The translations under genes and the position numbers were made by a program. The notes under the pieces are model-generated. The model was not told where the DNA came from, did no database searches, and saw only the letters and a list, made by a program, of their open reading frames with translations. Positions 1 through 64,000 of a stretch of 64,000 bases of DNA are shown piece after piece. This DNA comes from Novosphingobium barchaimii LL02. Its GTDB lineage: Bacteria > Pseudomonadota > Alphaproteobacteria > Sphingomonadales > Sphingomonadaceae. How positions within the stretch are numbered: the stretch's first letter is position 1; each line of letters starts with the position of its first letter. Location: the NCBI RefSeq assembly GCF_001046635.1, contig NZ_KQ130455.1:186001-250000 (forward strand), given 5' to 3'.

Positions 1-1172
1 GACGTGAGGTAGCGCTTCACGTTTCGGGCTGCCTGACGCAGGCGTTGCTCGTTTTCGACCATGGCGATTCTCACGAAGCCTTCGCCGTCCTCGCCGTAAC
101 CGACACCGGGCGCTACAGCGACTTCGGCATGGATCAGAAGCTGCTTGGAGAACTCCAGGCTGCCCATTTCCTTGAGGGCCGGCGGAAGGGGCGCCCAGGC
201 GAACATCGAGGCCTTGGGCGGCGGAATGTCCCAGCCGGCGCGGCCGAACGCCTCGACCATCACGTCACGGCGCTTCTGGTAGAGCAGGCGGTTACGCTCG
301 ACGATGTCCTGCGGGCCGTTGAGGGCGGCGCAGGCGGCGGCCTGGATCGGGGTAAAGGCGCCGTAGTCGAGATAGGACTTCACGCGGGTCAGCGCCGCGA
401 TCAGCTTGGGGTTGCCCACCGCGAAGCCGATGCGCCAGCCGGCCATCGAATACGTCTTGCTGAGCGAGGTGAATTCGACCGCCACGTCCTTGGCGCCGGG
501 CACTTCCAGAATCGAGCGGGTCGGATTGCCGTCGTAATAGAGTTCGGAATAGGCGAGGTCGGACAGAATCCAGACCTTGTTCTCCTTGGCCCAGGCGACG
601 AGGCGCTCATAAAAGGCCAGGTCTACGGTTTCGGCCGTGGGGTTCGACGGGTAGTTGACGATCAGGATCGACGGACGCGGCACGGTGAAGGCCATCGCGC
701 GGTCCAGCGAGCGCCAGTAGTTCTCGTCCGGCGTGGTCGGCACCGAGCGGATCGTGGCGCCGGCGATGATGAAGCCGAAGGTGTGGATCGGGTAACTGGG
801 GTTGGGTGCCAGCACCACGTCGCCGGGCGCGGTGATCGCGGTGGCGAGGCTGGCGAGGCCCTCCTTCGAACCCATCGTGACGACGACTTCGCTTTCGGGG
901 TCCAGTTCCACGTTGAAGCGGTTGGCATAGTAGTTCGCCTGGGCGCGGCGCAGGCCGGGGATGCCCTTGGACTGCGAATAGCCGTGCGCGTCGGGTTTTT
1001 GTGCCACTTCGCACAGCTTGTCGAGCACGTGCTGCGGCGGCGGCAGGTCGGGATTGCCCATGCCGAGGTCGATGATGTCCTTACCGGCCTGGCGGGCTGC
1101 GTGCCTCATCGCGTTCACTTCGGCGATGACGTAGGGCGGCAGTCGCTTGATGCGGTAGAACTCGTCTTCCAT
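1..1172 (-). CDS. AlaC-type class I aminotransferase, 3' end cut by window
   Basis: PLP-dependent fold-type I aminotransferase of the AlaC/LL-DAP aminotransferase-like group, which typically makes alanine from pyruvate and glutamate. The protein starts MEDEFYRIKRLPPYV, a layout typical of AlaC. The PLP lysine lies in SLSKTYSMAGWR (about residue 239) and the cofactor-binding Asp/Tyr in SDLAYSELYY (about residues 205-208). About 390 codons are visible with no stop, so the C-terminus runs off the left edge. It is transcribed divergently from phaC. The exact amino donor and acceptor cannot be read from sequence, hence no gene symbol. Confidence 0.88.
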   Translation of the reverse strand, partial: MEDEFYRIKRLPPYVIAEVNAMRHAARQAGKDIIDLGMGNPDLPPPQHVLDKLCEVAQKPDAHGYSQSKGIPGLRRAQANYYANRFNVELDPESEVVVTMGSKEGLASLATAITAPGDVVLAPNPSYPIHTFGFIIAGATIRSVPTTPDENYWRSLDRAMAFTVPRPSILIVNYPSNPTAETVDLAFYERLVAWAKENKVWILSDLAYSELYYDGNPTRSILEVPGAKDVAVEFTSLSKTYSMAGWRIGFAVGNPKLIAALTRVKSYLDYGAFTPIQAAACAALNGPQDIVERNRLLYQKRRDVMVEAFGRAGWDIPPPKASMFAWAPLPPALKEMGSLEFSKQLLIHAEVAVAPGVGYGEDGEGFVRIAMVENEQRLRQAARNVKRYLT

Positions 1173-1235
1173 GACCTCGGATATCCATATGCGTCGCGGC
1201 AGAATGGCCGCGCGGTTCCTGTAGGGGATTTGTCC

Positions 1236-1284
1236 GTTCGCGCAAATGGGCGATCTTGAAAGATCATTACCCGTTTGTGCGAAC
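1236..1284. promoter_or_regulatory. 49-bp imperfect palindrome between aminotransferase and phaC
   Basis: The left arm GTTCGCGCAAATGGG pairs with the right arm CCCGTTTGTGCGAAC, and an inner GATCTT/AAGATC pair closes the middle. The two arm mismatches would be G-U pairs in plus-strand RNA but A-C in minus-strand RNA, which fits a hairpin in the phaC leader. No T-run follows, so it does not look like a terminator. A DNA operator for the divergent pair is the alternative. Confidence 0.55.
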
Positions 1285-1375
1285 GAGAGGGTGAGAACGG
1301 GACTCGACAGGAATCGCCCATGCGGCCAAACCATTGGTCAACCACAACTGCGTATCAACTGGAGAGAGAGCGGCC

Positions 1376-3292
1376 ATGGCTACCACGACGGCTTCCGGCA
1401 CGCCGGGTTCAGGCCCGGCGGCTTCCGGCACCGGAGAACTGCTGGGCGATGTCATGCGCAGCCAGGCACAGGGTCTTTCCACGATCCTGGGCCAGATGAT
1501 CCCCGCAGAAGGCACGCCAGGCGCCGAGGCTACCGTGCATTGGGCCGAGATTGCCACGCGCATGCACTCGATCTGGACCGAGTTCCAGGTCGAACAGCTC
1601 AACAGGGCGTCCGACAAGGCGCCGCACTTTGCCGACCCGGCCCGTTGGATCGGTACGGCGGAGGCGGTGTTCCGCCAGCTTCCCTTCACCAACCCGGACG
1701 TTCAGCACAAGCTCTGGAACGAGGGGCTCAGCCTCGTCAATACGGTGTTCGGGCAGTACGGTCTGGGCGCAAATGCCAAGGGGCAGGCGGGCGACGCACC
1801 GGCTGCGGAACTCGACCTTCCGCGCAAGGACCGGCGCTTTGCGGATCCCGAATGGCGCCGCCAGCCATTCTTCGCGTTCCTCCACCAGGCCTACCTGATG
1901 ATGAGCGAACAGATGCTGGGCATGGCCGATGCGGTCGAGGGGATGGAGCCGGGCCGCAAGGCGCAGCTGCAATTCGCCACGCGCACCATGGTCGATGCGC
2001 TCAGCCCGGCCAACTTCCCGCTGACCAACCCGGTGGCGCTGGGCAAGGCGGCGGAAACCCGCGGCGAAAGCCTGGTGCGCGGTTTCGAGAACCTGCTCGA
2101 CGACATGCGCAAGGGCCAGCTCACCCACACCCGCCCCGGCGCCTTCGTGCTGGGCGAGAACATCGCTGTGACGCCGGGCAAGGTGGTGTTCGAAACGCCG
2201 CTGTATCAGCTGATCCAGTACACGCCGACCACGGACAAGGTGCTCAAGACCCCGCTGCTGGTATTCCCGCCGTGGATCAATCGCTTCTACATCCTCGATC
2301 TGAACGCCAAGAAGAGCTTCGTGCGCTGGGCGGTGGAGCAGGGGATCACCGTCTTCATGGTCTCGTGGAAGTCGGCCGACGCCTCGATGGCGGACATTTT
2401 GTGGGACGACTATATCGCCGCCCAGATCGAGGCGATCGATACGGTGCGAGAGCGTCTGAATGTCCCTTCCGTCCACACCATCGGCTACTGCGTGGCGGGC
2501 ACCACGCTGGCCGCGACGCTGGCGGTTCTGGCCCGCAAAGGCGAGGCGGACAAGGTGGCGAGCAGCACCTTCTTCACCGCGCAGGTCGATTTCGAGGACG
2601 CCGGCGACCTCAAGAACTTCATCGACGACCAGCAGATCGACGCGGTTGGCAGGCTTTCGCCCGAGGGCTATCTGGACGGGCGCTATCTGGCCGCCAGCTT
2701 CAACATCCTGCGCGGCAACGACCTGATCTGGAGCTACGTCGAGAAGAACTACCTCAAGGGCGAGGAGTATCCCGCCTTCGACCTGCTCCACTGGAACGGC
2801 GACGTCACCAATCTCCCGGCGCGCTGGCACCGCGACTATCTGCGCGATCTCTACCGCGACAATCGCCTGGTGGTGGCCGATTCGCTCTCTGCCTGCGGAG
2901 CGCCGATCGACCTGCATCGCATCACCACCCCGGTCTACATCCAGGCCGGCCGCGACGATCACATTGCGCCGCCGGTCAGCGTCTGGAAGCTGACGCGCTA
3001 TCTTGCCGGGGACTGGACGTTCCTGCTGGCCGGATCCGGCCACATCGCCGGGGTCGTCAATCCGCCGTCCTCGGGCAAGTACCAATACTGGACCAACGAC
3101 GGCTCGCCAGAGAGCCTGGACGAGTTCGTCGCGGGGGCGAGCGAGCATCCCGGCAGCTGGTGGCCGCATTGGGCCAAGTGGCTTCGCGGGCGCGATGGTG
3201 AAGAAGTGCCGACGCGCGGCAAGCGCAAACCCGGTGGGCGAGGCGACCGTGTGATCGAAGATGCGCCCGGTCGGTATGTGGCGGGTCGCTGA
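1376..3292 (+). CDS. phaC: Class I poly(3-hydroxyalkanoate) synthase PhaC
   Basis: Polymerises (R)-3-hydroxyacyl-CoA into PHA on the surface of carbon-storage granules. The protein of about 638 residues has the N-terminal PhaC domain followed by an alpha/beta hydrolase core. The lipase-box-like GYCVAG carries the nucleophile Cys (about residue 372). The catalytic Asp is in GRDDHIAP (about 528) and the His in GSGHIAGVVNPP (about 556). I chose the ATG at 1376 because a purine-rich GGAGAGAG lies just upstream; an in-frame ATG at 1334 would add 14 atypical residues. The length fits class I synthases, and a phasin follows about 300 bp downstream. Confidence 0.95.
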   Translation: MATTTASGTPGSGPAASGTGELLGDVMRSQAQGLSTILGQMIPAEGTPGAEATVHWAEIATRMHSIWTEFQVEQLNRASDKAPHFADPARWIGTAEAVFRQLPFTNPDVQHKLWNEGLSLVNTVFGQYGLGANAKGQAGDAPAAELDLPRKDRRFADPEWRRQPFFAFLHQAYLMMSEQMLGMADAVEGMEPGRKAQLQFATRTMVDALSPANFPLTNPVALGKAAETRGESLVRGFENLLDDMRKGQLTHTRPGAFVLGENIAVTPGKVVFETPLYQLIQYTPTTDKVLKTPLLVFPPWINRFYILDLNAKKSFVRWAVEQGITVFMVSWKSADASMADILWDDYIAAQIEAIDTVRERLNVPSVHTIGYCVAGTTLAATLAVLARKGEADKVASSTFFTAQVDFEDAGDLKNFIDDQQIDAVGRLSPEGYLDGRYLAASFNILRGNDLIWSYVEKNYLKGEEYPAFDLLHWNGDVTNLPARWHRDYLRDLYRDNRLVVADSLSACGAPIDLHRITTPVYIQAGRDDHIAPPVSVWKLTRYLAGDWTFLLAGSGHIAGVVNPPSSGKYQYWTNDGSPESLDEFVAGASEHPGSWWPHWAKWLRGRDGEEVPTRGKRKPGGRGDRVIEDAPGRYVAGR

Positions 3293-3587
3293 TCGCCTTA
3301 CGAATTACCACCGATCCTGCTGCAATTTAATTGATCGGCGTCGTCGGGAATCCGCTGGCTGACACATTGTTGCAATCGGCCAGTGGCTTAAATCCTGAGG
3401 ACTGTTCACAAGGTAAGAAATGCTGCGGTGCAACATTTTGTTGCGATGCAACATAACGCTGTTGACTTCGCGCCTGCAAAAACTTATTTTGCAACGCAGC
3501 AACGATGTAAACGACTCGTGCGTTGCTCCGGTGCTGGGCGCAGGCTCGGCTGATGTGCAAGTTTTCACCTAAGGCTGGATCATAAAC
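3293..3587 (+). promoter_or_regulatory. Phasin upstream region with repeated TTGCAAC/TGC motifs and a sigma70-like promoter
   Basis: This gene-free stretch is AT-richer than its surroundings and holds several TGC-rich motifs: CTGCTGCAAT (3317), TTGTTGCAAT (3367), a cluster at 3421-3452 containing GTGCAAC and GATGCAAC, and TTGCAACGCAGCAA (3490-3503). A promoter-like TTGACT (3462-3467) and TATTTT (3485-3490) are separated by 17 bp and sit between the last two clusters. PhaR, the PHA-responsive repressor, is known to bind TGC-rich sites upstream of phasin genes in other alphaproteobacteria. Assigning these motifs to PhaR is inference. Confidence 0.5.
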
Positions 3588-4640
3588 ATGGCCGACCATG
3601 AAGACCCCAAGGACAAGGCCCCGGCCGTAGAGGCTCCCAAGGCCGTGCCAGCGGGCGATGTTATCGCAGCAAATGTTGCCAAGGCGCCGGCAGTCGCCAA
3701 GCCTGCCGAGGTCAAGCCTGCCGAGGTCAAGCCGACCGAAAGCAAGGTGGCCGATATCAAGCCCGTCGAAGCCAAGCCGGTTCAGGCGAAGCCCGTTGAG
3801 GTTGTGTCGGCGCCCGCCGGCAAGGCTCCCGAGCCGGTCCCTGCCAAGCCGGCCGCGCCCGTCAAGGCGCCTGCTCCGGTTAAGGCTGTGGCCAAGCCCG
3901 TCGCCAAGGTTCCCGAGGTCAAGGCTCCCGCCGTCAAGGCGAAACCCGGCCCGAAACCCAAGATCAAGACCGCGCCCGTCGCCCAGGCCAAGCCTGCCGC
4001 GAAGTCGAAGCCGGTCGAAAAAGTTGTTCCGGCAAAGGTCGCTCCGACTCCGCCGATCAGCAAGGTTGCCAAGGACGTGAAGGCCCCGGTTGCGGTGGTC
4101 ACGATCCCGAAGGCGGCCACTCCCAAGGCGGCACCAAAGACCGCACCTAAAACCAAGCCCGTCTTCGCAGGACTATTCACCAACTTCATGCTCGAGGAAA
4201 CGAATATGGACATGAGCACTAACTTCGTCGGCCTTCAGGACGCGATGACCGAAGCCCAGGCCAAGGCCAAGGCAGCCTTCGAAAAGAGCACCAGCGTGCT
4301 TGGCGAAGTCACCGAATTCACCAAGGGCAATGTCGAGGCATGCGTCGCTTCCGGCAAGATCCTGGCTGAAGGCGTTCAGGGCATGGGCTCGGAACTGGTG
4401 GCCGAAGGCCGCACCGCTTTCGAAGCCATGACCGGCGACATCAAGGAACTGGCTGCCGCCAAGTCGCCGACCGACTTCTTCAAGCTCCAGGGCGACATGG
4501 TCCGCAAGAACTTCGACAGCGCCGTGGCGTACAGCTCGAAGAACAGCGAAGCCATGCTCAAGCTGTTCAGCGACTCGTTCGCGCCCCTCTCGGGCCGCAT
4601 GAGCATCGCCATGGAAAAGGCGCGTTCGGTCTCGATCTGA
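3588..4640 (+). CDS. Phasin with long Lys/Ala/Pro-rich N-terminal extension
   Basis: Phasins coat PHA granules and control their size. Residues about 207-350 are a canonical-size phasin domain, starting MDMSTNFVGLQDAMTEAQ and rich in amphipathic helix. Residues 1 to about 200 are low-complexity Pro/Ala/Lys/Val with many KPAE, AKP and KAP units and a KPGPKPK stretch, resembling the basic tails of PhaF-type granule proteins that bind DNA. A GAGGAAA motif with good spacing precedes an in-frame ATG at 4206, so a short phasin of 144 residues could be made from the same message. The long form starts at 3588 with a weaker ribosome site. Phasin identity is firm; DNA binding is inference. Confidence 0.85.
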   Translation: MADHEDPKDKAPAVEAPKAVPAGDVIAANVAKAPAVAKPAEVKPAEVKPTESKVADIKPVEAKPVQAKPVEVVSAPAGKAPEPVPAKPAAPVKAPAPVKAVAKPVAKVPEVKAPAVKAKPGPKPKIKTAPVAQAKPAAKSKPVEKVVPAKVAPTPPISKVAKDVKAPVAVVTIPKAATPKAAPKTAPKTKPVFAGLFTNFMLEETNMDMSTNFVGLQDAMTEAQAKAKAAFEKSTSVLGEVTEFTKGNVEACVASGKILAEGVQGMGSELVAEGRTAFEAMTGDIKELAAAKSPTDFFKLQGDMVRKNFDSAVAYSSKNSEAMLKLFSDSFAPLSGRMSIAMEKARSVSI

Positions 4641-4660
4641 GCCGAACGGGTCGCTCCGAT

Positions 4661-4688
4661 CGGTCGGATGAAGCGATTCTTCCGACCG
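4661..4688 (+). terminator. Inverted repeat after phasin
   Basis: CGGTCGGA (4661-4668) pairs perfectly with TCCGACCG (4681-4688), 20 bp after the phasin stop codon. There is no clear T-run, so termination strength is uncertain. Confidence 0.4.
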
Positions 4689-4735
4689 TCTGAGCGCCAA
4701 TTCAGAGAATATGGGCCGGGGCATCTTGTTATCGG

Positions 4736-5194
4736 GTGCCCCGGTACGATATTCTGGCCATCATGATTCCCCCTATCGCCGAATCCGACCTCCTGCTTTC
4801 CCTTGGCGTGTCCGCGTTGACCGTGGCTGCGGGGGGTGACGACGATTCCGCTGGCGGCGGTGGCCCCGGTGACAACGATCCCGGCGGCGCTGGCGACGAT
4901 CACCAGATCGGTATTGCCACCAAAACCCGCGCCAAGCCGAAGAAGCCCAGCCAGTTCAAGGTGCTGATGCTCAACGATGACTACACCCCGATGGAATTCG
5001 TGGTGATGTGTCTCAAGCGTTTCTTCAACATGGATCTCGAGCAGGCCACGCGCGTGATGCTTCATGTCCACCAGAAGGGCGTGGGTGTCTGCGGCATCTT
5101 CCCTTATGAAATCGCGGAAACAAAAGTGAACCAGGTGATGGACTTCGCCCGGCAGAACCAGCACCCGCTCCAGTGCACGCTGGAAAAAGCCTGA
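4736..5194 (+). CDS. clpS: ATP-dependent Clp protease adaptor ClpS
   Basis: Delivers N-degron substrates to ClpAP in the cytoplasm. The conserved core (about residues 75-150) has the [12 protein letters not shown] motif that forms the N-degron pocket, followed by a ClpA-docking helix region. The N-terminal 60-70 residues are Gly/Asp-rich and variable, as expected for the flexible ClpS arm. Translation may start at GTG 4736 or, more conventionally, at ATG 4763 (MIPPIAESD). clpA is not in the window. Confidence 0.92.
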
Positions 5195-5237
5195 GCTTTT
5201 CGCCGCCTTGGGTCGAAGCTATGGCTTTTCGTGCCTT

Positions 5238-5260
5238 ACGCGCTGAATCTGCGCGTTTTT
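5238..5260 (+). terminator. Rho-independent terminator after clpS
   Basis: ACGCGC (5238-5243) and GCGCGT (5251-5256) form a 6-bp stem with a 7-nt loop, followed at once by TTTTT. It lies 43 bp after the clpS stop codon. Confidence 0.65.
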
Positions 5261-5453
5261 CCGTTCCTCCTGCGGAAACAATCCCATGCCGTCCACGTTG
5301 TAGGCTTCGCCCGGCGGACTGCTGTCAGTACAGTAGGGCGGCGTGATCCCGCATGCCCGGATCGCAATGCGACAAATCGCTTTGCCCTCGGGGCCGCGAA
5401 CCGTTAAGGGCCGAGGAGGGACGTTCAGTGACCCCGGTCGGGAAGTGCTCTAA

Positions 5454-6680
5454 TTGAAGTTCATGACCGCCATTGACCGGTATATCCTGCGCCTCGTGCT
5501 GATGCCGATGCTGGGTATCTTCGTGCTCGCCGCATCGCTGCTCGTCATGGACAAGATGCTGCGGCTGTTCGATTTCGTTGCGACGGAGGGGGGGCCGATC
5601 GGCGTCGTCTTCAAGATGCTGGCGAACATGCTGCCCGAATATGCCAGCCTCGCGATCCCCCTGGGGCTGATGCTGGGCATCCTGCTGGCCTTCCGCAAGC
5701 TGGCGACCAGCAGCGAACTCGATGTCATGCGCGCGGTGGGGCTCAGCTACACCCGGATGCTGCGTGTGCCCTACATCATCACCGTGGTGCTGATCGGTGC
5801 CAACTTCGCCATCGTCGGGTACCTTCAGCCTCTGTCGCGCTACTACTACGAGGAACTCAACTACGAGCTGAAGTCGGGTGCGCTAGGCGCCTCGATCAAG
5901 GTGGGTGAGTTCACGGCGCTAAAGGACCGCATCGCCCTGCGTATCGACGAGAGCAAGGACAACGGGCAGCGCCTGATGGGCATCTTCGCGCGCGTGGCGA
6001 ATCAGAAGGGCCAGGTCCTGTCGATCTCGGCGCGCGAGGGCCGCTTCCTCGCGCTCAAGGACCAGCCCGACACGATTATCCTGCGCCTGCAGCAGGGCCA
6101 GATCATTCAGGACATGCCGGGCAAGATGCCGCGTGTGCTATCCTTCACCCGCCATGACCTGCCGATCGAACTTCCTGCAATAGAGAAGTTCCGCCAGCGC
6201 GGCGGGCAGGAGCGCGAATATCTCCTTCCGGAACTGCTGAAGCTGGGCTGGAACAAGAGTGCCTCGCCGGAGGAGCGCGCCTCCAGCCAGGCGAATTTCA
6301 GTTACCGCATGGTCGAAGTCGTGATGATGCTGCTGTTGCCGCTCCTCGCGGTGGCGCTGGCGATCCCGCCCAAACGATCCACATCAGCGCTTGGCCTGTT
6401 CGTGTCGATCGTGATGGTTGTGGCCTATCACAAGGTCAACCAGTACGCGAACGACGTTGCCTCGCTCGGCAAGATCAACCCGATTCTCGGACTGTGGGGG
6501 CCGTTCCTGGTCTTCGCGCTGCTGATCCTGTGGATGTACTGGCGCATCGCCTATGTGCCCGGCGGCCAGCCGCTCGGCTGGCTCGAAACCGCGTCGGACA
6601 AGGTGCTGAAGCGCCTGAAGTCGCTGCTGCGCCGTTCGCGGCGCGGCCCGAATCTGCCCACTCCGGCGGACCAGACCTGA
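5454..6680 (+). CDS. lptF: LPS export ABC transporter permease LptF
   Basis: One of the two inner-membrane permeases that, with LptG and the LptB ATPase, extract LPS for transport to the outer membrane. The protein of about 405 residues has N-terminal membrane segments (MPMLGIFVLAASLLVM onward), a central periplasmic beta-jellyroll (about 125-270) and C-terminal membrane segments, the usual LptF/LptG layout. It starts at TTG 5454 or ATG 5463 (MTAIDRY). lptG follows after 1 bp, so the two are co-transcribed. Confidence 0.93.
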   Translation: MKFMTAIDRYILRLVLMPMLGIFVLAASLLVMDKMLRLFDFVATEGGPIGVVFKMLANMLPEYASLAIPLGLMLGILLAFRKLATSSELDVMRAVGLSYTRMLRVPYIITVVLIGANFAIVGYLQPLSRYYYEELNYELKSGALGASIKVGEFTALKDRIALRIDESKDNGQRLMGIFARVANQKGQVLSISAREGRFLALKDQPDTIILRLQQGQIIQDMPGKMPRVLSFTRHDLPIELPAIEKFRQRGGQEREYLLPELLKLGWNKSASPEERASSQANFSYRMVEVVMMLLLPLLAVALAIPPKRSTSALGLFVSIVMVVAYHKVNQYANDVASLGKINPILGLWGPFLVFALLILWMYWRIAYVPGGQPLGWLETASDKVLKRLKSLLRRSRRGPNLPTPADQT

Positions 6681-6681
6681 C

Positions 6682-7779
6682 ATGCAGCTTGAATTCTTTC
6701 CGTCGCGCTCGCTGACGTTCTATCTGGCGCGGCTGTTCGTCACCCGGATCTTCGCAGTCCTCATCATGCTGGTGCTGGTGCTCCAGGTGCTCGACCTTCT
6801 GGGGGAGAGCGGTGATATCCTGGCGCATCAGGGTAATGGGCAGATGCAATTGCTTTACTACGTGACCCTGCGCGCGCCGCAGCTGGTTGCGCGGTTCCTG
6901 CCTTATTCGGTGCTGCTGGCCACGATCATCACGCTGGCCACGCTGAACCAGAACAGCGAGGTCATCTCGATGAAGGCGGCGGGGCTGTCGGCGCATCAGG
7001 TGCTGGCACCGTTGATCCTGACCGCGCTGGTGATCTCCGGCTTCAGCTTCGCCTTCAACGAGCGCGTGGTGACGCGCGCCACCGCCACGCTCGATGCCTG
7101 GGCCGCGGTGGACTATGGCCCGATTCCCAAGGCGACCGGGCCGAAAGCGAACCTTTACCTTGCCGACGGGCGCGACCTGCTTCTGGCCCAGTCGCTGACC
7201 GGTGAGGGCAATGCGCTGACTCTAAACGGCGTCACCTTCTATCGCCGCGATGCCAACGACATGATCGTCGAGCAGCTGCGCGCCGATCGAGCCACTTTCA
7301 TGAACCCCGGGTGGAAGCTGGATCGTCCCGTCAGGTTCGATGTTGTCAACACCACGACCAGCCGCCTTGCCTTCGCGACGGTGGCTCCGGGGATCACGCC
7401 GGCCAAGATCTATATTTCCAAGGTCGATGCGGATTCGCAGGATATCTTCACGCTGGCCGGCTCGATCAACGCCGTCCACGAAGCGGGGCGGCGTACTACC
7501 GCCCTCGATGCGGCGTGGTGGCACAAGCTGTCGGGGCCGTTGTCTTCGGCGCTGATGCCGCTGCTGGGCGCAGTGGCCGCGTTCGGCCTTGCGCGATCGG
7601 GGGCGCTGCTGATCCGCGCGGTGATCGGGATGTCACTGGGGTTTGCGTACTTCGTGTTCGACAACGCCGCGCTGGCGATGGGCAATTTCGGAGGCTATCC
7701 GCCGTTCATCGCTGCCTGGGCGCCTTTCCTGCTGTTCGCGCTGATCGGCGAGACGGTTCTGATCCGCACCGAGGAATAA
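6682..7779 (+). CDS. lptG: LPS export ABC transporter permease LptG
   Basis: Partner permease of LptF in the LptB2FGC complex. The 365-residue protein has the same architecture: an N-terminal membrane block (LARLFVTRIFAVLIML), a periplasmic beta domain in the middle and three C-terminal membrane helices. It starts at ATG 6682, one base after the lptF stop, which is strong evidence for an operon. The next gene is convergent, so lptFG is a two-gene unit here. Confidence 0.93.
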   Translation: MQLEFFPSRSLTFYLARLFVTRIFAVLIMLVLVLQVLDLLGESGDILAHQGNGQMQLLYYVTLRAPQLVARFLPYSVLLATIITLATLNQNSEVISMKAAGLSAHQVLAPLILTALVISGFSFAFNERVVTRATATLDAWAAVDYGPIPKATGPKANLYLADGRDLLLAQSLTGEGNALTLNGVTFYRRDANDMIVEQLRADRATFMNPGWKLDRPVRFDVVNTTTSRLAFATVAPGITPAKIYISKVDADSQDIFTLAGSINAVHEAGRRTTALDAAWWHKLSGPLSSALMPLLGAVAAFGLARSGALLIRAVIGMSLGFAYFVFDNAALAMGNFGGYPPFIAAWAPFLLFALIGETVLIRTEE

Positions 7780-7873
7780 GTGCGTTACCCCTCGCCAATC
7801 CGGGGAAGGGGTGTTCGCGCGGCGCTCAATCCCAGCATTTCCTTCGTTTGAGTATGGCGCTGGTAGGCGGCGA

Positions 7874-8968
7874 TTACCGTGCCGTCATCGTACTGCGCGC
7901 CAGCCGTGCCAGCAGCGGGCTCAGGCCCGGATAGCTCGCTTTGCGATAGGTCGATGCTTCACCCAGATGCGCGCTGAGTCGGCGGTGGGCCTCGGCCAGC
8001 GAATGATAAGGCATCGAGGGAAGCAGGTGGTGCAGCGCATGATAGCGCAGGCCCACTGGAGCCCAGATCCAGGAAATCAGCGCCGGCGGCGGTACGTTCA
8101 CCGAGTCGAGGTACTGGGCGGTGACCGTCATCGCCTCGCCGTCATTCTCCCACAGGTGCGCGACCAGCGTGCGAACCTGGTTGAGGAAAGCCGTCAGCGA
8201 AACCACGCAAAGCGCGATTCCCAGCGGGCGCCAGCCCCAGGCGATGCTGGCCGCCAGGACGGACAGCGCCCATGTCGAGCAGCCCAGTTCCTGCCAGAAA
8301 ACCATGCGAGCGAACTCGCCTTCGGGTTTGCGGCGGCGGTACTGCGGGTTGATGGCGAGCGCTGAGGCGCGGCCCCACACCAGGGTGCGCAGCGGCGGAA
8401 TCAAGGCGCCCAGCGGCACAAGCACGGCCGAACGAAGCAGAAGCGCGGGAGGCAGCAGGATCGCGGTAAGGGCGAACACCGGCAGGCTCCACGGCTTCAT
8501 AAGCGCCAGCGGCAGGTATTCCGGGTCTTCAGGCGTACCGTAGCGGGTGCGGGCATGGTGCTGGGTGTGAACGCCCTCATACATGAACGAGGGGATCAGC
8601 ATCGGCACGCCGACCAGCAGGTTCCAGGTGAAGCGGAAGCCGGGCAGGGCGTCCTTGTGGATGTGGGTCAGTTCGTGAATGAACAGCAGCGAGCGGTAAA
8701 GCGCCAGCGCTGAAAGAAGCCCGAGCAGCACCGCGATCAGGGGATTACCTACCAGGATTGCCCCTGCCAGCGCGCCGTAACCGACGGCTGTGCTGGCCAG
8801 CATGTCGGTCCAGTATATGCCGGGACGCGCGGCGGCGATGTCGCGCGTCAGCTCGACCGCGGCGCGCAGCATCTCCTTGTCGTCCGGCATCTGCGAGTGC
8901 CACGTGGAAGACGGCGCGGAATCGCGCGCGCTGGTCGTGGCCGGGTCGATCGCTTTCTGGGCATTCAT
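7874..8968 (-). CDS. Membrane fatty acid desaturase family protein
   Basis: Di-iron integral membrane desaturase or hydroxylase. All three histidine boxes are visible: HELTH, HTQHH and HALHH. Several hydrophobic segments surround them. The most likely start is ATG 8968 (MNAQKAID); in-frame codons further upstream would add an Arg/Pro-rich stretch with no family character. The substrate (acyl lipid, carotenoid or other) cannot be decided from sequence. It is divergent from the GNAT-like gene downstream in plus coordinates. Confidence 0.85.
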   Translation of the reverse strand: MNAQKAIDPATTSARDSAPSSTWHSQMPDDKEMLRAAVELTRDIAAARPGIYWTDMLASTAVGYGALAGAILVGNPLIAVLLGLLSALALYRSLLFIHELTHIHKDALPGFRFTWNLLVGVPMLIPSFMYEGVHTQHHARTRYGTPEDPEYLPLALMKPWSLPVFALTAILLPPALLLRSAVLVPLGALIPPLRTLVWGRASALAINPQYRRRKPEGEFARMVFWQELGCSTWALSVLAASIAWGWRPLGIALCVVSLTAFLNQVRTLVAHLWENDGEAMTVTAQYLDSVNVPPPALISWIWAPVGLRYHALHHLLPSMPYHSLAEAHRRLSAHLGEASTYRKASYPGLSPLLARLARSTMTAR

Positions 8969-9127
8969 CGTTAAAGAGTTCCAAAGGCATCCGGGCAAAA
9001 ATGCGCCTCGGACGGGGTTCGCCGTGTATCGCCGCACAGCTCGGCCAGGTAGTGGGCTTGACAATGTGCCGCTTGGCGCAGCACGTCGCGCTCACACATT
9101 TCCCTAAGCCGAAACAAAGGCAGCATC

Positions 9128-10294
9128 GTGGCCATGGCCGAACTAGTGATCACTCCCGTCTCCAGCAAGGCCGATCGCGCCGCTTTCGTCGATGTCGCCT
9201 ATCGGCTTAATGCCGCAGATCAAAACTGGGTGCCCAACTTGCGCTCGGAAGAGATTTCCAAGTTCACCCCCGGCAAGAACCCCTTTTTCGAACATGCCAA
9301 AGTCCAGCTGTTCCTGGCCCACCGCGATGGCAGGGTTATCGGCCGTATATCGGCACATATCGATGAACTGGCGCTGAAACAGCCGGTCGAACAGGGCATG
9401 GGTCCCGGCACCGGCAACTGGGGCGCGATCGAGGCGGAAGACGAGGATACCGCGCGCGCACTGATCGCCGCTGCCGAGGAGTGGCTGCGCGGGCAGGGCA
9501 TGACGCGCGTCATCGCGCCGATGAACCTCTCCGTCTGGGAGGAGCCGGGCATCCAGGTCTCGGGCCACGATCACCCGCCGATGGTGATGATGGCGCACCA
9601 CAATGCAGCTTATCAGGGCTGGATCGAGCGCGCCGGCTATGGTCTGGTGAAGATGCTGCGCACTTTCGATCTGGACGTTCGGAAGGAATTTCCGCCGCTG
9701 ATCCAGCGCATCGTTGCTTCTGGCGAGAAGAACGCGCGTATCCGCATCCGCAAGGTGGAACTCAAGCAGTTCGACCGCGATGCCGCGATCATCTGCGAAA
9801 TCCTCAACGATGCCTGGTCGGACAACTGGGGTTTTGTGCCCTTCACGCCCGAAGAGATCGCCTATACCGGCAAGGCGCTCAAGCCGCTGGTCCATCCCGC
9901 GCTGATCCATATCGCCGAATATGACGGCGAGCCGGTGGCGTTCATGATGACGCTGCCGGACCTCAACGGCATCCAGATGCGGGTGAACAAGCGTAATGGC
10001 AAACCGTCTGTCCTGGGTCTGATCAAGCTGCTGCTGTGGCTGCGCAAGCCCAAGCCCGCCGACATGCGCGTGCCGCTGATGGGGGTTCGCAAGAGCCTGC
10101 AGTCATCGCGCCTCGCCAGTCAGTTGGCCTTCATGATGATCGAGTACATCCGGCGTGCAGCAATCGCGAACTTCGAGACCAAGCGTGCCGAGATCGGTTG
10201 GGTGCTGGAGGACAATCAGGGCATGGTCGCCATCGCCGATGCCATCAACAGCAAGGTGAACCGGGAATATGCGGTTTACGACAAGGCACTGTAG
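9128..10294 (+). CDS. GNAT-fold-like conserved protein (YghO-like)
   Basis: A 388-residue protein with two regions reminiscent of the acyl-CoA N-acyltransferase fold, for example VQLFLAHRDGRVIGRISAHID early and LIHIAEYDGEPVAFMMTLPD later. Relatives of this length are annotated as hypothetical YghO-like proteins or N-acetyltransferases; some database entries call them dATP pyrophosphohydrolase, which nothing in the sequence supports. It begins at GTG 9128 or ATG 9134. No substrate can be assigned. It stands alone between a divergent desaturase and a pseudogene remnant. Confidence 0.7.
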   Translation: MAMAELVITPVSSKADRAAFVDVAYRLNAADQNWVPNLRSEEISKFTPGKNPFFEHAKVQLFLAHRDGRVIGRISAHIDELALKQPVEQGMGPGTGNWGAIEAEDEDTARALIAAAEEWLRGQGMTRVIAPMNLSVWEEPGIQVSGHDHPPMVMMAHHNAAYQGWIERAGYGLVKMLRTFDLDVRKEFPPLIQRIVASGEKNARIRIRKVELKQFDRDAAIICEILNDAWSDNWGFVPFTPEEIAYTGKALKPLVHPALIHIAEYDGEPVAFMMTLPDLNGIQMRVNKRNGKPSVLGLIKLLLWLRKPKPADMRVPLMGVRKSLQSSRLASQLAFMMIEYIRRAAIANFETKRAEIGWVLEDNQGMVAIADAINSKVNREYAVYDKAL

Positions 10295-10370
10295 GCCTGG
10301 TTTGGAACAGGCCAAATATCCCCCGAAATGGGAAAGGTGTCCGGCAATCGGCAAGTATCTGTAACGTAAC

Positions 10371-10484
10371 CGCTTCGCGGACCTGTTCGGACGCTTCAAT
10401 CTCGTCAGCATGGATGGGATCGAATGGGATCGGGCAAGCCCCGCGCTGCGCGATGACCTGCGTGAGGATGGCCTCAGGTCCTGA
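10371..10484 (+). pseudogene. C-terminal remnant of a minimal nucleotidyltransferase (MntA-like)
   Basis: Read in frame, this stretch encodes FADLFGRFNLVSMDG followed by IEWDRASPALRDDL and REDGLRS before a stop codon. The pattern LFGR-(I/V)-(D/N)-LV followed by RASP-LR and ..DG is characteristic of the last third of minimal nucleotidyltransferases, the MNT half of HEPN/MNT toxin-antitoxin pairs. A stop codon lies just upstream in frame and no start is present, so only a decayed 3' fragment remains. No HEPN partner is visible. Confidence 0.4.
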
Positions 10485-10502
10485 TCGAGCGGTGTAGCGG
10501 TA

Positions 10503-10928
10503 TCAAGTGATCTGGGCGGCCCATGCCTGTACGCGCCGTGCCAGCCCTGCGGGCATATGCGCCGGCAGGGCATCGAGTGCAAAGAAGCGGACTTCGATGA
10601 TTTCGCGGCCGTCTGCGCGGGGTTCGTCGCCGGTCCGGCCCACCACGATACGCACTGCGTTGCTGCTGCCGTGCAGGTTCTCGTCGCTGATCTGCAGAAC
10701 GCGCGGCTCGATGAGGCGGCAGCCGGTTTCCTCTCGCAGTTCGCGCGCGCCGGCAAGCAGGGGGTCTTCGCTGCGCCGCATCCCGCCGCCGGGCGGCGTC
10801 CATTTATCCGAGCCGTAGGAGTGGCGGACCAGCAGCACCCGGTCCTGCCCATCGAGCACGAGGATCCGCACGCCGTGCACATCGGGGCGCCATACTCGCC
10901 AGACCTGGACGCGCAGGGCATGGGCCAT
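10503..10928 (-). CDS. NUDIX hydrolase
   Basis: Hydrolyses a nucleoside diphosphate linked to another moiety. The Nudix box is complete: GGMRRSE, seven residues, then RELREETGC (about residues 50-75 of the ATG form). The ATG at 10928 gives 141 residues. Reading on upstream without a stop gives LNLIPAPLHRALYR, which looks like native family sequence, so true initiation may be at a CTG near 10970 overlapping the pgl stop codon and coupled to it. The substrate is unknown. Confidence 0.82.
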   Translation of the reverse strand: MAHALRVQVWRVWRPDVHGVRILVLDGQDRVLLVRHSYGSDKWTPPGGGMRRSEDPLLAGARELREETGCRLIEPRVLQISDENLHGSSNAVRIVVGRTGDEPRADGREIIEVRFFALDALPAHMPAGLARRVQAWAAQIT

Positions 10929-10966
10929 CCGGTAAAGCGCGCGGTGCAGCGGCGCCGGGATAAGGT

Positions 10967-11584
10967 TCAGCAGAAACAGGTGACCTTGTGCCGCGCAGCT
11001 TTGAGCAGGCGGGCGACGGGCAGGTCGTTTTCGCCCTTCGCGGCGGCGTCGAAAACAGCGCGCTTGTCGGTGCCGCGGATCACGAAAACGATCTCGTCGC
11101 TGTTCACCAGCGATGGGATCGTCAGACTGAGACGGTCGAATGGCGCTTCGGGGGGAAGCGGATCGGGCGTGAGGCGGCGTACCGCCTGCGGATCGTTCGC
11201 GCGCGGATCGGTGTTGGGGAACAGCGAGGCGACATGACCGTCGCCGCCCATGCCCAGCCAGGCGATGGCGAAGCGGGGCGGCTGTGCGTCCTGCGCCAGC
11301 GGCACGATACAGGCGCCTGCGGGCTCCAGCCGGGCGCGGATTTTTCCGACGTTGCTGGCGGGGTGGTCCTCCTCGACGATACGGTCGTCCCCCGGCCACA
11401 CGGAAATGCGCGGCCAGGGCAGGGCTTCTTTTGCCAGCCGGTCGAAGATCGGGAACGGGGTGGAACCGCCCGGCACGGTCACGGCTATTTCGGGAGACAT
11501 GGCGAGAGTGGCGCGCAGGCGCTGCGCGAACCAAGCGGCGATGGCGCCGTCGTCGGCGCCTTCGATCATTTCAATCCTGGGCAT
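10967..11584 (-). CDS. pgl: 6-phosphogluconolactonase
   Basis: Hydrolyses 6-phosphogluconolactone to 6-phosphogluconate in the oxidative pentose phosphate and Entner-Doudoroff routes. The 205-residue protein has the SugarP isomerase-like fold marks: VTVPGGSTPFPIFDRL, WPGDDRIVEEDHPASNVG and WLGMGGDGHVASLFPNT. Length is normal for the family. It is followed in the same direction by the NUDIX gene with overlap or near-overlap. zwf and edd, often nearby, are not in the window. Confidence 0.92.
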   Translation of the reverse strand: MPRIEMIEGADDGAIAAWFAQRLRATLAMSPEIAVTVPGGSTPFPIFDRLAKEALPWPRISVWPGDDRIVEEDHPASNVGKIRARLEPAGACIVPLAQDAQPPRFAIAWLGMGGDGHVASLFPNTDPRANDPQAVRRLTPDPLPPEAPFDRLSLTIPSLVNSDEIVFVIRGTDKRAVFDAAAKGENDLPVARLLKAARHKVTCFC

Positions 11585-11638
11585 GGGGAAGTCTCTAGCA
11601 CTCCCCCATGCGATGTGAAATCACCAGGACGAAATCTC

Positions 11639-12097
11639 TTACGCGATGATCTCGCGCAGGAACCAGGCGCGCTGCTCGGCCTGGTCGGTCCAGTCGTCGA
11701 TCACGCCGTCAGTGGCGTTGTCGCCGGCTTCGCCGGCCAGTTCCTTGGTCGCCTTAAGCGTCGCGACATAGGCGGTGTTGTCGTCGAACAGGGCCTTGAC
11801 CATGGCCATCGCATCCAGGCTTGTGTCGTCCTCGTCCTTGATCGTGGCCTTCGCACCGATGGCGCCGATCGAGGTCAGCGTGGTGCCGCCCAGCTTGCGC
11901 ACGCGCTCGGCGATGAGGTCGGTCAGGCCGAACACTTCTGCCGCCTGCGCGTCGAACAGCAGGTGCAGGTCGTGAAACTGCGGACCGCGCACGTGCCAGT
12001 GGAAGTTCTTGGTCTTGACGTAAAGCGCGAAGGTATCGGCCAGCAGACCGTTGAGGCTGTCGATCAGGGCGGCCTTCGAGTTGTCCTTGGAAGTCAT
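11639..12097 (-). CDS. dps: Dps family ferritin-like protein
   Basis: A dodecameric mini-ferritin that oxidises and stores iron and protects DNA in stationary phase or oxidative stress. The 152-residue protein has the inter-subunit ferroxidase residues in KNFHWHVRGPQFHDLH and FDAQAAEVFGLTDLIAER. Initiation is at ATG 12097 with AGAGGGAA just upstream. A promoter matching the EcfG general-stress consensus lies 48-72 bp upstream of the start. Confidence 0.93.
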   Translation of the reverse strand: MTSKDNSKAALIDSLNGLLADTFALYVKTKNFHWHVRGPQFHDLHLLFDAQAAEVFGLTDLIAERVRKLGGTTLTSIGAIGAKATIKDEDDTSLDAMAMVKALFDDNTAYVATLKATKELAGEAGDNATDGVIDDWTDQAEQRAWFLREIIA

Positions 12098-12144
12098 GAC
12101 GGTTCCCTCTTCGTGGTTCGTTGTGAACGGTTCTATAAATTGGC

Positions 12145-12169
12145 AACGCGAATGAAAAGCGCAGGTTCG
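12145..12169 (-). promoter_or_regulatory. EcfG-type (general stress) promoter for dps
   Basis: On the minus strand CGAAC (12169-12165) is followed after exactly 16 bp by CGTT (12148-12145). The alphaproteobacterial EcfG consensus is GGAAC-N16/17-CGTT, so this differs by one base. dps is a known member of the general stress regulon in several alphaproteobacteria. Confidence 0.5.
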
Positions 12170-12183
12170 ATCGCAAATCGCGA

Positions 12184-12741
12184 TCAGAGAATCCCGAATT
12201 CCGAAAGGAACATCGTACTGGCGGCAAGCACAAGCAAGCCCCCGACCACCCGCCTTGTCCAGCGCGCGGGAGGGGTGCCGAGCAGGTCCGGCCGGACCCA
12301 GGCGAAAGTGACGAGAATCACGCCGCCCATCATGCCCGCCGCCCCGGCATGCCAGGGCGCGGCATAGCCCACCGCCATGCCGAAGATGACAAAGCGCGCC
12401 GCATCGGTAACCTGCTGGGCGACCAGCACGATCCCTAGTGCGCCCAGCGAATTTGTCGGCTCGCGCGGGTCGCGGCGCGGCGCGAGAATCATCGATTCCA
12501 GGCCGGCCAATCCCAGCGCGATGGCGGCGAAGATCGTGCGTGCGGGGGGCGGCAGCTGCTCCAGCATGAAGTGGGCGGCATAGGCTGCAAGCGACGCGGT
12601 CAGCAGCGCACCGAGGATTGCGGTGACCAGCACCGCTGGCCGCTGGCCCTGCCGCTGGCCGAGCCCTGCGATCGTCACCTGATCGCGCGCTCCGAAGCCG
12701 GCAAGCAGCACTGCTATCAGGGTAAGGTAGAATGCGGGCAT
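12184..12741 (-). CDS. GDT1/TMEM165-like membrane protein with degenerate motifs
   Basis: A 185-residue, very hydrophobic protein with about six membrane segments in two halves, the layout of UPF0016/GDT1 cation transporters that export Mn2+ or exchange Ca2+/H+. Where the family has E-x-G-D-(K/R)-(T/S), this protein reads GARDQVTIAGL in the first half and AQQVTDAARFVIFG in the second, so the acidic signature is lost. It is a distant or functionally altered relative. It lies 42 bp downstream of the HAD gene on the same strand. Confidence 0.5.
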   Translation of the reverse strand: MPAFYLTLIAVLLAGFGARDQVTIAGLGQRQGQRPAVLVTAILGALLTASLAAYAAHFMLEQLPPPARTIFAAIALGLAGLESMILAPRRDPREPTNSLGALGIVLVAQQVTDAARFVIFGMAVGYAAPWHAGAAGMMGGVILVTFAWVRPDLLGTPPARWTRRVVGGLLVLAASTMFLSEFGIL

Positions 12742-12783
12742 CAGCTGGTCCTCATGCCCGCATTCCCGCCTTTGCGCTACGGT

Positions 12784-13536
12784 TTACCCGGCCTTCTGGC
12801 AGGCGATGATGGCGGTTATCACATTGGCGGTATCGGCCGCGTCGCGCACGCAGACGGTGTCGAGGCCCATTGTCTTGGCCGGGTAATCGTTGCCGCCGGG
12901 GAAGATGGCATCGCCGATGAACAGGATGTCCGCTTCGGCCACGCCGCTACGCTCGGACAGACGCTTGAGGCCCCACGCCTTGTCGATGCCGGGCTGGGTC
13001 ACGTCCACCGAAGTCGCGCCGCCCAGGTTGATCGAGACGCCGGGCAGGCGCTTGATCAGATCGGCCTGAATGACCTTGCGCTTGGCGAAGTCCGGGTCCC
13101 AGTGCTCCTTGGCGTCAAGCGGGGCCTGCTGGCCCAGTGCAGAGAAGGTGATCTGGCTGCCGCGATCCTCGATCCGCTCACCCCAGACTTCTTCCGGGGT
13201 GAAGCCGGTCGCCGCCAGCGAAGCGTCGAAGGCGGCAAGGATCTCGGCCTTCTGCTCGTCGGTGAAGAGTTCGGCATAGATCGCTTCCCAGGCGCCTTCG
13301 CGGTGAAGGTAGAGCTTGGCGCCGCTGGTGGGCAGCATCCACAGACGCGAGACATCGGCATGGGCGGGCAGGCGGCTGGCGACCTGCTTTTCGAACTGGG
13401 GCCAGTCCCCGCCCGAGATCACGGCGACTTGTGCCACCGTCAGCAACTGGGAGAGCAGCTCGGCCATCTCGTCGGTCAACGGCTGCTTGCTCAGCGCCAG
13501 GGTCCCATCGAGATCGAACGCCACTATTTTCTTCAT
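12784..13536 (-). CDS. HAD-IIB phosphatase, eukaryotic-type phosphomannomutase-like
   Basis: A 250-residue HAD superfamily protein. Motif I is FDLDGTLALSKQ at the N-terminus, motif II ISGG, and motif IV GDAIFPGGNDYP near residue 215, which is close to the FGDxTxPGGNDYEI motif of eukaryotic phosphomannomutases. A type IIB cap lies between. It may act as a hexose-phosphate mutase or phosphatase in sugar-nucleotide supply, but the reaction is not established. It shares a long intergenic region with the divergent trehalose operon. Confidence 0.75.
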   Translation of the reverse strand: MKKIVAFDLDGTLALSKQPLTDEMAELLSQLLTVAQVAVISGGDWPQFEKQVASRLPAHADVSRLWMLPTSGAKLYLHREGAWEAIYAELFTDEQKAEILAAFDASLAATGFTPEEVWGERIEDRGSQITFSALGQQAPLDAKEHWDPDFAKRKVIQADLIKRLPGVSINLGGATSVDVTQPGIDKAWGLKRLSERSGVAEADILFIGDAIFPGGNDYPAKTMGLDTVCVRDAADTANVITAIIACQKAG

Positions 13537-13774
13537 TCACACGCCTTTCGCGCCAGTTCCGCCATGTACCCGCGCCGGAAGCCCGGAACGTACCGGCGCA
13601 TCCAAAGCGCGGCGCGGACGATCAGGCAAGGGCCAATACGTCGGGTGGACCTTCGGTTACCGCGATTTCATTCGCAGTTGCAAAAAAGTTTCGATCCGAA
13701 GCGGTCGATCCGTGGCGGTTTAACCCCATATCATGGCGAGCGTGTTGCACTGCGGCGAAAACTGGCGGAACAAG

Positions 13775-13799
13775 GGAACAACGCGGGCCCATGGCCGTT
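13775..13799 (+). promoter_or_regulatory. EcfG-type (general stress) promoter of the trehalose operon
   Basis: GGAAC (13775-13779) and CGTT (13796-13799) are separated by exactly 16 bp, a perfect match to the EcfG consensus. It lies about 100 bp before the otsB start inside a 363-bp gene-free region (13537-13899). The only other structure I see there is an inverted repeat, CGGGCCCAT and ATGGCCCG with a one-base bulge, at about 13785-13812, which overlaps the -10. Trehalose synthesis genes belong to this regulon in several alphaproteobacteria. Confidence 0.6.
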
Positions 13800-13899
13800 C
13801 GGCTAATGGCCCGGGTGGTGGAACGGGGCCGCCCGGCCTGTGCGTGGTTTTCGATGCCGCGCTGCTGATCCATGCCAACCGGGGGCGAAGCGAGCACCG

Positions 13900-14760
13900 A
13901 TGACCAATTTTCAAGCGAGCCTGCCAACGGCCAGTACGCCGCGGATGGCCAGTCCATCGCACACAGGGCCCGCATTCGCCGCAGAAGACGACCTGCCGCT
14001 TCCCCCTGCGCTCGACCCCGGGGCGAACATCGCCCTGTTCCTCGATTTCGATGGCACGCTGGTGGAGATCGCCGATCATCCCGACGCAGTCGTGGTGGCG
14101 CCTCGCCTTGCCGGCATGATCACTGCGCTTTCGCGGCGTCTTGGCGGCAGGCTGGCGATTGTCACCGGGCGTTCGATCGCGGCGCTCGAAGCGCTTCTGG
14201 GGCCGGTGGAGGTGGCGGTTGCCGGTTCGCATGGGGGTGAATTCCGCTCTCGGGCCGGAGCCGAGGTCGAGCCGCTTGCCGATCCGCTGCCCGCAGCCGT
14301 GGTCGCCGCGCTGGAGCGTTTCGCGGCTGCCAACGGCGGCCTGCTGGTCGAGCCCAAGCCGTTCAGCGTCGCTGTTCACTACCGCCGCCATCCCGAGGCG
14401 CTCGAAGGTCTGCTGGCCTGCGCGCAGATACTCGCACAAGATGGCGGTCTTGCCATGAAGCACGGCAAGCAGGTGATTGAACTGGCGATGCCGGGGTCCG
14501 ACAAGGGCACTGCCGTTACCCGTTTCATGGGGCTTCCCGCCTTTGCCGGGGCCGCCCCGCTGTTCCTGGGCGACGACGTTACCGACGAGGACGCCTTCCG
14601 GGCGGTTCGTCATCTGGGCGGGCAAGGTGTGCTGGTGGGGCCGATGCGCGCCACCGCCGCCGCACTGCGCCTGCCCGACGTCGCCGCCGTCCACACCTGG
14701 CTGGAAGATGGGCTCGCATCAGCGCCCGCTGCCCAGCCCGAAGGAGAGACCCGCCCATGA
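13900..14760 (+). CDS. otsB: Trehalose-6-phosphate phosphatase OtsB
   Basis: Dephosphorylates trehalose 6-phosphate to trehalose. It is a HAD phosphatase with motif I FLDFDGTLVEIADHPDAV, motif II VTGRS, and motif IV FLGDDVTDEDAFR, the last diagnostic of OtsB. I chose ATG 13900 (MTNFQASL); a longer reading from 13840 adds a low-quality stretch that runs into the promoter region. The stop codon overlaps the next start by 4 bp (ATGA), so translation is coupled to the GH15 gene. Confidence 0.92.
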   Translation: MTNFQASLPTASTPRMASPSHTGPAFAAEDDLPLPPALDPGANIALFLDFDGTLVEIADHPDAVVVAPRLAGMITALSRRLGGRLAIVTGRSIAALEALLGPVEVAVAGSHGGEFRSRAGAEVEPLADPLPAAVVAALERFAAANGGLLVEPKPFSVAVHYRRHPEALEGLLACAQILAQDGGLAMKHGKQVIELAMPGSDKGTAVTRFMGLPAFAGAAPLFLGDDVTDEDAFRAVRHLGGQGVLVGPMRATAAALRLPDVAAVHTWLEDGLASAPAAQPEGETRP

Positions 14761-16598
14761 CGACTGCCACCGTATCAGCCGTGTCTTCGCCAGATCCCGT
14801 CAGCACTCTGGAACTATGGCCGATCGGCAATTGCCAGGTCAGCGGACTGATCGACGAAGCCGGGGCGATCGTATGGGGCTGTGTGCCCCGGGTCGACGGC
14901 GACCCGACGTTCTGCGCCCTCCTGCGCGGCGACAAGGGGCAGGACGCCGGCACCTGGCGTTTCGAGCTGGAGGGCCAGGTCTCGGCCAGCCAGCATTACC
15001 TGCGCAACACGCCGATCCTCGTGACCCGGCTGGAAGATGCCAATGGCGGTGCGGTGGAAATCTACGATTTCGCCCCCCGGTTCGAGCGCGAGGGGCGGAT
15101 GTACCGCCCGGTCGCCTATGCGCGCATCGTGCGCCCCGTTTCGGGCGCGCCGCGCATCCGCACGATCCTCACCCCGATGAGCGGTTACGGCGCCAAGCTG
15201 GCCCCGATCACGCAAGGCTCGAACCATGTGCGCTATCTGGTCGAACGCAACGCCATGCGACTGACGACCGACTGCCCGGTAGGCTACGTCCTCGACGAGC
15301 GCTGGTTCCGCCTCGAAAAGTCGCTGCATTTCTTCCTCGGCCCGGACGAGCCGTTCAATGGCAACGTCGAGCATGACGTGGATGCCATGCTGCAAAAGAC
15401 GGGCCATTACTGGCGAATGTGGGTACGCGGCCTCGCCACGCCGCTCGACTGGCAGGATGCGGTGATCCGCGCCGCGATCACCCTCAAGCTGTGTCAGCAC
15501 GAGGAGACCGGCGCGATCGTCGCCGCGCTCACCACCTCGATCCCCGAGGCGCCGGGCAGCCAGCGCAACTGGGACTACCGCTATTGCTGGATCCGTGACG
15601 CCTATTACACCGTACAGGCGCTGAACCACCTGGGCGCGCTGGACGTTCTCGAGAAATACCTCGCGTACTTGCGCAACATTGTGGCCGATGCCCCGGGCGG
15701 CGTGGTGCAGCCGCTCTATGCGGTGAGCGGCGCCAAGGAGATCATCGAGTGGGAGGCGCCCGACCTTCCCGGCTATCGCAATACCGGCCCGGTGCGCGTG
15801 GGCAATGCCGCCTACTATCAGGTGCAGAACGACTGCTACGGCCAGATCGTTCTGCCCTCTATCCAGGCGTTCTGGGACCAGCGCCTGCTGCGCATCGCCA
15901 ACGAGGACGATTTCCGCGGTCTCGAACAGATCGGCGAGATGGCGTGGAAAACCCATGACCAGCCCGATGCAGGGCTGTGGGAACTGCGCACCCGCACCGC
16001 GATCCATACGTATTCCAGCGTCATGAGCTGGGCCGCCTGCGACCGCCTTGCCAATGCCGCCGAGCACCTGGGTATTCATGACCGCGCCGCGCTCTGGCGC
16101 GAGCGGGCCGATACCGTGCGCGCCCATATCGACGAGAGCGCCTGGCATCTCGTCGAGGGCCACGACGCGGGTGGCCACTATGCCGCCAGCTTCGGTGGTT
16201 CGCAGCTTGATGCCAGCTTGCTGCAGATGGTCGAGCTGCGATATCTGCCGGCCGACGATCCCCGGTTCAAGGCGACGCTCAAAGCGGTTCAGAAGGCCCT
16301 GCGCCGGGGCGAGCATATGCTGCGTTATGACAGCGAAGACGATTTCGGCCTGCCCGAAACCGCCTTCAACATCTGCACCTTCTGGCTGATCGAGGCGCTT
16401 CATCGCAGCGGCGAGGACGAGGAGGCGCGCCGCATCTTCGAGGCGATGCTGGCGCACCGCACGAAGTCGGGCCTGCTGTCCGAGGACATGGATTTCGAGA
16501 CGGGCGAGCTGTGGGGTAATTTCCCGCAGACCTACTCGCTGGTGGGGATCATCAATTGCGCCGGGCAGCTGTCCCGGTCGTGGCGGGACTGGCGTTGA
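14757..16598 (+). CDS. Glycoside hydrolase family 15 protein (glucoamylase/trehalase-like)
   Basis: A 613-residue GH15 enzyme with an N-terminal beta-sandwich domain (about 1-230) and a C-terminal (alpha/alpha)6 barrel. Candidate catalytic acids are the Glu in AGLWELRT (about 409) and the acidic segment SEDMDFETGELWGNFPQ (about 576-592). Lying between otsB and otsA, it may be a trehalase or an alpha-glucosidase that trims sugars in stress metabolism. GH15 trehalases are known in actinobacteria and archaea; activity here is inferred only from the operon. Confidence 0.88.
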   Translation: MTTATVSAVSSPDPVSTLELWPIGNCQVSGLIDEAGAIVWGCVPRVDGDPTFCALLRGDKGQDAGTWRFELEGQVSASQHYLRNTPILVTRLEDANGGAVEIYDFAPRFEREGRMYRPVAYARIVRPVSGAPRIRTILTPMSGYGAKLAPITQGSNHVRYLVERNAMRLTTDCPVGYVLDERWFRLEKSLHFFLGPDEPFNGNVEHDVDAMLQKTGHYWRMWVRGLATPLDWQDAVIRAAITLKLCQHEETGAIVAALTTSIPEAPGSQRNWDYRYCWIRDAYYTVQALNHLGALDVLEKYLAYLRNIVADAPGGVVQPLYAVSGAKEIIEWEAPDLPGYRNTGPVRVGNAAYYQVQNDCYGQIVLPSIQAFWDQRLLRIANEDDFRGLEQIGEMAWKTHDQPDAGLWELRTRTAIHTYSSVMSWAACDRLANAAEHLGIHDRAALWRERADTVRAHIDESAWHLVEGHDAGGHYAASFGGSQLDASLLQMVELRYLPADDPRFKATLKAVQKALRRGEHMLRYDSEDDFGLPETAFNICTFWLIEALHRSGEDEEARRIFEAMLAHRTKSGLLSEDMDFETGELWGNFPQTYSLVGIINCAGQLSRSWRDWR

Positions 16599-16689
16599 CA
16601 ATGCCTGCTATCCTGCCTTTCCATGCCTGCGCCAAGAAGCGCGGCCTTACCATGAGGTGCCCTTTGCCGGGTGCGACAGGGGACTACAC

Positions 16690-18111
16690 ATGAGCCGATT
16701 GATCGTCATTTCGAACCGGGTCAGCGTACCCAAGGCCGCTGGCGCAGCCGGGGCCCAGGGCGGATTGGCGGTGGCTCTCAATTCCGCGCTACGTGAGCAC
16801 CGGGGCATCTGGTTCGGTTGGTCGGGGCAGGAAACCGCCGAATTCACCGGCCATCTCGATATGCAGCGCAACGACGATGTCACTACGGCCACCATCGATC
16901 TCGAGCCACAGGACATCGACGAGTATTACAACGGCTACGCCAACCGCACACTTTGGCCGCTATTTCACTACCGCATCGACCTGACAGAATACGACCGCAA
17001 CTTTGGCGAGGGCTACGAGCGCGTGAACGAGCGTTTCGCCGCGTCGGTGCTGCCGCTGATCGAGCCGGACGACCTTGTCTGGGTTCACGATTACCACCTG
17101 CTGCCGCTGGGTTCGATCCTGCGCGGGAAGGGCGTGAAGAACCGCATGGGCCTGTTCCTGCACACGCCCTGGCCGCCCACGCGCCTGCTGGCTTCGCTGC
17201 CTTTCCATGAGCGTCTGGTCGCCTCGATGCTGGAATACGACGTGCTGGGTTTCCAGACCACCGAGTGGCTGGAGAGCTTCCTGCATTATGTGCAGAAGGA
17301 AATGGGCCTCAAGGTCAATCTCGACAATTCGATCGACTACAAGGGGCGCAAGGTCGTGGCCCGTGCGTTCCCGATCGGTATCGATTTTGCCGAATTCACC
17401 GAGGCGGCCAAAAGTGATGAGGCCAAGGAAGCCTACAATGTCCTCAAGTCGAGCGTGCGCGGCCGCAAGATCCTGATCGGGGTCGACCGGCTCGACTATT
17501 CCAAGGGCTTGGGGGAGCGTTTCGAGAGCTTCGCCCGCTTCCTTTCCGATCATCCTGAACAGGCCGGCGATGCGGTGCTGCTCCAGATCGCCCCGCCGAG
17601 CCGGGGTGATGTTGCCAGCTACCAGCAGATACGCGAAGACCTGGAGCGCAAGACCGGCCATATCAACGGCGCCCATGCCGATGTGGGTTTCGTGCCGATC
17701 CGCTACGTCAACCGGGGCTATCCCCGCGCGCAGCTTGCCGGGTATTACCGTGCCGCCGAGATCGGCCTGGTCACCCCTTTGCGCGACGGCATGAACCTGG
17801 TGGCCAAGGAATATGTCGCGGCGCAGGACCCCGAGGACCCCGGTGTACTGATTCTCTCGCAGTTCGCGGGCGCGGCGCTGCAGCTCAAGGATGCGCTTCT
17901 GGTGAACCCGCACTCCGTGGAACACGTGGCGGAAACGATCAAGCGTGCGCTCGATATGCCATTGGCCGAGCGCAAGCGTCGCCATGCCAGGTTGCTTGCC
18001 TCGGTCAGGCAGGAGGATGTGATCCATTGGCGCGAACAGTTCGTGAAGGCGCTTGTCGGGAACGAAAAGGAACCCGCCGGTAGCGACCTGTCGCAAAACG
18101 AAGCCGCCTGA
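16690..18111 (+). CDS. otsA: Trehalose-6-phosphate synthase OtsA
   Basis: Transfers glucose from UDP-glucose to glucose 6-phosphate. It is a GT20/GT-B protein of 473 residues with the N-terminal phosphate loop ISNRVSVP and then GGLAVAL, the WVHDYHLLPL motif, the domain hinge GVDRLDYSKGL and the nucleotide-sugar loop TPLRDGMNLVAKEYVAAQ. Start at ATG 16690 gives the usual MSRLIVISNR. It lies 91 bp after the GH15 gene in the same direction and is probably the last gene of the operon. Confidence 0.94.
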   Translation: MSRLIVISNRVSVPKAAGAAGAQGGLAVALNSALREHRGIWFGWSGQETAEFTGHLDMQRNDDVTTATIDLEPQDIDEYYNGYANRTLWPLFHYRIDLTEYDRNFGEGYERVNERFAASVLPLIEPDDLVWVHDYHLLPLGSILRGKGVKNRMGLFLHTPWPPTRLLASLPFHERLVASMLEYDVLGFQTTEWLESFLHYVQKEMGLKVNLDNSIDYKGRKVVARAFPIGIDFAEFTEAAKSDEAKEAYNVLKSSVRGRKILIGVDRLDYSKGLGERFESFARFLSDHPEQAGDAVLLQIAPPSRGDVASYQQIREDLERKTGHINGAHADVGFVPIRYVNRGYPRAQLAGYYRAAEIGLVTPLRDGMNLVAKEYVAAQDPEDPGVLILSQFAGAALQLKDALLVNPHSVEHVAETIKRALDMPLAERKRRHARLLASVRQEDVIHWREQFVKALVGNEKEPAGSDLSQNEAA

Positions 18112-18119
18112 ACAGATTT

Positions 18120-18161
18120 GGACGAACGGGTCTCCCGGTAATTCGGAGGGTCCTTTCGTCC
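18120..18161 (+). terminator. Hairpin after otsA
   Basis: GGACGAA (18120-18126) pairs with TTCGTCC (18155-18161), and TCTCC/GGAGG pairs inside. It begins 9 bp past the otsA stop codon. A weak T-rich tail (ATAAATTT) follows a few bases later. Confidence 0.5.
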
Positions 18162-18170
18162 ATCATAAAT

Positions 18171-18322
18171 TTGACACTCGCCTGAAACCGTTCTGACCTT
18201 TAGGTCGGGTATCAGGAGTGGGTGCGGGGCAGAACCTCGCCGGCTGGGCGAGGTGATGTCCTTAATTCAGCCGACCAAAAAAACAAAAAGAGGACGCCGG
18301 GCAACCGGACGGCTGAAAGACA
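18171..18322 (+). promoter_or_regulatory. Promoter and hairpin leader of the PilZ-like gene
   Basis: A perfect -35 TTGACA stands at 18171-18176; no convincing -10 follows at 17 bp (TGACCT). Further down, CCTCGCC (18235-18241) and GGCGAGG (18247-18253) form a 7-bp hairpin with a 5-nt loop in the presumed leader. An A-rich run containing AAAAAAACAAAAAGAGG precedes the start. Confidence 0.3.
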
Positions 18323-18577
18323 ATGACAATGATCCTGTACGGCGAGTGCGTCAGCGCCCGCGACAAGGCCCACGTGCGTATATGCGAACTGGCGGACGGG
18401 GGCTGCGACCTCGAAACCGATGCTCCGCGCGGCCTGTTCGATGCCGACTTTTCCTTGTGGATCGGGGCGATGGGGCCGTTCGCCGCTACCGCCACGCAAA
18501 GGGGGGCCAGCCGGATCGCGGTGCGCTTCAAGGAGCCGCTGGACGGCAAGATCCTGCGACATTTCAACGCCGGCTAA
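18323..18577 (+). CDS. Small PilZ-like domain protein
   Basis: An 84-residue cytoplasmic protein. The pattern CELADGGCDLET, then FSLWIGAMGPFAAT and IAVRFKEPLDGKIL matches the beta-barrel core of short PilZ domains, in which D-x-S-x-x-G binds cyclic-di-GMP. Here the motif reads LADGGCDL, with Ser replaced by Gly and the N-terminal RxxxR not obvious, so nucleotide binding is doubtful. Two ATG codons two residues apart (18323, 18329) could start it. It stands alone. Confidence 0.55.
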   Translation: MTMILYGECVSARDKAHVRICELADGGCDLETDAPRGLFDADFSLWIGAMGPFAATATQRGASRIAVRFKEPLDGKILRHFNAG

Positions 18578-18615
18578 ACAGACTTGCCGGGCCCGGTTGA
18601 TCCGGCGGGTGGCGG

Positions 18616-18942
18616 TTACTGCGTGCGCGTCTCCGGGGCCGGTGCCGGGGCCGGATCGACCGGAGTAACTGGCTGGCTGACGACATCGTCCTCGGGTGCG
18701 GTTGATTCGGCAGCTGCAGGCCTTGCGGCAGGAGGAGCACCATCGACCAGTTCGGCATCCGGAGCCGATAGCGAGGCCTGCGAGCGAACGGTGTCGTAAG
18801 GCAACATATCGTCGCTGGCCGAACGCGGCAGCAGGTCGCCGCCGGCAGCCGCCTTGGGCTGGTCGTCGGCGCTCTTGTTGCAGCCGCCCAGCAGCAGGGC
18901 CGTGCCGACGGCTGCCAGGATCATCAGGCGCGAAGCAGTCAT
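18616..18942 (-). CDS. Small predicted lipoprotein
   Basis: A 108-residue protein with a lipoprotein signal peptide ([21 protein letters not shown]) and a lipobox Cys near residue 21, followed by a low-complexity Ala/Pro/Asp-rich region with no recognisable domain. Its ATG overlaps the lipB stop codon (ATGA), so it is translated from the lipB transcript. Function unknown. Confidence 0.7.
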
Positions 18943-19625
18943 TCTGCGGTCTCCGAACGGGGGCATGGGCTTTCGAGGGTGGCAAGGAATGCCGGCGCGC
19001 GGGCGATCATCGCCTCGTCCCAGGCGGCAAAATCAACCTCGCGGCCAAGGCGTGCCAGGCTGGTCACCCCGAATTCCTCGATGCCGCATGGAACGATCCC
19101 GGTGAAGTGCGACAGGTCGGGGCGGATATTCACTGAAAAGCCGTGCATCGTCACCCATTTGCGGATGCGCACGCCGATGGCGCCGATCTTCGCCTCGCGG
19201 CTGTCGACGTCGGTGGTCCAGATGCCGATGCGGCCGTCGGCGCGAAAGCTCTCGACTCCGAAATCGCGCAGGGTCTCGATCACCCAGCCTTCGAGGCCGT
19301 GGACGAAGCCGCGCGCGTCGCGGGCACGTTTCTTGAGGTCCAGCAGGACGTAGCCGATACGCTGGCCCGGGCCGTGATAGGTATAGCGTCCGCCGCGCCC
19401 GGCCTCGACCACCTCGAAACGCGGGTCGAGGAGTTCGTCCAGGGCGGCGCTGGTCCCGGCGGTGTAGACCGGCGGATGTTCCAGGAGCCAGATCAGTTCG
19501 CGTGCTTCGCCGGCGGCGATGGCGGCATTGCGCGCGGTCATCTCCTCCAGCGCTTCGCGATAGGGGACCGGCTCGCGCGAGATGCGCAGCTCGATATCAC
19601 CCGGAAGAATTGCGGGAATCGTCAT
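18939..19625 (-). CDS. lipB: Lipoyl(octanoyl) transferase LipB
   Basis: Transfers octanoate from acyl carrier protein to lipoyl domains, the first step of lipoate assembly. The conserved [13 protein letters not shown], the Lys motif [11 protein letters not shown] and the Cys motif FTGIVPCGI, which contribute the catalytic Lys and Cys, are all present. I prefer the ATG at 19625 ([10 protein letters not shown]), since the upstream extension to 19661 is not family-like. lipA is not in the window. Confidence 0.93.
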
Positions 19626-19715
19626 GGCGCGTTGCGTGGCGTCATTCCCTGCGGTTATCAAGTGCCTTTAGGCGAACCCGGCTCTACACTAGGGCAAAGC
19701 CTTGGTGTGGAGTAA

Positions 19716-20561
19716 GTGATGAAGTTCGACAGCAACCGGGCCTGGGGCGACGCCATGGCCGCCGTTCGCGCCAATCGCGAGGTGCTGCTGGCGCTGGGCG
19801 GCGTGTTCTTCCTGCTGCCCACGCTGCTATCCACGGTGTTCCTGACGGACCTTCAGACGCAGATCATGGAAGCCATGAACAAGCCGCAGGTGATGAACCG
19901 CCTGATGGGCGACAACATGGGCCTGCTTCTGGGCTTCGGCCTGGGCGGTATGCTGGCGCAGATGATCGGCTATCTTTCCGTCACGGCGCTCATCAGCGAC
20001 CGGGGAAGACCGACGGTGGGCGAATCGATCGGGGCCGGTCTGCGCGCGCTGCCGTCACTGTTTGCAGTGGGCGTCGTCGGCTTCGTTGGCACGATGCTGG
20101 CGACAGTGGCGTTCTCGATGGTGCTGGTGGGACTGTTCACGCTGGCCGGCGCGGCCAGCGCGGGTTCGATCCTGGCGGTTGTCCTGGTCCTGCTGGCGCT
20201 GACATATGCGTCTGTGAAATTCTCGCTGGTGGTCCCGGTGATCGTCAACGAGGGAGCCGGCAATCCAATCGCGGCGATGGCGCGTTCATGGCGCCTGACC
20301 CGCGGCAACAGTCTGCGTCTCTTCGGGTTCTATACGCTGCTCATGGTGGGCTATCTCGCGCTTGCGCTGATCTCGACGTTCGTTCTGGTCGGGCCGGTGA
20401 TGCTGGTGCTGGGCCAGGGAAATATCGCCGTGCTGGTGATGGGAGTGGTTTCCGGCGCAATCGGTGCGGCGGCAAGCATCGTTCTTGCTGCGGTGCTCAG
20501 CCAGACACACCGCCAACTGGCGGGCCCTTCGGCCGACATGGTCGCGAGTACTTTCGAATAG
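19716..20561 (+). CDS. Polytopic membrane protein of unknown function
   Basis: A 281-residue protein with about six membrane segments, loosely like the membrane domain of glycerophosphodiester phosphodiesterases and the DUF975-like integral membrane proteins common in sphingomonads. An amphipathic stretch GNPIAAMARSWRLTRGN sits between the third and fourth helices, a feature shared with those families. No catalytic residues are visible. It starts at GTG 19716 or ATG 19719 after GGAG, and is followed by a strong terminator. Confidence 0.6.
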   Translation: MMKFDSNRAWGDAMAAVRANREVLLALGGVFFLLPTLLSTVFLTDLQTQIMEAMNKPQVMNRLMGDNMGLLLGFGLGGMLAQMIGYLSVTALISDRGRPTVGESIGAGLRALPSLFAVGVVGFVGTMLATVAFSMVLVGLFTLAGAASAGSILAVVLVLLALTYASVKFSLVVPVIVNEGAGNPIAAMARSWRLTRGNSLRLFGFYTLLMVGYLALALISTFVLVGPVMLVLGQGNIAVLVMGVVSGAIGAAASIVLAAVLSQTHRQLAGPSADMVASTFE

Positions 20562-20576
20562 CCGGCGGATAAGGCG

Positions 20577-20626
20577 AACGAAAAAGGCCGCCCGCTCGAA
20601 TTGACGAGCGGGCGGCCTTTTTCGTT
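20577..20626. terminator. Strong bidirectional terminator
   Basis: A perfect 22-bp stem with a 6-nt loop (AATTGA). The arms end in an A-run on one side and a T-run on the other, so it can terminate the membrane-protein gene on the plus strand and the methyltransferase gene on the minus strand. Confidence 0.92.
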
Positions 20627-20654
20627 TCAGGTGGCAAAAGCCGAGGGCGAGGCC

Positions 20655-21293
20655 TCAGCCTTCGTCTTCGTCCTTCCAGCCCCACCACATGAAGCAGGGC
20701 GGCACGTTGATCGGCTCGATCGCGTCGTCGATGCGCTTGAAGTGCTTGGCCATGTAGCTTCTGGCCTTGGGGCGGAACTGGTAGACCAGGAACGCGCCGC
20801 CCTTGCGGATGACGCGGTAGGTGGCGGCGGCGATGGCGGGGGCCACGCCGTCGGGCAGGGTCGAAAAGGGCAGGCCTGACAATACGTAGTCCGCCTTTTC
20901 ATGCCCATGCGCCCGCACGATTTCCTCGACGTCCGCTGCCGAGCCGAGCACCGCGACGAAGCGGCTGTCGCGGATCGTGCTGCGCAGGTAGTCGATGAAA
21001 AGCGGGTTGGTGTCGATCACCAGCATCATGCCGTCGCGCGGCAGCTTGTCGAGCACCGGCTGGCAGAAGGTGCCAACGCCCGGTCCATACTCGACGAACA
21101 GCTTGCAGCTTGGCCAGTCGACCTTCGACAACATGCGGTTGATCGTGAATCGCGAGGACGGGATGATCGAGCCGACCATCACCGGATTGCGCAGGAAACC
21201 TTCGAGGAACACGCCCCATGGCCCCATGCCTTGCTTGATCTTGCGTTTGATTCGCTGGGGCAGCGCCTCTCGGGCAAGCTCTGTACTGGTCAT
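20655..21293 (-). CDS. SAM-dependent methyltransferase, phospholipid N-methyltransferase-like
   Basis: A 212-residue class I methyltransferase. Motif I is FVEYGPGVGTF, and a later LSGLPFSTLPDG corresponds to the active-site loop that resembles rRNA adenine dimethylases and Sinorhizobium-type PmtA. The N-terminus FLEGFLRNPVMVGSIIPSS is typical of these lipid methyltransferases. It probably methylates an aminolipid such as phosphatidylethanolamine or ornithine lipid; which one cannot be told. Confidence 0.72.
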   Translation of the reverse strand: MTSTELAREALPQRIKRKIKQGMGPWGVFLEGFLRNPVMVGSIIPSSRFTINRMLSKVDWPSCKLFVEYGPGVGTFCQPVLDKLPRDGMMLVIDTNPLFIDYLRSTIRDSRFVAVLGSAADVEEIVRAHGHEKADYVLSGLPFSTLPDGVAPAIAAATYRVIRKGGAFLVYQFRPKARSYMAKHFKRIDDAIEPINVPPCFMWWGWKDEDEG

Positions 21294-21411
21294 GCTGAGG
21301 TAAGCTCTCGCAAGGTTATGATGTCATGAATGTGCCATGCGGTGGCAGATTGTCCGCGTCATTGCAAGGCGATGGGGCCTGTGGATGAGACGGGACGATG
21401 GGAAAAATGCC

Positions 21412-21756
21412 TCAGAGAATCTCTTGGACAAGGTCCTGGGGGCGGCACAGGCGCACTCCCTTGCCGGTTTCCACCAGGGGGCGTTCGATCAGGGCGGGCT
21501 GGGCAGCCATGGCTTCCAGCACGGTCTCGTCGTCGGCATCGGGCAGGCCGCGCTCGGCGGCATCGGTGCCGCGCAGGCGCAGGCCCTGCTGCGGTGTGAT
21601 GCCGGCATCGCGGTAGAGCTGGCCCAGCTTTTCGGCGCTCGGCGGGGTCTTGAGATATTCGACCACGGTGACGTCGACGCCCGGCGTTTCGCTGAGAATC
21701 GCCAGCGTCTTGCGCGAGGTGCCGCAGGCGGGGTTGTGCCAGATGGTGGCGTTCAT
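21412..21756 (-). CDS. arsC: ArsC/Spx-family arsenate reductase (glutaredoxin type)
   Basis: A 114-residue thioredoxin-fold protein. The start MNATIWHNPACGTSRKTL places the catalytic Cys at residue 11 with the downstream Arg, as in E. coli plasmid ArsC. It has GGAGTA eight bases before the ATG. There is no arsR, arsB or acr3 nearby, so a role in arsenate resistance is not supported by context; solitary YfgD-like members of this family are common. Confidence 0.85.
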   Translation of the reverse strand: MNATIWHNPACGTSRKTLAILSETPGVDVTVVEYLKTPPSAEKLGQLYRDAGITPQQGLRLRGTDAAERGLPDADDETVLEAMAAQPALIERPLVETGKGVRLCRPQDLVQEIL

Positions 21757-21767
21757 GAGGGTACTCC

Positions 21768-22301
21768 TTAGGGTTTCAGGGCGGGAACCGCGCGGGCCGC
21801 ATCCTCGGGCGCGATGCCGGGGGCGGGCGCGGCGCTGATCGTGTCCTCGCGGCGGGTTACGGCGGCGGCGCGCTGCACCGCGCCCAGCAGCCGGGGATAG
21901 ACGCCGCAGCGGCACAGGTTGGGGATCGCGGCCTTGATCTCGGCTTCGCTGGGGCTGGCGTTGTGGGCAAGCAGCGCCGCCGCGCTCATGACGATGCCCG
22001 GCGTGCAGAACCCGCACTGGATGGCCTGCTCCGCCACCATCGCCTGCTGCACAGGGTGCGAGCGATCGTGCGAAAGGCCCTCGATCGTGACCACGAAACG
22101 GCCCTCGCATTCGGCCAGGGTGATGAGGCAGGCGCGCAGGGCCGCGCCGTCGACCATGACGGTGCAGGCGCCGCAATCGCCCACGCCGCAGCCGTACTTG
22201 GTGCCGGTAAGATTGGCGCCGTCACGCAGCGCCCAGAGCAGCGGCGTGCGCGGGTCCATCGCGAATTCGACCGGGCGGTCGTTCACGGTAAGCCGGGTCA
22301 T
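21768..22301 (-). CDS. [2Fe-2S] small subunit of a xanthine-oxidase-type molybdenum hydroxylase, orphan
   Basis: Electron-transfer subunit with two [2Fe-2S] clusters: a plant-type ferredoxin domain with CGVGDCGAC (about 40) and a helical domain with CGFCTPG (about 98) and LCRCGVY (about 130). The 177-residue length is typical of IorA/CoxS-like subunits of isoquinoline or aldehyde oxidoreductases. The large molybdopterin-binding subunit that normally lies next to it is missing on both sides. arsC follows after 11 bp. Confidence 0.9.
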   Translation of the reverse strand: MTRLTVNDRPVEFAMDPRTPLLWALRDGANLTGTKYGCGVGDCGACTVMVDGAALRACLITLAECEGRFVVTIEGLSHDRSHPVQQAMVAEQAIQCGFCTPGIVMSAAALLAHNASPSEAEIKAAIPNLCRCGVYPRLLGAVQRAAAVTRREDTISAAPAPGIAPEDAARAVPALKP

Positions 22302-22347
22302 GGTGCGGTGGCCTTGCGCATGTCTGGCGGGTGCCCCAGCCGAGGCT

Positions 22348-24381
22348 TCAGCGCAAGCCTACCTTGATCCCCGCCCACAGCGTGCGCGGCGCGCCAAGGT
22401 CGATCGAGCCGCCCTGATTGCGGGTCACGATCGTCTCATTGGTCAGGTTTTCACCGCGCAGCACCAGCAAGACGAACCGGGTGACGGGCACCTGCGCGAA
22501 CAGGTCGAGCGTGGTCGCGGCGGGCAGCACGTCGGTTTCGAGGTCATCCTCGAACTGGGCGCCGGTGCGGCGCACGGTGGCGGCAAGGCGCCAGCCATCG
22601 CGCGGCGCCCATGACGCGGTGCCGCTGGCGGCCAGCTTGGGCACCTGCGCCGGGCGCAGGCCGTTCAGCGCGACTTGTGTTCCGCTCGCCTCGACCTTGG
22701 CGTCGGTCCACGAAAGCGAGCCGGAAAGGTCGACGCTTCCCAGCTTGAGGTCGGCGCTGGCCTCCACCCCGCGCGCGCGGATGGCGTCGACGTTCTGGCG
22801 CTCGCGAATCGTGGAACTGAGGGTGACGTTGGCGACGGCATCCTTCAGGCGGTTGTCGAAGGCAGTGACCGAGACGGACAGGGCTTCGGACGGGTGGAAG
22901 TCCACGCCCGCCTCATAGCCGCGCAGGCGCTCGGGCTTGAGGTCGGCATTGGCCTGCGTGGTCACCGGGAACACCACGAAGGGCCGGTACAGCTCGTTTA
23001 GGGTCGGCAGGCGCAGGCCCGAATAGGCGGCGGCGCGCAGGGACAGGGCGGGCGCGATGTTCCACACGATCCCGCCGCGCGCATTGCCGCTCCACCCGTC
23101 GCGGTCGGCGAAGCGGGTGTCGCTGTTGACCGCGCCGCTGGCGCTGAGTTCGCGGTAGAAACCGTCGCGGATGGTCCAGCGGTCGGCCCGCGCGCCGGCG
23201 GTGACCACGAACTGGCCCAGCGTCCAGTCATCCTCGACGTAGAGGCCAAGGTCCGACTGCTTGCCGCCCGCGCGGCGAAACGCGGTGGCAAGGCCGGTGA
23301 CGGCGCTATAAGGCAGCTCGACGAGGTGCCCGCTCGACACCTTGAGGTCGGCGCCCAGCCGCAGGACGTGGGCCTCGCCCACCGGCGGGCGCAGTTCGGC
23401 CTTGCCGCCCACCGCCAGCGTCGGTGTCTTCTTCTGGTCGAGCGTCTTTTTATAGCTGGTCGAGCTGATGACGATGTTGGAGAAATCCTGCGCCTGAACG
23501 AAGCCCAGCACGTCGAACTGCCAATCTCCCCGGCCCACGAAGCGCAGCGATCCCTGTTGGCCCGACGAGGTCGAATCGGCGCCCTTGAAGCGCAGCGTGC
23601 GTTGGTCATCGTAGACGAGGCCCGATGCCTGCACTTCGACCGTGTCGCTCAGCGGCGCGACCGCGCGCAGCGAGCCGGACAGGCTTTCATACGCGGCGCG
23701 GGCGGATGCGGCGACGCGCTGGTCCTTGGGCGTGGTCCAGAAGCCCTGGCCCCGGTCCCACTGCACAGAGGCGACGACGAAGCCTTCGCCAAGGCGGGGG
23801 GCGAGGGTGAGCGCGCCTTGCGTTTCGCCCCGGTCGTCGACCAGAGCGGAGCCCTGGATCGGGCCGATCTGGTCCGGGCCGGCGCTTTCCATCTCGATCG
23901 TGCCGGAAACCGCGCCGGCGCCGAAAGCGCCCATGCCGCCGCCGCGCGTCACCCGGACCGAGCCGAGCCGGTCAGGGGCCAGCGCGCTGAGCGGAATATA
24001 GCCGAAGAAAGGATTGGCCACCGGCACGCCGTCGAGCAGCACTTGCGCCCGGCTGGAGGCATTGCCGCCCAGCGCGCGTAGGGTGACGCCCTGGTTGGAC
24101 GGGTTCGACGCTCGGCTGTCGGCGCGGCGGAATTGCTGGAACCCCGCGACCGAGGCCAGCACATCCTCGATCCGGCCAGAGGCGCTGGAAGCGAGCTTGT
24201 CGCGCGCGATGGTCTGCACGTCGTAGGCCGGGGTAGCCGGCCCTTCGCGCAGGCCCCGGCCGGTCACCACGATGGGGCCTTTCGGATCGCCCGCATCGTC
24301 CTCGGCGCGGGCCGGGGCGGCGGCAAGGAGAGAGACCAGGGTGAGGAGGGGCATGGCCGCCAGGCGCCGGTTTGAAATCAT
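22348..24381 (-). CDS. TonB-dependent outer-membrane receptor
   Basis: A 677-residue outer-membrane transporter. It has a signal peptide (MISNRRLAAMPLLTLVSLLAA, cleavage near ARA-EDD), a TonB-box-like PIVVTG just after it, a plug domain (about 55-165) with LRALGGNASSRAQVLLDGVP, and a C-terminal barrel ending in an aromatic-poor LWAGIKVGLR. The preferred start is ATG 24381. The substrate is unknown; I looked for a cobalamin riboswitch upstream and saw none. Confidence 0.88.
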   Translation of the reverse strand: MISNRRLAAMPLLTLVSLLAAAPARAEDDAGDPKGPIVVTGRGLREGPATPAYDVQTIARDKLASSASGRIEDVLASVAGFQQFRRADSRASNPSNQGVTLRALGGNASSRAQVLLDGVPVANPFFGYIPLSALAPDRLGSVRVTRGGGMGAFGAGAVSGTIEMESAGPDQIGPIQGSALVDDRGETQGALTLAPRLGEGFVVASVQWDRGQGFWTTPKDQRVAASARAAYESLSGSLRAVAPLSDTVEVQASGLVYDDQRTLRFKGADSTSSGQQGSLRFVGRGDWQFDVLGFVQAQDFSNIVISSTSYKKTLDQKKTPTLAVGGKAELRPPVGEAHVLRLGADLKVSSGHLVELPYSAVTGLATAFRRAGGKQSDLGLYVEDDWTLGQFVVTAGARADRWTIRDGFYRELSASGAVNSDTRFADRDGWSGNARGGIVWNIAPALSLRAAAYSGLRLPTLNELYRPFVVFPVTTQANADLKPERLRGYEAGVDFHPSEALSVSVTAFDNRLKDAVANVTLSSTIRERQNVDAIRARGVEASADLKLGSVDLSGSLSWTDAKVEASGTQVALNGLRPAQVPKLAASGTASWAPRDGWRLAATVRRTGAQFEDDLETDVLPAATTLDLFAQVPVTRFVLLVLRGENLTNETIVTRNQGGSIDLGAPRTLWAGIKVGLR

Positions 24382-24499
24382 GGCGCCCGTCTTTAGGCCA
24401 ACCCCTGCCGCTGGCAAGGCGCGGCGGGCGCTGGTGGTGAGCTGCCCTTGCCCGCCCCCACCGCTCATGCCGAGCGGTTTGGGCGGGCCGATTTTGGTG

Positions 24500-25195
24500 T
24501 TACTCCGCCGCGCCGATCTCCAGCGCCACGGGCGCGAGGCCGTCGATGGTGCCTTTCAGCACGTCGCCCGGGGAAACCGGGCCCACGCCTGCCGGGGTGC
24601 CGGTGTAGATCAGGTCGCCGGGTTCCAGGTGGTAGAGGCGCGAAAGGTCGGCGATTAGTTCGGGGACCGACCAGATCATGTCGGACAGGGTGCCGTCCTG
24701 CTTGATGACACCGTTCTGGGCGAGGGTAATGCGTTGGTCGGCAACCGCGCCGAACTGGCCTGCGGGGGTGATCGGCGCGATAACCGCGCCGTTCTCGAAG
24801 TCCTTGCCCGTGTCCCAGGGGTAGCCCTTGGCCTTGGCGGCGTTCTGCAGGTCGCGCCGGGTCATGTCGAGGCCGCAGGCGTAGCCGTAGACCGCCGCCA
24901 TCGCATCTTCGGCAGCGACGCGGAAGGCCGGTGCGCCGATGGCGATCACCAGTTCCATCTCGTAATGGCAGTTCGCGGTGCCGGGCGGATAGGGAATGGT
25001 CTCGCCCGAAAGGCACAGCGCGGCGGGGGCCTTGTTGAACCAGATCGGCGCCTCGCGGTCGACCGCATTGCCCAGTTCCAGCGCGTGGGCGGCGTAATTG
25101 CGCCCCACGCAGAAGATCCGGCGCACGGGATAGCGGCCCTCGGTGCCAAGCACGGGAACAGTGGGAACGGCGGGCAGGTCGAACAGCAGTGTCAC
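24500..25195 (-). CDS. Fumarylacetoacetate hydrolase family protein
   Basis: A 231-residue FAH-fold enzyme of the FAHD1/acylpyruvase type, which cleaves acylpyruvates, decarboxylates oxaloacetate or acts on fumarylpyruvate. The opening GRNYAAHALELGN and the metal ligands in YEMELVIAIG and GLDMTRRDLQ are present, as is the C-terminal GDLIYTGTPAGVGP motif. There are no aromatic degradation genes beside it, so the physiological substrate is open. Confidence 0.87.
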   Translation of the reverse strand: MTLLFDLPAVPTVPVLGTEGRYPVRRIFCVGRNYAAHALELGNAVDREAPIWFNKAPAALCLSGETIPYPPGTANCHYEMELVIAIGAPAFRVAAEDAMAAVYGYACGLDMTRRDLQNAAKAKGYPWDTGKDFENGAVIAPITPAGQFGAVADQRITLAQNGVIKQDGTLSDMIWSVPELIADLSRLYHLEPGDLIYTGTPAGVGPVSPGDVLKGTIDGLAPVALEIGAAE

Positions 25196-25294
25196 GGCGG
25201 AAGGTCTCCTTTGGCGCAGGACATAAGGCTGCCCCGTCGCATCGTCAAAGCGGACTCTCTCGTTGGGCTTGCGGTGCTGTGCGCCTTGCCTAGA

Positions 25295-25864
25295 ATGCGG
25301 GGCGTGACAGTGGAACAGTACCTATCGGGGCGCATCCTGCTTGCCATGCCCGGCATGTTCGATCCGCGATTCGAACGCTCGGTCAATGTGATGTGCGTCC
25401 ACGACGAGAACGGCGCGCTGGGCATCGGCATTGGCCATGTCCGTCAGGGCGTGCGTTTCCACGACGTCCTGGAGGAACTGGACATCGACCCCGGCGTCTC
25501 GCCCAACCGCGAGGTCATGAACGGCGGGCCGGTGGAGCCGGGACGCGGGTTCATCCTCCATTCCACCGACTGGGGCGGGGCTGATACCATTGCGGTGGAG
25601 GGATTGTGCGCGCTGTCCGCCTCGATGGACGTGCTGCGCGCGATCGCCGAGGGGCAGGGACCATCGCAGTGGATCATGGCCCTGGGCTATGCGGGCTGGG
25701 GCGCCGGGCAGCTGGAAGCCGAAATGCGCCACCACGGTTGGTACGCCGCCGACGGCCACCGTGAAGTCCTGTTCCAGACCCCGCCCGAAGGCCGCTGGAT
25801 GGCGACATGGCGGGCGGAAGGGATCGACCCGGCGCTGCTTTCGAACGAGACCGGCCGGGCTTGA
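25295..25864 (+). CDS. YqgE/AlgH family protein
   Basis: A 189-residue member of UPF0301. Hallmarks are LAMPGMFDPRFERSVNVMC near the N-terminus, VMNGGPVEPGRGFILH in the middle, and ALGYAGWGAGQLEAE. The biochemical role of the family is unresolved. It starts at ATG 25295 or GTG 25304. It is divergent from the FAH-family gene and convergent with the hem operon. Confidence 0.88.
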   Translation: MRGVTVEQYLSGRILLAMPGMFDPRFERSVNVMCVHDENGALGIGIGHVRQGVRFHDVLEELDIDPGVSPNREVMNGGPVEPGRGFILHSTDWGGADTIAVEGLCALSASMDVLRAIAEGQGPSQWIMALGYAGWGAGQLEAEMRHHGWYAADGHREVLFQTPPEGRWMATWRAEGIDPALLSNETGRA

Positions 25865-25897
25865 GTCTGCCGGCCCCGGGGGAGGGCCGGGCGCCTG

Positions 25898-26803
25898 TTA
25901 CTCTGCCGCCGCTTCCGTGGGATCGCCCATCGGCGCGGTCGGCGCCAGCGGGCTAGGCTGGTCGACCGCCTGGCCTTCGCCGTCCTGAAGCCGGGCAGGC
26001 TCCAGCATCGCAGTCGTCTCCAGCAGGTCGAGCGCCTTTTGCACCGCTTCGAAACGGCGCGCGTCGGCGATCCAGGTGTCGGCGGCGTCGGCGCCGGGGA
26101 GGCGTTCCACTTCACCGATCGCGTTGTCGATCCGCCGCGCGGTGAGCATCACGCGGGCGCGGTCGATCCGCGCGGCCGGGGACGCCAGTGCGCCCGAATC
26201 GCGGCGCACCACGAACAGCGAGGTCACCTCGTGACGGGCGCGGTCCCACAGGCTTTCGTCGCTCTGCGTCACCGTAAGCTCTGGCGATAGCGCTTCGAGG
26301 CGCGCGGCAAGGCCGTCGATGGTGACGGGATTGGCGGCGAAGTCGATCACCGTCTGCACCGCGCGCGGCTGGGCGTTCATGAAGCGAAGGCGAAGCTGGT
26401 CCGAGACGTGGCCCAGCGGCTCGCCGCGATCGATCATGCGCCGCGCCGCGAAGGCTATCAGCAGCCCCTCGGCGCGCCCGGCGTTGCCGGCGGCGGCATG
26501 GGTCTGGAAATCGACGCGCGAGATGCGGTCCTCCAGCATGGCGAGGCGCCCTTCGACGGTGCCGATCGCGGCGAGGCGGGCGGCGTCGGGCGGCGGCGGG
26601 GCGGCGGGGGTGGTGTCGGCGGCGGTCGTCGCGGCGGGCTGCGGACCCAGCATCGCCAGGTAGCCGCGCGCCGAAAGCCAGGCGACCAGCGCGGCGCCAA
26701 GCAGAAATGCGATCAGCAGGGCGAACAGGGTCAGTCCGGCCGATCGGCTGCGCGGCGGCGGCGCCGAAGCCGGAGAAGCGAGGGGTGCGGAAATGTCCTG
26801 CAT
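25898..26803 (-). CDS. Mic60/mitofilin-like inner-membrane protein in the hem operon
   Basis: A 301-residue protein with a cytoplasmic N-terminus, one membrane helix (GLTLFALLIAFLLGAALVAWL, about 24-44) and a periplasmic, mostly helical Ala-rich domain. A COG4223 protein downstream of hemC-hemD is the known genomic position of alphaproteobacterial Mic60, which shapes inner-membrane invaginations; it has also been called HemX-like. The C-terminal helical region resembles the mitofilin domain only in general character. ATG 26803 lies 7 bp after the hemD stop codon. Confidence 0.68.
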   Translation of the reverse strand: MQDISAPLASPASAPPPRSRSAGLTLFALLIAFLLGAALVAWLSARGYLAMLGPQPAATTAADTTPAAPPPPDAARLAAIGTVEGRLAMLEDRISRVDFQTHAAAGNAGRAEGLLIAFAARRMIDRGEPLGHVSDQLRLRFMNAQPRAVQTVIDFAANPVTIDGLAARLEALSPELTVTQSDESLWDRARHEVTSLFVVRRDSGALASPAARIDRARVMLTARRIDNAIGEVERLPGADAADTWIADARRFEAVQKALDLLETTAMLEPARLQDGEGQAVDQPSPLAPTAPMGDPTEAAAE

Positions 26804-26810
26804 CAAGCCC

Positions 26811-27548
26811 TTAATGTGGCAACATGTGTTCTGAGCCGGCTTCTTGGCACATTCGTGCGGCCAAGGCCAGCAGCGCGGCATCGTCCGGGCTTTGCGCGCA
26901 CCGGATGTCCGCCCAGCCCGTCCCGGCGCGGGCCGCGACGCGCGGGCCAATGGCGGCGAGGCGGATTTGTGCCCGCGCGATTCCCGCCTCGTCGCAAAGC
27001 TGTGCAAAGTGCGCGGCGGCCTCTCCTGAATGAAGCAGGGCAAGGGCCGGGCGGGCCAGCAGCGCGGCCAGGTCGGGCGTCATGGGCAGCGGTTCGCTCG
27101 CATAGACTTCGCGGGTGATGACCGCGGCGCCTTCGGGGATCGCAAGTTCAATGCGCTCGCGCCCGGCGAGACGCAGCAGACGGCGGTGGGCGGGATCGAG
27201 CGCGTTCAGCATGGGCTGGAGACCGCCCTTGCCGGTGGCGACCACGTTCAGCCCGAAGTCCCGCGCAGCCTGCGCGGTCGTCTCTCCCACGGCGTATGCG
27301 GGCAGGCCGCGATAGGCCGTCAGCGCCGCGCCGCCGTGGCGCAGGGCATTGGCGCTGCCCAGTAGCAGAGCGTCCACGCCGGCCCGATGGACCGGCTCCC
27401 ACGGCAGGGCGCGCACTTCGAACAGGGAGAATACGTGGGCCATCAGGCCGCTCGCCCGCGCCGCTGCAAGGGTGGCCGAAGCGCCGGGTTCGGGGCGCAG
27501 GATCAGGACGGGCAGGGGTACCTGTTGCTCTGCCTGCGCGTGGCTCAT
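26811..27548 (-). CDS. hemD: Uroporphyrinogen-III synthase HemD
   Basis: Cyclises hydroxymethylbilane to uroporphyrinogen III. The family is poorly conserved, but a 245-residue protein with two Rossmann-like halves (VDALLLGSANALRHGG; LALLHSGEAAAHFAQL), the tyrosine-containing AYAVGETTA segment and an ATGA overlap with hemC make the call secure. LIAAIGP-type sequence (RLAAIGPRVAARA) marks the C-terminal half. Confidence 0.88.
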   Translation of the reverse strand: MSHAQAEQQVPLPVLILRPEPGASATLAAARASGLMAHVFSLFEVRALPWEPVHRAGVDALLLGSANALRHGGAALTAYRGLPAYAVGETTAQAARDFGLNVVATGKGGLQPMLNALDPAHRRLLRLAGRERIELAIPEGAAVITREVYASEPLPMTPDLAALLARPALALLHSGEAAAHFAQLCDEAGIARAQIRLAAIGPRVAARAGTGWADIRCAQSPDDAALLALAARMCQEAGSEHMLPH

Positions 27549-28510
27549 TCTTCCAAGGCCCGGGCGCCCGCAAAGTGTACGGCGATGGCCGGCACCGCGC
27601 GGGCGAGCAGGTCTGCGGCGAGGTCCAGCGGGCCTTGCGCATCGTCTGCGGCGAAGCGGGCCTCGCCGGTGACATGCTCGGCGCCGTCGGGGCTGTAGAG
27701 CGCGGCGCGCATGAGAAGGTCTGCGCCTTCGTGACGGGTCAGCACCGCGATCGGGCTGTGGCAATTGCCGCCAAGCCCGGCCAGCAGCGCGCGCTCGGCC
27801 AGAACCTGCGTGCGGCTGGGTGCGTGGTCCACGGCGCAAAGGAAGGCGCGGGCGGTCTGATCGTCGGCGCGGCACTCGATCATGATCGCGGCCTGCGCCG
27901 GGGCGGGCAGCCAGTCCTCGGCGTCGAGGGGGTGGCCGGTGCCGGTTTCGCCCAGCCGGTTCAGCCCGGCGGCGGCGAGGAAGGTGGCGTCCGCCTCTCC
28001 CGCCGCCAGCTTGGCGAGGCGGGTGGCGACATTGCCCCGGAACGTGATGACGCGGCAGTCGGGCCGGGCGTGGAGAAGCTGCGCGGCGCGGCGCGGGGCG
28101 CTGGTGCCGACCACCGCGCCCGGCGGCAGCGCGGCGATGGAGGCCGCGCCCACCAGCACGTCGCGCACGTCTTCGCGTGGCAGGATGGCGCCGATGGTGA
28201 ACGCTTCGGGGCGGATCGTCTCGACATCCTTGGCGGAGTGCACGGCGAAGTCGATTTCGCCCGCCGCCAGCCAGGCGTCCAGTTCCTTTGTCCACAGGGC
28301 CTTGCCGCCGATCTCGGCCAGAGCGCGGTCCTGAATGCGATCGCCGCTGGCGGTGACGGCTACGATCTCTATATGCGCAGGGTCGATACCGTGCGCACGG
28401 GCAAGCAGGGCTTGGGCTTCGTGCGCCTGCGCCATGGCAAGGGGCGATCGGCGCGTACCGAGGCGAAAACGCCTCTCAGGGATGGAATCTTGGTGTTTAT
28501 CGTGGGTCAT
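27545..28510 (-). CDS. hemC: Hydroxymethylbilane synthase (porphobilinogen deaminase) HemC
   Basis: Polymerises four porphobilinogens into hydroxymethylbilane. The N-terminal [14 protein letters not shown], the catalytic Asp region HSAKDVET, the arginines in [11 protein letters not shown], and the dipyrromethane-cofactor Cys in [11 protein letters not shown] are all present. At 321 residues it is of normal length. It overlaps hemD by 4 bp and is divergent from tsaD with only 44 bp between the start codons. Confidence 0.95.
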
Positions 28511-28554
28511 CGGCCGCTTGTGCTACCCGGCAATGTCGTTCAGGGGAAGCTCGG

Positions 28555-29589
28555 ATGAGCATAGTTCTCGGCATCGAATCTTCCTGCGACGAGACCGCCG
28601 CGGCACTGGTCACCAGTGATCGGGTCATCCTTGCCCAGCATATCGCCTCGCAGGACGAGGTTCACCGCCCGTTCGGCGGCGTCGTGCCGGAGATCGCCGC
28701 GCGCGCCCATGTAGAGCGCCTGGCGCCGCTGATCGCCGCCACTCTGGCCGATGCCGGGATGTCTCTGGACGACGTGGACGCCATCGCCGCCACTGCCGGA
28801 CCGGGCCTGATCGGGGGCGTGATGGTTGGCCTCGTCACTGCCAAGGCGCTGGCGATGGCGGCGGACAAGCCGCTGATCGCGGTGAACCATCTGGAAGGCC
28901 ACGCCCTGTCGCCGCGCCTTGCCGAGGCGAGCCTGGAATATCCGTACCTGCTGCTGCTCGTCTCGGGCGGGCACTGCCAGATCCTGCTGGTGGAGGACGT
29001 GGGCAAGTTCCGCCGCCTCGCCACCACCATCGACGATGCGCTGGGCGAGGCTTTCGACAAGTCCGCCAAAGTGCTGGGACTGGGCTATCCCGGCGGCCCG
29101 GCGCTGGAACGGCTGGCGCTTCAGGGCGATGCGAAGAAAGTGCCGCTGCCCCGGCCGCTCAAGGGTTCGCAGGAACCGCACTTCTCGTTCGCCGGGCTGA
29201 AAAGCGCGGTGCTGAGGGCCAAGCAGTCGGGCGAGCATGAGGATGCCGATATCGCTGCCTCGTTCCAGCAGGCCGCGATCGATTGCCTGTTGGACCGTTC
29301 GAAGCGCGCGCTGGCGAAAGTCGGCCCGGTCAACGCGCTGGTCGTCGCGGGCGGGGTTGCTGCCAACAAGGCGATCCGCGCCGCGCTGGAGGGCCTTGCC
29401 GCGCAGCACGGCCTGCCGTTCATCGCCCCGCCATTGACGCTGTGTACCGACAATGCGGCGATGATCGCCTGGGCCGGGCTTGAGCGATTGGCCCGCGGGC
29501 AGTCCGACCCGCTCGACGTCGCGGCGCGCCCACGCTGGCCGCTGGACCCTGAGGCCGAAACCGTTCGCGGTGCGGGAGTGAAGGCATGA
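28555..29589 (+). CDS. tsaD: tRNA N6-threonylcarbamoyladenosine synthase TsaD
   Basis: Transfers the threonylcarbamoyl group to A37 of ANN-decoding tRNAs, with TsaB and TsaE. The 344-residue ASKHA-fold protein begins [16 protein letters not shown] and has the metal-binding [10 protein letters not shown] (about residue 112) and the [13 protein letters not shown] nucleotide loop. Its stop codon overlaps the gpsA start (ATGA), a gcp-gpsA arrangement frequent in alphaproteobacteria. Confidence 0.95.
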
Positions 29590-30587
29590 GTGCAGCACGA
29601 ATTGGCGTCATCGGCGCAGGCGCATGGGGCACCGCACTGGCGCAGGCGCTGGCCAGTGATGGCAGCGAAGTCCTGCTATGGGCGCGCGAACCGGACCTCG
29701 TAGCCGCGATCAACGCCGAGCACCGCAACGCGCTCTACCTGCCGAGCGCCGTGCTGGCGCCCACGGTGCGCGCCACCAATGACCTTGCCGACCTCGCCGC
29801 GCTGCCCGCGCTGCTGGTGGTCGTGCCTGCGCAGTTCCTCAGCCGCGTCATCGCCGGCCTGCCGGAAGGTGACCGGGATCTGGTCCTGTGCGCCAAGGGC
29901 ATCGAGGCGGGCACCGGACGCCTCATGAACGATGTTGCCGCGCAGGCCTGCGCGCCGGAACGCCTCGCCGTCCTCTCCGGGCCCACGTTCGCGCATGAAG
30001 TCGCAGACGGCCTGCCCACCGCCGTCACGCTCGCCTGTGCGGGCGGGCGGGAGCAGTGGGAGCGCTTGTCCCCGCTGATCGCCCGGCCCATGCTGCGCCC
30101 CTATTATTCCGACGACGTGACCGGCGCCGAGATCGGCGGGGCGGTGAAGAACGTCCTCGCCATCGCCTGCGGTGTGGTCGAGGGACTCAACCTTGGCCAG
30201 AACGCCCGCGCGGCGCTGATCGCGCGCGGTTATGCCGAGATGCTGCGCTTCGGTCTTGCGCGCGGGGCGCGGGCGGAAACGCTTTCGGGTCTGTGCGGGC
30301 TAGGCGATCTTGTCCTCACCTGCTCGTCCACCTCCAGCCGCAATTTCTCGCTTGGCCTCGCGCTGGGGCGGGGCCTGACCGCCGCCGAGGCTTTGTCCGG
30401 CAAGAACAGCGTTGCCGAGGGTGCGGCCACCGCGCCGGTGCTGGCGGACCTGGCCCGGCGTGACGGCATCCAGATGCCCATCGTCGATGCGGTGGCGCGC
30501 CTGCTCAGCGGCGAGGCCCCGGCCAGCGCCGTCGTCAGCGACCTGCTCGCCCGCCCGCTGCGCGCCGAACAGGAGCCGGCCGTTTGA
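29586..30587 (+). CDS. gpsA: NAD(P)H-dependent glycerol-3-phosphate dehydrogenase GpsA
   Basis: Reduces dihydroxyacetone phosphate to sn-glycerol 3-phosphate for phospholipid synthesis. It has the N-terminal Rossmann motif [17 protein letters not shown], the substrate-binding [19 protein letters not shown], the catalytic Lys region [18 protein letters not shown] and [11 protein letters not shown]. The 333-residue length is standard. It overlaps both neighbours by 4 bp. Confidence 0.95.
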
Positions 30588-32104
30588 GCGAAACGCCGAT
30601 TCCCCGGGAAGACGCCACCCGCGAGGAACGCCAGCAACAGGACATCGCCGCGCTCGCCAAGGGCGGCCGCACCAACCTGTTCGGGTTCTTCCTGCGGCTG
30701 GCCGCGCGCATCCCGTTCCTGTTCATCGCCGGGCGCGCGGCTGCCTATGGCCCCGCCGCACTGGGCCGTTTCGCATCCGCACTGGTCCTGATCGAACTCA
30801 CCTCGATGCTCTGCACGATGGGCGAAAAGCGCGGTCTGGCGCAGCGCCTGTCGCAGAATGAAGGCCAGCACCCCGCCAACGTCATCGCCGATGGCTCGAT
30901 CATCGCGGTGATCGCCAGCGTTTCGGCCGCGGCGTTCTTCTGGTTCGTGCCGGGGCTGCTGTTCCCGGGCGGGCACTACACCTGGATCGATCGGCTGATG
31001 GTGATCGCCCTGCCGGCGATGACGATGACCGAGATCTGGCTGGCGGCGCTGGCATACCGCCTGCGGGTGACGCCCACCGTCTGGTCCCGCGCCATCGTCG
31101 AGCCGTGGACGATCTCGATCATGGCCGGCGCGATGATCTGGATCGCGCCGCAAAGCGGTCTGTCGATCGCCTATATCGCCTCGATCTACGCCGCCGCGCT
31201 GACTGCCTTCATCCCCTTCTTCCGCGAATACGGCGTACCGCGCGGCTGGCGCCCGAAACTGCGCGGAATGCGCAAGCTGGCGCTTTATTCGCTGCCCATC
31301 GCACTGGCGGACGCCATCGAATGGGGCACCCGGCGCGTCGACATCTTCCTGCTGGGCTTCCTGGCACCTCCGGCGGCGGTGGGCATCTATTACGCCGCGC
31401 AGCAGGTCGCCAGCCTGCCGCAGAAGCTGAAAACCAGCTTCGAGCCGGTGCTCGGCCCGGTCATCACCCGCAACCTGAAGGAGCGCGACTATGCCGCGAT
31501 CGCCCGGCAGGTGTGCCAGGTGGGCTTCTGGATCACCGCCTCGCAGGCCGGCATCGCGCTGGCGCTGGGCATCCCCGGAGCGGGGGTCATGGGCCTCGTC
31601 GGGCGCGAATTCGTCGGGGGCACCGGGGCGCTGGCCTTCCTGCTGGCCGCCGAAGTGGTGGCCGCTACCGCCGTCGTCAGCGAGGCGGCGCTGGTCTACG
31701 TGGCGCGGGTGCGCAACTTGTGGGTTTCGCTCGCCACGATCGCCTTGCAGGCGGCGTTGACGCTGGGCGGTATCCTGCTGATGCAGCGGCTGGGCTACAA
31801 CTCGCTGTTCCAGGCCGCCGCCGCCGCCATTGCCCTGATGGTGTCGCTGGGGATCGCCTCGATCGTCAAGTCGGTGATGCTTTCGCGCATTCTGGGCGAG
31901 CCGATCAACAACTGGCGCTGGGCGCTGGTCTGGGCGGCTGCTCCCGCCGTGGTGATCGGCTATCTCACCCATCGCTTCCTGCCCGAATGGGCGGCGCTGG
32001 CGCTGGGCATCCCGGCGATCCTGGCTTCGTACTTCCTGGTCATCTGGAAGAAGGCGTTCGGGCCGGAAGACCGCAAGCTGTTCCAGAAGAGCAAGCCCGC
32101 GTAA
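30584..32104 (+). CDS. Polysaccharide/lipid flippase (Wzx-like, MOP superfamily)
   Basis: A 506-residue membrane protein with 12-14 hydrophobic segments and a soluble N-terminal stretch of about 30 residues. The arrangement resembles O-antigen or polysaccharide flippases that move undecaprenyl-linked sugars across the inner membrane. Translation starts at TTG 30584, overlapping the gpsA stop codon (TTGA). No glycosyltransferases are adjacent, so the cargo is unknown. Confidence 0.75.
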   Translation: MSETPIPREDATREERQQQDIAALAKGGRTNLFGFFLRLAARIPFLFIAGRAAAYGPAALGRFASALVLIELTSMLCTMGEKRGLAQRLSQNEGQHPANVIADGSIIAVIASVSAAAFFWFVPGLLFPGGHYTWIDRLMVIALPAMTMTEIWLAALAYRLRVTPTVWSRAIVEPWTISIMAGAMIWIAPQSGLSIAYIASIYAAALTAFIPFFREYGVPRGWRPKLRGMRKLALYSLPIALADAIEWGTRRVDIFLLGFLAPPAAVGIYYAAQQVASLPQKLKTSFEPVLGPVITRNLKERDYAAIARQVCQVGFWITASQAGIALALGIPGAGVMGLVGREFVGGTGALAFLLAAEVVAATAVVSEAALVYVARVRNLWVSLATIALQAALTLGGILLMQRLGYNSLFQAAAAAIALMVSLGIASIVKSVMLSRILGEPINNWRWALVWAAAPAVVIGYLTHRFLPEWAALALGIPAILASYFLVIWKKAFGPEDRKLFQKSKPA

Positions 32105-32157
32105 AACCTTGATCGCGCGGGCTGACAGGGGGGCTGCGAAGCTCTAGGCTGGCGCCC

Positions 32158-32880
32158 ATGAACCCACGCAGCGCTTCCATGATCGTCGCCGGAGCAGCCC
32201 TTTGCGTCGTCCTGTCCTTTGCGGCGACGCGCGCGCGGGGCGGCATTTTCATCGGCGATCTTCGGCAGAAGGCGTTCGCCGCGCGTGATGTCGCGGGAGG
32301 CACGGGCGTGACGCTGGCGTTTCGCGATCGCTACGGCTGGCTGACGCGCCACCCGATCCTTTCGGGCGGCAAGGGGCTGGACGCGGCAACGCGCACCCGT
32401 GTCGCCGCCGCCGTCGCCGCGGTAGCGGGTATCGGCGGGGTAAGCTGGGCGAACGAGGGCGATGCGCGCGCATCCTCGCTGCACTGTCAGGACGATGTCG
32501 AGCGTATCCTCGAAACCCGCACCATCCGTTTCGGCGAGGCCAGTACGCGGCTCGACCCCAGCAGCGACAAGCTGCTCGGCGAAGTCGCCCGCGCGCTGCA
32601 TCCCTGCGTTGGCAGTATCATCGCGGTCACCGGCCACACCGATGCGGGCGGCAACGCCAAGGTCAATGTCGCACTTTCGCAGGCACGGGCGGAAGCGGTG
32701 CGCTCGGCATTGATATCGCGCGGTATTCCGGGTGACGGTCTGCGCGCAACGGGGGTGGGAGCGGCCAAGCCGGTCGATGGCCTCGATCCGGGCGATCCTG
32801 CCAACCGCCGTATCGAATTCTCCGTGCTTTTCACCGCGCCGGTCAAGCCGACCCCGATCGACACGCCGGGACCGGAATGA
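32158..32880 (+). CDS. OmpA-family C-terminal domain protein
   Basis: A 240-residue exported protein. The N-terminal hydrophobic segment (SMIVAGAALCVVLSFAATRA) acts as a signal or anchor. A central region (about 45-105) may be BON-like, and the OmpA peptidoglycan-binding domain follows, with GHTDAGGNAKVNVALSQARA, then VRSALISRGI and PANRRIEFSV. It probably anchors to peptidoglycan in the periplasm. Confidence 0.82.
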   Translation: MNPRSASMIVAGAALCVVLSFAATRARGGIFIGDLRQKAFAARDVAGGTGVTLAFRDRYGWLTRHPILSGGKGLDAATRTRVAAAVAAVAGIGGVSWANEGDARASSLHCQDDVERILETRTIRFGEASTRLDPSSDKLLGEVARALHPCVGSIIAVTGHTDAGGNAKVNVALSQARAEAVRSALISRGIPGDGLRATGVGAAKPVDGLDPGDPANRRIEFSVLFTAPVKPTPIDTPGPE

Positions 32881-32924
32881 GGGCGCCCGAATGAGCGCCG
32901 GAGAGACTAGGAAAGGACCGTGCA

Positions 32925-33017
32925 TTGCCGCTATGGCTTGAGATGGCCGTTTCGGTGCTGCTGACCTACGGGATCGGCTTTGGCATCGGCTGGCTGGTGT
33001 GGAATCGGAAGGGATAA
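32925..33017 (+). CDS. 30-residue single-span membrane peptide
   Basis: TTG 32925 is preceded by AGGAAAGGA at ideal spacing. The product reads MPLWLEMAVSVLL followed by TYGIGFGIGWLVWNRKG, which is one membrane helix with Gly-x3-Gly spacing and a basic C-terminus. The next gene starts 6 bp after its stop codon, so it is the first cistron of a pair. Similar one-helix peptides are easily missed in annotation. Confidence 0.6.
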   Translation: MPLWLEMAVSVLLTYGIGFGIGWLVWNRKG

Positions 33018-33023
33018 ATCGTC

Positions 33024-33644
33024 GTGTTGCAAATGATCGAAGCGAACTGGCTGATCTTCATCGCCGCGCTGCTGGTCGGCATCGCCGTTGCGTATTGGGT
33101 CTTCGTACACGGTTCGAAACCTGCGCGGCGCGAGCATCGGCCCGATGTGCTGGACGAAGGCGCTGCGCCTGCACAGCGCAACCAGGCGCTGATCGATGCG
33201 CCGGCCGCCGCCCGGTTCCATCTCGACCCGCCCCCGATGGCGGGGGCAATGGCGGGTATCGGCGAAGTGATCGCCGTTGCCGCGCAGGAAGAGGCCGACG
33301 ACGCGCGTAGCAACCGCGAGCCGCCCCAGACGACGGCCGCCGAGCCGGACCCGACGCCCGCTCCCCCGGCGCCCCCGATCGCGGAAACGGCCGAGGGCGA
33401 AGTAGCGGCGGATGACCTGCGCAAGATCAAGGGACTTGGCCCCAAGATGCTGACGGTGCTGCATGCGCTGGGCGTCACCAGCTTTGCCCAGATCGCGGCC
33501 TGGACCGACGCCGACCTCGACGAGCTGGATACGAAGCTGGGCGCTTTCGCCGGCCGCCCGCGCCGCGACAGCTGGGTGGAGCAGGCAACGCTGCTGTCGA
33601 GCGGGGATACCGGGGCTTATGAGGCGAAGTTCGGCAAGGTCTGA
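33024..33644 (+). CDS. Membrane-anchored protein with C-terminal helix-hairpin-helix domain
   Basis: A 206-residue protein with an N-terminal membrane helix (LIFIAALLVGIAVAYWVFV), a disordered Pro/Ala/Glu-rich linker (about 35-130) and a C-terminal HhH segment (DDLRKIKGLGPKMLTVLHAL, then GVTSFAQIAAWT and WVEQA). This matches the COG3743 group often annotated as flap-endonuclease-like or as fused to NADH dehydrogenase subunit E. No nuclease residues are visible. It starts at GTG 33024. Confidence 0.75.
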   Translation: MLQMIEANWLIFIAALLVGIAVAYWVFVHGSKPARREHRPDVLDEGAAPAQRNQALIDAPAAARFHLDPPPMAGAMAGIGEVIAVAAQEEADDARSNREPPQTTAAEPDPTPAPPAPPIAETAEGEVAADDLRKIKGLGPKMLTVLHALGVTSFAQIAAWTDADLDELDTKLGAFAGRPRRDSWVEQATLLSSGDTGAYEAKFGKV

Positions 33645-33654
33645 ACCGCGCTCG

Positions 33655-34719
33655 TCACCGGCCTGCCATTTCGATTACCGCGCGGGCGATCGAGACGAGT
33701 TCCGCCTCGCGGTTGACGCCGGCCTTCTGAAAGATCGTGCGCAACTGGCTGGAGACGGTCTGGGCGCTGACGCCGCGAATCCGGGCGATTTCCTGCCGCG
33801 AATGGCCCTGCGCCAGAAGCGCCACGATCTCGCCCTCGGCGCGGGTCAGTTCGAGCGCGGCGCAGAGGCGGGGCCCCTGGTCCCCTGCAAAGCCGCGTGG
33901 TGCCTTGAGAGTGACGATCGCGCTGGGGGCGAAGCCGAAGTTCCATTCCTGCCGGGGCAGGGCGCAGATTTCCACCAGCAGCGGCCCGCGCGGCGATTGC
34001 AGCCACATTTCCGACGGCATCGCCTGCCGACTGGCAAGGGCCAGGCCGATGCGCATCTGCAGTCCGCGATCGATGTCCGGCCGCGCCGCGCGCAGCATTC
34101 CGGCGCGCACCTGCAGGGTGTCCGGGGCGAATAGTTCGTCCGCAGCATCGGTTACCGAGCAGACCCGGCCCATCCCGTCGATCAGCACGGCTGCCGTACG
34201 CAGCGCATCCAGCGAGCCGCGCAGCAGATCAGCCCCCTGGTGTTCGATCGCCCGCTGCAGCCGGATCGCCGCCATTACCCGCGGGGCGATATCGCTGAGG
34301 ACCTGGCGATGTGTTTCGGTGGTGCGTCCGTCGCTTTTTGCATTGATGGTCGCCAGTCCGAAGAACGCGCCGGGATCGTTCGCCAGCACCATCTGGGCGC
34401 CGTGCTCTCCGTCCCAGCGGCGCACGTGTTCGATGTAGGCCTCGTTGCTGGCGGCGGCGCGAACCTCGTCGTAGTGCTTTTCCCAGACCACCTCGTAGGG
34501 CGCGCTGGATGCGGCGACGCGGTAGTTCACGTCCGCACGGTGAGCCTCGATCGCCAGAAAATCCTCGACATAGCCGTCGTCGGCGTCGGTCACCCAGTTG
34601 AACAGGGTATGGTGCTCACCGATGGCAATAAGCTGCGCGCGTGAAGCGCCCGTTGCATTCGCCAACCCTTTGAGCGCGGTGTCCCACCCCGCCTGTTCGA
34701 AAGGGGCCTGTGAAAACAT
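33655..34719 (-). CDS. LuxR-family transcriptional regulator (solo)
   Basis: A 354-residue regulator. The C-terminal 65 residues form a LuxR HTH: LTRAEGEIVALLAQGHSRQE, then IARIRGVSAQTVSSQLRTIF and KAGVNREAELVSI. The N-terminal 280 residues are a sensor region without the autoinducer-domain Trp/Tyr signature I would expect for AHL binding; a PAS-like fold is possible. There is no luxI nearby. A near-palindrome about 120 bp upstream is a candidate autoregulatory site. Confidence 0.85.
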   Translation of the reverse strand: MFSQAPFEQAGWDTALKGLANATGASRAQLIAIGEHHTLFNWVTDADDGYVEDFLAIEAHRADVNYRVAASSAPYEVVWEKHYDEVRAAASNEAYIEHVRRWDGEHGAQMVLANDPGAFFGLATINAKSDGRTTETHRQVLSDIAPRVMAAIRLQRAIEHQGADLLRGSLDALRTAAVLIDGMGRVCSVTDAADELFAPDTLQVRAGMLRAARPDIDRGLQMRIGLALASRQAMPSEMWLQSPRGPLLVEICALPRQEWNFGFAPSAIVTLKAPRGFAGDQGPRLCAALELTRAEGEIVALLAQGHSRQEIARIRGVSAQTVSSQLRTIFQKAGVNREAELVSIARAVIEMAGR

Positions 34720-34836
34720 CGCCCCCAGTTCATCGATTCGAATGGTCTTGCCCCCCGACTTGCGACCGAGAACTTATTTTGAACTGCCCATTAATTTTAA
34801 GCAAGCCCATGGAAAGTGGAGGGGATTGCCGGGCAT

Positions 34837-34852
34837 TACCATGATCGTGGTA
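34837..34852. promoter_or_regulatory. 16-bp near-palindrome upstream of the LuxR gene
   Basis: TACCATGATCGTGGTA is symmetric at 7 of 8 paired positions. It lies 118-133 bp upstream of the LuxR start and just before TATGTA, a possible plus-strand -10. A dimeric regulator could bind here; LuxR-family proteins typically bind about 20-bp dyads. Confidence 0.4.
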
Positions 34853-34927
34853 TGTAAGGGGGCGCGGTCTGGCGCATGGATGACATGCGACCCGAAGGAT
34901 CGGCCATTAAGCCTATCCTGATACCTG

Positions 34928-34962
34928 CCCGGGACCTGCACCGCAGGATCCCGGGTATTTTT
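34928..34962 (+). terminator. Rho-independent terminator with no gene upstream
   Basis: CCCGGGACCTGC pairs with GCAGG, a bulged A, then TCCCGGG, giving a 12-bp stem with a 3-nt loop followed by TATTTTT. The T-run is on the plus strand, yet no plus-strand coding gene precedes it: the LuxR gene is divergent and uvrB is on the minus strand. It may end a small RNA. Confidence 0.6.
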
Positions 34963-35119
34963 CGACCGGAAACGCGTGAAAGCGGTAGCCGGTAAGGCCC
35001 GATCTGCGGGCGTGGGCACCGTCATTTCTCAGGCCTGACGAACCCGCAATGGCCCTCTGTGTGTCCAGTGCGGGATTCCCATTTTCGGACAGTGCCCCGG
35101 AAACTCCCTCTCCGGTCCA

Positions 35120-35188
35120 AGGGACCGTTTGAAATGCGCAGGCAAGCGCATTTTGAATGCGGCACCAGGCCACTCTCAAACGGTCTCT
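35120..35188. repeat. Structured inverted-repeat element downstream of uvrB
   Basis: AGGGACCGTTTGA (35120-35132) pairs with TCAAACGGTCTCT (35176-35188) except for one G-U position. Nested inside is a perfect AAATGCGC/GCGCATTT hairpin (35132-35153). It lies 36 bp past the uvrB stop codon on the minus strand and could be a transcript 3' end, a REP-like element or a folded RNA. The rest of the gap from 34963 to 35119 holds only an imperfect CCCGCA/TGCGGG dyad. Confidence 0.55.
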
Positions 35189-35223
35189 AAAGCGCAAAAG
35201 GCTGCGTTCGCACCTTGCCGATT

Positions 35224-37410
<2,187 letters not shown>

Positions 37411-37544
37411 GGAAGAACATATGGGGTATACACACCGTTCCGGCAACCGGTGGCGGTAACAGCCGGCGGCATCAGGCGTTGACCTGCGGCCGGGGCGGTG
37501 CCAGCCCTGCGAACCCCATTGGAAGATATAAGAGAGTGGACGCG

Positions 37545-38102
37545 ATGAACGGCAAGTTCGGGATCATGGCTGCGGCGGGTCTGGCCGCGCTGGCGCTGGC
37601 GGGCTGCGGATCGAAGGACGATGCCAAGGATGGGGCCCCCAAGTCGATCGAGCAGGTCAGGAAGGAAGCCGAAAAGCTGGTGAAGCCCGAGCCCGGTGAA
37701 TACCGCCAGGTCATGGAGATCAAGAGCCTGGACGTGCCTGGCATGCCCAAGGAAGCGGCCGAGCAGATGAAGAACGCCATGAAGGCTTCGCAGGAAGGCA
37801 GCTTCTGCCTGACCAAAACGGACGCCGATCGCGGTTTCAAGGACATGTTCAACGATGTCGGCAAGGGCAACCAGTGCACCTATTCGAAGTTCGACGTTGA
37901 TGGCGGCGTGCTGGATGCCCAGATGGAGTGCCAGTCGCAGCAAGCTGGCAAAGCAGTCATGAAAATGAAAGGCACCGTCACCGAAAAGGGTTCCGACGTG
38001 ACGGTCGCGATGGATACCAACGGTGGTCCGCCGCCGATGGGCACGATGAAGATGACGATGCACATGACCACAACGCGCCTTGGCGATTGCAAGGCTAAAT
38101 AG
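37545..38102 (+). CDS. DUF3617 family lipoprotein
   Basis: A 185-residue secreted lipoprotein (signal MNGKFGIMAAAGLAALALAG, lipobox Cys near 21). The mature part follows the DUF3617 pattern: EPGEYRQVMEIKSLDVPGM, a SFCLTKTDAD segment, and cysteines at FCLT, QCTY, ECQS and DCKAK that could pair in the periplasm. It starts at ATG 37545 after AGAGAG. Function unknown; the family is abundant in sphingomonads. Confidence 0.82.
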   Translation: MNGKFGIMAAAGLAALALAGCGSKDDAKDGAPKSIEQVRKEAEKLVKPEPGEYRQVMEIKSLDVPGMPKEAAEQMKNAMKASQEGSFCLTKTDADRGFKDMFNDVGKGNQCTYSKFDVDGGVLDAQMECQSQQAGKAVMKMKGTVTEKGSDVTVAMDTNGGPPPMGTMKMTMHMTTTRLGDCKAK

Positions 38103-38125
38103 GCGAAACTGATGCACGAAGGCCG

Positions 38126-38890
38126 ATGGATCCGCTGAACGATATCCAGGATGAGGCCCCCGGGTCCCTGCGTGACGCCATTGCGCGCCGCGCGGCCTTC
38201 GCGCGTGAGCCGCATCCGGAGGGCGTGAGGAAGCCGCCTCTGCAATTGATGCTGGCGGAACTTCGTTCGCTTTATCGCGGCGCCCATCGTGGTCAGGTGG
38301 TGCGGGCGGCGGCAAGGCCGATGCCGGTGATGCTGCTGCCGGGCTTTGCCGCGCACCCCAAGCGCATGCAACCGATGGCCGACGCGCTGGCGGCGTCAGG
38401 GCACCATGTCTACGGATGGGGGCTGGGCTTCAATTTCGGACCCAGCGAGCGCAATTTCTCCTTTCTGATGCGCCGCGTCGCGGTGATCGCGCGGGAAAGC
38501 TGGTCGCCGGTCGCACTTGTCGGCTGGAGCCTGGGGGGCCTGTTCGCGCGGGAGATCGCGCGGCGCGAGCCGGCGCTGGTGGCCAAGGTCATCACCATGG
38601 GTACGCCTTTTTCCGGCGATCCGCGCGCGAACAATGCTTGGAAAGCCTATCAGATGGTGACAGGCCATTCGGTGGACCGGCCGCCGATCGACTGCGATTT
38701 TTCGGAGAAACCAGCGGTGCCCACCGTGGCACTATGGAGCCCGCGCGACGGCATCATCCAGCCCCGCGCCGCTGCGGGCTGGCCGCACGAGCGGGACCGT
38801 GCCGTGGCGATTCGGTGCAGTCACCTCGATTTTTCGAGTTCGCCCAAAGTCGTGACCGAAGTGCTGCGCCAGCTGGATATCAAGGAATAG
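38126..38890 (+). CDS. Alpha/beta hydrolase
   Basis: A 254-residue alpha/beta hydrolase. The nucleophile elbow is GWSLGG (about 137), followed by a probable acid in SPRDGIIQPRA (about 210) and the His in CSHLDFSSSP (about 233). An oxyanion segment LLPGFAAHP precedes them. It resembles triacylglycerol-lipase or acyltransferase-type hydrolases, with unknown substrate. It starts 23 bp after the DUF3617 gene. Confidence 0.8.
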   Translation: MDPLNDIQDEAPGSLRDAIARRAAFAREPHPEGVRKPPLQLMLAELRSLYRGAHRGQVVRAAARPMPVMLLPGFAAHPKRMQPMADALAASGHHVYGWGLGFNFGPSERNFSFLMRRVAVIARESWSPVALVGWSLGGLFAREIARREPALVAKVITMGTPFSGDPRANNAWKAYQMVTGHSVDRPPIDCDFSEKPAVPTVALWSPRDGIIQPRAAAGWPHERDRAVAIRCSHLDFSSSPKVVTEVLRQLDIKE

Positions 38891-39012
38891 CCATCGCCCG
38901 GCAGGGGGGCTGCGCTTTCAAACCCTTGATGTGGTGGATGCGACCTACCGTCTCTGCGCTGCCAAAGCCTACGGTCGCAGCGGCGACCCACCGAGAGGTA
39001 TGCAAGCGTCAG

Positions 39013-39033
39013 GTTATGGTGGTGAGCGGACAT
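39013..39033. repeat. Right end of a truncated intergenic repeat
   Basis: GGTGGTGAGCGGACAT matches the right edge of the repeats between the next genes (compare GGTGGGGAGCGGACAT at 39961). No matching left end is visible, so the copy seems truncated. The rest of the gap 38891-39079 shows no gene. Confidence 0.55.
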
Positions 39034-39079
39034 TTCGCAGAGCCGACGCTTCGGCATTGATCTTCGGATTCGATGGTTC

Positions 39080-39358
39080 TCAATGATGGAGCGAAGCCGT
39101 CCGGCGCTTGACCAACAGTACGACCAGTCCTGAAAGGACAACAGTTGCAATCCAAACGCTTGAGGTAATGAGAAGAGCCAGCGCCCCCATTCCTTCCCAA
39201 TCATTGTCCCGTCCAACAGCCAGGTACCTTGCAAGCAAAGCGACGACGGGGATGAAAGCTGTCGCAAGCAGTGAAAAGGTGGGGCGTGATCTCGATAGGA
39301 GAGCAGCTATTCCCCCAGCGATTGCCGCTGTGACGCATATCGTGATGATGACACCCAT
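39080..39358 (-). CDS. Small three-helix membrane protein in immunity-like array
   Basis: A protein of about 92 residues starting MGVIITICVTAAIAGG with three predicted membrane helices (about 1-17, 27-46 and 55-83) and a short basic tail KRRTASLHH. It has no recognised family. It is the last gene, in transcription order, of the minus-strand array that starts below comM. It could be a membrane immunity protein; that is inference from context only. Confidence 0.55.
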   Translation of the reverse strand: MGVIITICVTAAIAGGIAALLSRSRPTFSLLATAFIPVVALLARYLAVGRDNDWEGMGALALLITSSVWIATVVLSGLVVLLVKRRTASLHH

Positions 39359-39411
39359 TGCGCCTTCTCCGTCCTGCGAAGCGTGTAGACTGCCGCTAAC
39401 TCGCATCGACC

Positions 39412-39484
39412 GCAAGGGGGCGCTTGCTGCCGTTCTCGCAAAATCGTCCCAGAAGGGCGCGAAGTGGTGGTTAGCTGCCGTTTG
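39412..39484. repeat. Intergenic repeat copy 2
   Basis: It begins GCAAGGGGGCGCTTGC, shared with copy 5 (41529), and its middle 46 bp (39425-39470) match copy 4 (41113-41158) at 44 positions. It ends GTGGTTAGCTGCCG, like GTGGTTAACTGCCG in copy 5. The stop codon of the following minus-strand gene lies 8 bp from its right edge. Confidence 0.75.
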
Positions 39485-39491
39485 TCTATCG

Positions 39492-39827
39492 CTAATTCAC
39501 CGCCTCTACCCAAACACGAAACGTCGAGATCAGCCGCCCAAGATCGCGAGGGCCGCACCAACCTTTGAACTTCGGCCCTTCAACACGGCAGACTAGCCAA
39601 GGCACGTCGCCATCCAGCCCTTGAACAGACTGCTCCGGCTCCGACACACCTTCGTAAACGGGTAGAAAAGCCAGCCCCTCCAATATCGTACCATCGAGAT
39701 CGACTGACAGGCTCCATCCCGGATTATCGAGCGTGTCGATTGTTACGCCGAACTGGTGCTCCCAGTCCTCATCGCATTGGGATAGGTACCATTGCATCAG
39801 CCAGTCTAAATCATCAGGTTTGCTCAT
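39492..39827 (-). CDS. Imm53-family immunity protein
   Basis: A 111-residue cytoplasmic protein. WLMQWYLSQCDEDWEHQFGV, then TIDTLDNPGWSLSVDLDGT is the signature N-terminal half of Imm53, a family of immunity proteins found in polymorphic toxin loci. No cognate toxin is in the window, which fits an orphan immunity gene protecting against toxins of competitors. The ATG at 39827 is followed by MSKPDDLD. Confidence 0.75.
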   Translation of the reverse strand: MSKPDDLDWLMQWYLSQCDEDWEHQFGVTIDTLDNPGWSLSVDLDGTILEGLAFLPVYEGVSEPEQSVQGLDGDVPWLVCRVEGPKFKGWCGPRDLGRLISTFRVWVEAVN

Positions 39828-39853
39828 TTTGCGATCTTAGCCATCTGCTTCAG

Positions 39854-39976
39854 ATGTCCGCAACTAGGCGTGAACAGCCAGTCCGGTTTTGCCGTTTCGC
39901 GGCGGTAAGCCGCCTTTCCGCTGACAGGCATCCAAGGCGGCGCGGGGAAAGGCTGAAAGTGGTGGGGAGCGGACAT
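39854..39976. repeat. Intergenic repeat copy with perfect terminal inverted repeats
   Basis: ATGTCCGC (39854-39861) and GCGGACAT (39969-39976) are perfect inverted ends of a 123-bp element. Inside, CCGCCTT pairs with AAGGCGG. It ends GGTGGGGAGCGGACAT, the same edge as the copy at 39013. It is the best-preserved member for defining the element's ends. Confidence 0.7.
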
Positions 39977-40034
39977 CCGATGCCACTAAGAACCCCGATG
40001 TGGCTTCGGTCGAACGCAAGCCATGGCTCTACGT

Positions 40035-40391
40035 TCAGCTTGGCTTCTTGGGGAAAACGGTTTTCAGATAATTGATTTTCGAAATTTCACACGACCCTTT
40101 TGTAACTCTTCCTACAATACCACCAAACTCGCATATTACATTGCCGCGCTGGTCATAGAGTATATGCTCGTTGCCGCCATCAGCGGGACGGTCCTCGGGC
40201 AAAACATGGACAGCCGTTTGGCCTTTGTATTCCACCGCTTCAATGACCGTGTGACTTCCCCAGCGCTGACTTGCTACGAGCCTATCAATCCAAGACTGAT
40301 CTTGTCGGCCAGATGTTTTAGTGCATGACACAATCGTCATGATGAACGCAGCGCATCCGATGGTGGAAAAGATTTGAATGCGGGCCTTCAT
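40035..40391 (-). CDS. Exported DUF6970-like protein
   Basis: A 118-residue protein with a signal or lipoprotein peptide (KARIQIFSTIGCAAFIMTIV, then SCTK with a possible lipobox Cys at about 23). The mature part, with WIDRLVASQRWGSHTVIEAV, HILYDQRGNVICEFGGIVGR and a final SCEI, resembles DUF6970-type periplasmic proteins with a Cys pair. AT content is higher than in the flanking core genes. In this array it may act as a periplasmic immunity protein; this is inference. Confidence 0.55.
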   Translation of the reverse strand: MKARIQIFSTIGCAAFIMTIVSCTKTSGRQDQSWIDRLVASQRWGSHTVIEAVEYKGQTAVHVLPEDRPADGGNEHILYDQRGNVICEFGGIVGRVTKGSCEISKINYLKTVFPKKPS

Positions 40392-40416
40392 GGATCAAGC
40401 CTACCGAGCGTTGCCG

Positions 40417-40575
40417 ATGTCCGCAATGTTGTCGTGTCCGGTCAGGCCGGTCTTCGCTCGGGGCAGCGGATGGCAGACGGTCAGCTATGAAGCGCAGGCA
40501 CCGCCCTGTTTAATGGCCGAAAGGGGTGGAAACCGGACTGGCGGCTTTCGGGACAGAGTAGGGCAAAGCGGACGC
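40417..40575. repeat. Intergenic repeat copy 3, divergent
   Basis: It begins with ATGTCCGC (40417-40424) and ends AAGCGGACGC (40566-40575), a 6-of-8 match to the usual right end. The interior is diverged from the other copies. Its right edge touches the stop codon of the next minus-strand gene. Confidence 0.5.
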
Positions 40576-41039
40576 TATCCGCCCAGCATTTCTACCCGTT
40601 CGTCCTCTGTGCAAAGCGCAATTGTCGCCAGCGTATGCTGCCCTTTTGCGTGCGCGACGACCGCCAAGGCACTCCTCACGACGAGGTCGTTCGTCGCTTC
40701 ACCGAGATCGCGTAACGCCAGTGGGAGAACGGCAGCCCAAGCCTGTTTGTAGTCCTGTTCGAGTTCGGGAGGAATCGACGGGCTGGCTTCGGCCAAGCGA
40801 CCTTCTTCAATAGACGCTACCAACGAGTAGGCGTTCCAGTCAGGCTCCGCCTGTTCCTCCATCATCCGGACAATCTCTCCGACCGCCGCATATGAGGCCG
40901 AATTGACAGTTCCTTGATGGTAGAGCTTTTCCCATAATTCCTGCGGGGCAGCTTCGACATGACCGCCTCGCCAAGCCTGTATTGCGGGCAGTGGATCATA
41001 GGGTTCGCCATACGCGCTTAGCCAAGGGTCTTCGGACAT
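40575..41039 (-). CDS. Helical protein of the immunity-array type
   Basis: A protein of about 154 residues, starting MSEDPWLSAYGEP. The segment LWEKLYHQGTVNSASYAAVG recalls HEAT-like helical proteins (HQGT-x4-SYAA) seen near polymorphic toxin systems. The rest is predicted all-alpha. No catalytic motif is present. A longer reading to 41129 runs into the repeat and is unlikely. The immunity role is inferred from the motif and from position. Confidence 0.55.
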   Translation of the reverse strand: MSEDPWLSAYGEPYDPLPAIQAWRGGHVEAAPQELWEKLYHQGTVNSASYAAVGEIVRMMEEQAEPDWNAYSLVASIEEGRLAEASPSIPPELEQDYKQAWAAVLPLALRDLGEATNDLVVRSALAVVAHAKGQHTLATIALCTEDERVEMLGG

Positions 41040-41056
41040 ATTTCGCTCCAACTGCG

Positions 41057-41170
41057 AGCGTCTGCTTATAGCGTCGGTGCGCAAGCTGCGGAACGGCCAA
41101 GATTGGGGCGGATGCTGCCATTCTCGCAAAATCGTCCCGGAAGGGCGCGAAGTGGTGGATGACGGACGTT
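41057..41170. repeat. Intergenic repeat copy 4
   Basis: It contains 46 bp (41113-41158) that differ from copy 2 at two positions only. The outer parts are diverged: GCGTCTGC on the left and GACGGACGTT on the right stand in for ATGTCCGC and GCGGACAT. Its right edge lies 3 bp from the stop codon of the next gene. Confidence 0.7.
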
Positions 41171-41173
41171 TGG

Positions 41174-41497
41174 TCAGGCGTTCGGGGCCTGCTCACCGAG
41201 TAAACTGACTTCGCTGCTGTCAGTAACGACCCCATGCCCATCGAGCGTCCGTAATCCGAATACCGCGTCACCGTCTCGGTCAGTGATGTGGTGTTCGGCC
41301 TGAATTAAGATCGCAGGCACATCCGCCCCATCAGCCTCATGCCAAATGGCATATTGAGGCACCTTAACCTCGAACGGCTCGCTTGGCTCAGCATCGTCGG
41401 CTTGCTGGCAGAACACCGCATCTCCTCGGTCGACGTCATCTACAGTGGCCGAGCGGCCCGCGATAAAGCCCGTGGTGGGAAGTGTAGGCCATGTCAT
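41174..41497 (-). CDS. Short acidic conserved protein of the immunity array
   Basis: A 107-residue acidic protein: FIAGRSATVDDVDRGDAVF near the start, VPQYAIWHEADGADVPAILI in the middle and QAEHH afterwards. I recognise the (I/A)GR-AT--DV--G-AVF ... IPQYA ... VQAE arrangement as a recurrent small-protein family often found with immunity genes, but I cannot name it. It is predicted beta-rich and cytoplasmic. Function unknown. Confidence 0.55.
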   Translation of the reverse strand: MTWPTLPTTGFIAGRSATVDDVDRGDAVFCQQADDAEPSEPFEVKVPQYAIWHEADGADVPAILIQAEHHITDRDGDAVFGLRTLDGHGVVTDSSEVSLLGEQAPNA

Positions 41498-41522
41498 CTC
41501 GTAAGCATCGCCTCTGCTTTTA

Positions 41523-41586
41523 ATGTCTGCAAGGGGGCGCTTGCGATCCGGCAGAATTTTGGCGCGAGAGGGTGGTTAACTGCCGA
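41523..41586. repeat. Intergenic repeat copy 5 (short)
   Basis: It begins ATGTCTGCAAGGGGGCGCTT and ends GGGTGGTTAACTGCCGA. It lacks most of the middle block of copies 2 and 4. Its right part overlaps the last codons and stop codon of the next minus-strand gene (stop at 41576-41578), so the element contributes to that gene's C-terminus. Confidence 0.6.
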
Positions 41587-41899
41587 CCGTGGCATGTTCG
41601 GAGCCGAAGATTTCCGCGAACCACGACATGTTGAGATCAAAAAACCAGCCCCGATTTTCCTCGGTGAGGAACGACGCCAACTGGGTCATTTCAAGTCCGT
41701 AACGACGACAGAAGCCTATTAATTCCCATATGTCATCGTCGGTAGGGAAACGATTGAACCGCAAGTACATGCTCGCACCCTCGCCGTAGCTATCCTCAAC
41801 AAATGACATGCGATCAATCCACTCGATGAACGCACGCTCATCGTTGTCATGAAAAAATAGGATATCGGTGGCGACGAGTTGAAGGGGCTTGTTGACCAT
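41576..41899 (-). CDS. Small conserved protein of the immunity array
   Basis: A 107-residue protein. LFFHDNDERAFIEWIDRMSF and then LRFNRFPTDDDIWELIGFCR and RYGLEMTQLASF follow a pattern I have seen in short orphan proteins of sphingomonads and xanthomonads, probably an immunity-like alpha/beta protein. No catalytic motif is visible. It is the first array gene downstream of comM. The function cannot be assigned from sequence. Confidence 0.55.
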   Translation of the reverse strand: MVNKPLQLVATDILFFHDNDERAFIEWIDRMSFVEDSYGEGASMYLRFNRFPTDDDIWELIGFCRRYGLEMTQLASFLTEENRGWFFDLNMSWFAEIFGSEHATVGS

Positions 41900-41934
41900 A
41901 CGCTATGGTGTCATCGACGCTCCCTTTGCGCAAC

Positions 41935-41953
41935 GTCTGCAACGGGGCGCTTA
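41935..41953. repeat. Repeat fragment at the comM 3' end
   Basis: GTCTGCAACGGGGCGCTTA matches the left block of copy 5 (GTCTGCAAGGGGGCGCTTG). It ends 6 bp from the comM stop codon and marks the boundary between core genome and the array. Confidence 0.5.
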
Positions 41954-41959
41954 CCGCCG

Positions 41960-43468
41960 TTAACGCACAGGTGCGCGCCGTCGATAGCTGAGCGCTTCGG
42001 CGATATGGATCCGGCCGACCGTTTCCGCGCCGCCAAGGTCCGCGATCGTGCGCGCGACCCGCAGAATGCGGGTGTAGCCACGGGCGGACAGGCGCATCGT
42101 TTCGGCGGCCTGAAGCAGCAGGCGGCGTCCGGCGTCGTCCGGGGTGGCGTGCAGGTCCAGCATCTCGCCGTCGAGTTCGGCATTGGTCCGCGCCGCGACG
42201 CCTTCGAGCCTGGCCGTCTGAACCTGCCGGGCCCGGGCTACGCGTGCGGCGACCTCGGTGCTGCCTTCCTTCGGCGGGGGCAGGGCCAAGTCCACCGCCC
42301 GCACCGGATCGACTTCTACATGCAGGTCGATCCGGTCGAGCAGGGGGCCGGAAACCTTGCTCTGGTAATCTGCGGCGCAGCGCGGCGCGCGCGAACAGGC
42401 CAGCGCCGCATCGCCAAGATGCCCGCATCGGCACGGGTTCATCGCCGCGATCAACTGGACCCGCGCCGGGTAGGTGAGGTGGGCATTGGCCCGTGCGACG
42501 GTAACTTCGCCGGTCTCCAGCGGCTGGCGCAGCGAATCGAGGGCCTGGCGCTGGAATTCGGGCAGTTCGTCAAGGAACAGCACCCCCAGATGCGCCATCG
42601 AAACCTCACCGGGGCGCACTTTCATGCCGCCGCCGGTCAGCGCCGCGATCGAGGCCGAGTGGTGCGGCGAGCGGTAGGGCCGGGCGCGGCTGATCCGCCC
42701 GCCCTCCAGCGTGCCCGAAACCGAGGCCACCATCGACACTTCCAGCGCTTCTGCCGGGGTCAGTTCGGGCAGGATGCCCGGCAGGCACGATGCCAGCAGC
42801 GATTTTCCCGCGCCGGGCGGGCCGATCATCAACAGGTTGTGCGATCCGGCCGCGGCGATCTCCAGCGCGCGGCGAGCGGTTTCCTGCCCCTTCACCTGCC
42901 GCATGTCGGCCCCGCGCGGCGGCGCCTCGACCACGCCGAGGGCGGGAACCGGCAGCACCTGCGTGCCCTTGAGGTGGTTGAGCAGGCTGATGAGGTTCGG
43001 CGTAGCGATCACCGGCACGCCGCTGGCCCAGCGCGCTTCGGACCCTTGCGCGGCAGGGCAGATCAGGCCCTTGCCGGTCTCGCTGGCGTGAAGGGCGGCG
43101 AGCAATACCCCGGGTGAGGGGATCACCCGCCCGTCCAGCGCCAGTTCGCCCACCGCCACGAAATCGGCGATCTGCTCGGCATCGACAACGCCCATCGCCG
43201 CCAGCAGCGCCAGCGCCACCGGCAGGTCGTAATGCGAGCCTTCCTTGGGCAGGTCGGCGGGGGAAAGGTTGATGGTGATCCGTTTGGGCGGCAGCGCCAG
43301 GCCCATGGCGGTGAGCGCGGCGCCGACGCGCTGCGTGCTTTCACGCACTGCCTTGTCGGGCAGGCCGACCAGCAGGAAGCCTGGCAGTCCCGGCGCGATC
43401 TGGCACTGCACCTCGACGGCGCGCGCCTCCAGCCCGAGGTACGCGACGGTCGAGACGAGTGCGACCAC
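41960..43468 (-). CDS. comM: ComM/YifB family Mg-chelatase-like AAA+ helicase
   Basis: A hexameric branch-migration helicase that helps integrate incoming DNA during natural transformation. The 502-residue protein has the N-terminal ChlI-like domain (LEARAVEVQCQIAPGLPGF, then LVGLPDKAVRES), Walker A GPPGAGKSLLA (about 215), Walker B LFLDELPEF and the C-terminal Mg-chelatase domain with a CRCGHLGD zinc-ribbon-like segment. I chose GTG 43468 (MVALVSTVAYLG) over an upstream in-frame ATG because family members start there and AAGGGATA precedes it. comM is a known insertion hotspot in other bacteria. Confidence 0.93.
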   Translation of the reverse strand: MVALVSTVAYLGLEARAVEVQCQIAPGLPGFLLVGLPDKAVRESTQRVGAALTAMGLALPPKRITINLSPADLPKEGSHYDLPVALALLAAMGVVDAEQIADFVAVGELALDGRVIPSPGVLLAALHASETGKGLICPAAQGSEARWASGVPVIATPNLISLLNHLKGTQVLPVPALGVVEAPPRGADMRQVKGQETARRALEIAAAGSHNLLMIGPPGAGKSLLASCLPGILPELTPAEALEVSMVASVSGTLEGGRISRARPYRSPHHSASIAALTGGGMKVRPGEVSMAHLGVLFLDELPEFQRQALDSLRQPLETGEVTVARANAHLTYPARVQLIAAMNPCRCGHLGDAALACSRAPRCAADYQSKVSGPLLDRIDLHVEVDPVRAVDLALPPPKEGSTEVAARVARARQVQTARLEGVAARTNAELDGEMLDLHATPDDAGRRLLLQAAETMRLSARGYTRILRVARTIADLGGAETVGRIHIAEALSYRRRAPVR

Positions 43469-43619
43469 GAAGTATCCCTTATTCCGCAAGTAAAACAACG
43501 AAGAGGGATCAGTGTAGTAAGCATTCGCTGCCCGGCGGCCACTGCGTAGTTTATGCCTTACGACGTTTTAACCGCGCTCGTGAGGTGCCGGGTAAGGGTA
43601 TCAGCCGCATCGTTAGGCC

Positions 43620-44327
43620 ATGCGCTCGTTCACTGCATGTCTCGGTCTGGTCTGCCTGTTCGCCGTTGCCCCCCTGTCGGCGCAGGTGATCGAATACGAA
43701 ACAGTCGACGTGGTTGCCGACCACTTCGATAGCGGCGGCGAGCGCAGCCTCTTCCTGACCTTCCGGGATCCGCCGCAGGCACTGGCCGCCGCGATCCCCG
43801 AGGGGCCGGCCTACGGCCCCTTCCGCGTGCTTGACGATGGCCGCGCCGCGCTGGTCGACGTCACCGATTCGCGCAGTCCGGCCCAGTTCGCGGCGATGCT
43901 TCGCGATCATCCGCGCATCACGTCGATCGAGATGGTCGACTGCCCCGGCACCGAGGACGACCTTGCCAACCTGCGTCTGGGCCGGATGATTCGCGAACAC
44001 GGCATCGCCACGCACGTCCCTGCGGGCGGCTCGGTGCGTTCGGGCGGGGTCGAGCTGTTTCTTGCCGGTGCGCATCGTTATGCCGATGTGGGCGCCGAGT
44101 TCGCCGTCCACTCCTGGATGGACGATACCGGCCTGGAACCTGACGACTATGCCGCCAGCGCGCCCGAGAATCGCCGCTACATAGACTATTACCGGCAGAT
44201 GGGCATGAGTCCGATCGAAGCCGAGGCCTTCTACGCCATGACCAATTCGGTTCCGTTCTCCTCCGCCCGCTGGTTCGGTGCGGGCGAGATGGGCCAGTGG
44301 GTCAGGCTGGAGGGCGCCGGGACCTGA
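43620..44327 (+). CDS. Exported ClpP/crotonase-like protein (COG3904-like)
   Basis: A 235-residue protein with a signal peptide (MRSFTACLGLVCLFAVAPLSA, cleavage before QVIEYE). The core ITSIEMVDCPGTEDDLANLR, LGRMIREHGIATHV and GGSVRSGGVELFLAGAHRYA follows the predicted periplasmic COG3904 group, a ClpP/crotonase-like fold. The Ser of VRSGG sits where those proteins have SAC. No partner genes are nearby. The role is unknown. Confidence 0.62.
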   Translation: MRSFTACLGLVCLFAVAPLSAQVIEYETVDVVADHFDSGGERSLFLTFRDPPQALAAAIPEGPAYGPFRVLDDGRAALVDVTDSRSPAQFAAMLRDHPRITSIEMVDCPGTEDDLANLRLGRMIREHGIATHVPAGGSVRSGGVELFLAGAHRYADVGAEFAVHSWMDDTGLEPDDYAASAPENRRYIDYYRQMGMSPIEAEAFYAMTNSVPFSSARWFGAGEMGQWVRLEGAGT

Positions 44328-44361
44328 GGGTCGGCCAGGCCTCGGTTCGAGACGAGTGGCT

Positions 44362-44619
44362 TTACTCGAAGAATGAGGCAAGCCAGCCGCGTCGGCGCGG
44401 CGGGGGTGTCTGCCCGGAAACCTTGAGCAGGTGATTGGCCAATACGGCGGCCTGGCTCTTGGTCATCATCACGGTGGTCTGAAGCGGCCTGTCGCCGTGT
44501 TCCCATGTGCTGCGTTCATGCGTCTGGATCGACAGGATCATGCGGCGACCCAGGTCCTGCGAGGTCCATCCCACAAGCACGCCGAGCCGGTTGCCTGCCG
44601 CCGCTGTCTTGTCCCCCAT
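44362..44619 (-). CDS. Small conserved hypothetical protein
   Basis: An 85-residue protein starting MGDKTAAAGNRLGVLVGWTS. It has a central SIQTHERSTWEHGDRPLQTT and a helix TKSQAAVLANHLLKVSG, then a basic, Pro-rich tail PPPRRRGWLASFFE. This looks like a small sphingomonad-type protein with a beta-sheet half and one helix. I start it at ATG 44619 rather than 44682, as the extension is Arg-rich and not conserved-looking. Function unknown. Confidence 0.6.
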   Translation of the reverse strand: MGDKTAAAGNRLGVLVGWTSQDLGRRMILSIQTHERSTWEHGDRPLQTTVMMTKSQAAVLANHLLKVSGQTPPPRRRGWLASFFE

Positions 44620-44780
44620 CGCTGATTCCCCACTTCCCCGGGCCGTGCCATGTTTCCCGGGCCGAACAATTGCGCGGCGCATGATCCGCCATCGCGCGGC
44701 GGTGCGCCATACTGGTAAATCGGCACCGGATTGTCTAAGGGGCCTCGGGTTCAGAGCGGCGTCTGCGGGTCTACTCGGCC

Positions 44781-44809
44781 TTGACTCTGATGCAGCCCTT
44801 CACTATCGG
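44781..44809 (+). promoter_or_regulatory. Candidate rpmH promoter
   Basis: TTGACT (44781-44786) is followed after 17 bp by TATCGG (44804-44809), about 87 bp before the rpmH start. The -35 is good and the -10 weak. Confidence 0.35.
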
Positions 44810-44895
44810 CCCGATCAGAGTTTAGCGGTCGTCCGGTCCGGGCGGCCCTTTTTGTTCAGGTCCTTCGGGACCAAGTTGGTATTTCGAGGACTGAC

Positions 44896-45030
44896 ATGAA
44901 GCGCACTTTCCAGCCGAGCAACCTTGTTCGCGCCCGTCGTCACGGTTTCCGTTCGCGCATGGCGACTGTTGGTGGCCGCAAGGTCATCCGCGCACGCCGC
45001 GCCCGCGGCCGCGCAAAGCTTTCGGCCTGA
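44896..45030 (+). CDS. rpmH: Ribosomal protein bL34
   Basis: A 44-residue basic protein of the large ribosomal subunit, beginning [20 protein letters not shown] and ending ARGRAKLSA. It is a perfect family match in length and sequence. It leads the rpmH-rnpA-yidD-yidC-engB cluster, a widely conserved order. Hairpins follow it before rnpA, which probably raises L34 output relative to the downstream genes. Confidence 0.97.
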
Positions 45031-45042
45031 TTCGCCGGTAGC

Positions 45043-45121
45043 GGCAGGGACCTGGTCCCTGCCTGACGGCGCCAGACCACGCTTTCGCCGCTTGGCGAGG
45101 GCTTGGTCTGGCGCCGTTTTG
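45043..45121 (+). terminator. Tandem hairpins, second a Rho-independent terminator, between rpmH and rnpA
   Basis: First hairpin: GGCAGGGA and TCCCTGCC around a short loop (45043-45063). Second: ACGGCGCCAGACCA (45066-45079) pairs perfectly with TGGTCTGGCGCCGT (45104-45117), followed by TTTT. The position suggests partial termination inside the cluster. Confidence 0.75.
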
Positions 45122-45248
45122 CTTTGGCGCGAATCGGCGCTGTCCGTTTGGCGGGTATCGCCGGCGGCATAAGCTCCATGGTCCGTTCGGCAACGAATGG
45201 AGAGTGGCGTTCTTCCATTTTCGCGGGACGATCACCAGTTACTCACCC

Positions 45249-45635
45249 ATGGCCGATGCCTACACGATCCTGACCCGCCGCTCCGACTTTCTGGCCGCCA
45301 ATCGCGGCCTGCGAGTCGCGCGTCCCGGCTTCGTGCTGCTGGCCAATCGCAACGATGGGCTGGGCCGGCGCGCCGGGATCACGGTGACCAAGAAGATCGG
45401 CAATGCCGTCGTGCGCAACCGCATGAAGCGGCGCTTTCGGGCGCTGCTGCGCGAACTGCTGCACGAACACGGCCTGCCGGACACCGACCACGTCCTGATC
45501 GGCCGCGAGAACGGCATCGAGCGCGACTTCGCGGCCTTGCGCAGCGAACTGCTGGTCGCCTTCGGCCGCGTACGTGACGGCAAGGGCGATTCGCCAAGGC
45601 CCGGCGGACGGCGCCGCCCGCCGCCCCGGAAATGA
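45249..45635 (+). CDS. rnpA: Ribonuclease P protein component
   Basis: Protein subunit of RNase P, which matures tRNA 5' ends. The 128-residue form from ATG 45249 begins [20 protein letters not shown] and carries the RNR motif in [23 protein letters not shown] at 45204 would add 15 residues. The basic Arg/Pro-rich tail is slightly longer than usual. Confidence 0.92.
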
Positions 45636-45651
45636 AGCGGGCGATCCTGAA

Positions 45652-45897
45652 ATGAAAAGGGCGTTCCGCTTCCTCGCGTCGGTTCCCGGTCTTTTGCTGA
45701 TCGGGATCGCACGGGCGTGGCAGCTTGGCCCTTCGGCGATAATGCCCCCGACCTGCCGTTACTCGCCGTCCTGCTCGCAATATGCGATCGAGGCAGTGCG
45801 AAAGCATGGTGCGATTAAGGGTGGATGGCTGGCGTTCTGGCGTCTATTGCGCTGCCAACCGTGGGGCGGGCACGGTCATGATCCCGTCCCTGACTGA
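45652..45897 (+). CDS. yidD: Membrane protein insertion efficiency factor YidD
   Basis: An 81-residue membrane-associated protein that assists YidC-dependent insertion. The conserved block [20 protein letters not shown], followed by [20 protein letters not shown], is complete, including the three Cys. It begins at ATG 45652, 16 bp after rnpA, inside the cluster, and is followed by yidC after 75 bp. Confidence 0.94.
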
Positions 45898-45972
45898 ACA
45901 GAACGACTGACAAGAAGCGGGCGGCCATTCGCGCCGCCGCCGACCGGCAATACGAGCAGGAAACAAGCCTTC

Positions 45973-47754
45973 GTGGAAAAGCAGCGCAACATCATCCTCG
46001 CGGTCCTGCTGACCGCGCTCGTCCTGTTCGGATGGGAAGCCGGGGTCGGTTACTTCTACCCGCAGGCCAAGACGCCGGTCCAGAACGTCGCCGCCGGCGG
46101 CCCGGATCAGGCCTCCAACACGCAGGCAACACCGGGCAAGCCGACCCGCGAAGGCGGCCTGCGCGATGCCGCCGACGTGGCGCTCGAACAGCAGGACCTC
46201 AAGACCGCGCTGGCCGGCGGCGGCCGCGTTGCCATCGCCGCGCCCGGCCTGTCCGGCTCGATCAACCTGACCGGCGCGATCGTCGACGACCTGGTGCTCA
46301 ACCGCCACCGCGAGACGGTGGAGAAGAACTCCGGCCCGGTGCGTATCTTCTCTCCCGCCGGCACTCCGGCGCAGCAGTTCGCGCAAGTGGGCTGGGTTGG
46401 TGAGGGCGGCGTGGCCGCTCCCGGCGCGCAGACCGTATGGACCGCGCCTGCCAATGCCAGGCTGACCCCCGCGACGCCGCTGACGCTGACCTGGACCAAC
46501 CCCACCGGCCAGCGCTTTGCGATCACTTATTCGATCGACAAGGACTACATGATCACGGCCGTGCAGACGGTCGAGAACGGCGGCGGCGCGCCGGTTACGG
46601 TCAAGCCCTTCGCCCTGGTCAACCGTACCGACCGCACCGCCAGCCTCGATACCTGGAACGTCCATTCCGGCCCGATCGGCGCCTTCGACGGTTCGGTCAC
46701 CTTCTCGAACAACTACAAGGACGTGGTTGAGGCCAAGACCGTTGCCGGCGCCGGCCGCACGGACTGGATCGGCTTCACCGACATCTACTGGATGTCGACG
46801 CTGATCCCCGTGAACGCCAAGGCGGAAGGCACCTTCCGCGCGCTCGGCAACGATATCTTCCGCGCCGACCTCGTCTACGACCAGCAGGTTCTCCAGCCGC
46901 GCCAGCGCCTTTCGGTGACCACCAAGCTGTTCGCCGGCGCCAAGGAGCACAACGTGCTCGACGCCTACGAAAAGCAGGGCATCGCCAACTTCGGTCTTTC
47001 GATCGACTGGGGCTGGTTCCGCTGGTTCGAAAAGCCGATCTTCTGGCTGCTCACTTCGCTGTTCAAGCTGGTCGGCAACTTCGGCGTCGCCATCATCCTG
47101 CTGACCGCCATCGTGCGCGGCATCATGTTCCCGGTCGCCCAGCGCGGCTTCGCCTCGATGGCCGCGATGCGCGCCATCCAGCCCAAGATGAAGGCGATCC
47201 AGGAACGCTACAAGGACGACAAGCAGAAGCAGCAGCAGGAGATCATGGCCCTCTACAAGAAGGAGGGGGTCAACCCGATGGCCGGGTGTCTGCCGATGTT
47301 CCTGCAGATCCCGGTGTTCTTCGCGCTGTACAAGACGCTGATGCTGGCGATCGAAATGCGCCACCAGCCCTTCGTGGCGTGGATCAAGGATCTGTCCGCG
47401 CCCGATCCGCTGCACATCCTCAACCTGTTCGGCCTGCTGCCCTTCAACCCGCCCGCATTCCTTGCGATCGGCGTGCTGGCGCTGCTGCTGGGCTTCACCA
47501 TGTTCCTGCAGTTCAAGCTGAACCCGGCCCAGATGGACCCGGCGCAGCAGCAGGTGTTCATGATCATGCCCTGGTTCATGATGTTCGTCATGGCGCCGTT
47601 CGCCTCGGGCCTGCTGGTCTACTGGATCACGTCCAACCTGCTCACCATCGCGCAGCAGAAGTACCTGTACAGCCGCCATCCGCAGCTGAAGGCGCAGCAG
47701 GAAAAAGACGCAGCCGACAAGGCCCGCGCGAATGAGCGGGATGCAAAGGCGTGA
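45973..47754 (+). CDS. yidC: Membrane protein insertase YidC
   Basis: Inserts and folds inner-membrane proteins with or without Sec. The 593-residue protein has an N-terminal membrane helix (NIILAVLLTALVLFGWEAGV), a large periplasmic beta-sandwich (about 60-350) and the conserved five-helix insertase core with the Arg in IVRGIMFPVAQRGFASMAAM and NPMAGCLPMFLQIPVFFALY. It starts at GTG 45973. The stop codon overlaps the engB start. Confidence 0.96.
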   Translation: MEKQRNIILAVLLTALVLFGWEAGVGYFYPQAKTPVQNVAAGGPDQASNTQATPGKPTREGGLRDAADVALEQQDLKTALAGGGRVAIAAPGLSGSINLTGAIVDDLVLNRHRETVEKNSGPVRIFSPAGTPAQQFAQVGWVGEGGVAAPGAQTVWTAPANARLTPATPLTLTWTNPTGQRFAITYSIDKDYMITAVQTVENGGGAPVTVKPFALVNRTDRTASLDTWNVHSGPIGAFDGSVTFSNNYKDVVEAKTVAGAGRTDWIGFTDIYWMSTLIPVNAKAEGTFRALGNDIFRADLVYDQQVLQPRQRLSVTTKLFAGAKEHNVLDAYEKQGIANFGLSIDWGWFRWFEKPIFWLLTSLFKLVGNFGVAIILLTAIVRGIMFPVAQRGFASMAAMRAIQPKMKAIQERYKDDKQKQQQEIMALYKKEGVNPMAGCLPMFLQIPVFFALYKTLMLAIEMRHQPFVAWIKDLSAPDPLHILNLFGLLPFNPPAFLAIGVLALLLGFTMFLQFKLNPAQMDPAQQQVFMIMPWFMMFVMAPFASGLLVYWITSNLLTIAQQKYLYSRHPQLKAQQEKDAADKARANERDAKA

Positions 47755-48416
47755 GCATAAATGAAGACCAGTTCGAAGCGGCCCAGCTCGCCGAGCTGAC
47801 CGAGCGTGCGCGCAAGCTGTTTTCAGGACCGGTGACGTTCCTGAAGAGCGCGCCGGAGCTGAAGTTCCTGCCCGATCCGATCGTCAACGAAGTGGCCTTC
47901 GCCGGCCGCTCCAACGTCGGCAAGTCCTCGCTGCTGAACGCGCTGGTCGGGCGCAAGGCGATCGCGCGTACCTCGGTCACGCCGGGGCGCACGCAGGAGC
48001 TGAACTTCTTCGACGTGGGCGAGCCGCTCAAGTTCCGCCTCGTCGACATGCCCGGCTACGGCTTCGCCAAGGCCCCGCCCAAGGTGGTGGAGACGTGGCG
48101 CCGCCTGGTGCGCGATTTCCTGCGCGGCCGCGTGGAACTGAAGCGCACCCTGGTGCTGATCGATTCGCGCCACGGCGTGAAGACGGTCGACCTTGAAATG
48201 ATGAAGATGCTGGACGAGGCCGCCGTGGGCTACCGCATCGTCCTGACCAAGGCTGACAAGATCAAGGCCAGCGAACTGGAGGCGGTTCACGCGGCCACGC
48301 TGGTGGAGGCGCGCAAGCACCCGGCGGCGTTTCCGGTGGTGCACATCACCAGCTCGGAAAAAGGCCTGGGCATCGAGGAACTGCGCGCCGCCGTTCTGGG
48401 CGACGCCGAACTCTGA
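47751..48416 (+). CDS. engB: Ribosome biogenesis GTPase EngB/YsxC
   Basis: A GTPase needed for 50S subunit assembly. The 221-residue TrmE-Era family protein has G1 GRSNVGKSSLLN, G3 DMPGYG, G4 TKADK and G5-like TSSEK. It starts at GTG 47751 within the last codons of yidC (GTGA overlap), showing coupling. The gap behind it (48417-48630) shows no gene. Confidence 0.95.
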   Translation: MSINEDQFEAAQLAELTERARKLFSGPVTFLKSAPELKFLPDPIVNEVAFAGRSNVGKSSLLNALVGRKAIARTSVTPGRTQELNFFDVGEPLKFRLVDMPGYGFAKAPPKVVETWRRLVRDFLRGRVELKRTLVLIDSRHGVKTVDLEMMKMLDEAAVGYRIVLTKADKIKASELEAVHAATLVEARKHPAAFPVVHITSSEKGLGIEELRAAVLGDAEL

Positions 48417-48630
48417 GCCTGCGATCCGTGCATTCCGGTCGTTGCCGCCACAATGGCGACGACGGGAATGTGACGGCGCCGCGCAGCCGTGGACGGCGCG
48501 CAACCATGCCTTCACCTTGCGGCTTCCACACTTCCGGCGCCCTTCCGGCTTTGTGACGATTGCGTGACGGATGCGGGTCGCCTATGGGCCGCGCTCCATC
48601 AACGGCAGGGATGAAAAGGAAGTCTCGCCA

Positions 48631-49782
48631 ATGCGCCAGATTGCCGTTCTACCCTACCGCACGATCGGCAACGGCGTTGATGCGCCGATCCAGATCATGC
48701 TCATCACATCGCGCAGCACACGCCGCTGGGTAATCCCCAAGGGCGGGCTGATGAAGGGCATGGCGCCGCATACCGCCGCCTCGGTCGAGGCCGAGGAGGA
48801 AGCCGGCGTGCTGGGCGCCACCTGCCCGGTGCCATTGGGCTCCTATCGTTACCGCAAGCGCCGCAATTCCGGCGCCTGGGTCTGGGCCGACGTCGACGTG
48901 TTTCCCTTTGCCGTCACCGAGGAACTCGACACCTGGGACGAGCAGCACCAGCGCGAGCGCCGGTGGTTCCCGCTGGCCGAGGCCGCGCGCTCGGTCGAGG
49001 AAGAAGACCTTCGCGCGCTTATCCGTTCCTTCGGCGCGCGCGAATTTCGCGCCGCCGCCAGTCCCGCCCGCATGTTCGGGGCAATGGCCGATACCGTGGC
49101 CGACAAGACAGGGGTTACCGCCATGTTCGCCTGGTTCCAGAAGCTCCTTCCCGAGCAGGGCAATTTCTTCGACCTGTTCGAGCAGCAGGCCGCCACGCTG
49201 GTCGCGGGCGCCGACGCGCTTGCCCGTCTTGCCCAGGGCGGCGCCGGCCGCGCCCAGCATATCCGCGAGATCACCGAGCGCGAGCACGACGCGGATGACA
49301 TCACCCGCGAAGTGCTCCAGACGGTGCGCCGCAGCTTCCTGACCCCGTTCGACCGTTCGGCGATCACCAGTCTGATCAACACGATGGACGATGCCATCGA
49401 CGAGATGCAGCAGACCGCCAACGCCTCGGACCTCTACGAGGTCATCGAGTTCGAGCCGGAAATGCGCGACATGGCGGCGATCATCGTCGACGCCGCGCGG
49501 TTGACGGCAGAGGCCATGCCGCTGCTGCGCAAGATCGGCGACAACGGCCACCGGCTGCACGAGCTGACCGAGCGTCTGGTGCGTATGGAAGGCCATGCCG
49601 ACGAAATCCACGCCGCCGGTCTGAAACGCCTGTTCAAGGCCGATTCTGGTCCCAGCGGAGAGCGGGGCGATCCGATGCACTTCTTCGTGCGGCAGGAGAT
49701 GTTCAAGCGTCTCGAACGCGTCGTCGACCGTTTCGAGGATCTCGCCAACGAGATCGACGGCCTGGTCATCGACCACTCCTGA
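48631..49782 (+). CDS. NUDIX-DUF47 (PhoU-like) fusion protein beside Pit
   Basis: A single 383-residue reading frame joins two domains. Residues 1 to about 140 are a Nudix domain of the DIPP-like type (WVIPKGGLMKGMAPHTAASV, then EAEEEAGVLG), in which the family GX5E Glu and the Arg of REUXEE are replaced by Ala and Val but the EEAG end is kept. Residues about 165-383 are DUF47 (MFAWFQKLLPEQGNFFDLF; EREHDADDITREVLQTVRRS), which normally forms a separate gene next to Pit transporters. A ribosome site, ACAGGGG, precedes the internal ATG at 49123, so a separate DUF47 product could also be made. It probably tunes phosphate uptake by the Pit gene 3 bp downstream. Confidence 0.82.
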   Translation: MRQIAVLPYRTIGNGVDAPIQIMLITSRSTRRWVIPKGGLMKGMAPHTAASVEAEEEAGVLGATCPVPLGSYRYRKRRNSGAWVWADVDVFPFAVTEELDTWDEQHQRERRWFPLAEAARSVEEEDLRALIRSFGAREFRAAASPARMFGAMADTVADKTGVTAMFAWFQKLLPEQGNFFDLFEQQAATLVAGADALARLAQGGAGRAQHIREITEREHDADDITREVLQTVRRSFLTPFDRSAITSLINTMDDAIDEMQQTANASDLYEVIEFEPEMRDMAAIIVDAARLTAEAMPLLRKIGDNGHRLHELTERLVRMEGHADEIHAAGLKRLFKADSGPSGERGDPMHFFVRQEMFKRLERVVDRFEDLANEIDGLVIDHS

Positions 49783-49785
49783 TCC

Positions 49786-50787
49786 ATGGACCACAGTCTT
49801 GCCTTGCCGCTGCTGTTCGGCCTCGTCGCGCTGGCGCTGGCCTTCGACTTCCTGAACGGGCTGCATGACGCCGCCAATGCCATCGCGACCGTGGTGGCGA
49901 CGCGGCTGCTGTCGCCGGTGGTGGCGGTGCTGTTCGCGGCGGCGGGCAACTTCGCGGCCTATTTCTTCATGGGGCTGCATGTCGCCGAAACGGTCGGCAA
50001 GGGCATCATCAACGTCGATGCGGTGACGCCTTCGGTGGTGTTCGGGGCGCTGGTGGGCGCGATGTTCTGGAACGTGCTGACCTGGATCAAGGGCATTCCC
50101 TCAAGCTCCAGCCACGCGCTGATCGGCGGTCTGCTGGGCGCCGGTATCGCCCACGGCGGCTTCGCGGTGGTCGAAAGTTCCGGCACGATCAAGACGATCG
50201 CGGCGATCTTCGTCTCGCCGGTGCTGGGCTTTGCCATCGCCATGCTGATGATGCTGGTGACCAGCTGGCTGTTCAAGGGCGTGTCGCCGCGCCAGTCGAA
50301 CGGGGCGTTCAAAAGCCTGCACCTGCTGTCCAGCGCCGCCTATTCGATCAGCCACGGCGGCAATGATGCGCAAAAGACGATGGGCATCATCGCCGTGCTG
50401 CTCTATTCCACCGGGCACATGACCGGCGAGTTCCATGTGCCCGAATGGGTGGTGCTGTCGTGCTACCTGGCGATTTCGCTGGGCACGCTGTCGGGCGGCT
50501 GGAAGATCATCAAGACGATGGGGTCCAAGCTGACCAAGCTCAATCATCACTCGGGGTTCTGTGCCTCCACTGCCGGGTCGATCGTGGTGTTCGGCGCCAG
50601 CGCCCTGGGCATCCCGGTTTCGACCACCCATGCGATCACCGGCTCGATCGTCGGCACCGGCGCCGCCCGCCGGGCCAGCGCCGTGCGCTGGTCGGTGGCG
50701 AGCCGGGTGATCGTGGCGTGGTTCATCACCATCCCGGCCAGCGCTGCCGTGGGCGCGCTGTTCTACACGATCACGCGGGCGTTCTGA
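49786..50787 (+). CDS. Inorganic phosphate transporter, Pit family
   Basis: A low-affinity H+/phosphate (metal-phosphate) symporter. The 333-residue membrane protein has the two Pit signature repeats: DFLNGLHDAANAIATVVATR near the N-terminus and SHGGNDAQKTMG in the middle. About ten membrane helices are visible, ending at AVGALFYTITRAF. It starts 3 bp after the NUDIX-DUF47 gene, the usual DUF47-pit pairing, so the two form one unit. Confidence 0.92.
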   Translation: MDHSLALPLLFGLVALALAFDFLNGLHDAANAIATVVATRLLSPVVAVLFAAAGNFAAYFFMGLHVAETVGKGIINVDAVTPSVVFGALVGAMFWNVLTWIKGIPSSSSHALIGGLLGAGIAHGGFAVVESSGTIKTIAAIFVSPVLGFAIAMLMMLVTSWLFKGVSPRQSNGAFKSLHLLSSAAYSISHGGNDAQKTMGIIAVLLYSTGHMTGEFHVPEWVVLSCYLAISLGTLSGGWKIIKTMGSKLTKLNHHSGFCASTAGSIVVFGASALGIPVSTTHAITGSIVGTGAARRASAVRWSVASRVIVAWFITIPASAAVGALFYTITRAF

Positions 50788-50831
50788 CGGGCCGGTTTGG
50801 CCTTCGTCTTCCTGCATCCCTGCATTTTCCT

Positions 50832-50853
50832 ACATAGCCGCGGCCTGCTATGT
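50832..50853. other. Inverted repeat downstream of pit
   Basis: ACATAGC and GCTATGT are perfect arms separated by 8 bp in the 260-bp gap after the Pit gene. It may be an operator or a weak terminator; the rest of 50788-51047 shows no gene. Confidence 0.3.
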
Positions 50854-51047
50854 TCGCGGCGGGTCTCTCACGGTCCCGAAATCACTCCGGCTTTCGTTCA
50901 CGGTGAAGGGCCCCTCGCGCATGTGTTTCATCAACTACCGCCATCCCCACCGATCCAACCGTATGGCTATCGGCCGATTTTCAGTCATCGACACGCTGCC
51001 GTCCAGCCTCTAGGCCCCGCTTTCAGCCACCCGAGGAACGCCGCCCC

Positions 51048-51713
51048 GTGAAGCTCATCATCGGCAACAAGAACTATTCCAGCTGGTCCCTGCGCGGCTG
51101 GCTCGCCTGCAGGCAATCGGGCCTGCATTTCGACGAACTGACCGTCCCGCTGTTCGGCGAGGAATGGGAAGCGCTCAAGCGCAATTCCGACGATCTGGCC
51201 CCCAGCCACGGCAAGGTCCCGATCCTGTGGGACGGCGACGCGGTGGTGTGGGACAGCCTTGCCATCGTCGACTACCTTGCCGACAAGGTGGGCCGCGACC
51301 GCTTCTGGCCCAAGGCCGACGATGCCCGCGCGATGGCGCGCTCGATGGTGGCGGAAATGCATTCCAGCTACCTTGCGCTGCGCCGCTCCTGCCCGATGAA
51401 CATCCGCGCGCGCGTGGAACTGCCCGGCCTGGACGAGGATACCCGCGCCGACATCGTGCGTATCCTGACGCTCTGGGCAGAGGCGCGGGCGCGCTTCGGC
51501 AAGGGCGGGCCGTTCCTGTTCGGCACTTTCGGCGCGGCGGACGTGTTCTATGCCCCGGTTGTCAGCCGCTTCCTTACTTACGGCATCGGCGTGCCCGGCT
51601 TCGCGCAGGCCTATATGCAGGCGGTGTGGGAGCATGAATGGATGCAGGCCTGGATTTCCGCCGCCGAGGCGGAGAACTGGGTTATTGAACAATACGAGAC
51701 GCCGGTAACCTGA
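51048..51713 (+). CDS. Glutathione S-transferase family protein
   Basis: A 221-residue GST with an N-terminal thioredoxin-like domain (MKLIIGNKNYSSWSLRGWLA, with candidate catalytic Ser in NYSSWSLR, and GKVPILWDGDAVVWDSLAIV) and a C-terminal helical domain. It starts at GTG 51048 preceded by GAGGAA. The S-x-x-S-LR arrangement resembles zeta- and beta-like bacterial GSTs; no substrate can be given. Confidence 0.87.
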   Translation: MKLIIGNKNYSSWSLRGWLACRQSGLHFDELTVPLFGEEWEALKRNSDDLAPSHGKVPILWDGDAVVWDSLAIVDYLADKVGRDRFWPKADDARAMARSMVAEMHSSYLALRRSCPMNIRARVELPGLDEDTRADIVRILTLWAEARARFGKGGPFLFGTFGAADVFYAPVVSRFLTYGIGVPGFAQAYMQAVWEHEWMQAWISAAEAENWVIEQYETPVT

Positions 51714-51717
51714 GACG

Positions 51718-52566
51718 ATGATACGCACTTTCCTGACGATACTGGCTGCGCTGTCAGCCGTTCTTTCGACGCCGGCGATGGCCTGGTGGGATTTGGGCCA
51801 CCGCACCGTCGGCGCCATCGCCATGGCCAACGTGAAGCCCGGCACGCGCGCCGCGATCCGCGATCTGCTGCGCCATCAGGGCGAACTCGATACGCCCAAG
51901 TGCCGGATGGGCACGATCGAGGATGCCGCTGCCTGGCCCGACTGCATCAAGAGTGACCGGGGCCGCTGGGCCTATGCCAATTCCTGGCATTACCACGACC
52001 AGCCGATCTGCGCCGCCTTCGACCTCAAGGCAAACTGCCGTGACGGGAACTGCGCCGCCGCCCAGATAGAGCGCGATGCGCGCCTGCTGGCCGACCGCAA
52101 GCTGGCGCCCGTGCTGCGCCTTGAGGCGCTGGCGTTCCTCACCCACTTCGTGGGCGACGTTCACCAGCCGCTCCACGTAGGCGAGAATGAGGACATGGGC
52201 GGCAACAAGGTAAAGGCCGACTACGGCATCGCGCCTGGCCGCAATCTTCACTCGATCTGGGACGGCCTGTTGGCAGAGCGCGCCATTTCCTCGGCCCACC
52301 CACCGCTGGTGCGTGTCTACAGCGCCGAGGAAAAAGCCCGCCTCGCCACGGGCGGCATCGAGGACTGGGAGCGCGAGAGCTGGCAGATCAGCCGCGATTT
52401 CCTCTACCCGCTGGCGTTTGGCGGCAAGCTGCCTTGCGACGTCAAGGAACCGCAGAAGATCGTCTTGAGCGACGAGGCGATCGAACAGGCCATCCCCGTC
52501 ATCGACGAACGCATCGAGCGCGCCGGCCTGCGGCTGGCCAAGATGCTCGACGCCGCGCTGGGCTGA
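51718..52566 (+). CDS. S1/P1 nuclease family protein, secreted
   Basis: A zinc-dependent single-strand nuclease or 3'-nucleotidase. The 282-residue precursor has a signal peptide ending STPAMA, so the mature protein starts WWDLGHRTVGAIA, supplying the N-terminal Trp ligand and the first His. Further zinc ligands are in WHYHD and FLTHFVGDVHQPLHVGEN, and NLHSIWDG follows. This is the full metal set of the P1 family. It starts 4 bp after the GST gene. Confidence 0.92.
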   Translation: MIRTFLTILAALSAVLSTPAMAWWDLGHRTVGAIAMANVKPGTRAAIRDLLRHQGELDTPKCRMGTIEDAAAWPDCIKSDRGRWAYANSWHYHDQPICAAFDLKANCRDGNCAAAQIERDARLLADRKLAPVLRLEALAFLTHFVGDVHQPLHVGENEDMGGNKVKADYGIAPGRNLHSIWDGLLAERAISSAHPPLVRVYSAEEKARLATGGIEDWERESWQISRDFLYPLAFGGKLPCDVKEPQKIVLSDEAIEQAIPVIDERIERAGLRLAKMLDAALG

Positions 52567-52577
52567 TCCACGCGGCC

Positions 52578-53486
52578 ATGCCCGGATCCCGCTCCACCAC
52601 GCGCGCCTTCCTGCTGCTGGGCCTGGTCATGCTGTTCTGGGCGGGCAATTCGATCACCGGGCGGGCGGTACGGAGCGATATTCCGCCCTTCACGCTGGCC
52701 TTCGGGCGCTGGCTGATCGCGGTGGCTGTGCTGGCGCCGTTCGCAGCGCGCCGGCTATGGGCCGAAAGGGCCGAAGCTCTGGCCGGCTGGCGCTGGATAC
52801 TGGCGCTCGGGTTCCTGGGCATCGTATGCTTCAATGCGTTCATCTACTCAGGCCTGCGCCATACCAGCGCGGCGAATGCATTGCTGCTCCAGGCCTCTAT
52901 CCCGGCACTGGTGCTTGTGCTGGACCGGGTGATGTTCGGCGGCAGAGCCGGGGCACTTCACATCGCGGGCGTTGTCGCCTCTACGCTGGGTGTTGTCGGG
53001 ATCGTCTTCAAGGGTGACGTTTCGGCGCTGGCCACGCTGAGATTGGGCGCGGGCGATGCGCTGATCCTGTGCGGGGTCGTTGTCTGGGGGCTTTATACCG
53101 TGTTGCTGCGCAAGAAGCCGCCGATCTCCTCGGCCAGCTTCCTTCTGCTGGTTTTCATGCTGGGCGCGCTGGCCATGGCCCCCCTTGCCTTGTGGGAGTG
53201 GGGGCAGGGGATGCAGGTTGCGTGGAGTCCGAGGGTGCTGGCCGCGTTCGGTTATGTCGGCGTGTTTCCCTCGGTGCTTGCCTACTTTATTTACAACGCC
53301 GCGACGGCGCAGCTTGGCGCGGCGCGGGCGGGACAGGCGATCACGCTGATGCCGCTGTTCGGAGCGCTGCTTTCCGCGTTGTTGCTGGGCGAAACGCTGG
53401 AGGGCTATCACCTCGTCGGGATGGCGCTGATCCTTGCGGGGATTGTGCTGTCGGCTCTGGCGCTGGTCAGGCGGCGCGCGGCCTAG
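52578..53486 (+). CDS. EamA-family drug/metabolite transporter
   Basis: A ten-helix DMT exporter (302 residues) with two EamA repeats. The N-terminal FLLLGLVMLFWAGNSITGRA and the second repeat LGAGDALILCGVVVWGLYTVL are clear. The C-terminal GETLEGYHLVGMALILAGIV ends the last helix pair. It starts at ATG 52578. Its stop codon overlaps the convergent SDR gene by 4 bp. Confidence 0.87.
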   Translation: MPGSRSTTRAFLLLGLVMLFWAGNSITGRAVRSDIPPFTLAFGRWLIAVAVLAPFAARRLWAERAEALAGWRWILALGFLGIVCFNAFIYSGLRHTSAANALLLQASIPALVLVLDRVMFGGRAGALHIAGVVASTLGVVGIVFKGDVSALATLRLGAGDALILCGVVVWGLYTVLLRKKPPISSASFLLLVFMLGALAMAPLALWEWGQGMQVAWSPRVLAAFGYVGVFPSVLAYFIYNAATAQLGAARAGQAITLMPLFGALLSALLLGETLEGYHLVGMALILAGIVLSALALVRRRAA

Positions 53487-54265
53487 GTCCGCTTTCTCAT
53501 ACCCTCGGCCATGGCGGCGAGGGCTGCGCTGCGAGGCTGTTCGCGCAAGGCCTCGAACATCTGGCGATAGTGGGTATGAGGGACGAAAGTCGGTCCCTCG
53601 CCCATATTGCCTAAAGCCAGCTTCGCCACTTCGGCGGCGCTTTGCAGCTGGGTCATGGCTGCCATCCCGGCGGTCGCTTCCGATTCGGTGGCGCCGGGGC
53701 ACAGGGTCAGCACGTCTATCCCGGTGCCCAGCATCTCGCCCCAAAGCGCTTCGCCCAGCGCCACCACCAGCGCCTTGGAGGCGGAGTAGGCGGCCGAATA
53801 AGGACACCCGATCAGGCCTTCGACCGAAGCGGTGAATACGATCCCGCCTCGGGTGCGCGCCTTGAGGCGTGGGATCATCCCATGGGCAAGCTGCAGCGGG
53901 GCGTGGCAGTTGACCGTCAGCATCCGCGCCATGGCGGCGGCATCGGTGTCCTCGAAGGCGCCCTTGACGTTGAACCCGGCGTTGCTGACGACAAGGCCGA
54001 TATCGGCGCCGCGCGTTGCTTCGAGGATGCGCGCCGGGGCATTCGGGTCGGCAAGGTCGCAGCCGATGACCGTGGTGCGAACCGCGTGGGAGGAGAGCAG
54101 CCGTTCGGCCAGCGCATCGAGACGGTCGGTGCGGCGCGCGGTCAGCACAAGGTCGAAGCCGCGCTGCGCCAGTTCCTCGGCAAAGGCGAGGCCGATGCCC
54201 GACGAGGCGCCCGTCACCAGTGCGATCGGGCCGTAGGTTTCGCGGAATTGGTCGGGCATCGTCAT
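53483..54265 (-). CDS. Short-chain dehydrogenase/reductase
   Basis: A 260-residue classical SDR with the Rossmann motif TGASSGIGLAFAEEL, the adenine-side DLADPNA, the VSNAGF segment and the catalytic YSASK with an upstream Ser (FTASVEG). It probably prefers NADPH because of the Arg in TARRTDRL after strand 2. The substrate is unknown. Confidence 0.88.
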   Translation of the reverse strand: MTMPDQFRETYGPIALVTGASSGIGLAFAEELAQRGFDLVLTARRTDRLDALAERLLSSHAVRTTVIGCDLADPNAPARILEATRGADIGLVVSNAGFNVKGAFEDTDAAAMARMLTVNCHAPLQLAHGMIPRLKARTRGGIVFTASVEGLIGCPYSAAYSASKALVVALGEALWGEMLGTGIDVLTLCPGATESEATAGMAAMTQLQSAAEVAKLALGNMGEGPTFVPHTHYRQMFEALREQPRSAALAAMAEGMRKRT

Positions 54266-54350
54266 CTCCTGCGCTCACAAGCCGGAGATGAGCGATGCCC
54301 GATGCGATTGTCCAGACGTGCCGGGGCAAGATCGCCTGGACGCGAGGCGA

Positions 54351-55679
54351 TCAGAAGGCGGTGAGGAACAGTCCTGCGAGCGCTGCGCTCATGAGGTTGG
54401 ACAGGCTGCCGGCCGCCAGCGCGCGGATGCCCAGACGGGCGATGATCGGGCGCTGGTTGGGAGCCAGCCCGCCGGTCACGGCCATCTGGATCGCGATCGA
54501 CGAGAAGTTCGCGAATCCGCAGAGCGCGAAGGTCACCACGGCCACGGTGCGCGGGCTGAGGACGCCGTCCTTGCCCAGTTCGATGAACGAGACGAATTCG
54601 TTGAGTACGATCTTAGTGCCGAACAGGCCGCCCGCGTGGAGCGCTTCGGTCCAGTCCGGCGTGGCCAGCAGGTAGAAGATCGGCGCGAAGATATAGCCCA
54701 GCAGTCCCTGGAAGGTGACGCCGTCGAACCCGAACAGCCCTGCGAACCAGCCTACAAAGCCGTTCGCCAGCGCGATCAGGGCCACGAAGGCCAGAACCAT
54801 CGCGCCAACCGCGACCGCCAGCTTCACGCCGGTCTGCGCGCCCTGCGAGGCGGCCATGATGATGTTGGCGGGCTTTTCTTCCTCGTGGTCGGCGGTTTCC
54901 AACTCGTCGACGTGGACGCCTGGCTGGTGGGTCACGTCGGCGCGGTTGAGCGCGGCAGCGGCCATGCCGGCGGGCGGGTTGATGCCTTCGTGGATTTCCA
55001 TGCTGTCGCTAGCCGCGCCGGGCCGTGGATCGGGCATGATCATCTTGGCCATGAAGATGCCGCCCGGCGCCGACATGAAGGCGGCGGCGACGAGATAGTC
55101 GATGCGGATGCCCATCGAGGCATAGGCGGCCAGGATCGTTCCGGCCACACCGGCAAGGCCTACGGTCATCACGCAGAACAGCTGCGAGGGGTTGAGAGCG
55201 GCTAGGTAGGGGCGAATCACCAAGGGCGCTTCGCTTTGTCCGACGAAGATGTTCGAGGCCGCGCAGAGGCTTTCCACTTTGCTGATCCCCGTCACCTTTT
55301 CTAGCGCGCCGCCGAGCCAGCGGACGACCAGCGGCATGATCTTGAGGTAATAGAGGATCGAAATCAGCGAGGCGAAGAAGATGATCACCGGCAGCGCCGA
55401 AATGGCGAAGCTATGACCGCCTATCTCTGGTGATGCTAGCGGGCCGAACAGGAAGTCGATGCCTGCATGGGCATAACCGAGCAGGCTTTCCACGCCCCCG
55501 GCGGCGCCCTGAAGCATCCGGTTGCCGAACGGCACATAAAGCACCAGTGCTGCCAGACCGGCCTGAAGCGCGAACGCCGCGCCAACCACGCGCAGGCGGA
55601 TAGCCTTGCGGTCGGTCGAAAGCAGGAAGGCTGCCGCCATGATGAGAACAATGCCAATCAGGCTGTAGGCGACATGCAT
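54351..55679 (-). CDS. NupC-family concentrative nucleoside transporter
   Basis: A cation-coupled nucleoside importer of 442 residues. The family motif GQSEAPLVIRPYL (about residue 150), the GVAGTILAAYASMGI segment, the C-terminal gate LLATPDWTEALHAGGLFGTK and FALCGFANFSSIAIQ are present. About 10-11 hydrophobic segments are visible. I start it at ATG 55679 (MHVAYSLIG). Its substrate range is not predictable. Confidence 0.9.
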   Translation of the reverse strand: MHVAYSLIGIVLIMAAAFLLSTDRKAIRLRVVGAAFALQAGLAALVLYVPFGNRMLQGAAGGVESLLGYAHAGIDFLFGPLASPEIGGHSFAISALPVIIFFASLISILYYLKIMPLVVRWLGGALEKVTGISKVESLCAASNIFVGQSEAPLVIRPYLAALNPSQLFCVMTVGLAGVAGTILAAYASMGIRIDYLVAAAFMSAPGGIFMAKMIMPDPRPGAASDSMEIHEGINPPAGMAAAALNRADVTHQPGVHVDELETADHEEEKPANIIMAASQGAQTGVKLAVAVGAMVLAFVALIALANGFVGWFAGLFGFDGVTFQGLLGYIFAPIFYLLATPDWTEALHAGGLFGTKIVLNEFVSFIELGKDGVLSPRTVAVVTFALCGFANFSSIAIQMAVTGGLAPNQRPIIARLGIRALAAGSLSNLMSAALAGLFLTAF

Positions 55680-55874
55680 CGAGGCGGGTGGCTCCGGGGA
55701 AACGGTTGGGAACAAGCGGCTGACCCTACTGGCGCAGGTGCGGCGCGGCTAGAGCCTTTTCGACGGCAGGCAAAACGGGTGCAAGAGCGGCTGGTCTATA
55801 TGCCTTGACCGGGAGGGTAGGGAGCGGGGGCTTTTGCACGAAACAGTGTCGCCTGGCGCGCGAATTTGATCGAG

Positions 55875-55889
55875 ATTTGCGGCGCAAAT
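55875..55889. promoter_or_regulatory. Palindrome ATTTGC-GGC-GCAAAT upstream of the queuosine-precursor transporter
   Basis: Perfect 6-bp arms around a 3-bp centre, in the 338-bp gap between the divergent nupC-type and transporter genes, 129 bp before the latter's start. It is a candidate operator. I see no other structure in the gap and no preQ1 riboswitch. Confidence 0.35.
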
Positions 55890-56017
55890 AGTCCGCCGTG
55901 CAGCTAAGGGATTGCCCTTGTAACTCTCCTCTCCATCGCTGCGCGGCAAGGAAGAGTCCGCGCGTTCCGAATTTGTCCCGCACCACCTAGTGCAATCGTC
56001 CGTCAGGCATTAAGAGC

Positions 56018-56674
56018 ATGGCGATGAATCGTCCCGCGCCCGTCATCACCCGCTCGCTCTTTGTTTTCTCGCTGCTTTATGGTGGCCTCGTCGTATTGGC
56101 GGGCGTGCTGGGTACCAAGCTGGCATCGCTTGGCCATTGGCCGGTGCTGGGTGATCTGGCAGTGGAATCGGGCATCTTCGCGTTCCTGCTGCTGGTGGTG
56201 CTGTCGAGCGCGGTGGCGGAATTGCACGGCAAGGACACCGCCAATCGGTTGGTGCGCTATGGGTTCATCCCGCTGATCGTCTCGATGCTGCTGCTGACCT
56301 TCGTGATTCACGTGGTTCCGCCTGCGGCGTTCTGGGATGACCAGGAGGCCTACGCTCGACTTTTGGGGCAGGGCGCGCGGATGCAGTTCGCGGGATTGAT
56401 CTCCTACGGTGTGTCGCAGACGCTCAATGTCTACCTGTTCGCGCGGATGTCCGAGGGCAAGGGCCGCTTGCTGCTGGTGCGAGCATGGGTCGCCTCGATG
56501 CTGTCGCAGGTGATCGACACGGTGCTGTTCATCACCATTTCCTTTGTCGGCACGGGACTGCCGCTGCTGTCGATCATGGAGGGCCAGATCATCTCGAAGC
56601 TGGTGCTTTCGACGATCATGGTGCCGCCGTTCATCTGGTTCTTTGTGAAGCTCGGCCGTAAGCTGGACGCCTGA
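56018..56674 (+). CDS. VUT/YhhQ-family queuosine precursor transporter
   Basis: A 218-residue six-helix membrane protein of the YhhQ family, which imports 7-cyano-7-deazaguanine or preQ1 for queuosine modification of tRNA. Typical segments are [39 protein letters not shown] and [16 protein letters not shown]. No que genes are in the window. The function is from family knowledge. Confidence 0.85.
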
Positions 56675-56753
56675 CGCGTCCGGCAGCACAATTGCGCAGA
56701 AAAATCGCGCGAAACGGGTTCAAAAACGCGCGTATCCGGCTAAAGCCCATCGC

Positions 56754-57653
56754 ATGTCGAATCCGCACGATCCCGCCTTCCTTGTAAAGGCCGAAACCCT
56801 CGTCGACGCGCTGCCCTACATGCAGCGTTACGCCGGGCGCACTTTCGTGGTGAAGTATGGCGGCCACGCCATGGGCGACCCCGAGAAGGCGGTCGACTTC
56901 GCCGAGGACGTGGTGCTGCTCAAAGCCGTGGGCATCAATGTGGTAGTGGTTCACGGCGGCGGGCCGCAGATCGGCGCCATGCTGAAGACCATGGGCGTGG
57001 AAAGCCGCTTCATCGACGGGCTGCGCGTCACCGACAAGCAGACCGCACAAGTGGCCGAAATGGTCCTGTCGGGTGCGATCAACAAGGAAATCGTCGGCTG
57101 GATCGCCAAGGCTGGGGGCAAGGCCATGGGCGTGTCCGGCAAGGACGGCGGCATGGTTACCGCGCGAAAGGTGCAGCGCACCCGCAAAGACCCCGACAGC
57201 CTGATCGAACAGGTCGTCGACCTGGGTTTCGTGGGCGAACCCGAAACGATCGACACCACTGTGATCGACACGATCTCGGCGGCGGGCATGATCCCGGTGA
57301 TCGCGCCGATCGCGCCGGGCCCGGACGGACAGACCTATAATGTCAACGCCGATACCATGGCCGGTGCGATCGCCGCCGCGCTGGGTGCTTCGCGCCTGTT
57401 TCTGCTGACCGACGTGGCGGGCGTTCTGGACAAGCAGGGAGAACTGCTGACCGACCTCACCCCTGCCGCGATCGAGGGGTTGAAGGCCGATGGCACGATC
57501 TCGGGCGGCATGATTCCCAAGCTTGAAACCTGCATCCACGCGGTCGAGGCCGGGTGCGAGGCTGCCGTCGTCCTTGACGGACGGGTATCGCATGCCATGC
57601 TGCTGGAAATATTCACGCAGGAAGGCGCGGGTACGCTCATTCGGGCGGGCTGA
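56754..57653 (+). CDS. argB: Acetylglutamate kinase
   Basis: Phosphorylates N-acetylglutamate in arginine synthesis. The 299-residue protein has the phosphate-binding [11 protein letters not shown], the [15 protein letters not shown] glycine loop, the substrate segment [18 protein letters not shown] and the [18 protein letters not shown] region seen in arginine-sensitive hexameric enzymes. Length is normal. Confidence 0.95.
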
Positions 57654-57718
57654 ATTCTTCCGCACACATTCGTTCCTCGGGGAGGGGAACCTGAGAACCG
57701 AAAGGCTTTTCTAAGCAC

Positions 57719-58276
57719 ATGCGTATCAAAGCCGCCCTCGCCATCGCTCTCTGCGGAACTGCGCTGATGCTCGCCGCCTGCGACAATACCGGCGACGCAC
57801 CGACCGGTACTGCCAGCGTGGCTGCCGGTTCAGGCACCCCCGGCGCTGTCGTTGAGGATGGCCCTGTCGCTGATGCCTCCGGCGGGGCCGGTGTTGCTGC
57901 CGCCAGTACGCTCGACATGGGGGCCTTGGCGGAGCGCCGCGATCCCGAACGCCTCCTGCGTTACTATGTAAGCGCCATCCGGGTGGGCGACTGGGCCAAT
58001 GGCGCCAAGGCTTGGAGCCTTGATGCCGAGATGACGCCGGCCAAGCTGGAAGCGGAATTCGGCGGCAAAGCGGGCCCCAAGCTGGCTGTCGGCAAGGGCG
58101 ACATGGAAGGTGCGGCTGGCTCGCTCTATTACGAAGCGCCGCTGGTGGTCGATTTCGGCGATGGGCGGCCGTCCAAGCGTGGAACAATCGTTCTGCGACG
58201 CGTGAACGATGTTCCCGGCGCCAGCGGCGAACAGCTTAACTGGCGGATCGAGCGTACTTCTACCTTGACGCAGTAA
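57719..58276 (+). CDS. Predicted lipoprotein of unknown function
   Basis: A 185-residue lipoprotein: signal MRIKAALAIALCGTALMLAA followed by the lipobox Cys at residue 21. A Gly/Ala-rich linker (about 25-65) precedes a folded C-terminal domain that contains RDPERLLRYYVSAIRVGDWA and LYYEAPLVVDFGDGRPSKRG. It matches no named domain I can recognise. It follows argB by 65 bp. Confidence 0.75.
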   Translation: MRIKAALAIALCGTALMLAACDNTGDAPTGTASVAAGSGTPGAVVEDGPVADASGGAGVAAASTLDMGALAERRDPERLLRYYVSAIRVGDWANGAKAWSLDAEMTPAKLEAEFGGKAGPKLAVGKGDMEGAAGSLYYEAPLVVDFGDGRPSKRGTIVLRRVNDVPGASGEQLNWRIERTSTLTQ

Positions 58277-58286
58277 AAAGTGTCGG

Positions 58287-58302
58287 CCCGCGTCCGCGCG
58301 GG
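58287..58302 (+). terminator. Short GC hairpin after the lipoprotein gene
   Basis: CCCGCG-TCCG-CGCGGG, 10 bp after the stop codon, with no T-run. A weak terminator at most; the remaining gap to 58497 shows no gene. Confidence 0.35.
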
Positions 58303-58497
58303 GTCAGTCGTTTCCTGACGCCTCTACGCCTGCAATAACGGATATTGCCATGGGTGCAGGAAGAGCCAGAAGGCCCCCTCGCACAGTGCCGTTCATCGAT
58401 CCTGATCTATCTGCGGTGGACGCGCCCTTGCCCCGGTGCCGTCTGCTCGGCTATCAGCGCGGCCTGAAAGCGCATCCGCGCAGCAAAGGAGCCGGCG

Positions 58498-58791
58498 TTG
58501 CTGTTCTTCACCCTCTACCAGATCGTCGATTACCTCATCAACATCATCGTCTTCGTGGTGATCGTGCAGTTCGTGCTCGGCCTGCTGATCGCGTTCAACG
58601 TGGTCAACATGCACAACCAGTTCGTCTCGGCGATCTACACGGCGCTGAACGCGATCCTTGAACCGATGCTCAAGCCCATCCGCAAGATCATGCCCAACAC
58701 CGGCGCAATCGACTTCTCGCCGATGGTTCTGATCATCGGCCTGACGATCCTGCAGATCATTCTGGGCAACCTCGCAAGGGCCTACGGCTGA
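58498..58791 (+). CDS. YggT family membrane protein
   Basis: A 97-residue protein with two YggT-type hydrophobic hairpins: [16 protein letters not shown]-like N-terminal helices and [19 protein letters not shown] at the C-terminus, with the characteristic [20 protein letters not shown] between them. It starts at TTG 58498 preceded by AAAGGAG. Family roles include cell-shape and osmotic effects. It overlaps folD by one base. Confidence 0.88.
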
Positions 58792-59687
58792 TGAGCACGG
58801 CGACTATCATCGACGGCAAGGCCTTTGCCGAATCGCTGCGTACGCGCGTCGGCCATGTCGCGGCGGACTTCACGGCGAAAGCCGGGCGCAAGGCCGGTCT
58901 TGCGGTCGTCCTCGTCGGCGAGGACCCGGCAAGCCAGGTCTATGTGCGCAACAAGGGCAAGCAGACCCTGGCGTGCGGAATGGAAAGCTTCGAACACAAA
59001 CTTCCGGCCGACACCGCCGAGGCCGATCTTCTCGCCGTCGTCGCCCAGCTCAACGCCGACCCGGCGGTGGACGGTATCCTCGTTCAGCTACCGCTTCCGG
59101 CGCACATGGATGAGGCGAAGGTCATCGCCACGATAAACCCGGACAAGGACGTCGACGGTTTCCACGTCGTCAATGTCGGGCGTCTCGCCACGGGCCTGCC
59201 GGGCTTTGTGCCCTGCACGCCGCTGGGCTGCGTGATGCTGCTCAAGGACAAGCTGGGCTCGCTCTCCGGCCTGAATGCGGTCGTGATCGGGCGCTCCAAT
59301 ATCGTCGGCAAGCCGATGGCCCAGCTTCTGATCGCGGAAAGCTGCACCGTCACTGTGGCGCATAGCCGGACGAAGGACCTTCCGGAAGTGGTGCGCCATG
59401 CTGACATCGTCGTTGCTGCCGTTGGCCGCCCGGAAATGGTCAAGGGCGACTGGCTGAAGCCCGGTGCGACCGTGATCGACGTGGGTATCAACCGCGTTCC
59501 GGGTGTTGAAGAAGGCAAGACAAAGCTGGTTGGCGACGTCGACTTCGGTTCGGCCAGCGAGGTCGCAGGCGCGATCACGCCGGTGCCGGGCGGGGTGGGA
59601 CCGATGACCATCGCCGTACTCCTGCGCAATACGATCGTCGCCGCGCATCGCAACATGGGCCTTGCCCTTGACGAGGGCGTGCTTTGA
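58791..59687 (+). CDS. folD: Bifunctional methylenetetrahydrofolate dehydrogenase/cyclohydrolase FolD
   Basis: Interconverts 5,10-methylene- and 10-formyl-tetrahydrofolate. The 298-residue protein has the [14 protein letters not shown] motif with the catalytic Lys, the substrate loop [18 protein letters not shown], the NADP-binding [16 protein letters not shown] and the [19 protein letters not shown]-terminus. It starts at the last base of yggT. Confidence 0.96.
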
Positions 59688-60403
59688 AGCGCCTTGCGCC
59701 CGCCCTGGCGCTGCTTGCGCTGGCGGGCGCACTGGCTTCTCCGACGGATGCCCAGGCACGGCGAAAGGGCTATGGCGGCCCGCCGGGCGTTGGCACCGCC
59801 AATCCCAGCGCACTGGTCGCCGCAGAGATCGCTTTTGCTCGCATGGCGCGTGAGAAGGGCCAGTGGACCGCCTTTAGCGAATATGCCGCCGATGATGCGG
59901 TGATGTTCGTGCCGCAGGCGGTGCTGGCGAAAGACTGGCTGCGCGGCCGGGCCGACCCTTCCGCGCCGGTGCAGTGGCAGACCCACCAGGTCTGGATGAG
60001 CTGCGACGGTACGGTCGGCGTCACCAAGGGCGGCTGGCAGCAGCCAGACGGGAAAACGGGCTATTTCACCACCATCTGGAAGCGCCAGAAGAAGGGTAAT
60101 TTCCGTTGGATTCTCGATCAGGGCGATACCCTGGCGCAGCCGCTGGTGGAACCGGACATGCTCTCCGCTTCGGTTGCGGATTGCGATAGTCGCCATCAGG
60201 GCCCGCATCCCGAGGGGACCATCGTGGTCGAGGAAAAGTCGGGCATGGTCCGTCCGAAGGGGTCGGGCGAATCCGATGACGGCACTCTGAAATGGACTTA
60301 CACCGTCGCGCCGGACAATTCGCGTACCGTGGCGGTGTCTATGCTCAAGGGCGGAGAACAGCGGCAGGTGTTCTCGCTCGATATAGCGGCCGGGGAACGG
60401 TAA
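59684..60403 (+). CDS. Exported DUF4440/SnoaL-like protein
   Basis: A 239-residue protein with a signal peptide ([20 protein letters not shown], cleavage near DAQA). The mature part begins with an [20 protein letters not shown] segment and [16 protein letters not shown], the cone-like NTF2/DUF4440 fold pattern, and has [20 protein letters not shown] in the second half. It starts at TTG 59684, overlapping the folD stop codon. No active site is evident. Confidence 0.75.
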
Positions 60404-60406
60404 AGA

Positions 60407-61033
60407 ATGTACGAACTCTTTGTCAGCGCCTTCATCACTTTGTTCGTGGTTATTGATCCGCCGGGCTGCGCGCCGATCTATGCCGGGCTGTCGGCCGGGG
60501 CGAGCCGCCGTCAGGCCATCGTCATGGCGGCGCGCGCCTGCCTCATTGCCAGCGGCATTCTGATCGTCTTCGGCCTGTTCGGCGAACGTCTGCTGGGCGC
60601 GCTGCATATCGAACTCGACGCCTTCCGCATCGCGGGCGGTATCATGCTGTTCATGATCGCGGTGGACATGGTCTTCGAAAAGCGCACCCAGCGGCGCGAG
60701 GAGCGCGCCGAGAAGATCATGGCCAATACCGAGGTAGAGGACGTCTCGGTTTTCCCGATGGCAATGCCGATGCTGGCCGGGCCTGGCTCGATCGCAACGA
60801 TGATGCTCCTCACCTCGCGCGCCAAGGGCGACGGGCAGACGCTGGTGATCCTGGGTGCGATGCTTGCGGTGATGCTGTTGAGCTTCGCCGCGCTTGCCTC
60901 GGCAGGACCGCTGATGCGGGTGCTTGGCGACAAGGTGGAGGCGGTGATTACACGCCTGCTTGGCGTCCTGCTGGCAGCACTGGCGGCGCAATATGTTATC
61001 GACGGTGTCAAGTCGTCGCTGCTGCCGGGATGA
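60407..61033 (+). CDS. MarC family integral membrane protein
   Basis: A 208-residue six-helix membrane protein of the MarC/UPF0056 family. The opening [20 protein letters not shown] and the central [19 protein letters not shown] are the family signatures. MarC is no longer thought to be a drug transporter; its role is open. It starts 3 bp after the preceding gene. Confidence 0.9.
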
Positions 61034-61043
61034 TGCGGCGTTG

Positions 61044-61370
61044 ATGCCAGGTTTCGCAATATACGCCGGCGCGGCGCTGGCGGAGATTGGCGGTTGCTTT
61101 GCGTTTTGGGCATGGGTGCGCCTGTCGAAAAGCGTTTGGTGGCTGCTCCCCGGCTGCGCCTCGCTGGTACTTTTCGCCTACCTGCTGACGCTAGTGGACA
61201 CCGCTCAGGCCGGTCGCGCCTATGCGGCCTACGGCGGCATCTACATCACTTCGGCGCTGATCTGGCTATGGTTGGCCGAGGGTGTGCGGCCTGATCGCTG
61301 GGACATACTGGGCGCGGGTCTTTGTATCGTGGGCGCCGCGGTAATCTTGCTGGCCCCGCACAGGGCATAA
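61044..61370 (+). CDS. YnfA family (UPF0060) membrane protein
   Basis: A 108-residue protein with four membrane helices, related to small multidrug resistance exporters. [40 protein letters not shown] and [20 protein letters not shown] are the family blocks, with the Glu in the first helix. It starts at ATG 61044 following marC by 10 bp and is likely co-transcribed. Confidence 0.92.
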
Positions 61371-61670
61371 CTGCCTGCTTCCCCGGCGTTGGCAGAACGG
61401 ATACTCGATCCGTCGATCTGCGCTATCCGTCGACCGGGACGCGCTTTTTCATGACGCAGTCGCGCGGCACCGCGCCTTCACCAATTGCAGGCTATGTTGA
61501 GCCGGCTTCGTCAACCAGCGACTTTTCTGCGGGGCGGGATAGGGGCGGGATGAAGCGCGTAACATCCAAAGCGGCGCACGTCATTGCCCGCTCATGATTT
61601 GGGTAGAGACTGGCGCCGTCCCGTTCGAAGGTATGTGATGGACCTGCGCACCCGTCCGGTTACCACCGGG
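61371..61670. other. 300-bp gap without a supported gene
   Basis: I see no convincing gene, RNA or repeat here. Short open stretches on the plus strand lack a ribosome site and family-like sequence. Confidence 0.5.
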
Positions 61671-62285
61671 TTACTGTAAAGTAGCGCCGTCCTCGTCGTC
61701 ATCGCCGCTGGTGCGGCCGAAGAACTGCATGAGCTGGACCAGCAGTTCGCACCTTGCCCCAAGGCCGGACGCTTCCAGCAGGGCCTGCTTGGCGGCCGGG
61801 TCGAACGGCGCGATCTGCGAGACGCCGTTGATCAGCGAGAGATCGTCAAGGCGTCCCACTTGATCCCAGTCGACCACGTAGCCCTGTGCATCAGCGAAGC
61901 GGCGCGCCTCGCGTTCGAAGCTGGCGCGTTCGATGGGGGCGAGGACTTCGTCGTTGTTGTCCGACAGCAGCTGGGCCTCGACCTGACGGAAGGGCGTCGT
62001 CACGGTCAGTTCGCGCAGCACCCGAAAGCGGGTCTCGCCCTCCAGCACGATGTTGAAGCGCCCGTCTTCCAGCGCCTCAACGTCGCCGATTCGACCCAGG
62101 CAGCCCACGGTGTAGAGGGCAGCGCCTTCTGCGGGGCGCTGCGGTTGGATCATGCCGATAAGCCGGTCACGGGCCAGCGCATCGCTCACCATCGCGCGGT
62201 AGCGCGGTTCGAAGATGTGGAGCGGCAGCTGCAGTCCCGGATAGAGGACCGCGCCAGCGAGGGGGAAGATCGTGACCCGTGCCAA
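61671..62285 (-). CDS. Lon protease N-terminal (substrate-binding) domain protein
   Basis: A 204-residue stand-alone Lon-N (LON/PUA-like) domain, without ATPase or protease parts. FPLAGAVLYPGLQLPLHIFE, RYRAMVSDAL and GRFNIVLEGETRFRVLREL are the domain signatures. It starts at TTG 62285. It follows the thioredoxin gene after 7 bp. The function is thought to be in protein quality control but is not established. Confidence 0.88.
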   Translation of the reverse strand: MARVTIFPLAGAVLYPGLQLPLHIFEPRYRAMVSDALARDRLIGMIQPQRPAEGAALYTVGCLGRIGDVEALEDGRFNIVLEGETRFRVLRELTVTTPFRQVEAQLLSDNNDEVLAPIERASFEREARRFADAQGYVVDWDQVGRLDDLSLINGVSQIAPFDPAAKQALLEASGLGARCELLVQLMQFFGRTSGDDDEDGATLQ

Positions 62286-62292
62286 CTCTGGC

Positions 62293-63204
62293 TCAGCCGA
62301 ACAGTACGGTGGAAAGCTTGCGGCGGGTCGCCGAGACCCACGGATCTTCCAGCCCTACGGCTTCGAAGATTTCCAGCAGCTTGGTGCGCGCGGCGCTTTC
62401 GTTCCACTCGCGGTCGGCAGCGACCATGCGCAGCAGCGCATCGGCAGCGGCGTCACGCTCTCCAGCTGCAAAGGCGGCGGCGGCGAAGGCGAACTGCGCA
62501 TCCATGTCTGCAGGGCGCTCGACCGCGGCGGCGCGCAAGGCTGCCAGTTCGTTGTCCTCAGGCTTGTCCTGGACCAGCGCCAGCGCTTTGCGGGCGCGTT
62601 CGACGTGGGGATCGGCGGTCAGCGGCTCACCCAGCGAATCGAGAACCTGCGCAGCCTCTTCCAGTCCCCCGGCGGCCACGAAGGAGCGGATCAACCCGGC
62701 GATCACTTCGCCGTTGTCGGGCGCGACCTCAAGGATCTGCATGTAGATGCTGGCGGCGCGCTCACCATCGCCGGCCGCCAGAGCTTCCTCGGCCACGGCG
62801 ATCATCGGGACGAGGTCCACTTGCGGCTCGGCACCAGCTGGCTGCACGGGCAGCTTTTCCAGCAGCTGGTCGATCATCGTCTTGAGCTGCGATTCGCTGC
62901 GGGCGTTCGTTAAATCCGCCACCGGCTGGCCCTGGAAGATCGCGTAGACCGTAGGGATCGAGCGGACCTGGAACTGCGAGGCGATGAACTGTTCCTCGTC
63001 GACGTTCACCTTGGCGAGGATCACGCCTTTGTGGGCATATTCCGCCGCGACCTTTTCGAGGAGCGGGGTCAGTGCCTTGCATGGCCCGCACCACTCGGCC
63101 CAGAAGTCGAGAATCACGAGCTGGGTCATCGAAGGCTCGGCCACCGCCTGGCGAAACCGGTCAACTGCCTTCTGCTCGTCGAGATTGAGACCCATGCTGG
63201 CCAA
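62293..63204 (-). CDS. Thioredoxin-TPR protein (CnoX/YbbN-like)
   Basis: A 303-residue protein with an N-terminal thioredoxin domain (about 20-115) and C-terminal TPR-like helices. The active site WAEWCGPCKAL keeps both cysteines, unlike E. coli CnoX, which has SxxC, so it may be redox-active. VRSIPTVYAIFQGQP holds the cis-Pro. It starts at TTG 63204, which fits the ribosome site GGGAG eight bases upstream; ATG 63195 is the alternative. Confidence 0.9.
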   Translation of the reverse strand: MASMGLNLDEQKAVDRFRQAVAEPSMTQLVILDFWAEWCGPCKALTPLLEKVAAEYAHKGVILAKVNVDEEQFIASQFQVRSIPTVYAIFQGQPVADLTNARSESQLKTMIDQLLEKLPVQPAGAEPQVDLVPMIAVAEEALAAGDGERAASIYMQILEVAPDNGEVIAGLIRSFVAAGGLEEAAQVLDSLGEPLTADPHVERARKALALVQDKPEDNELAALRAAAVERPADMDAQFAFAAAAFAAGERDAAADALLRMVAADREWNESAARTKLLEIFEAVGLEDPWVSATRRKLSTVLFG

Positions 63205-63432
63205 GATTCGTGCTCCCGTAGTGATTGAGGGCTAGATGTCGGCACTCTAGATCGGGTTTCCGGCGCCGTTTGTGAAGGGATAATGCGCGACCGACTGAGG
63301 TAATTCGAGGTGCCTCGCGATGTCTTGCAGTTTTCTTGCAGTTCCCTCTTGCGGGGTCTGGAAACCGCTGCTAGTGGCGCCCCTCCACACCGGACCCGGC
63401 CATCGCCGGCGCGGATCGTGGATAACGCCAGA

Positions 63433-63507
63433 GCGGGCGTAGCTCAGTGGTAGAGCACAACCTTGCCAAGGTTGGGGTCGAGGGTTCGAATCCCTTCGCC
63501 CGCTCCA
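63433..63507 (+). tRNA. tRNA-Gly (anticodon GCC)
   Basis: The acceptor GCGGGCG pairs with CGCCCGC, the D arm AGCTCAGTGGTAGAGC is present, the anticodon stem-loop CAACCTTGCCAAGGTTG carries GCC, and the T arm contains GGTTCGAATCC. CCA is encoded at 63505-63507. Such 3' ends are common integration sites. Confidence 0.96.
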
Positions 63508-63932
63508 GTTTTCTCCAAGAAAACTAACTAATTGCACCTCGCGTAGCTCGCGAGGCCTTGGTGACAAAGCTCCAATCGCTCGCCGTTGTCACCACATTGT
63601 CACCAATTCAAATCCAACTCAGGGCTAGTCAGGTGTTCTCCCAAGTTCAGCTTAGACTGATTGTATCGATCGCCGATCTCAAGCCTGTCGGCCCGAGTGA
63701 GCGACTTTGGCATAGGCACTGGTAGGCGGATCGCTCGCTCTGCCGCAGAACCAACCACTCGCATTAGCCGCTGATCCCTGGGCTCGAAGCCTGTCCTCCT
63801 TCAATCAACCCGTGAAGGGTCCGCTACGCGTGCGCGTGCGGCCGCAGCTTTGCTGCGGTGATTGCGGCCGGCCTCCGGCCTGTGGGGCGACTGTCGAGCG
63901 GGGTGGTCCCGCTCCAAGGCAGGAGCCGCAAC
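63508..63932. other. Non-core region behind tRNA-Gly, possible start of an integrated element
   Basis: This 425-bp stretch has inverted and direct TTGGTGACAA/TTGTCACCAA motifs (63558-63607), hairpins CCGCAGC/GCTGCGG and GGCCGG/CCGGCC near 63840-63880, and one weak minus-strand open frame of 54 codons (63600-63764; MRVVGSAAERAIRLPVPMP at its start) without a well-placed ribosome site. I do not call that frame a gene. Confidence 0.4.
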
Positions 63933-64000
63933 ATGCCACTGGCAACCGCACAATCGCTTGGCTGGAACCTCTCCCGGACACTGATGACGGTCATCGTCCT
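63933..64000 (+). CDS. Start of an unrecognised gene, cut by the window edge
   Basis: ATG 63933 is preceded by AGGAG at good spacing. The visible 22 residues read MPLATAQSLGWNLSRTLMTV and continue past the edge. No family can be recognised from this. Confidence 0.5.
   Translation, partial: MPLATAQSLGWNLSRTLMTVIV

Follow-up and report, generated by a model that had tools for sequence, protein, structure and literature searches.

Six short genes between an alpha/beta hydrolase gene (hyd) and comM in Novosphingobium barchaimii LL02 probably represent an orphan gene cassette array, assembled in an integron-like manner by a 210-residue tyrosine recombinase acting on the repeats that accompany the genes. 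Capture of single-gene cassettes in bacteria is, in the textbook view, the work of integrons. The system described here resembles an integron, yet its recombinase is not IntI and its sites are not attC. Recombination of the sites is what we infer from the sequences, in which the supports are a common site family, the uniform orientation of the sites in seven of 12 loci, a hyd–comM interval that can be empty, hold one gene or hold six, the occurrence of one unit in different contexts, and a copy of the site core whose position downstream of some recombinase genes is constant, with two replicon pairs that agree up to GGTGG there and differ beyond it. We consider it an even chance that sphingomonads possess a cassette-capture system of their own, analogous to the integron but arisen with neither IntI nor attC. 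It would comprise a minimal tyrosine recombinase, a dyad attachment site of 30 bp behind that gene, and ORFan arrays with elongated sites. If so, cassette capture has evolved more than once, with the same layout and a different recombinase and site; the strings of ORFan genes in sphingomonads would be explained, and a compact recombinase with defined sites would be open to direct tests. A literature search by titles and abstract openings returned no description of this sphingomonad cassette system, and its unpublished status holds within that scope only.

In the proposed mechanism, the recombinase would bind a dyad whose minimal form consists of two inverted arms of ~11 bp around an 8-bp spacer, and strand exchange would take place within this spacer. 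Cassettes would be inserted at the recombinase's own attI-like copy and excised between array sites. A tblastn search of the window, i.e., the whole 64-kb stretch of DNA that was analysed, detected no relative of the sphingomonad integrase (best E 2.4), so the array within it may correspond to the attC clusters that lack an integrase, either left behind or served in trans.

The hyd–comM interval and its repeats

The interval at 38891–41959 contains six minus-strand ORFs between hyd and comM/yifB, as the original prediction had described. It was also correct that their GC content is lower than that of the flanks: the value of 0.563, against 0.654 in the remaining window, lies below the minimum (0.608) of 220 other window stretches of equal length. 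The repeats were located with a two-block weight matrix (left core and right core). Its training set of 50 sites, taken from other genomes, had been picked by consensus with at most four mismatches, so the matrix favours typical sites. The features are as follows.

41960..43498, minus strand: comM/yifB, flanking core gene (TIGR00368, 504 bits)
41929..41959, minus strand: R0, half site (right core) abutting the comM stop codon (matrix 18.0 bits at 41929–41948)
41576..41899, minus strand: G1, cassette gene, 107 aa; no family above cut-off (Pfam DUF2623 below cut-off only)
41519..41586, minus strand: R1, site that overlaps the G1 stop codon (19.4-bit right core at 41519–41538)
41174..41497, minus strand: G2, cassette gene, 107 aa (ORF; no family)
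41090..41171, minus strand: R2, site, right end placed by eye (13.9-bit left core; no right core reaching 5 bits)
40575..41039, minus strand: G3, cassette gene, 154 aa (ORF)
40413..40542, minus strand: R3, full site (weight matrix, 29.2 bits)
40035..40391, minus strand: G4, cassette gene, 118 aa, DUF6970 (Pfam 29.5 bits, cut-off 27)
39850..39978, minus strand: R4, full site (weight matrix, 34.7 bits)
39492..39827, minus strand: G5, cassette gene, 111 aa, Imm53 immunity family (Pfam PF15580, 8.7e-30)
39402..39483, minus strand: R5, full site (weight matrix, 22.7 bits)
39080..39415, minus strand: G6, cassette gene, up to 111 aa (ORF; no family)
39016..39035, minus strand: R6, left core only, final site of the array (weight matrix, 19.8 bits)
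38126..38890, plus strand: hyd, alpha/beta hydrolase, flanking gene (Pfam)

On the minus strand, the matrix placed left cores at 41171, 40542, 39978, 39483 and 39035 (11.9–20.7 bits). Right cores on this strand lie at 41948, 41538, 40432, 39869 and 39421 (10.8–19.4 bits). No score of 8 bits or more was found on the plus strand between 38800 and 42100, and the rest of the window outside the array held four left and three right matches at or above that score. An extra right core at 42051 (13.2 bits) lies within comM and is probably a chance match. The left core of R1, GGCAGTTAACCACC, scored below 5 bits; it resembles the left core of R5, and its end was placed by eye. R2 and R5 are 87% identical over 68 nt. 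An Rfam scan of the window returned one tRNA and nothing else.

A repeat had been predicted behind each gene, with doubt about the last; related repeats are indeed present, and the last gene, G6, is followed by a left core only. The half site at 41929–41948, between comM and the first gene, is absent from that account. Four of the six stop codons had been placed within 10 bp of, or inside, a repeat. We found three, to which the G3 stop can be added by counting its 7.2-bit core: the G2 and G5 stops lie at most 10 bp from a left core of at least 11.9 bits, and the G1 stop falls inside a core of less than 5 bits in a site whose right core scores 19.4 bits.

The window genes are all co-oriented (6/6). 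The Pfam match of G5 confirms the predicted Imm53 gene, and an immunity function is thereby supported for one gene of six. Immunity-like motifs claimed for three more genes were not borne out, as G4 belongs to DUF6970 and four genes have no Pfam family above cut-off. PADLOC gave no match on the six genes. Among 18 ORFs from two other arrays (eight from L391, ten from L102), Pfam recognised one barstar-like protein and one DUF7674 protein and found no family for the remaining 16. G3 has homologues in four of the 249 family genomes; the most similar one (57%) sits after an alaS-like frame, and no full site lies within 1.5 kb of any of the four.

These cargo data bear on the idea of a polyimmunity- or rAID-type defence array, whose genes would be kept to neutralise the toxins of rivals while the recombinase merely shuffles them. 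Imm53, the barstar-like protein in a Qipengyuania array and the short, low-GC, co-oriented genes of the window fit this idea; the lack of a family for most cassette proteins tested, the mixed gene orientation in other arrays and the absence of PADLOC matches among the window genes count against it, and we rate it as improbable. Such a reading concerns the cargo and is compatible with a cassette mechanism. The label of an orphan immunity array is thus the weak part of the original prediction, with one gene in six from a recognised immunity family, and growth by cassettes is the part supported below.

A site family and its movement as gene-plus-site units

The repeats of the window belong to a site family with an outer dyad, AAYGTCCGCTNNCCACC...CCATTGCGGACRTT, flanking a variable centre. 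On the available genome sequences, this family is found mainly in sphingomonads. The two-ended pattern had 32 matches in 18 of 249 family genomes, some of which look like chance matches within genes and were kept in the count, against four matches for the pattern read backwards; across the class it occurred in 4 of 385 genomes (control, three). Arrays with 3–15 sites are present in other genomes, on chromosomes and on one prophage-bearing contig, and the recombinase plus its site also occurs on plasmids. NZ_WTYI01000001.1 of Qipengyuania aquimaris carries one such array. In viral contigs, 41 stretches fit the pattern, of which five retained both ends when scanned less strictly. The seven loci of uniform orientation carry 15, 10, 9, 4, 4, 4 and 3 sites; three of the other five have 6/7, 4/5 and 3/4 sites pointing one way, and two are mixed. 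Gene direction follows that of the sites in 30 of 47 intervals in these 12 loci and opposes it in 17. No co-variation of site ends was detected (out of 9, a site's own ends gave 6.61, pairing with the next site 6.40 and random pairing 6.41), and consensus folding of the Qipengyuania sites with RNAalifold gave four pairs.

Minimal palindromic forms of 26–30 bp and lone dispersed copies also exist, and 3.35 Mb of sequence, mostly fetched for sites, contained 49 minimal dyads and none of the reversed pattern. The dyad count counts towards the proposed mechanism, but the palindromic forms and lone copies, together with the location of sites between genes, are also what would be expected if the repeats were a REP- or MITE-like palindromic element settling behind genes that are not themselves mobile, the copy at the recombinase being another insertion. 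We consider this unlikely: it does not readily account for arrays in which site orientation is uniform yet genes lie on both strands, nor for a gene-plus-site unit common to otherwise unrelated stretches. That unit is shared by L104 and L183, with 93.6% identity over 598 nt in unrelated surroundings. Second copies of units were found in L154, L100/L102 and L148/L224, and the 5′ boundaries of shared units vary.

The cassette reading, under which the genes move together with their sites, draws further support from the comM 3′ region in relatives, a comparison that the original prediction had proposed and that revealed both empty sites and different content. Of 98 genomes that have hyd, the best 26 were considered and 20 of these compared at hyd–comM (six were skipped). 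The two genes adjoin each other without an array in 7 of the 20, and in G668 the interval is occupied by one gene, different from those of the window, between a right core towards comM and a left core of the window type towards hyd. The predicted growth of the locus by single gene-plus-repeat cassettes is supported because of these empty and one-gene intervals; a fixed gene order in all relatives, named beforehand as the contrary outcome, was not seen. G1–G6 were not found in 11 further stretches or in the 20 hyd–comM stretches of relatives. G707, whose comM is 97.8% identical, has no array at hyd–comM and carries one at another locus, with a site 94% identical to R2 (over 63 nt) and 91% identical to R5 (over 66 nt); it is the nearest relative, and its near-identical sites thus lie at a different locus. 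Together, these comparisons indicate that gene-plus-site cassettes have moved as units. That the repeat is likely a recombination site, and that it has a candidate integrase, goes beyond the original prediction.

The 210-residue recombinase and its attI-like site

The candidate integrase has matches in 86 of 249 family genomes. One member is WP_053556534.1 of Sphingopyxis sp. 113P3, which has an attI-like site, and G258 and G139 combine the integrase with an adjacent array. PF00589 is its sole Pfam family, and R61, K89, H158, R161, H184 and Y193 are invariant in 41 of 41 sequences. Its AlphaFold model is poor (pLDDT 63); the best Foldseek matches were tyrosine recombinases with low TM-scores and were given no weight. 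We examined 40 integrase loci, a selected and mostly higher-scoring part of about 130 matches listed, whose counts are not independent because the loci share ancestry. At 11 of the 40, a left core common with the array sites lies at one of two fixed distances behind the recombinase stop (0.22 expected), forming an attI-type simple site beside the integrase gene, and a convergent full site follows within 1.5 kb at 4 of these 11. A control set of 20 ORF ends, taken from 13 loci of other recombinases, showed no left core; as these loci were read on both strands, some of the ends may be antisense.

The replicon pairs L266/L299 and L249/L304 are identical through GGTGG behind the integrase and divergent after it; the L299 core (10.7 bits) is below the count threshold of 12 bits. 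Because GGTGG was the selection criterion for the list of attI sites (15/42), the motif is conserved within that list by construction; the identical upstream flanks of the two pairs are not a by-product of that selection. L267 diverges from its relatives ahead of GGTGG. No core of 12 bits was found at 29 of the 40 loci, and full sites of contrary orientation lie near the integrases of L265 (+983, 22 bits) and L284 (+6465, 41.5 bits). Two integrase homologues on Rhizobium and Agrobacterium plasmids lack such sites. A second attI type, with a right core behind some integrases (71–74% identity; 4/40 against 0.67 expected), is weakly supported. Two copies in G671 do, however, agree as far as CGCCCATTGTCGCCG, apart from one mismatch, and diverge from there on.

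Genome-wide co-occurrence of the integrase and the sites is absent, the former occurring in 6 of 18 genomes with the site pattern and 80 of 231 without it. G140 and G125, which have large arrays, gave no integrase match, and G707 has an integrase fragment only. This would suit a cassette system driven by a different recombinase, either Xer or an unrecognised integrase, with the 210-residue family using a look-alike core. Such an arrangement has a low probability in our view, given that the core is fixed behind the 210-residue family and found at none of the 20 ORF ends, and that full sites follow this integrase at four loci. The general phage integrases of 15 genomes showed no consistent placement near arrays. 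The absence of co-occurrence likewise suits REP- or MITE-like elements; the sequence switch at GGTGG and the constant spacing between the core and a single type of recombinase gene speak against them.

Comparison with known systems

Tyrosine DNA invertases of the FimB/FimE type have about 200 residues and are thus of a similar size class. For the G026 integrase, two NCBIfam models named 'tyrosine-type DNA invertase' gave matches far under cut-off (PRK09871, 1e-5; PRK09870, 1e-4), and the sites linked to the sphingomonad recombinase are gene arrays rather than a single switch. Polyimmunity loci are strings of small immunity-like genes without toxins. Imm53 is a point of likeness to them; the window array differs in the defined, recombination-site-like repeat at each junction and in having one recognised immunity gene of six, whereas a polyimmunity locus would draw the majority of its genes from immunity families. 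Polyimmunity loci belong to polymorphic toxin systems (PMC3482391). In Bacteroidales, recombinase-associated acquired interbacterial defence (rAID) loci combine a predicted tyrosine recombinase with an array of short, low-GC, co-oriented genes and conserved intergenic motifs, and the genes are described as orphan immunity genes (PMC12247911). By description, the likeness covers the short low-GC genes, the intergenic motifs and an immunity family in the window array, and may extend to the candidate recombinase. In contrast, sphingomonad gene orientation is mixed outside the window, immunity is indicated by family for few genes, and the hosts are Sphingomonadales, not Bacteroidales.

The likeness to integrons and CALINs comprises a tyrosine recombinase gene with an adjoining simple site, arrays of gene-plus-site units with variable centres, integrase-less clusters, and cassette genes mainly of unknown function. 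The shared layout of recombinase, adjacent simple site, longer variable-centre sites and orphan clusters might suggest a divergent true integron cluster with attC sites served by IntI, and we regard this as very unlikely. The IntI model TIGR02249 was over cut-off in none of 13 genomes, two of them with arrays (G003 and G004), with weaker matches in all 13 and in all 14 control genomes; the linked recombinase reaches 22.5 bits against a cut-off of 265. attC sites are defined by R boxes ending AAC and starting GTT. The 50 training sites do not follow this definition, with GTT at the right end in 4/50 and AAC at the left end in 5/50, and ATT is the commoner ending. The sphingomonad system thus departs from integrons in its recombinase, a protein of 210 residues for which Pfam gives PF00589 alone and the IntI model stays under cut-off; in its core, which lies behind the recombinase stop in convergent orientation; and in its sites, which end in ATT more often than GTT. 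It also differs in its host range: according to PMC9668308, Alphaproteobacteria lack integrons entirely, an absence termed intriguing there, and it is within this class that the proposed sphingomonad system occurs.

Site family and cassette arrays

A search of 13 sphingomonad genomes with the motif that ends the window repeats revealed a dense array in Qipengyuania aquimaris (genome G004). Novosphingobium sp. SG707 (G003) has a smaller one, on a contig that also bears a prophage. The sites share the consensus AAYGTCCGCTNNCCACC - centre - CCATTGCGGACRTT. Site length, flanking bases counted in, is alike inside one array and different from genome to genome, being typically 96 nt in G004 (12 of 15 sites), 70 nt in genome G140 (8 of 10) and 82 nt in genome G125 (6 of 9). 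The two-ended pattern matches 18 of 249 genomes of the family, with 32 matches compared with 4 in the backwards control; in the class it matches 4 of 385 genomes, close to the control level (3). Forms that lack the centre were found as 49 distinct dyads of 26–30 bp in 3.35 Mb, in large part sequence chosen for its sites, and as none in reversed sequence. This minimal form may be read as a pair of ~11-bp arms in inverted orientation, separated by a spacer of 8 bp. Core sites of tyrosine recombinases usually have such a shape, with inverted arms around a spacer.

Site orientation is uniform in 7 of the 12 loci examined (15, 10, 9, 4, 4, 4, and 3 sites), nearly uniform in three others (6/7, 4/5, and 3/4 sites one way), and mixed in loci L216 (4 and 3) and L224 (2 and 2). 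Across 47 intervals, with gene direction set by a longest-ORF rule, 30 genes run with the sites and 17 against them, so the sites are more than terminators of genes. Individual units recur in more than one setting. Loci L104 and L183 have one unit in common (93.6% over 598 nt), while the DNA outside its bounding sites is unrelated. One unit is present twice in G125 (96% over 422 nt), another in the Q. aquimaris array and again at another place (98.3% over 415 nt), and a third as two copies in genome G211 (85.8% over 500 nt). Genome G707 also has genes in common with two others, G239 (75% over 408 nt) and Q. aquimaris (71% over 367 nt). In the pairs compared in detail, the match at the 3′ end extended into the left core, and that at the 5′ end started inside the right core, at it, or immediately past it, the exact base varying. 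Judged by their sequences, the arrays behave as cassettes.

A 343-residue ORF and its adjacent site are also present as two copies, 98% identical and 42 kb apart on one contig (L386 and L387, G671:C21). The cassettes of L104 (Novosphingobium sp. SG707, G003:C16) lie at the end of a contig with frames that we take to resemble prophage genes of the P2 type (portal, terminase, and DNA adenine methylase); L191, an IMG/VR contig, has the same length and sites as the L104 contig. One Q. aquimaris cassette (L102, ~3860–3980, minus strand) includes a tRNA-like stretch with a GGTTCGAATCCC arm, for which ARAGORN made no tRNA call.

The array between hyd and comM

Array of the window and its flanking genes
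38126–38890: hyd, alpha/beta hydrolase, one flank of the array
38891–41959, minus strand: array of six short ORFs (G1–G6)
41960–43498: comM/yifB, the other flank

All six ORFs between hyd and comM/yifB are on the minus strand and are separated from one another by repeats (R1–R5), in a stretch whose GC content is 0.563 compared with 0.654 in the rest of the window. In a Pfam search, G5 was identified as Imm53 (8.7e-30) and G4 as DUF6970; no Pfam family passed the cut-off for G1, G2, G3, and G6, and NCBIfam and PADLOC gave no family for any of the six. With a weight matrix trained on other genomes, the minus strand of the array has five left cores and as many right ones, and its plus strand none of at least 8 bits; an additional right-core match at 42051 falls inside comM. 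R3, R4, and R5 are complete sites, and R2 shares 87% identity with R5 over 68 nt.

Of 119 genomes in the genus-level group, 98 have a hyd homologue, and 20 of the best 26 were read. G1–G6 were not found in these 20 hyd–comM stretches, nor in 11 further stretches searched; G3 has homologues in 4 of the 249 family genomes, with no full sites within 1.5 kb of them. In seven of the 20 relatives, including G707 and G671 (comM 97.8% identical), hyd adjoins comM with a gap of up to ~75 nt. In genome G668, the interval (GC 0.55) contains one different gene (158 aa). On the comM side of this gene is a right core of 18.5 bits, ~250 nt away from comM itself, and on the hyd side a left core of the window type, CGGCAGATAACCACT, which differs from the pattern at one position. 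Full sites are lacking in ten relatives, whose intervals hold other genes; two of these ten (L344, L347) show single half-core matches of 9.8–12.4 bits. In the remaining two relatives comM was out of reach of the stretch read. The hyd–comM interval (L338–L354) is thus a general insertion hotspot, filled with unrelated genes in those ten even where full sites are lacking. How the array first came to this locus is inferred, and the empty relatives have no recognisable site in the hyd–comM gap. G707 has its array at another locus (L391, seven full sites), where one site is 94% identical to R2 and 91% to R5.

A candidate integrase and its attI-like site

At the very end of an array in genome G026 is a recombinase frame of 217 residues, and a relative of it is found beside a site in G004. 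The family of this candidate integrase is matched in 86 of 249 family genomes, fragments counted. The protein is 210 residues long both by our own start rule and as annotated in plasmid records, and PF00589 is its sole Pfam family. R61, K89, H158, R161, H184, and Y193 are invariant in 41 of 41 integrases and are read as the probable catalytic set.

We scored 40 integrase loci, most with ~9 kb downstream, for a left core that is convergent, reaches 12 bits, and lies no more than 160 nt from the stop. Such a core is present in 11, compared with 0.22 expected from the rest of the same stretches, at +73 to +78 in eight loci and +43 to +44 in three; none of 20 ORF ends at other recombinase loci has one. 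Full sites in the same orientation follow within 1.5 kb in four of the 11 (L260, L265, L266, and L291), and opposite-orientation sites at +983 in L265 and +6465 in L284. L266 and a Sphingopyxis sp. 113P3 plasmid (L299) are identical from the integrase stop to GGTGG and different after it, as are L249 and an S. macrogoltabida EY-1 plasmid (L304). Nearly the same break is seen among L259, L265, and L268, and their relative L267 diverges earlier. A break at GGTGG would be expected from an attachment site that stays fixed as cassettes are exchanged.

The most likely mechanism is integrase-driven capture at the attI-like copy, with exchange between array sites. The integrase would bind the dyad and recombine the attI-like copy behind its own gene with the site carried by a circular cassette, adding a gene next to itself, and recombination between array sites would remove or copy cassettes. 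Arrays without an integrase would be orphans that an integrase elsewhere could still use; the window's, where the search covered relatives of the 210-residue integrase and found none, would be one. Integrase matches occur in 6 of the 18 genomes with the site pattern (G026, G133, G150, G203, G205, and G255) and in 80 of the 231 without it, a coarse comparison over the same 249 genomes, since the strict pattern misses arrays (e.g., in G258) and integrase matches include fragments. These counts are evidence against an integrase–array link, and G140 and G125, with large arrays, have no integrase match. The proposed link rests on core placement and the four loci, not on co-occurrence. Among nine near relatives, the integrase is full or nearly full length in G671, G664, and G674, partial in G707, G746, and G668, and unmatched in three.

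Several integrase loci have further features. A short element with GAGGCTGTGTGAAAAC terminal repeats lies in the spacer of the attI-like site in L141 (G026:C56, 982–1161). In L388 (G664:C14, ~2190–3735), an insert of ~1.5 kb splits the attI-like site. The sequence after the core at the insert's far end begins with the same bases as in L266. Around the integrase in L216 (G026:C56, 7208–11837) are four sites on the plus strand and three on the minus strand, apparently aimed at it from both sides. In L285, L291, and L275, a further site-like dyad is found ~730 to 550 nt ahead of the integrase stop, at the start of the gene or shortly upstream of it; it may be an operator or a second attachment site. 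Integrase relatives were also found on rhizobial, Pantoea, Vibrio, and Escherichia plasmids (L302, L303; 437 plasmid records); such sites are absent from the two rhizobial loci that were read, so the integrases there may recognise a different one.

Comparison with integrons and rAID

In 13 genomes, two of which have arrays, no match to IntI exceeded the cut-off. A 2022 paper describes integrons as entirely absent from Alphaproteobacteria (PMC9668308), and another reports that IntegronFinder found none in Erythrobacter litoralis (PMC5770381). The linked recombinase scored 22.5 bits as IntI, where 265 are needed, and among NCBIfam models it matches an archaeal Xer family best (65.5 of 220 bits). 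Simple tyrosine recombinases are outlined in one source as usually having a core-binding and a catalytic domain, with an insertion in the catalytic domain of IntI (PMC8138268). As attC, the sites are poor candidates, with a GTT end in 4 of 50 and an AAC end in 5 of 50, and no pairing preference was detected between site ends. By analogy, the closest counterpart for the cargo is rAID of Bacteroidales, which is described as combining a tyrosine recombinase with short, low-GC, co-oriented genes and with motifs conserved in the intergenic spaces (PMC12247911).
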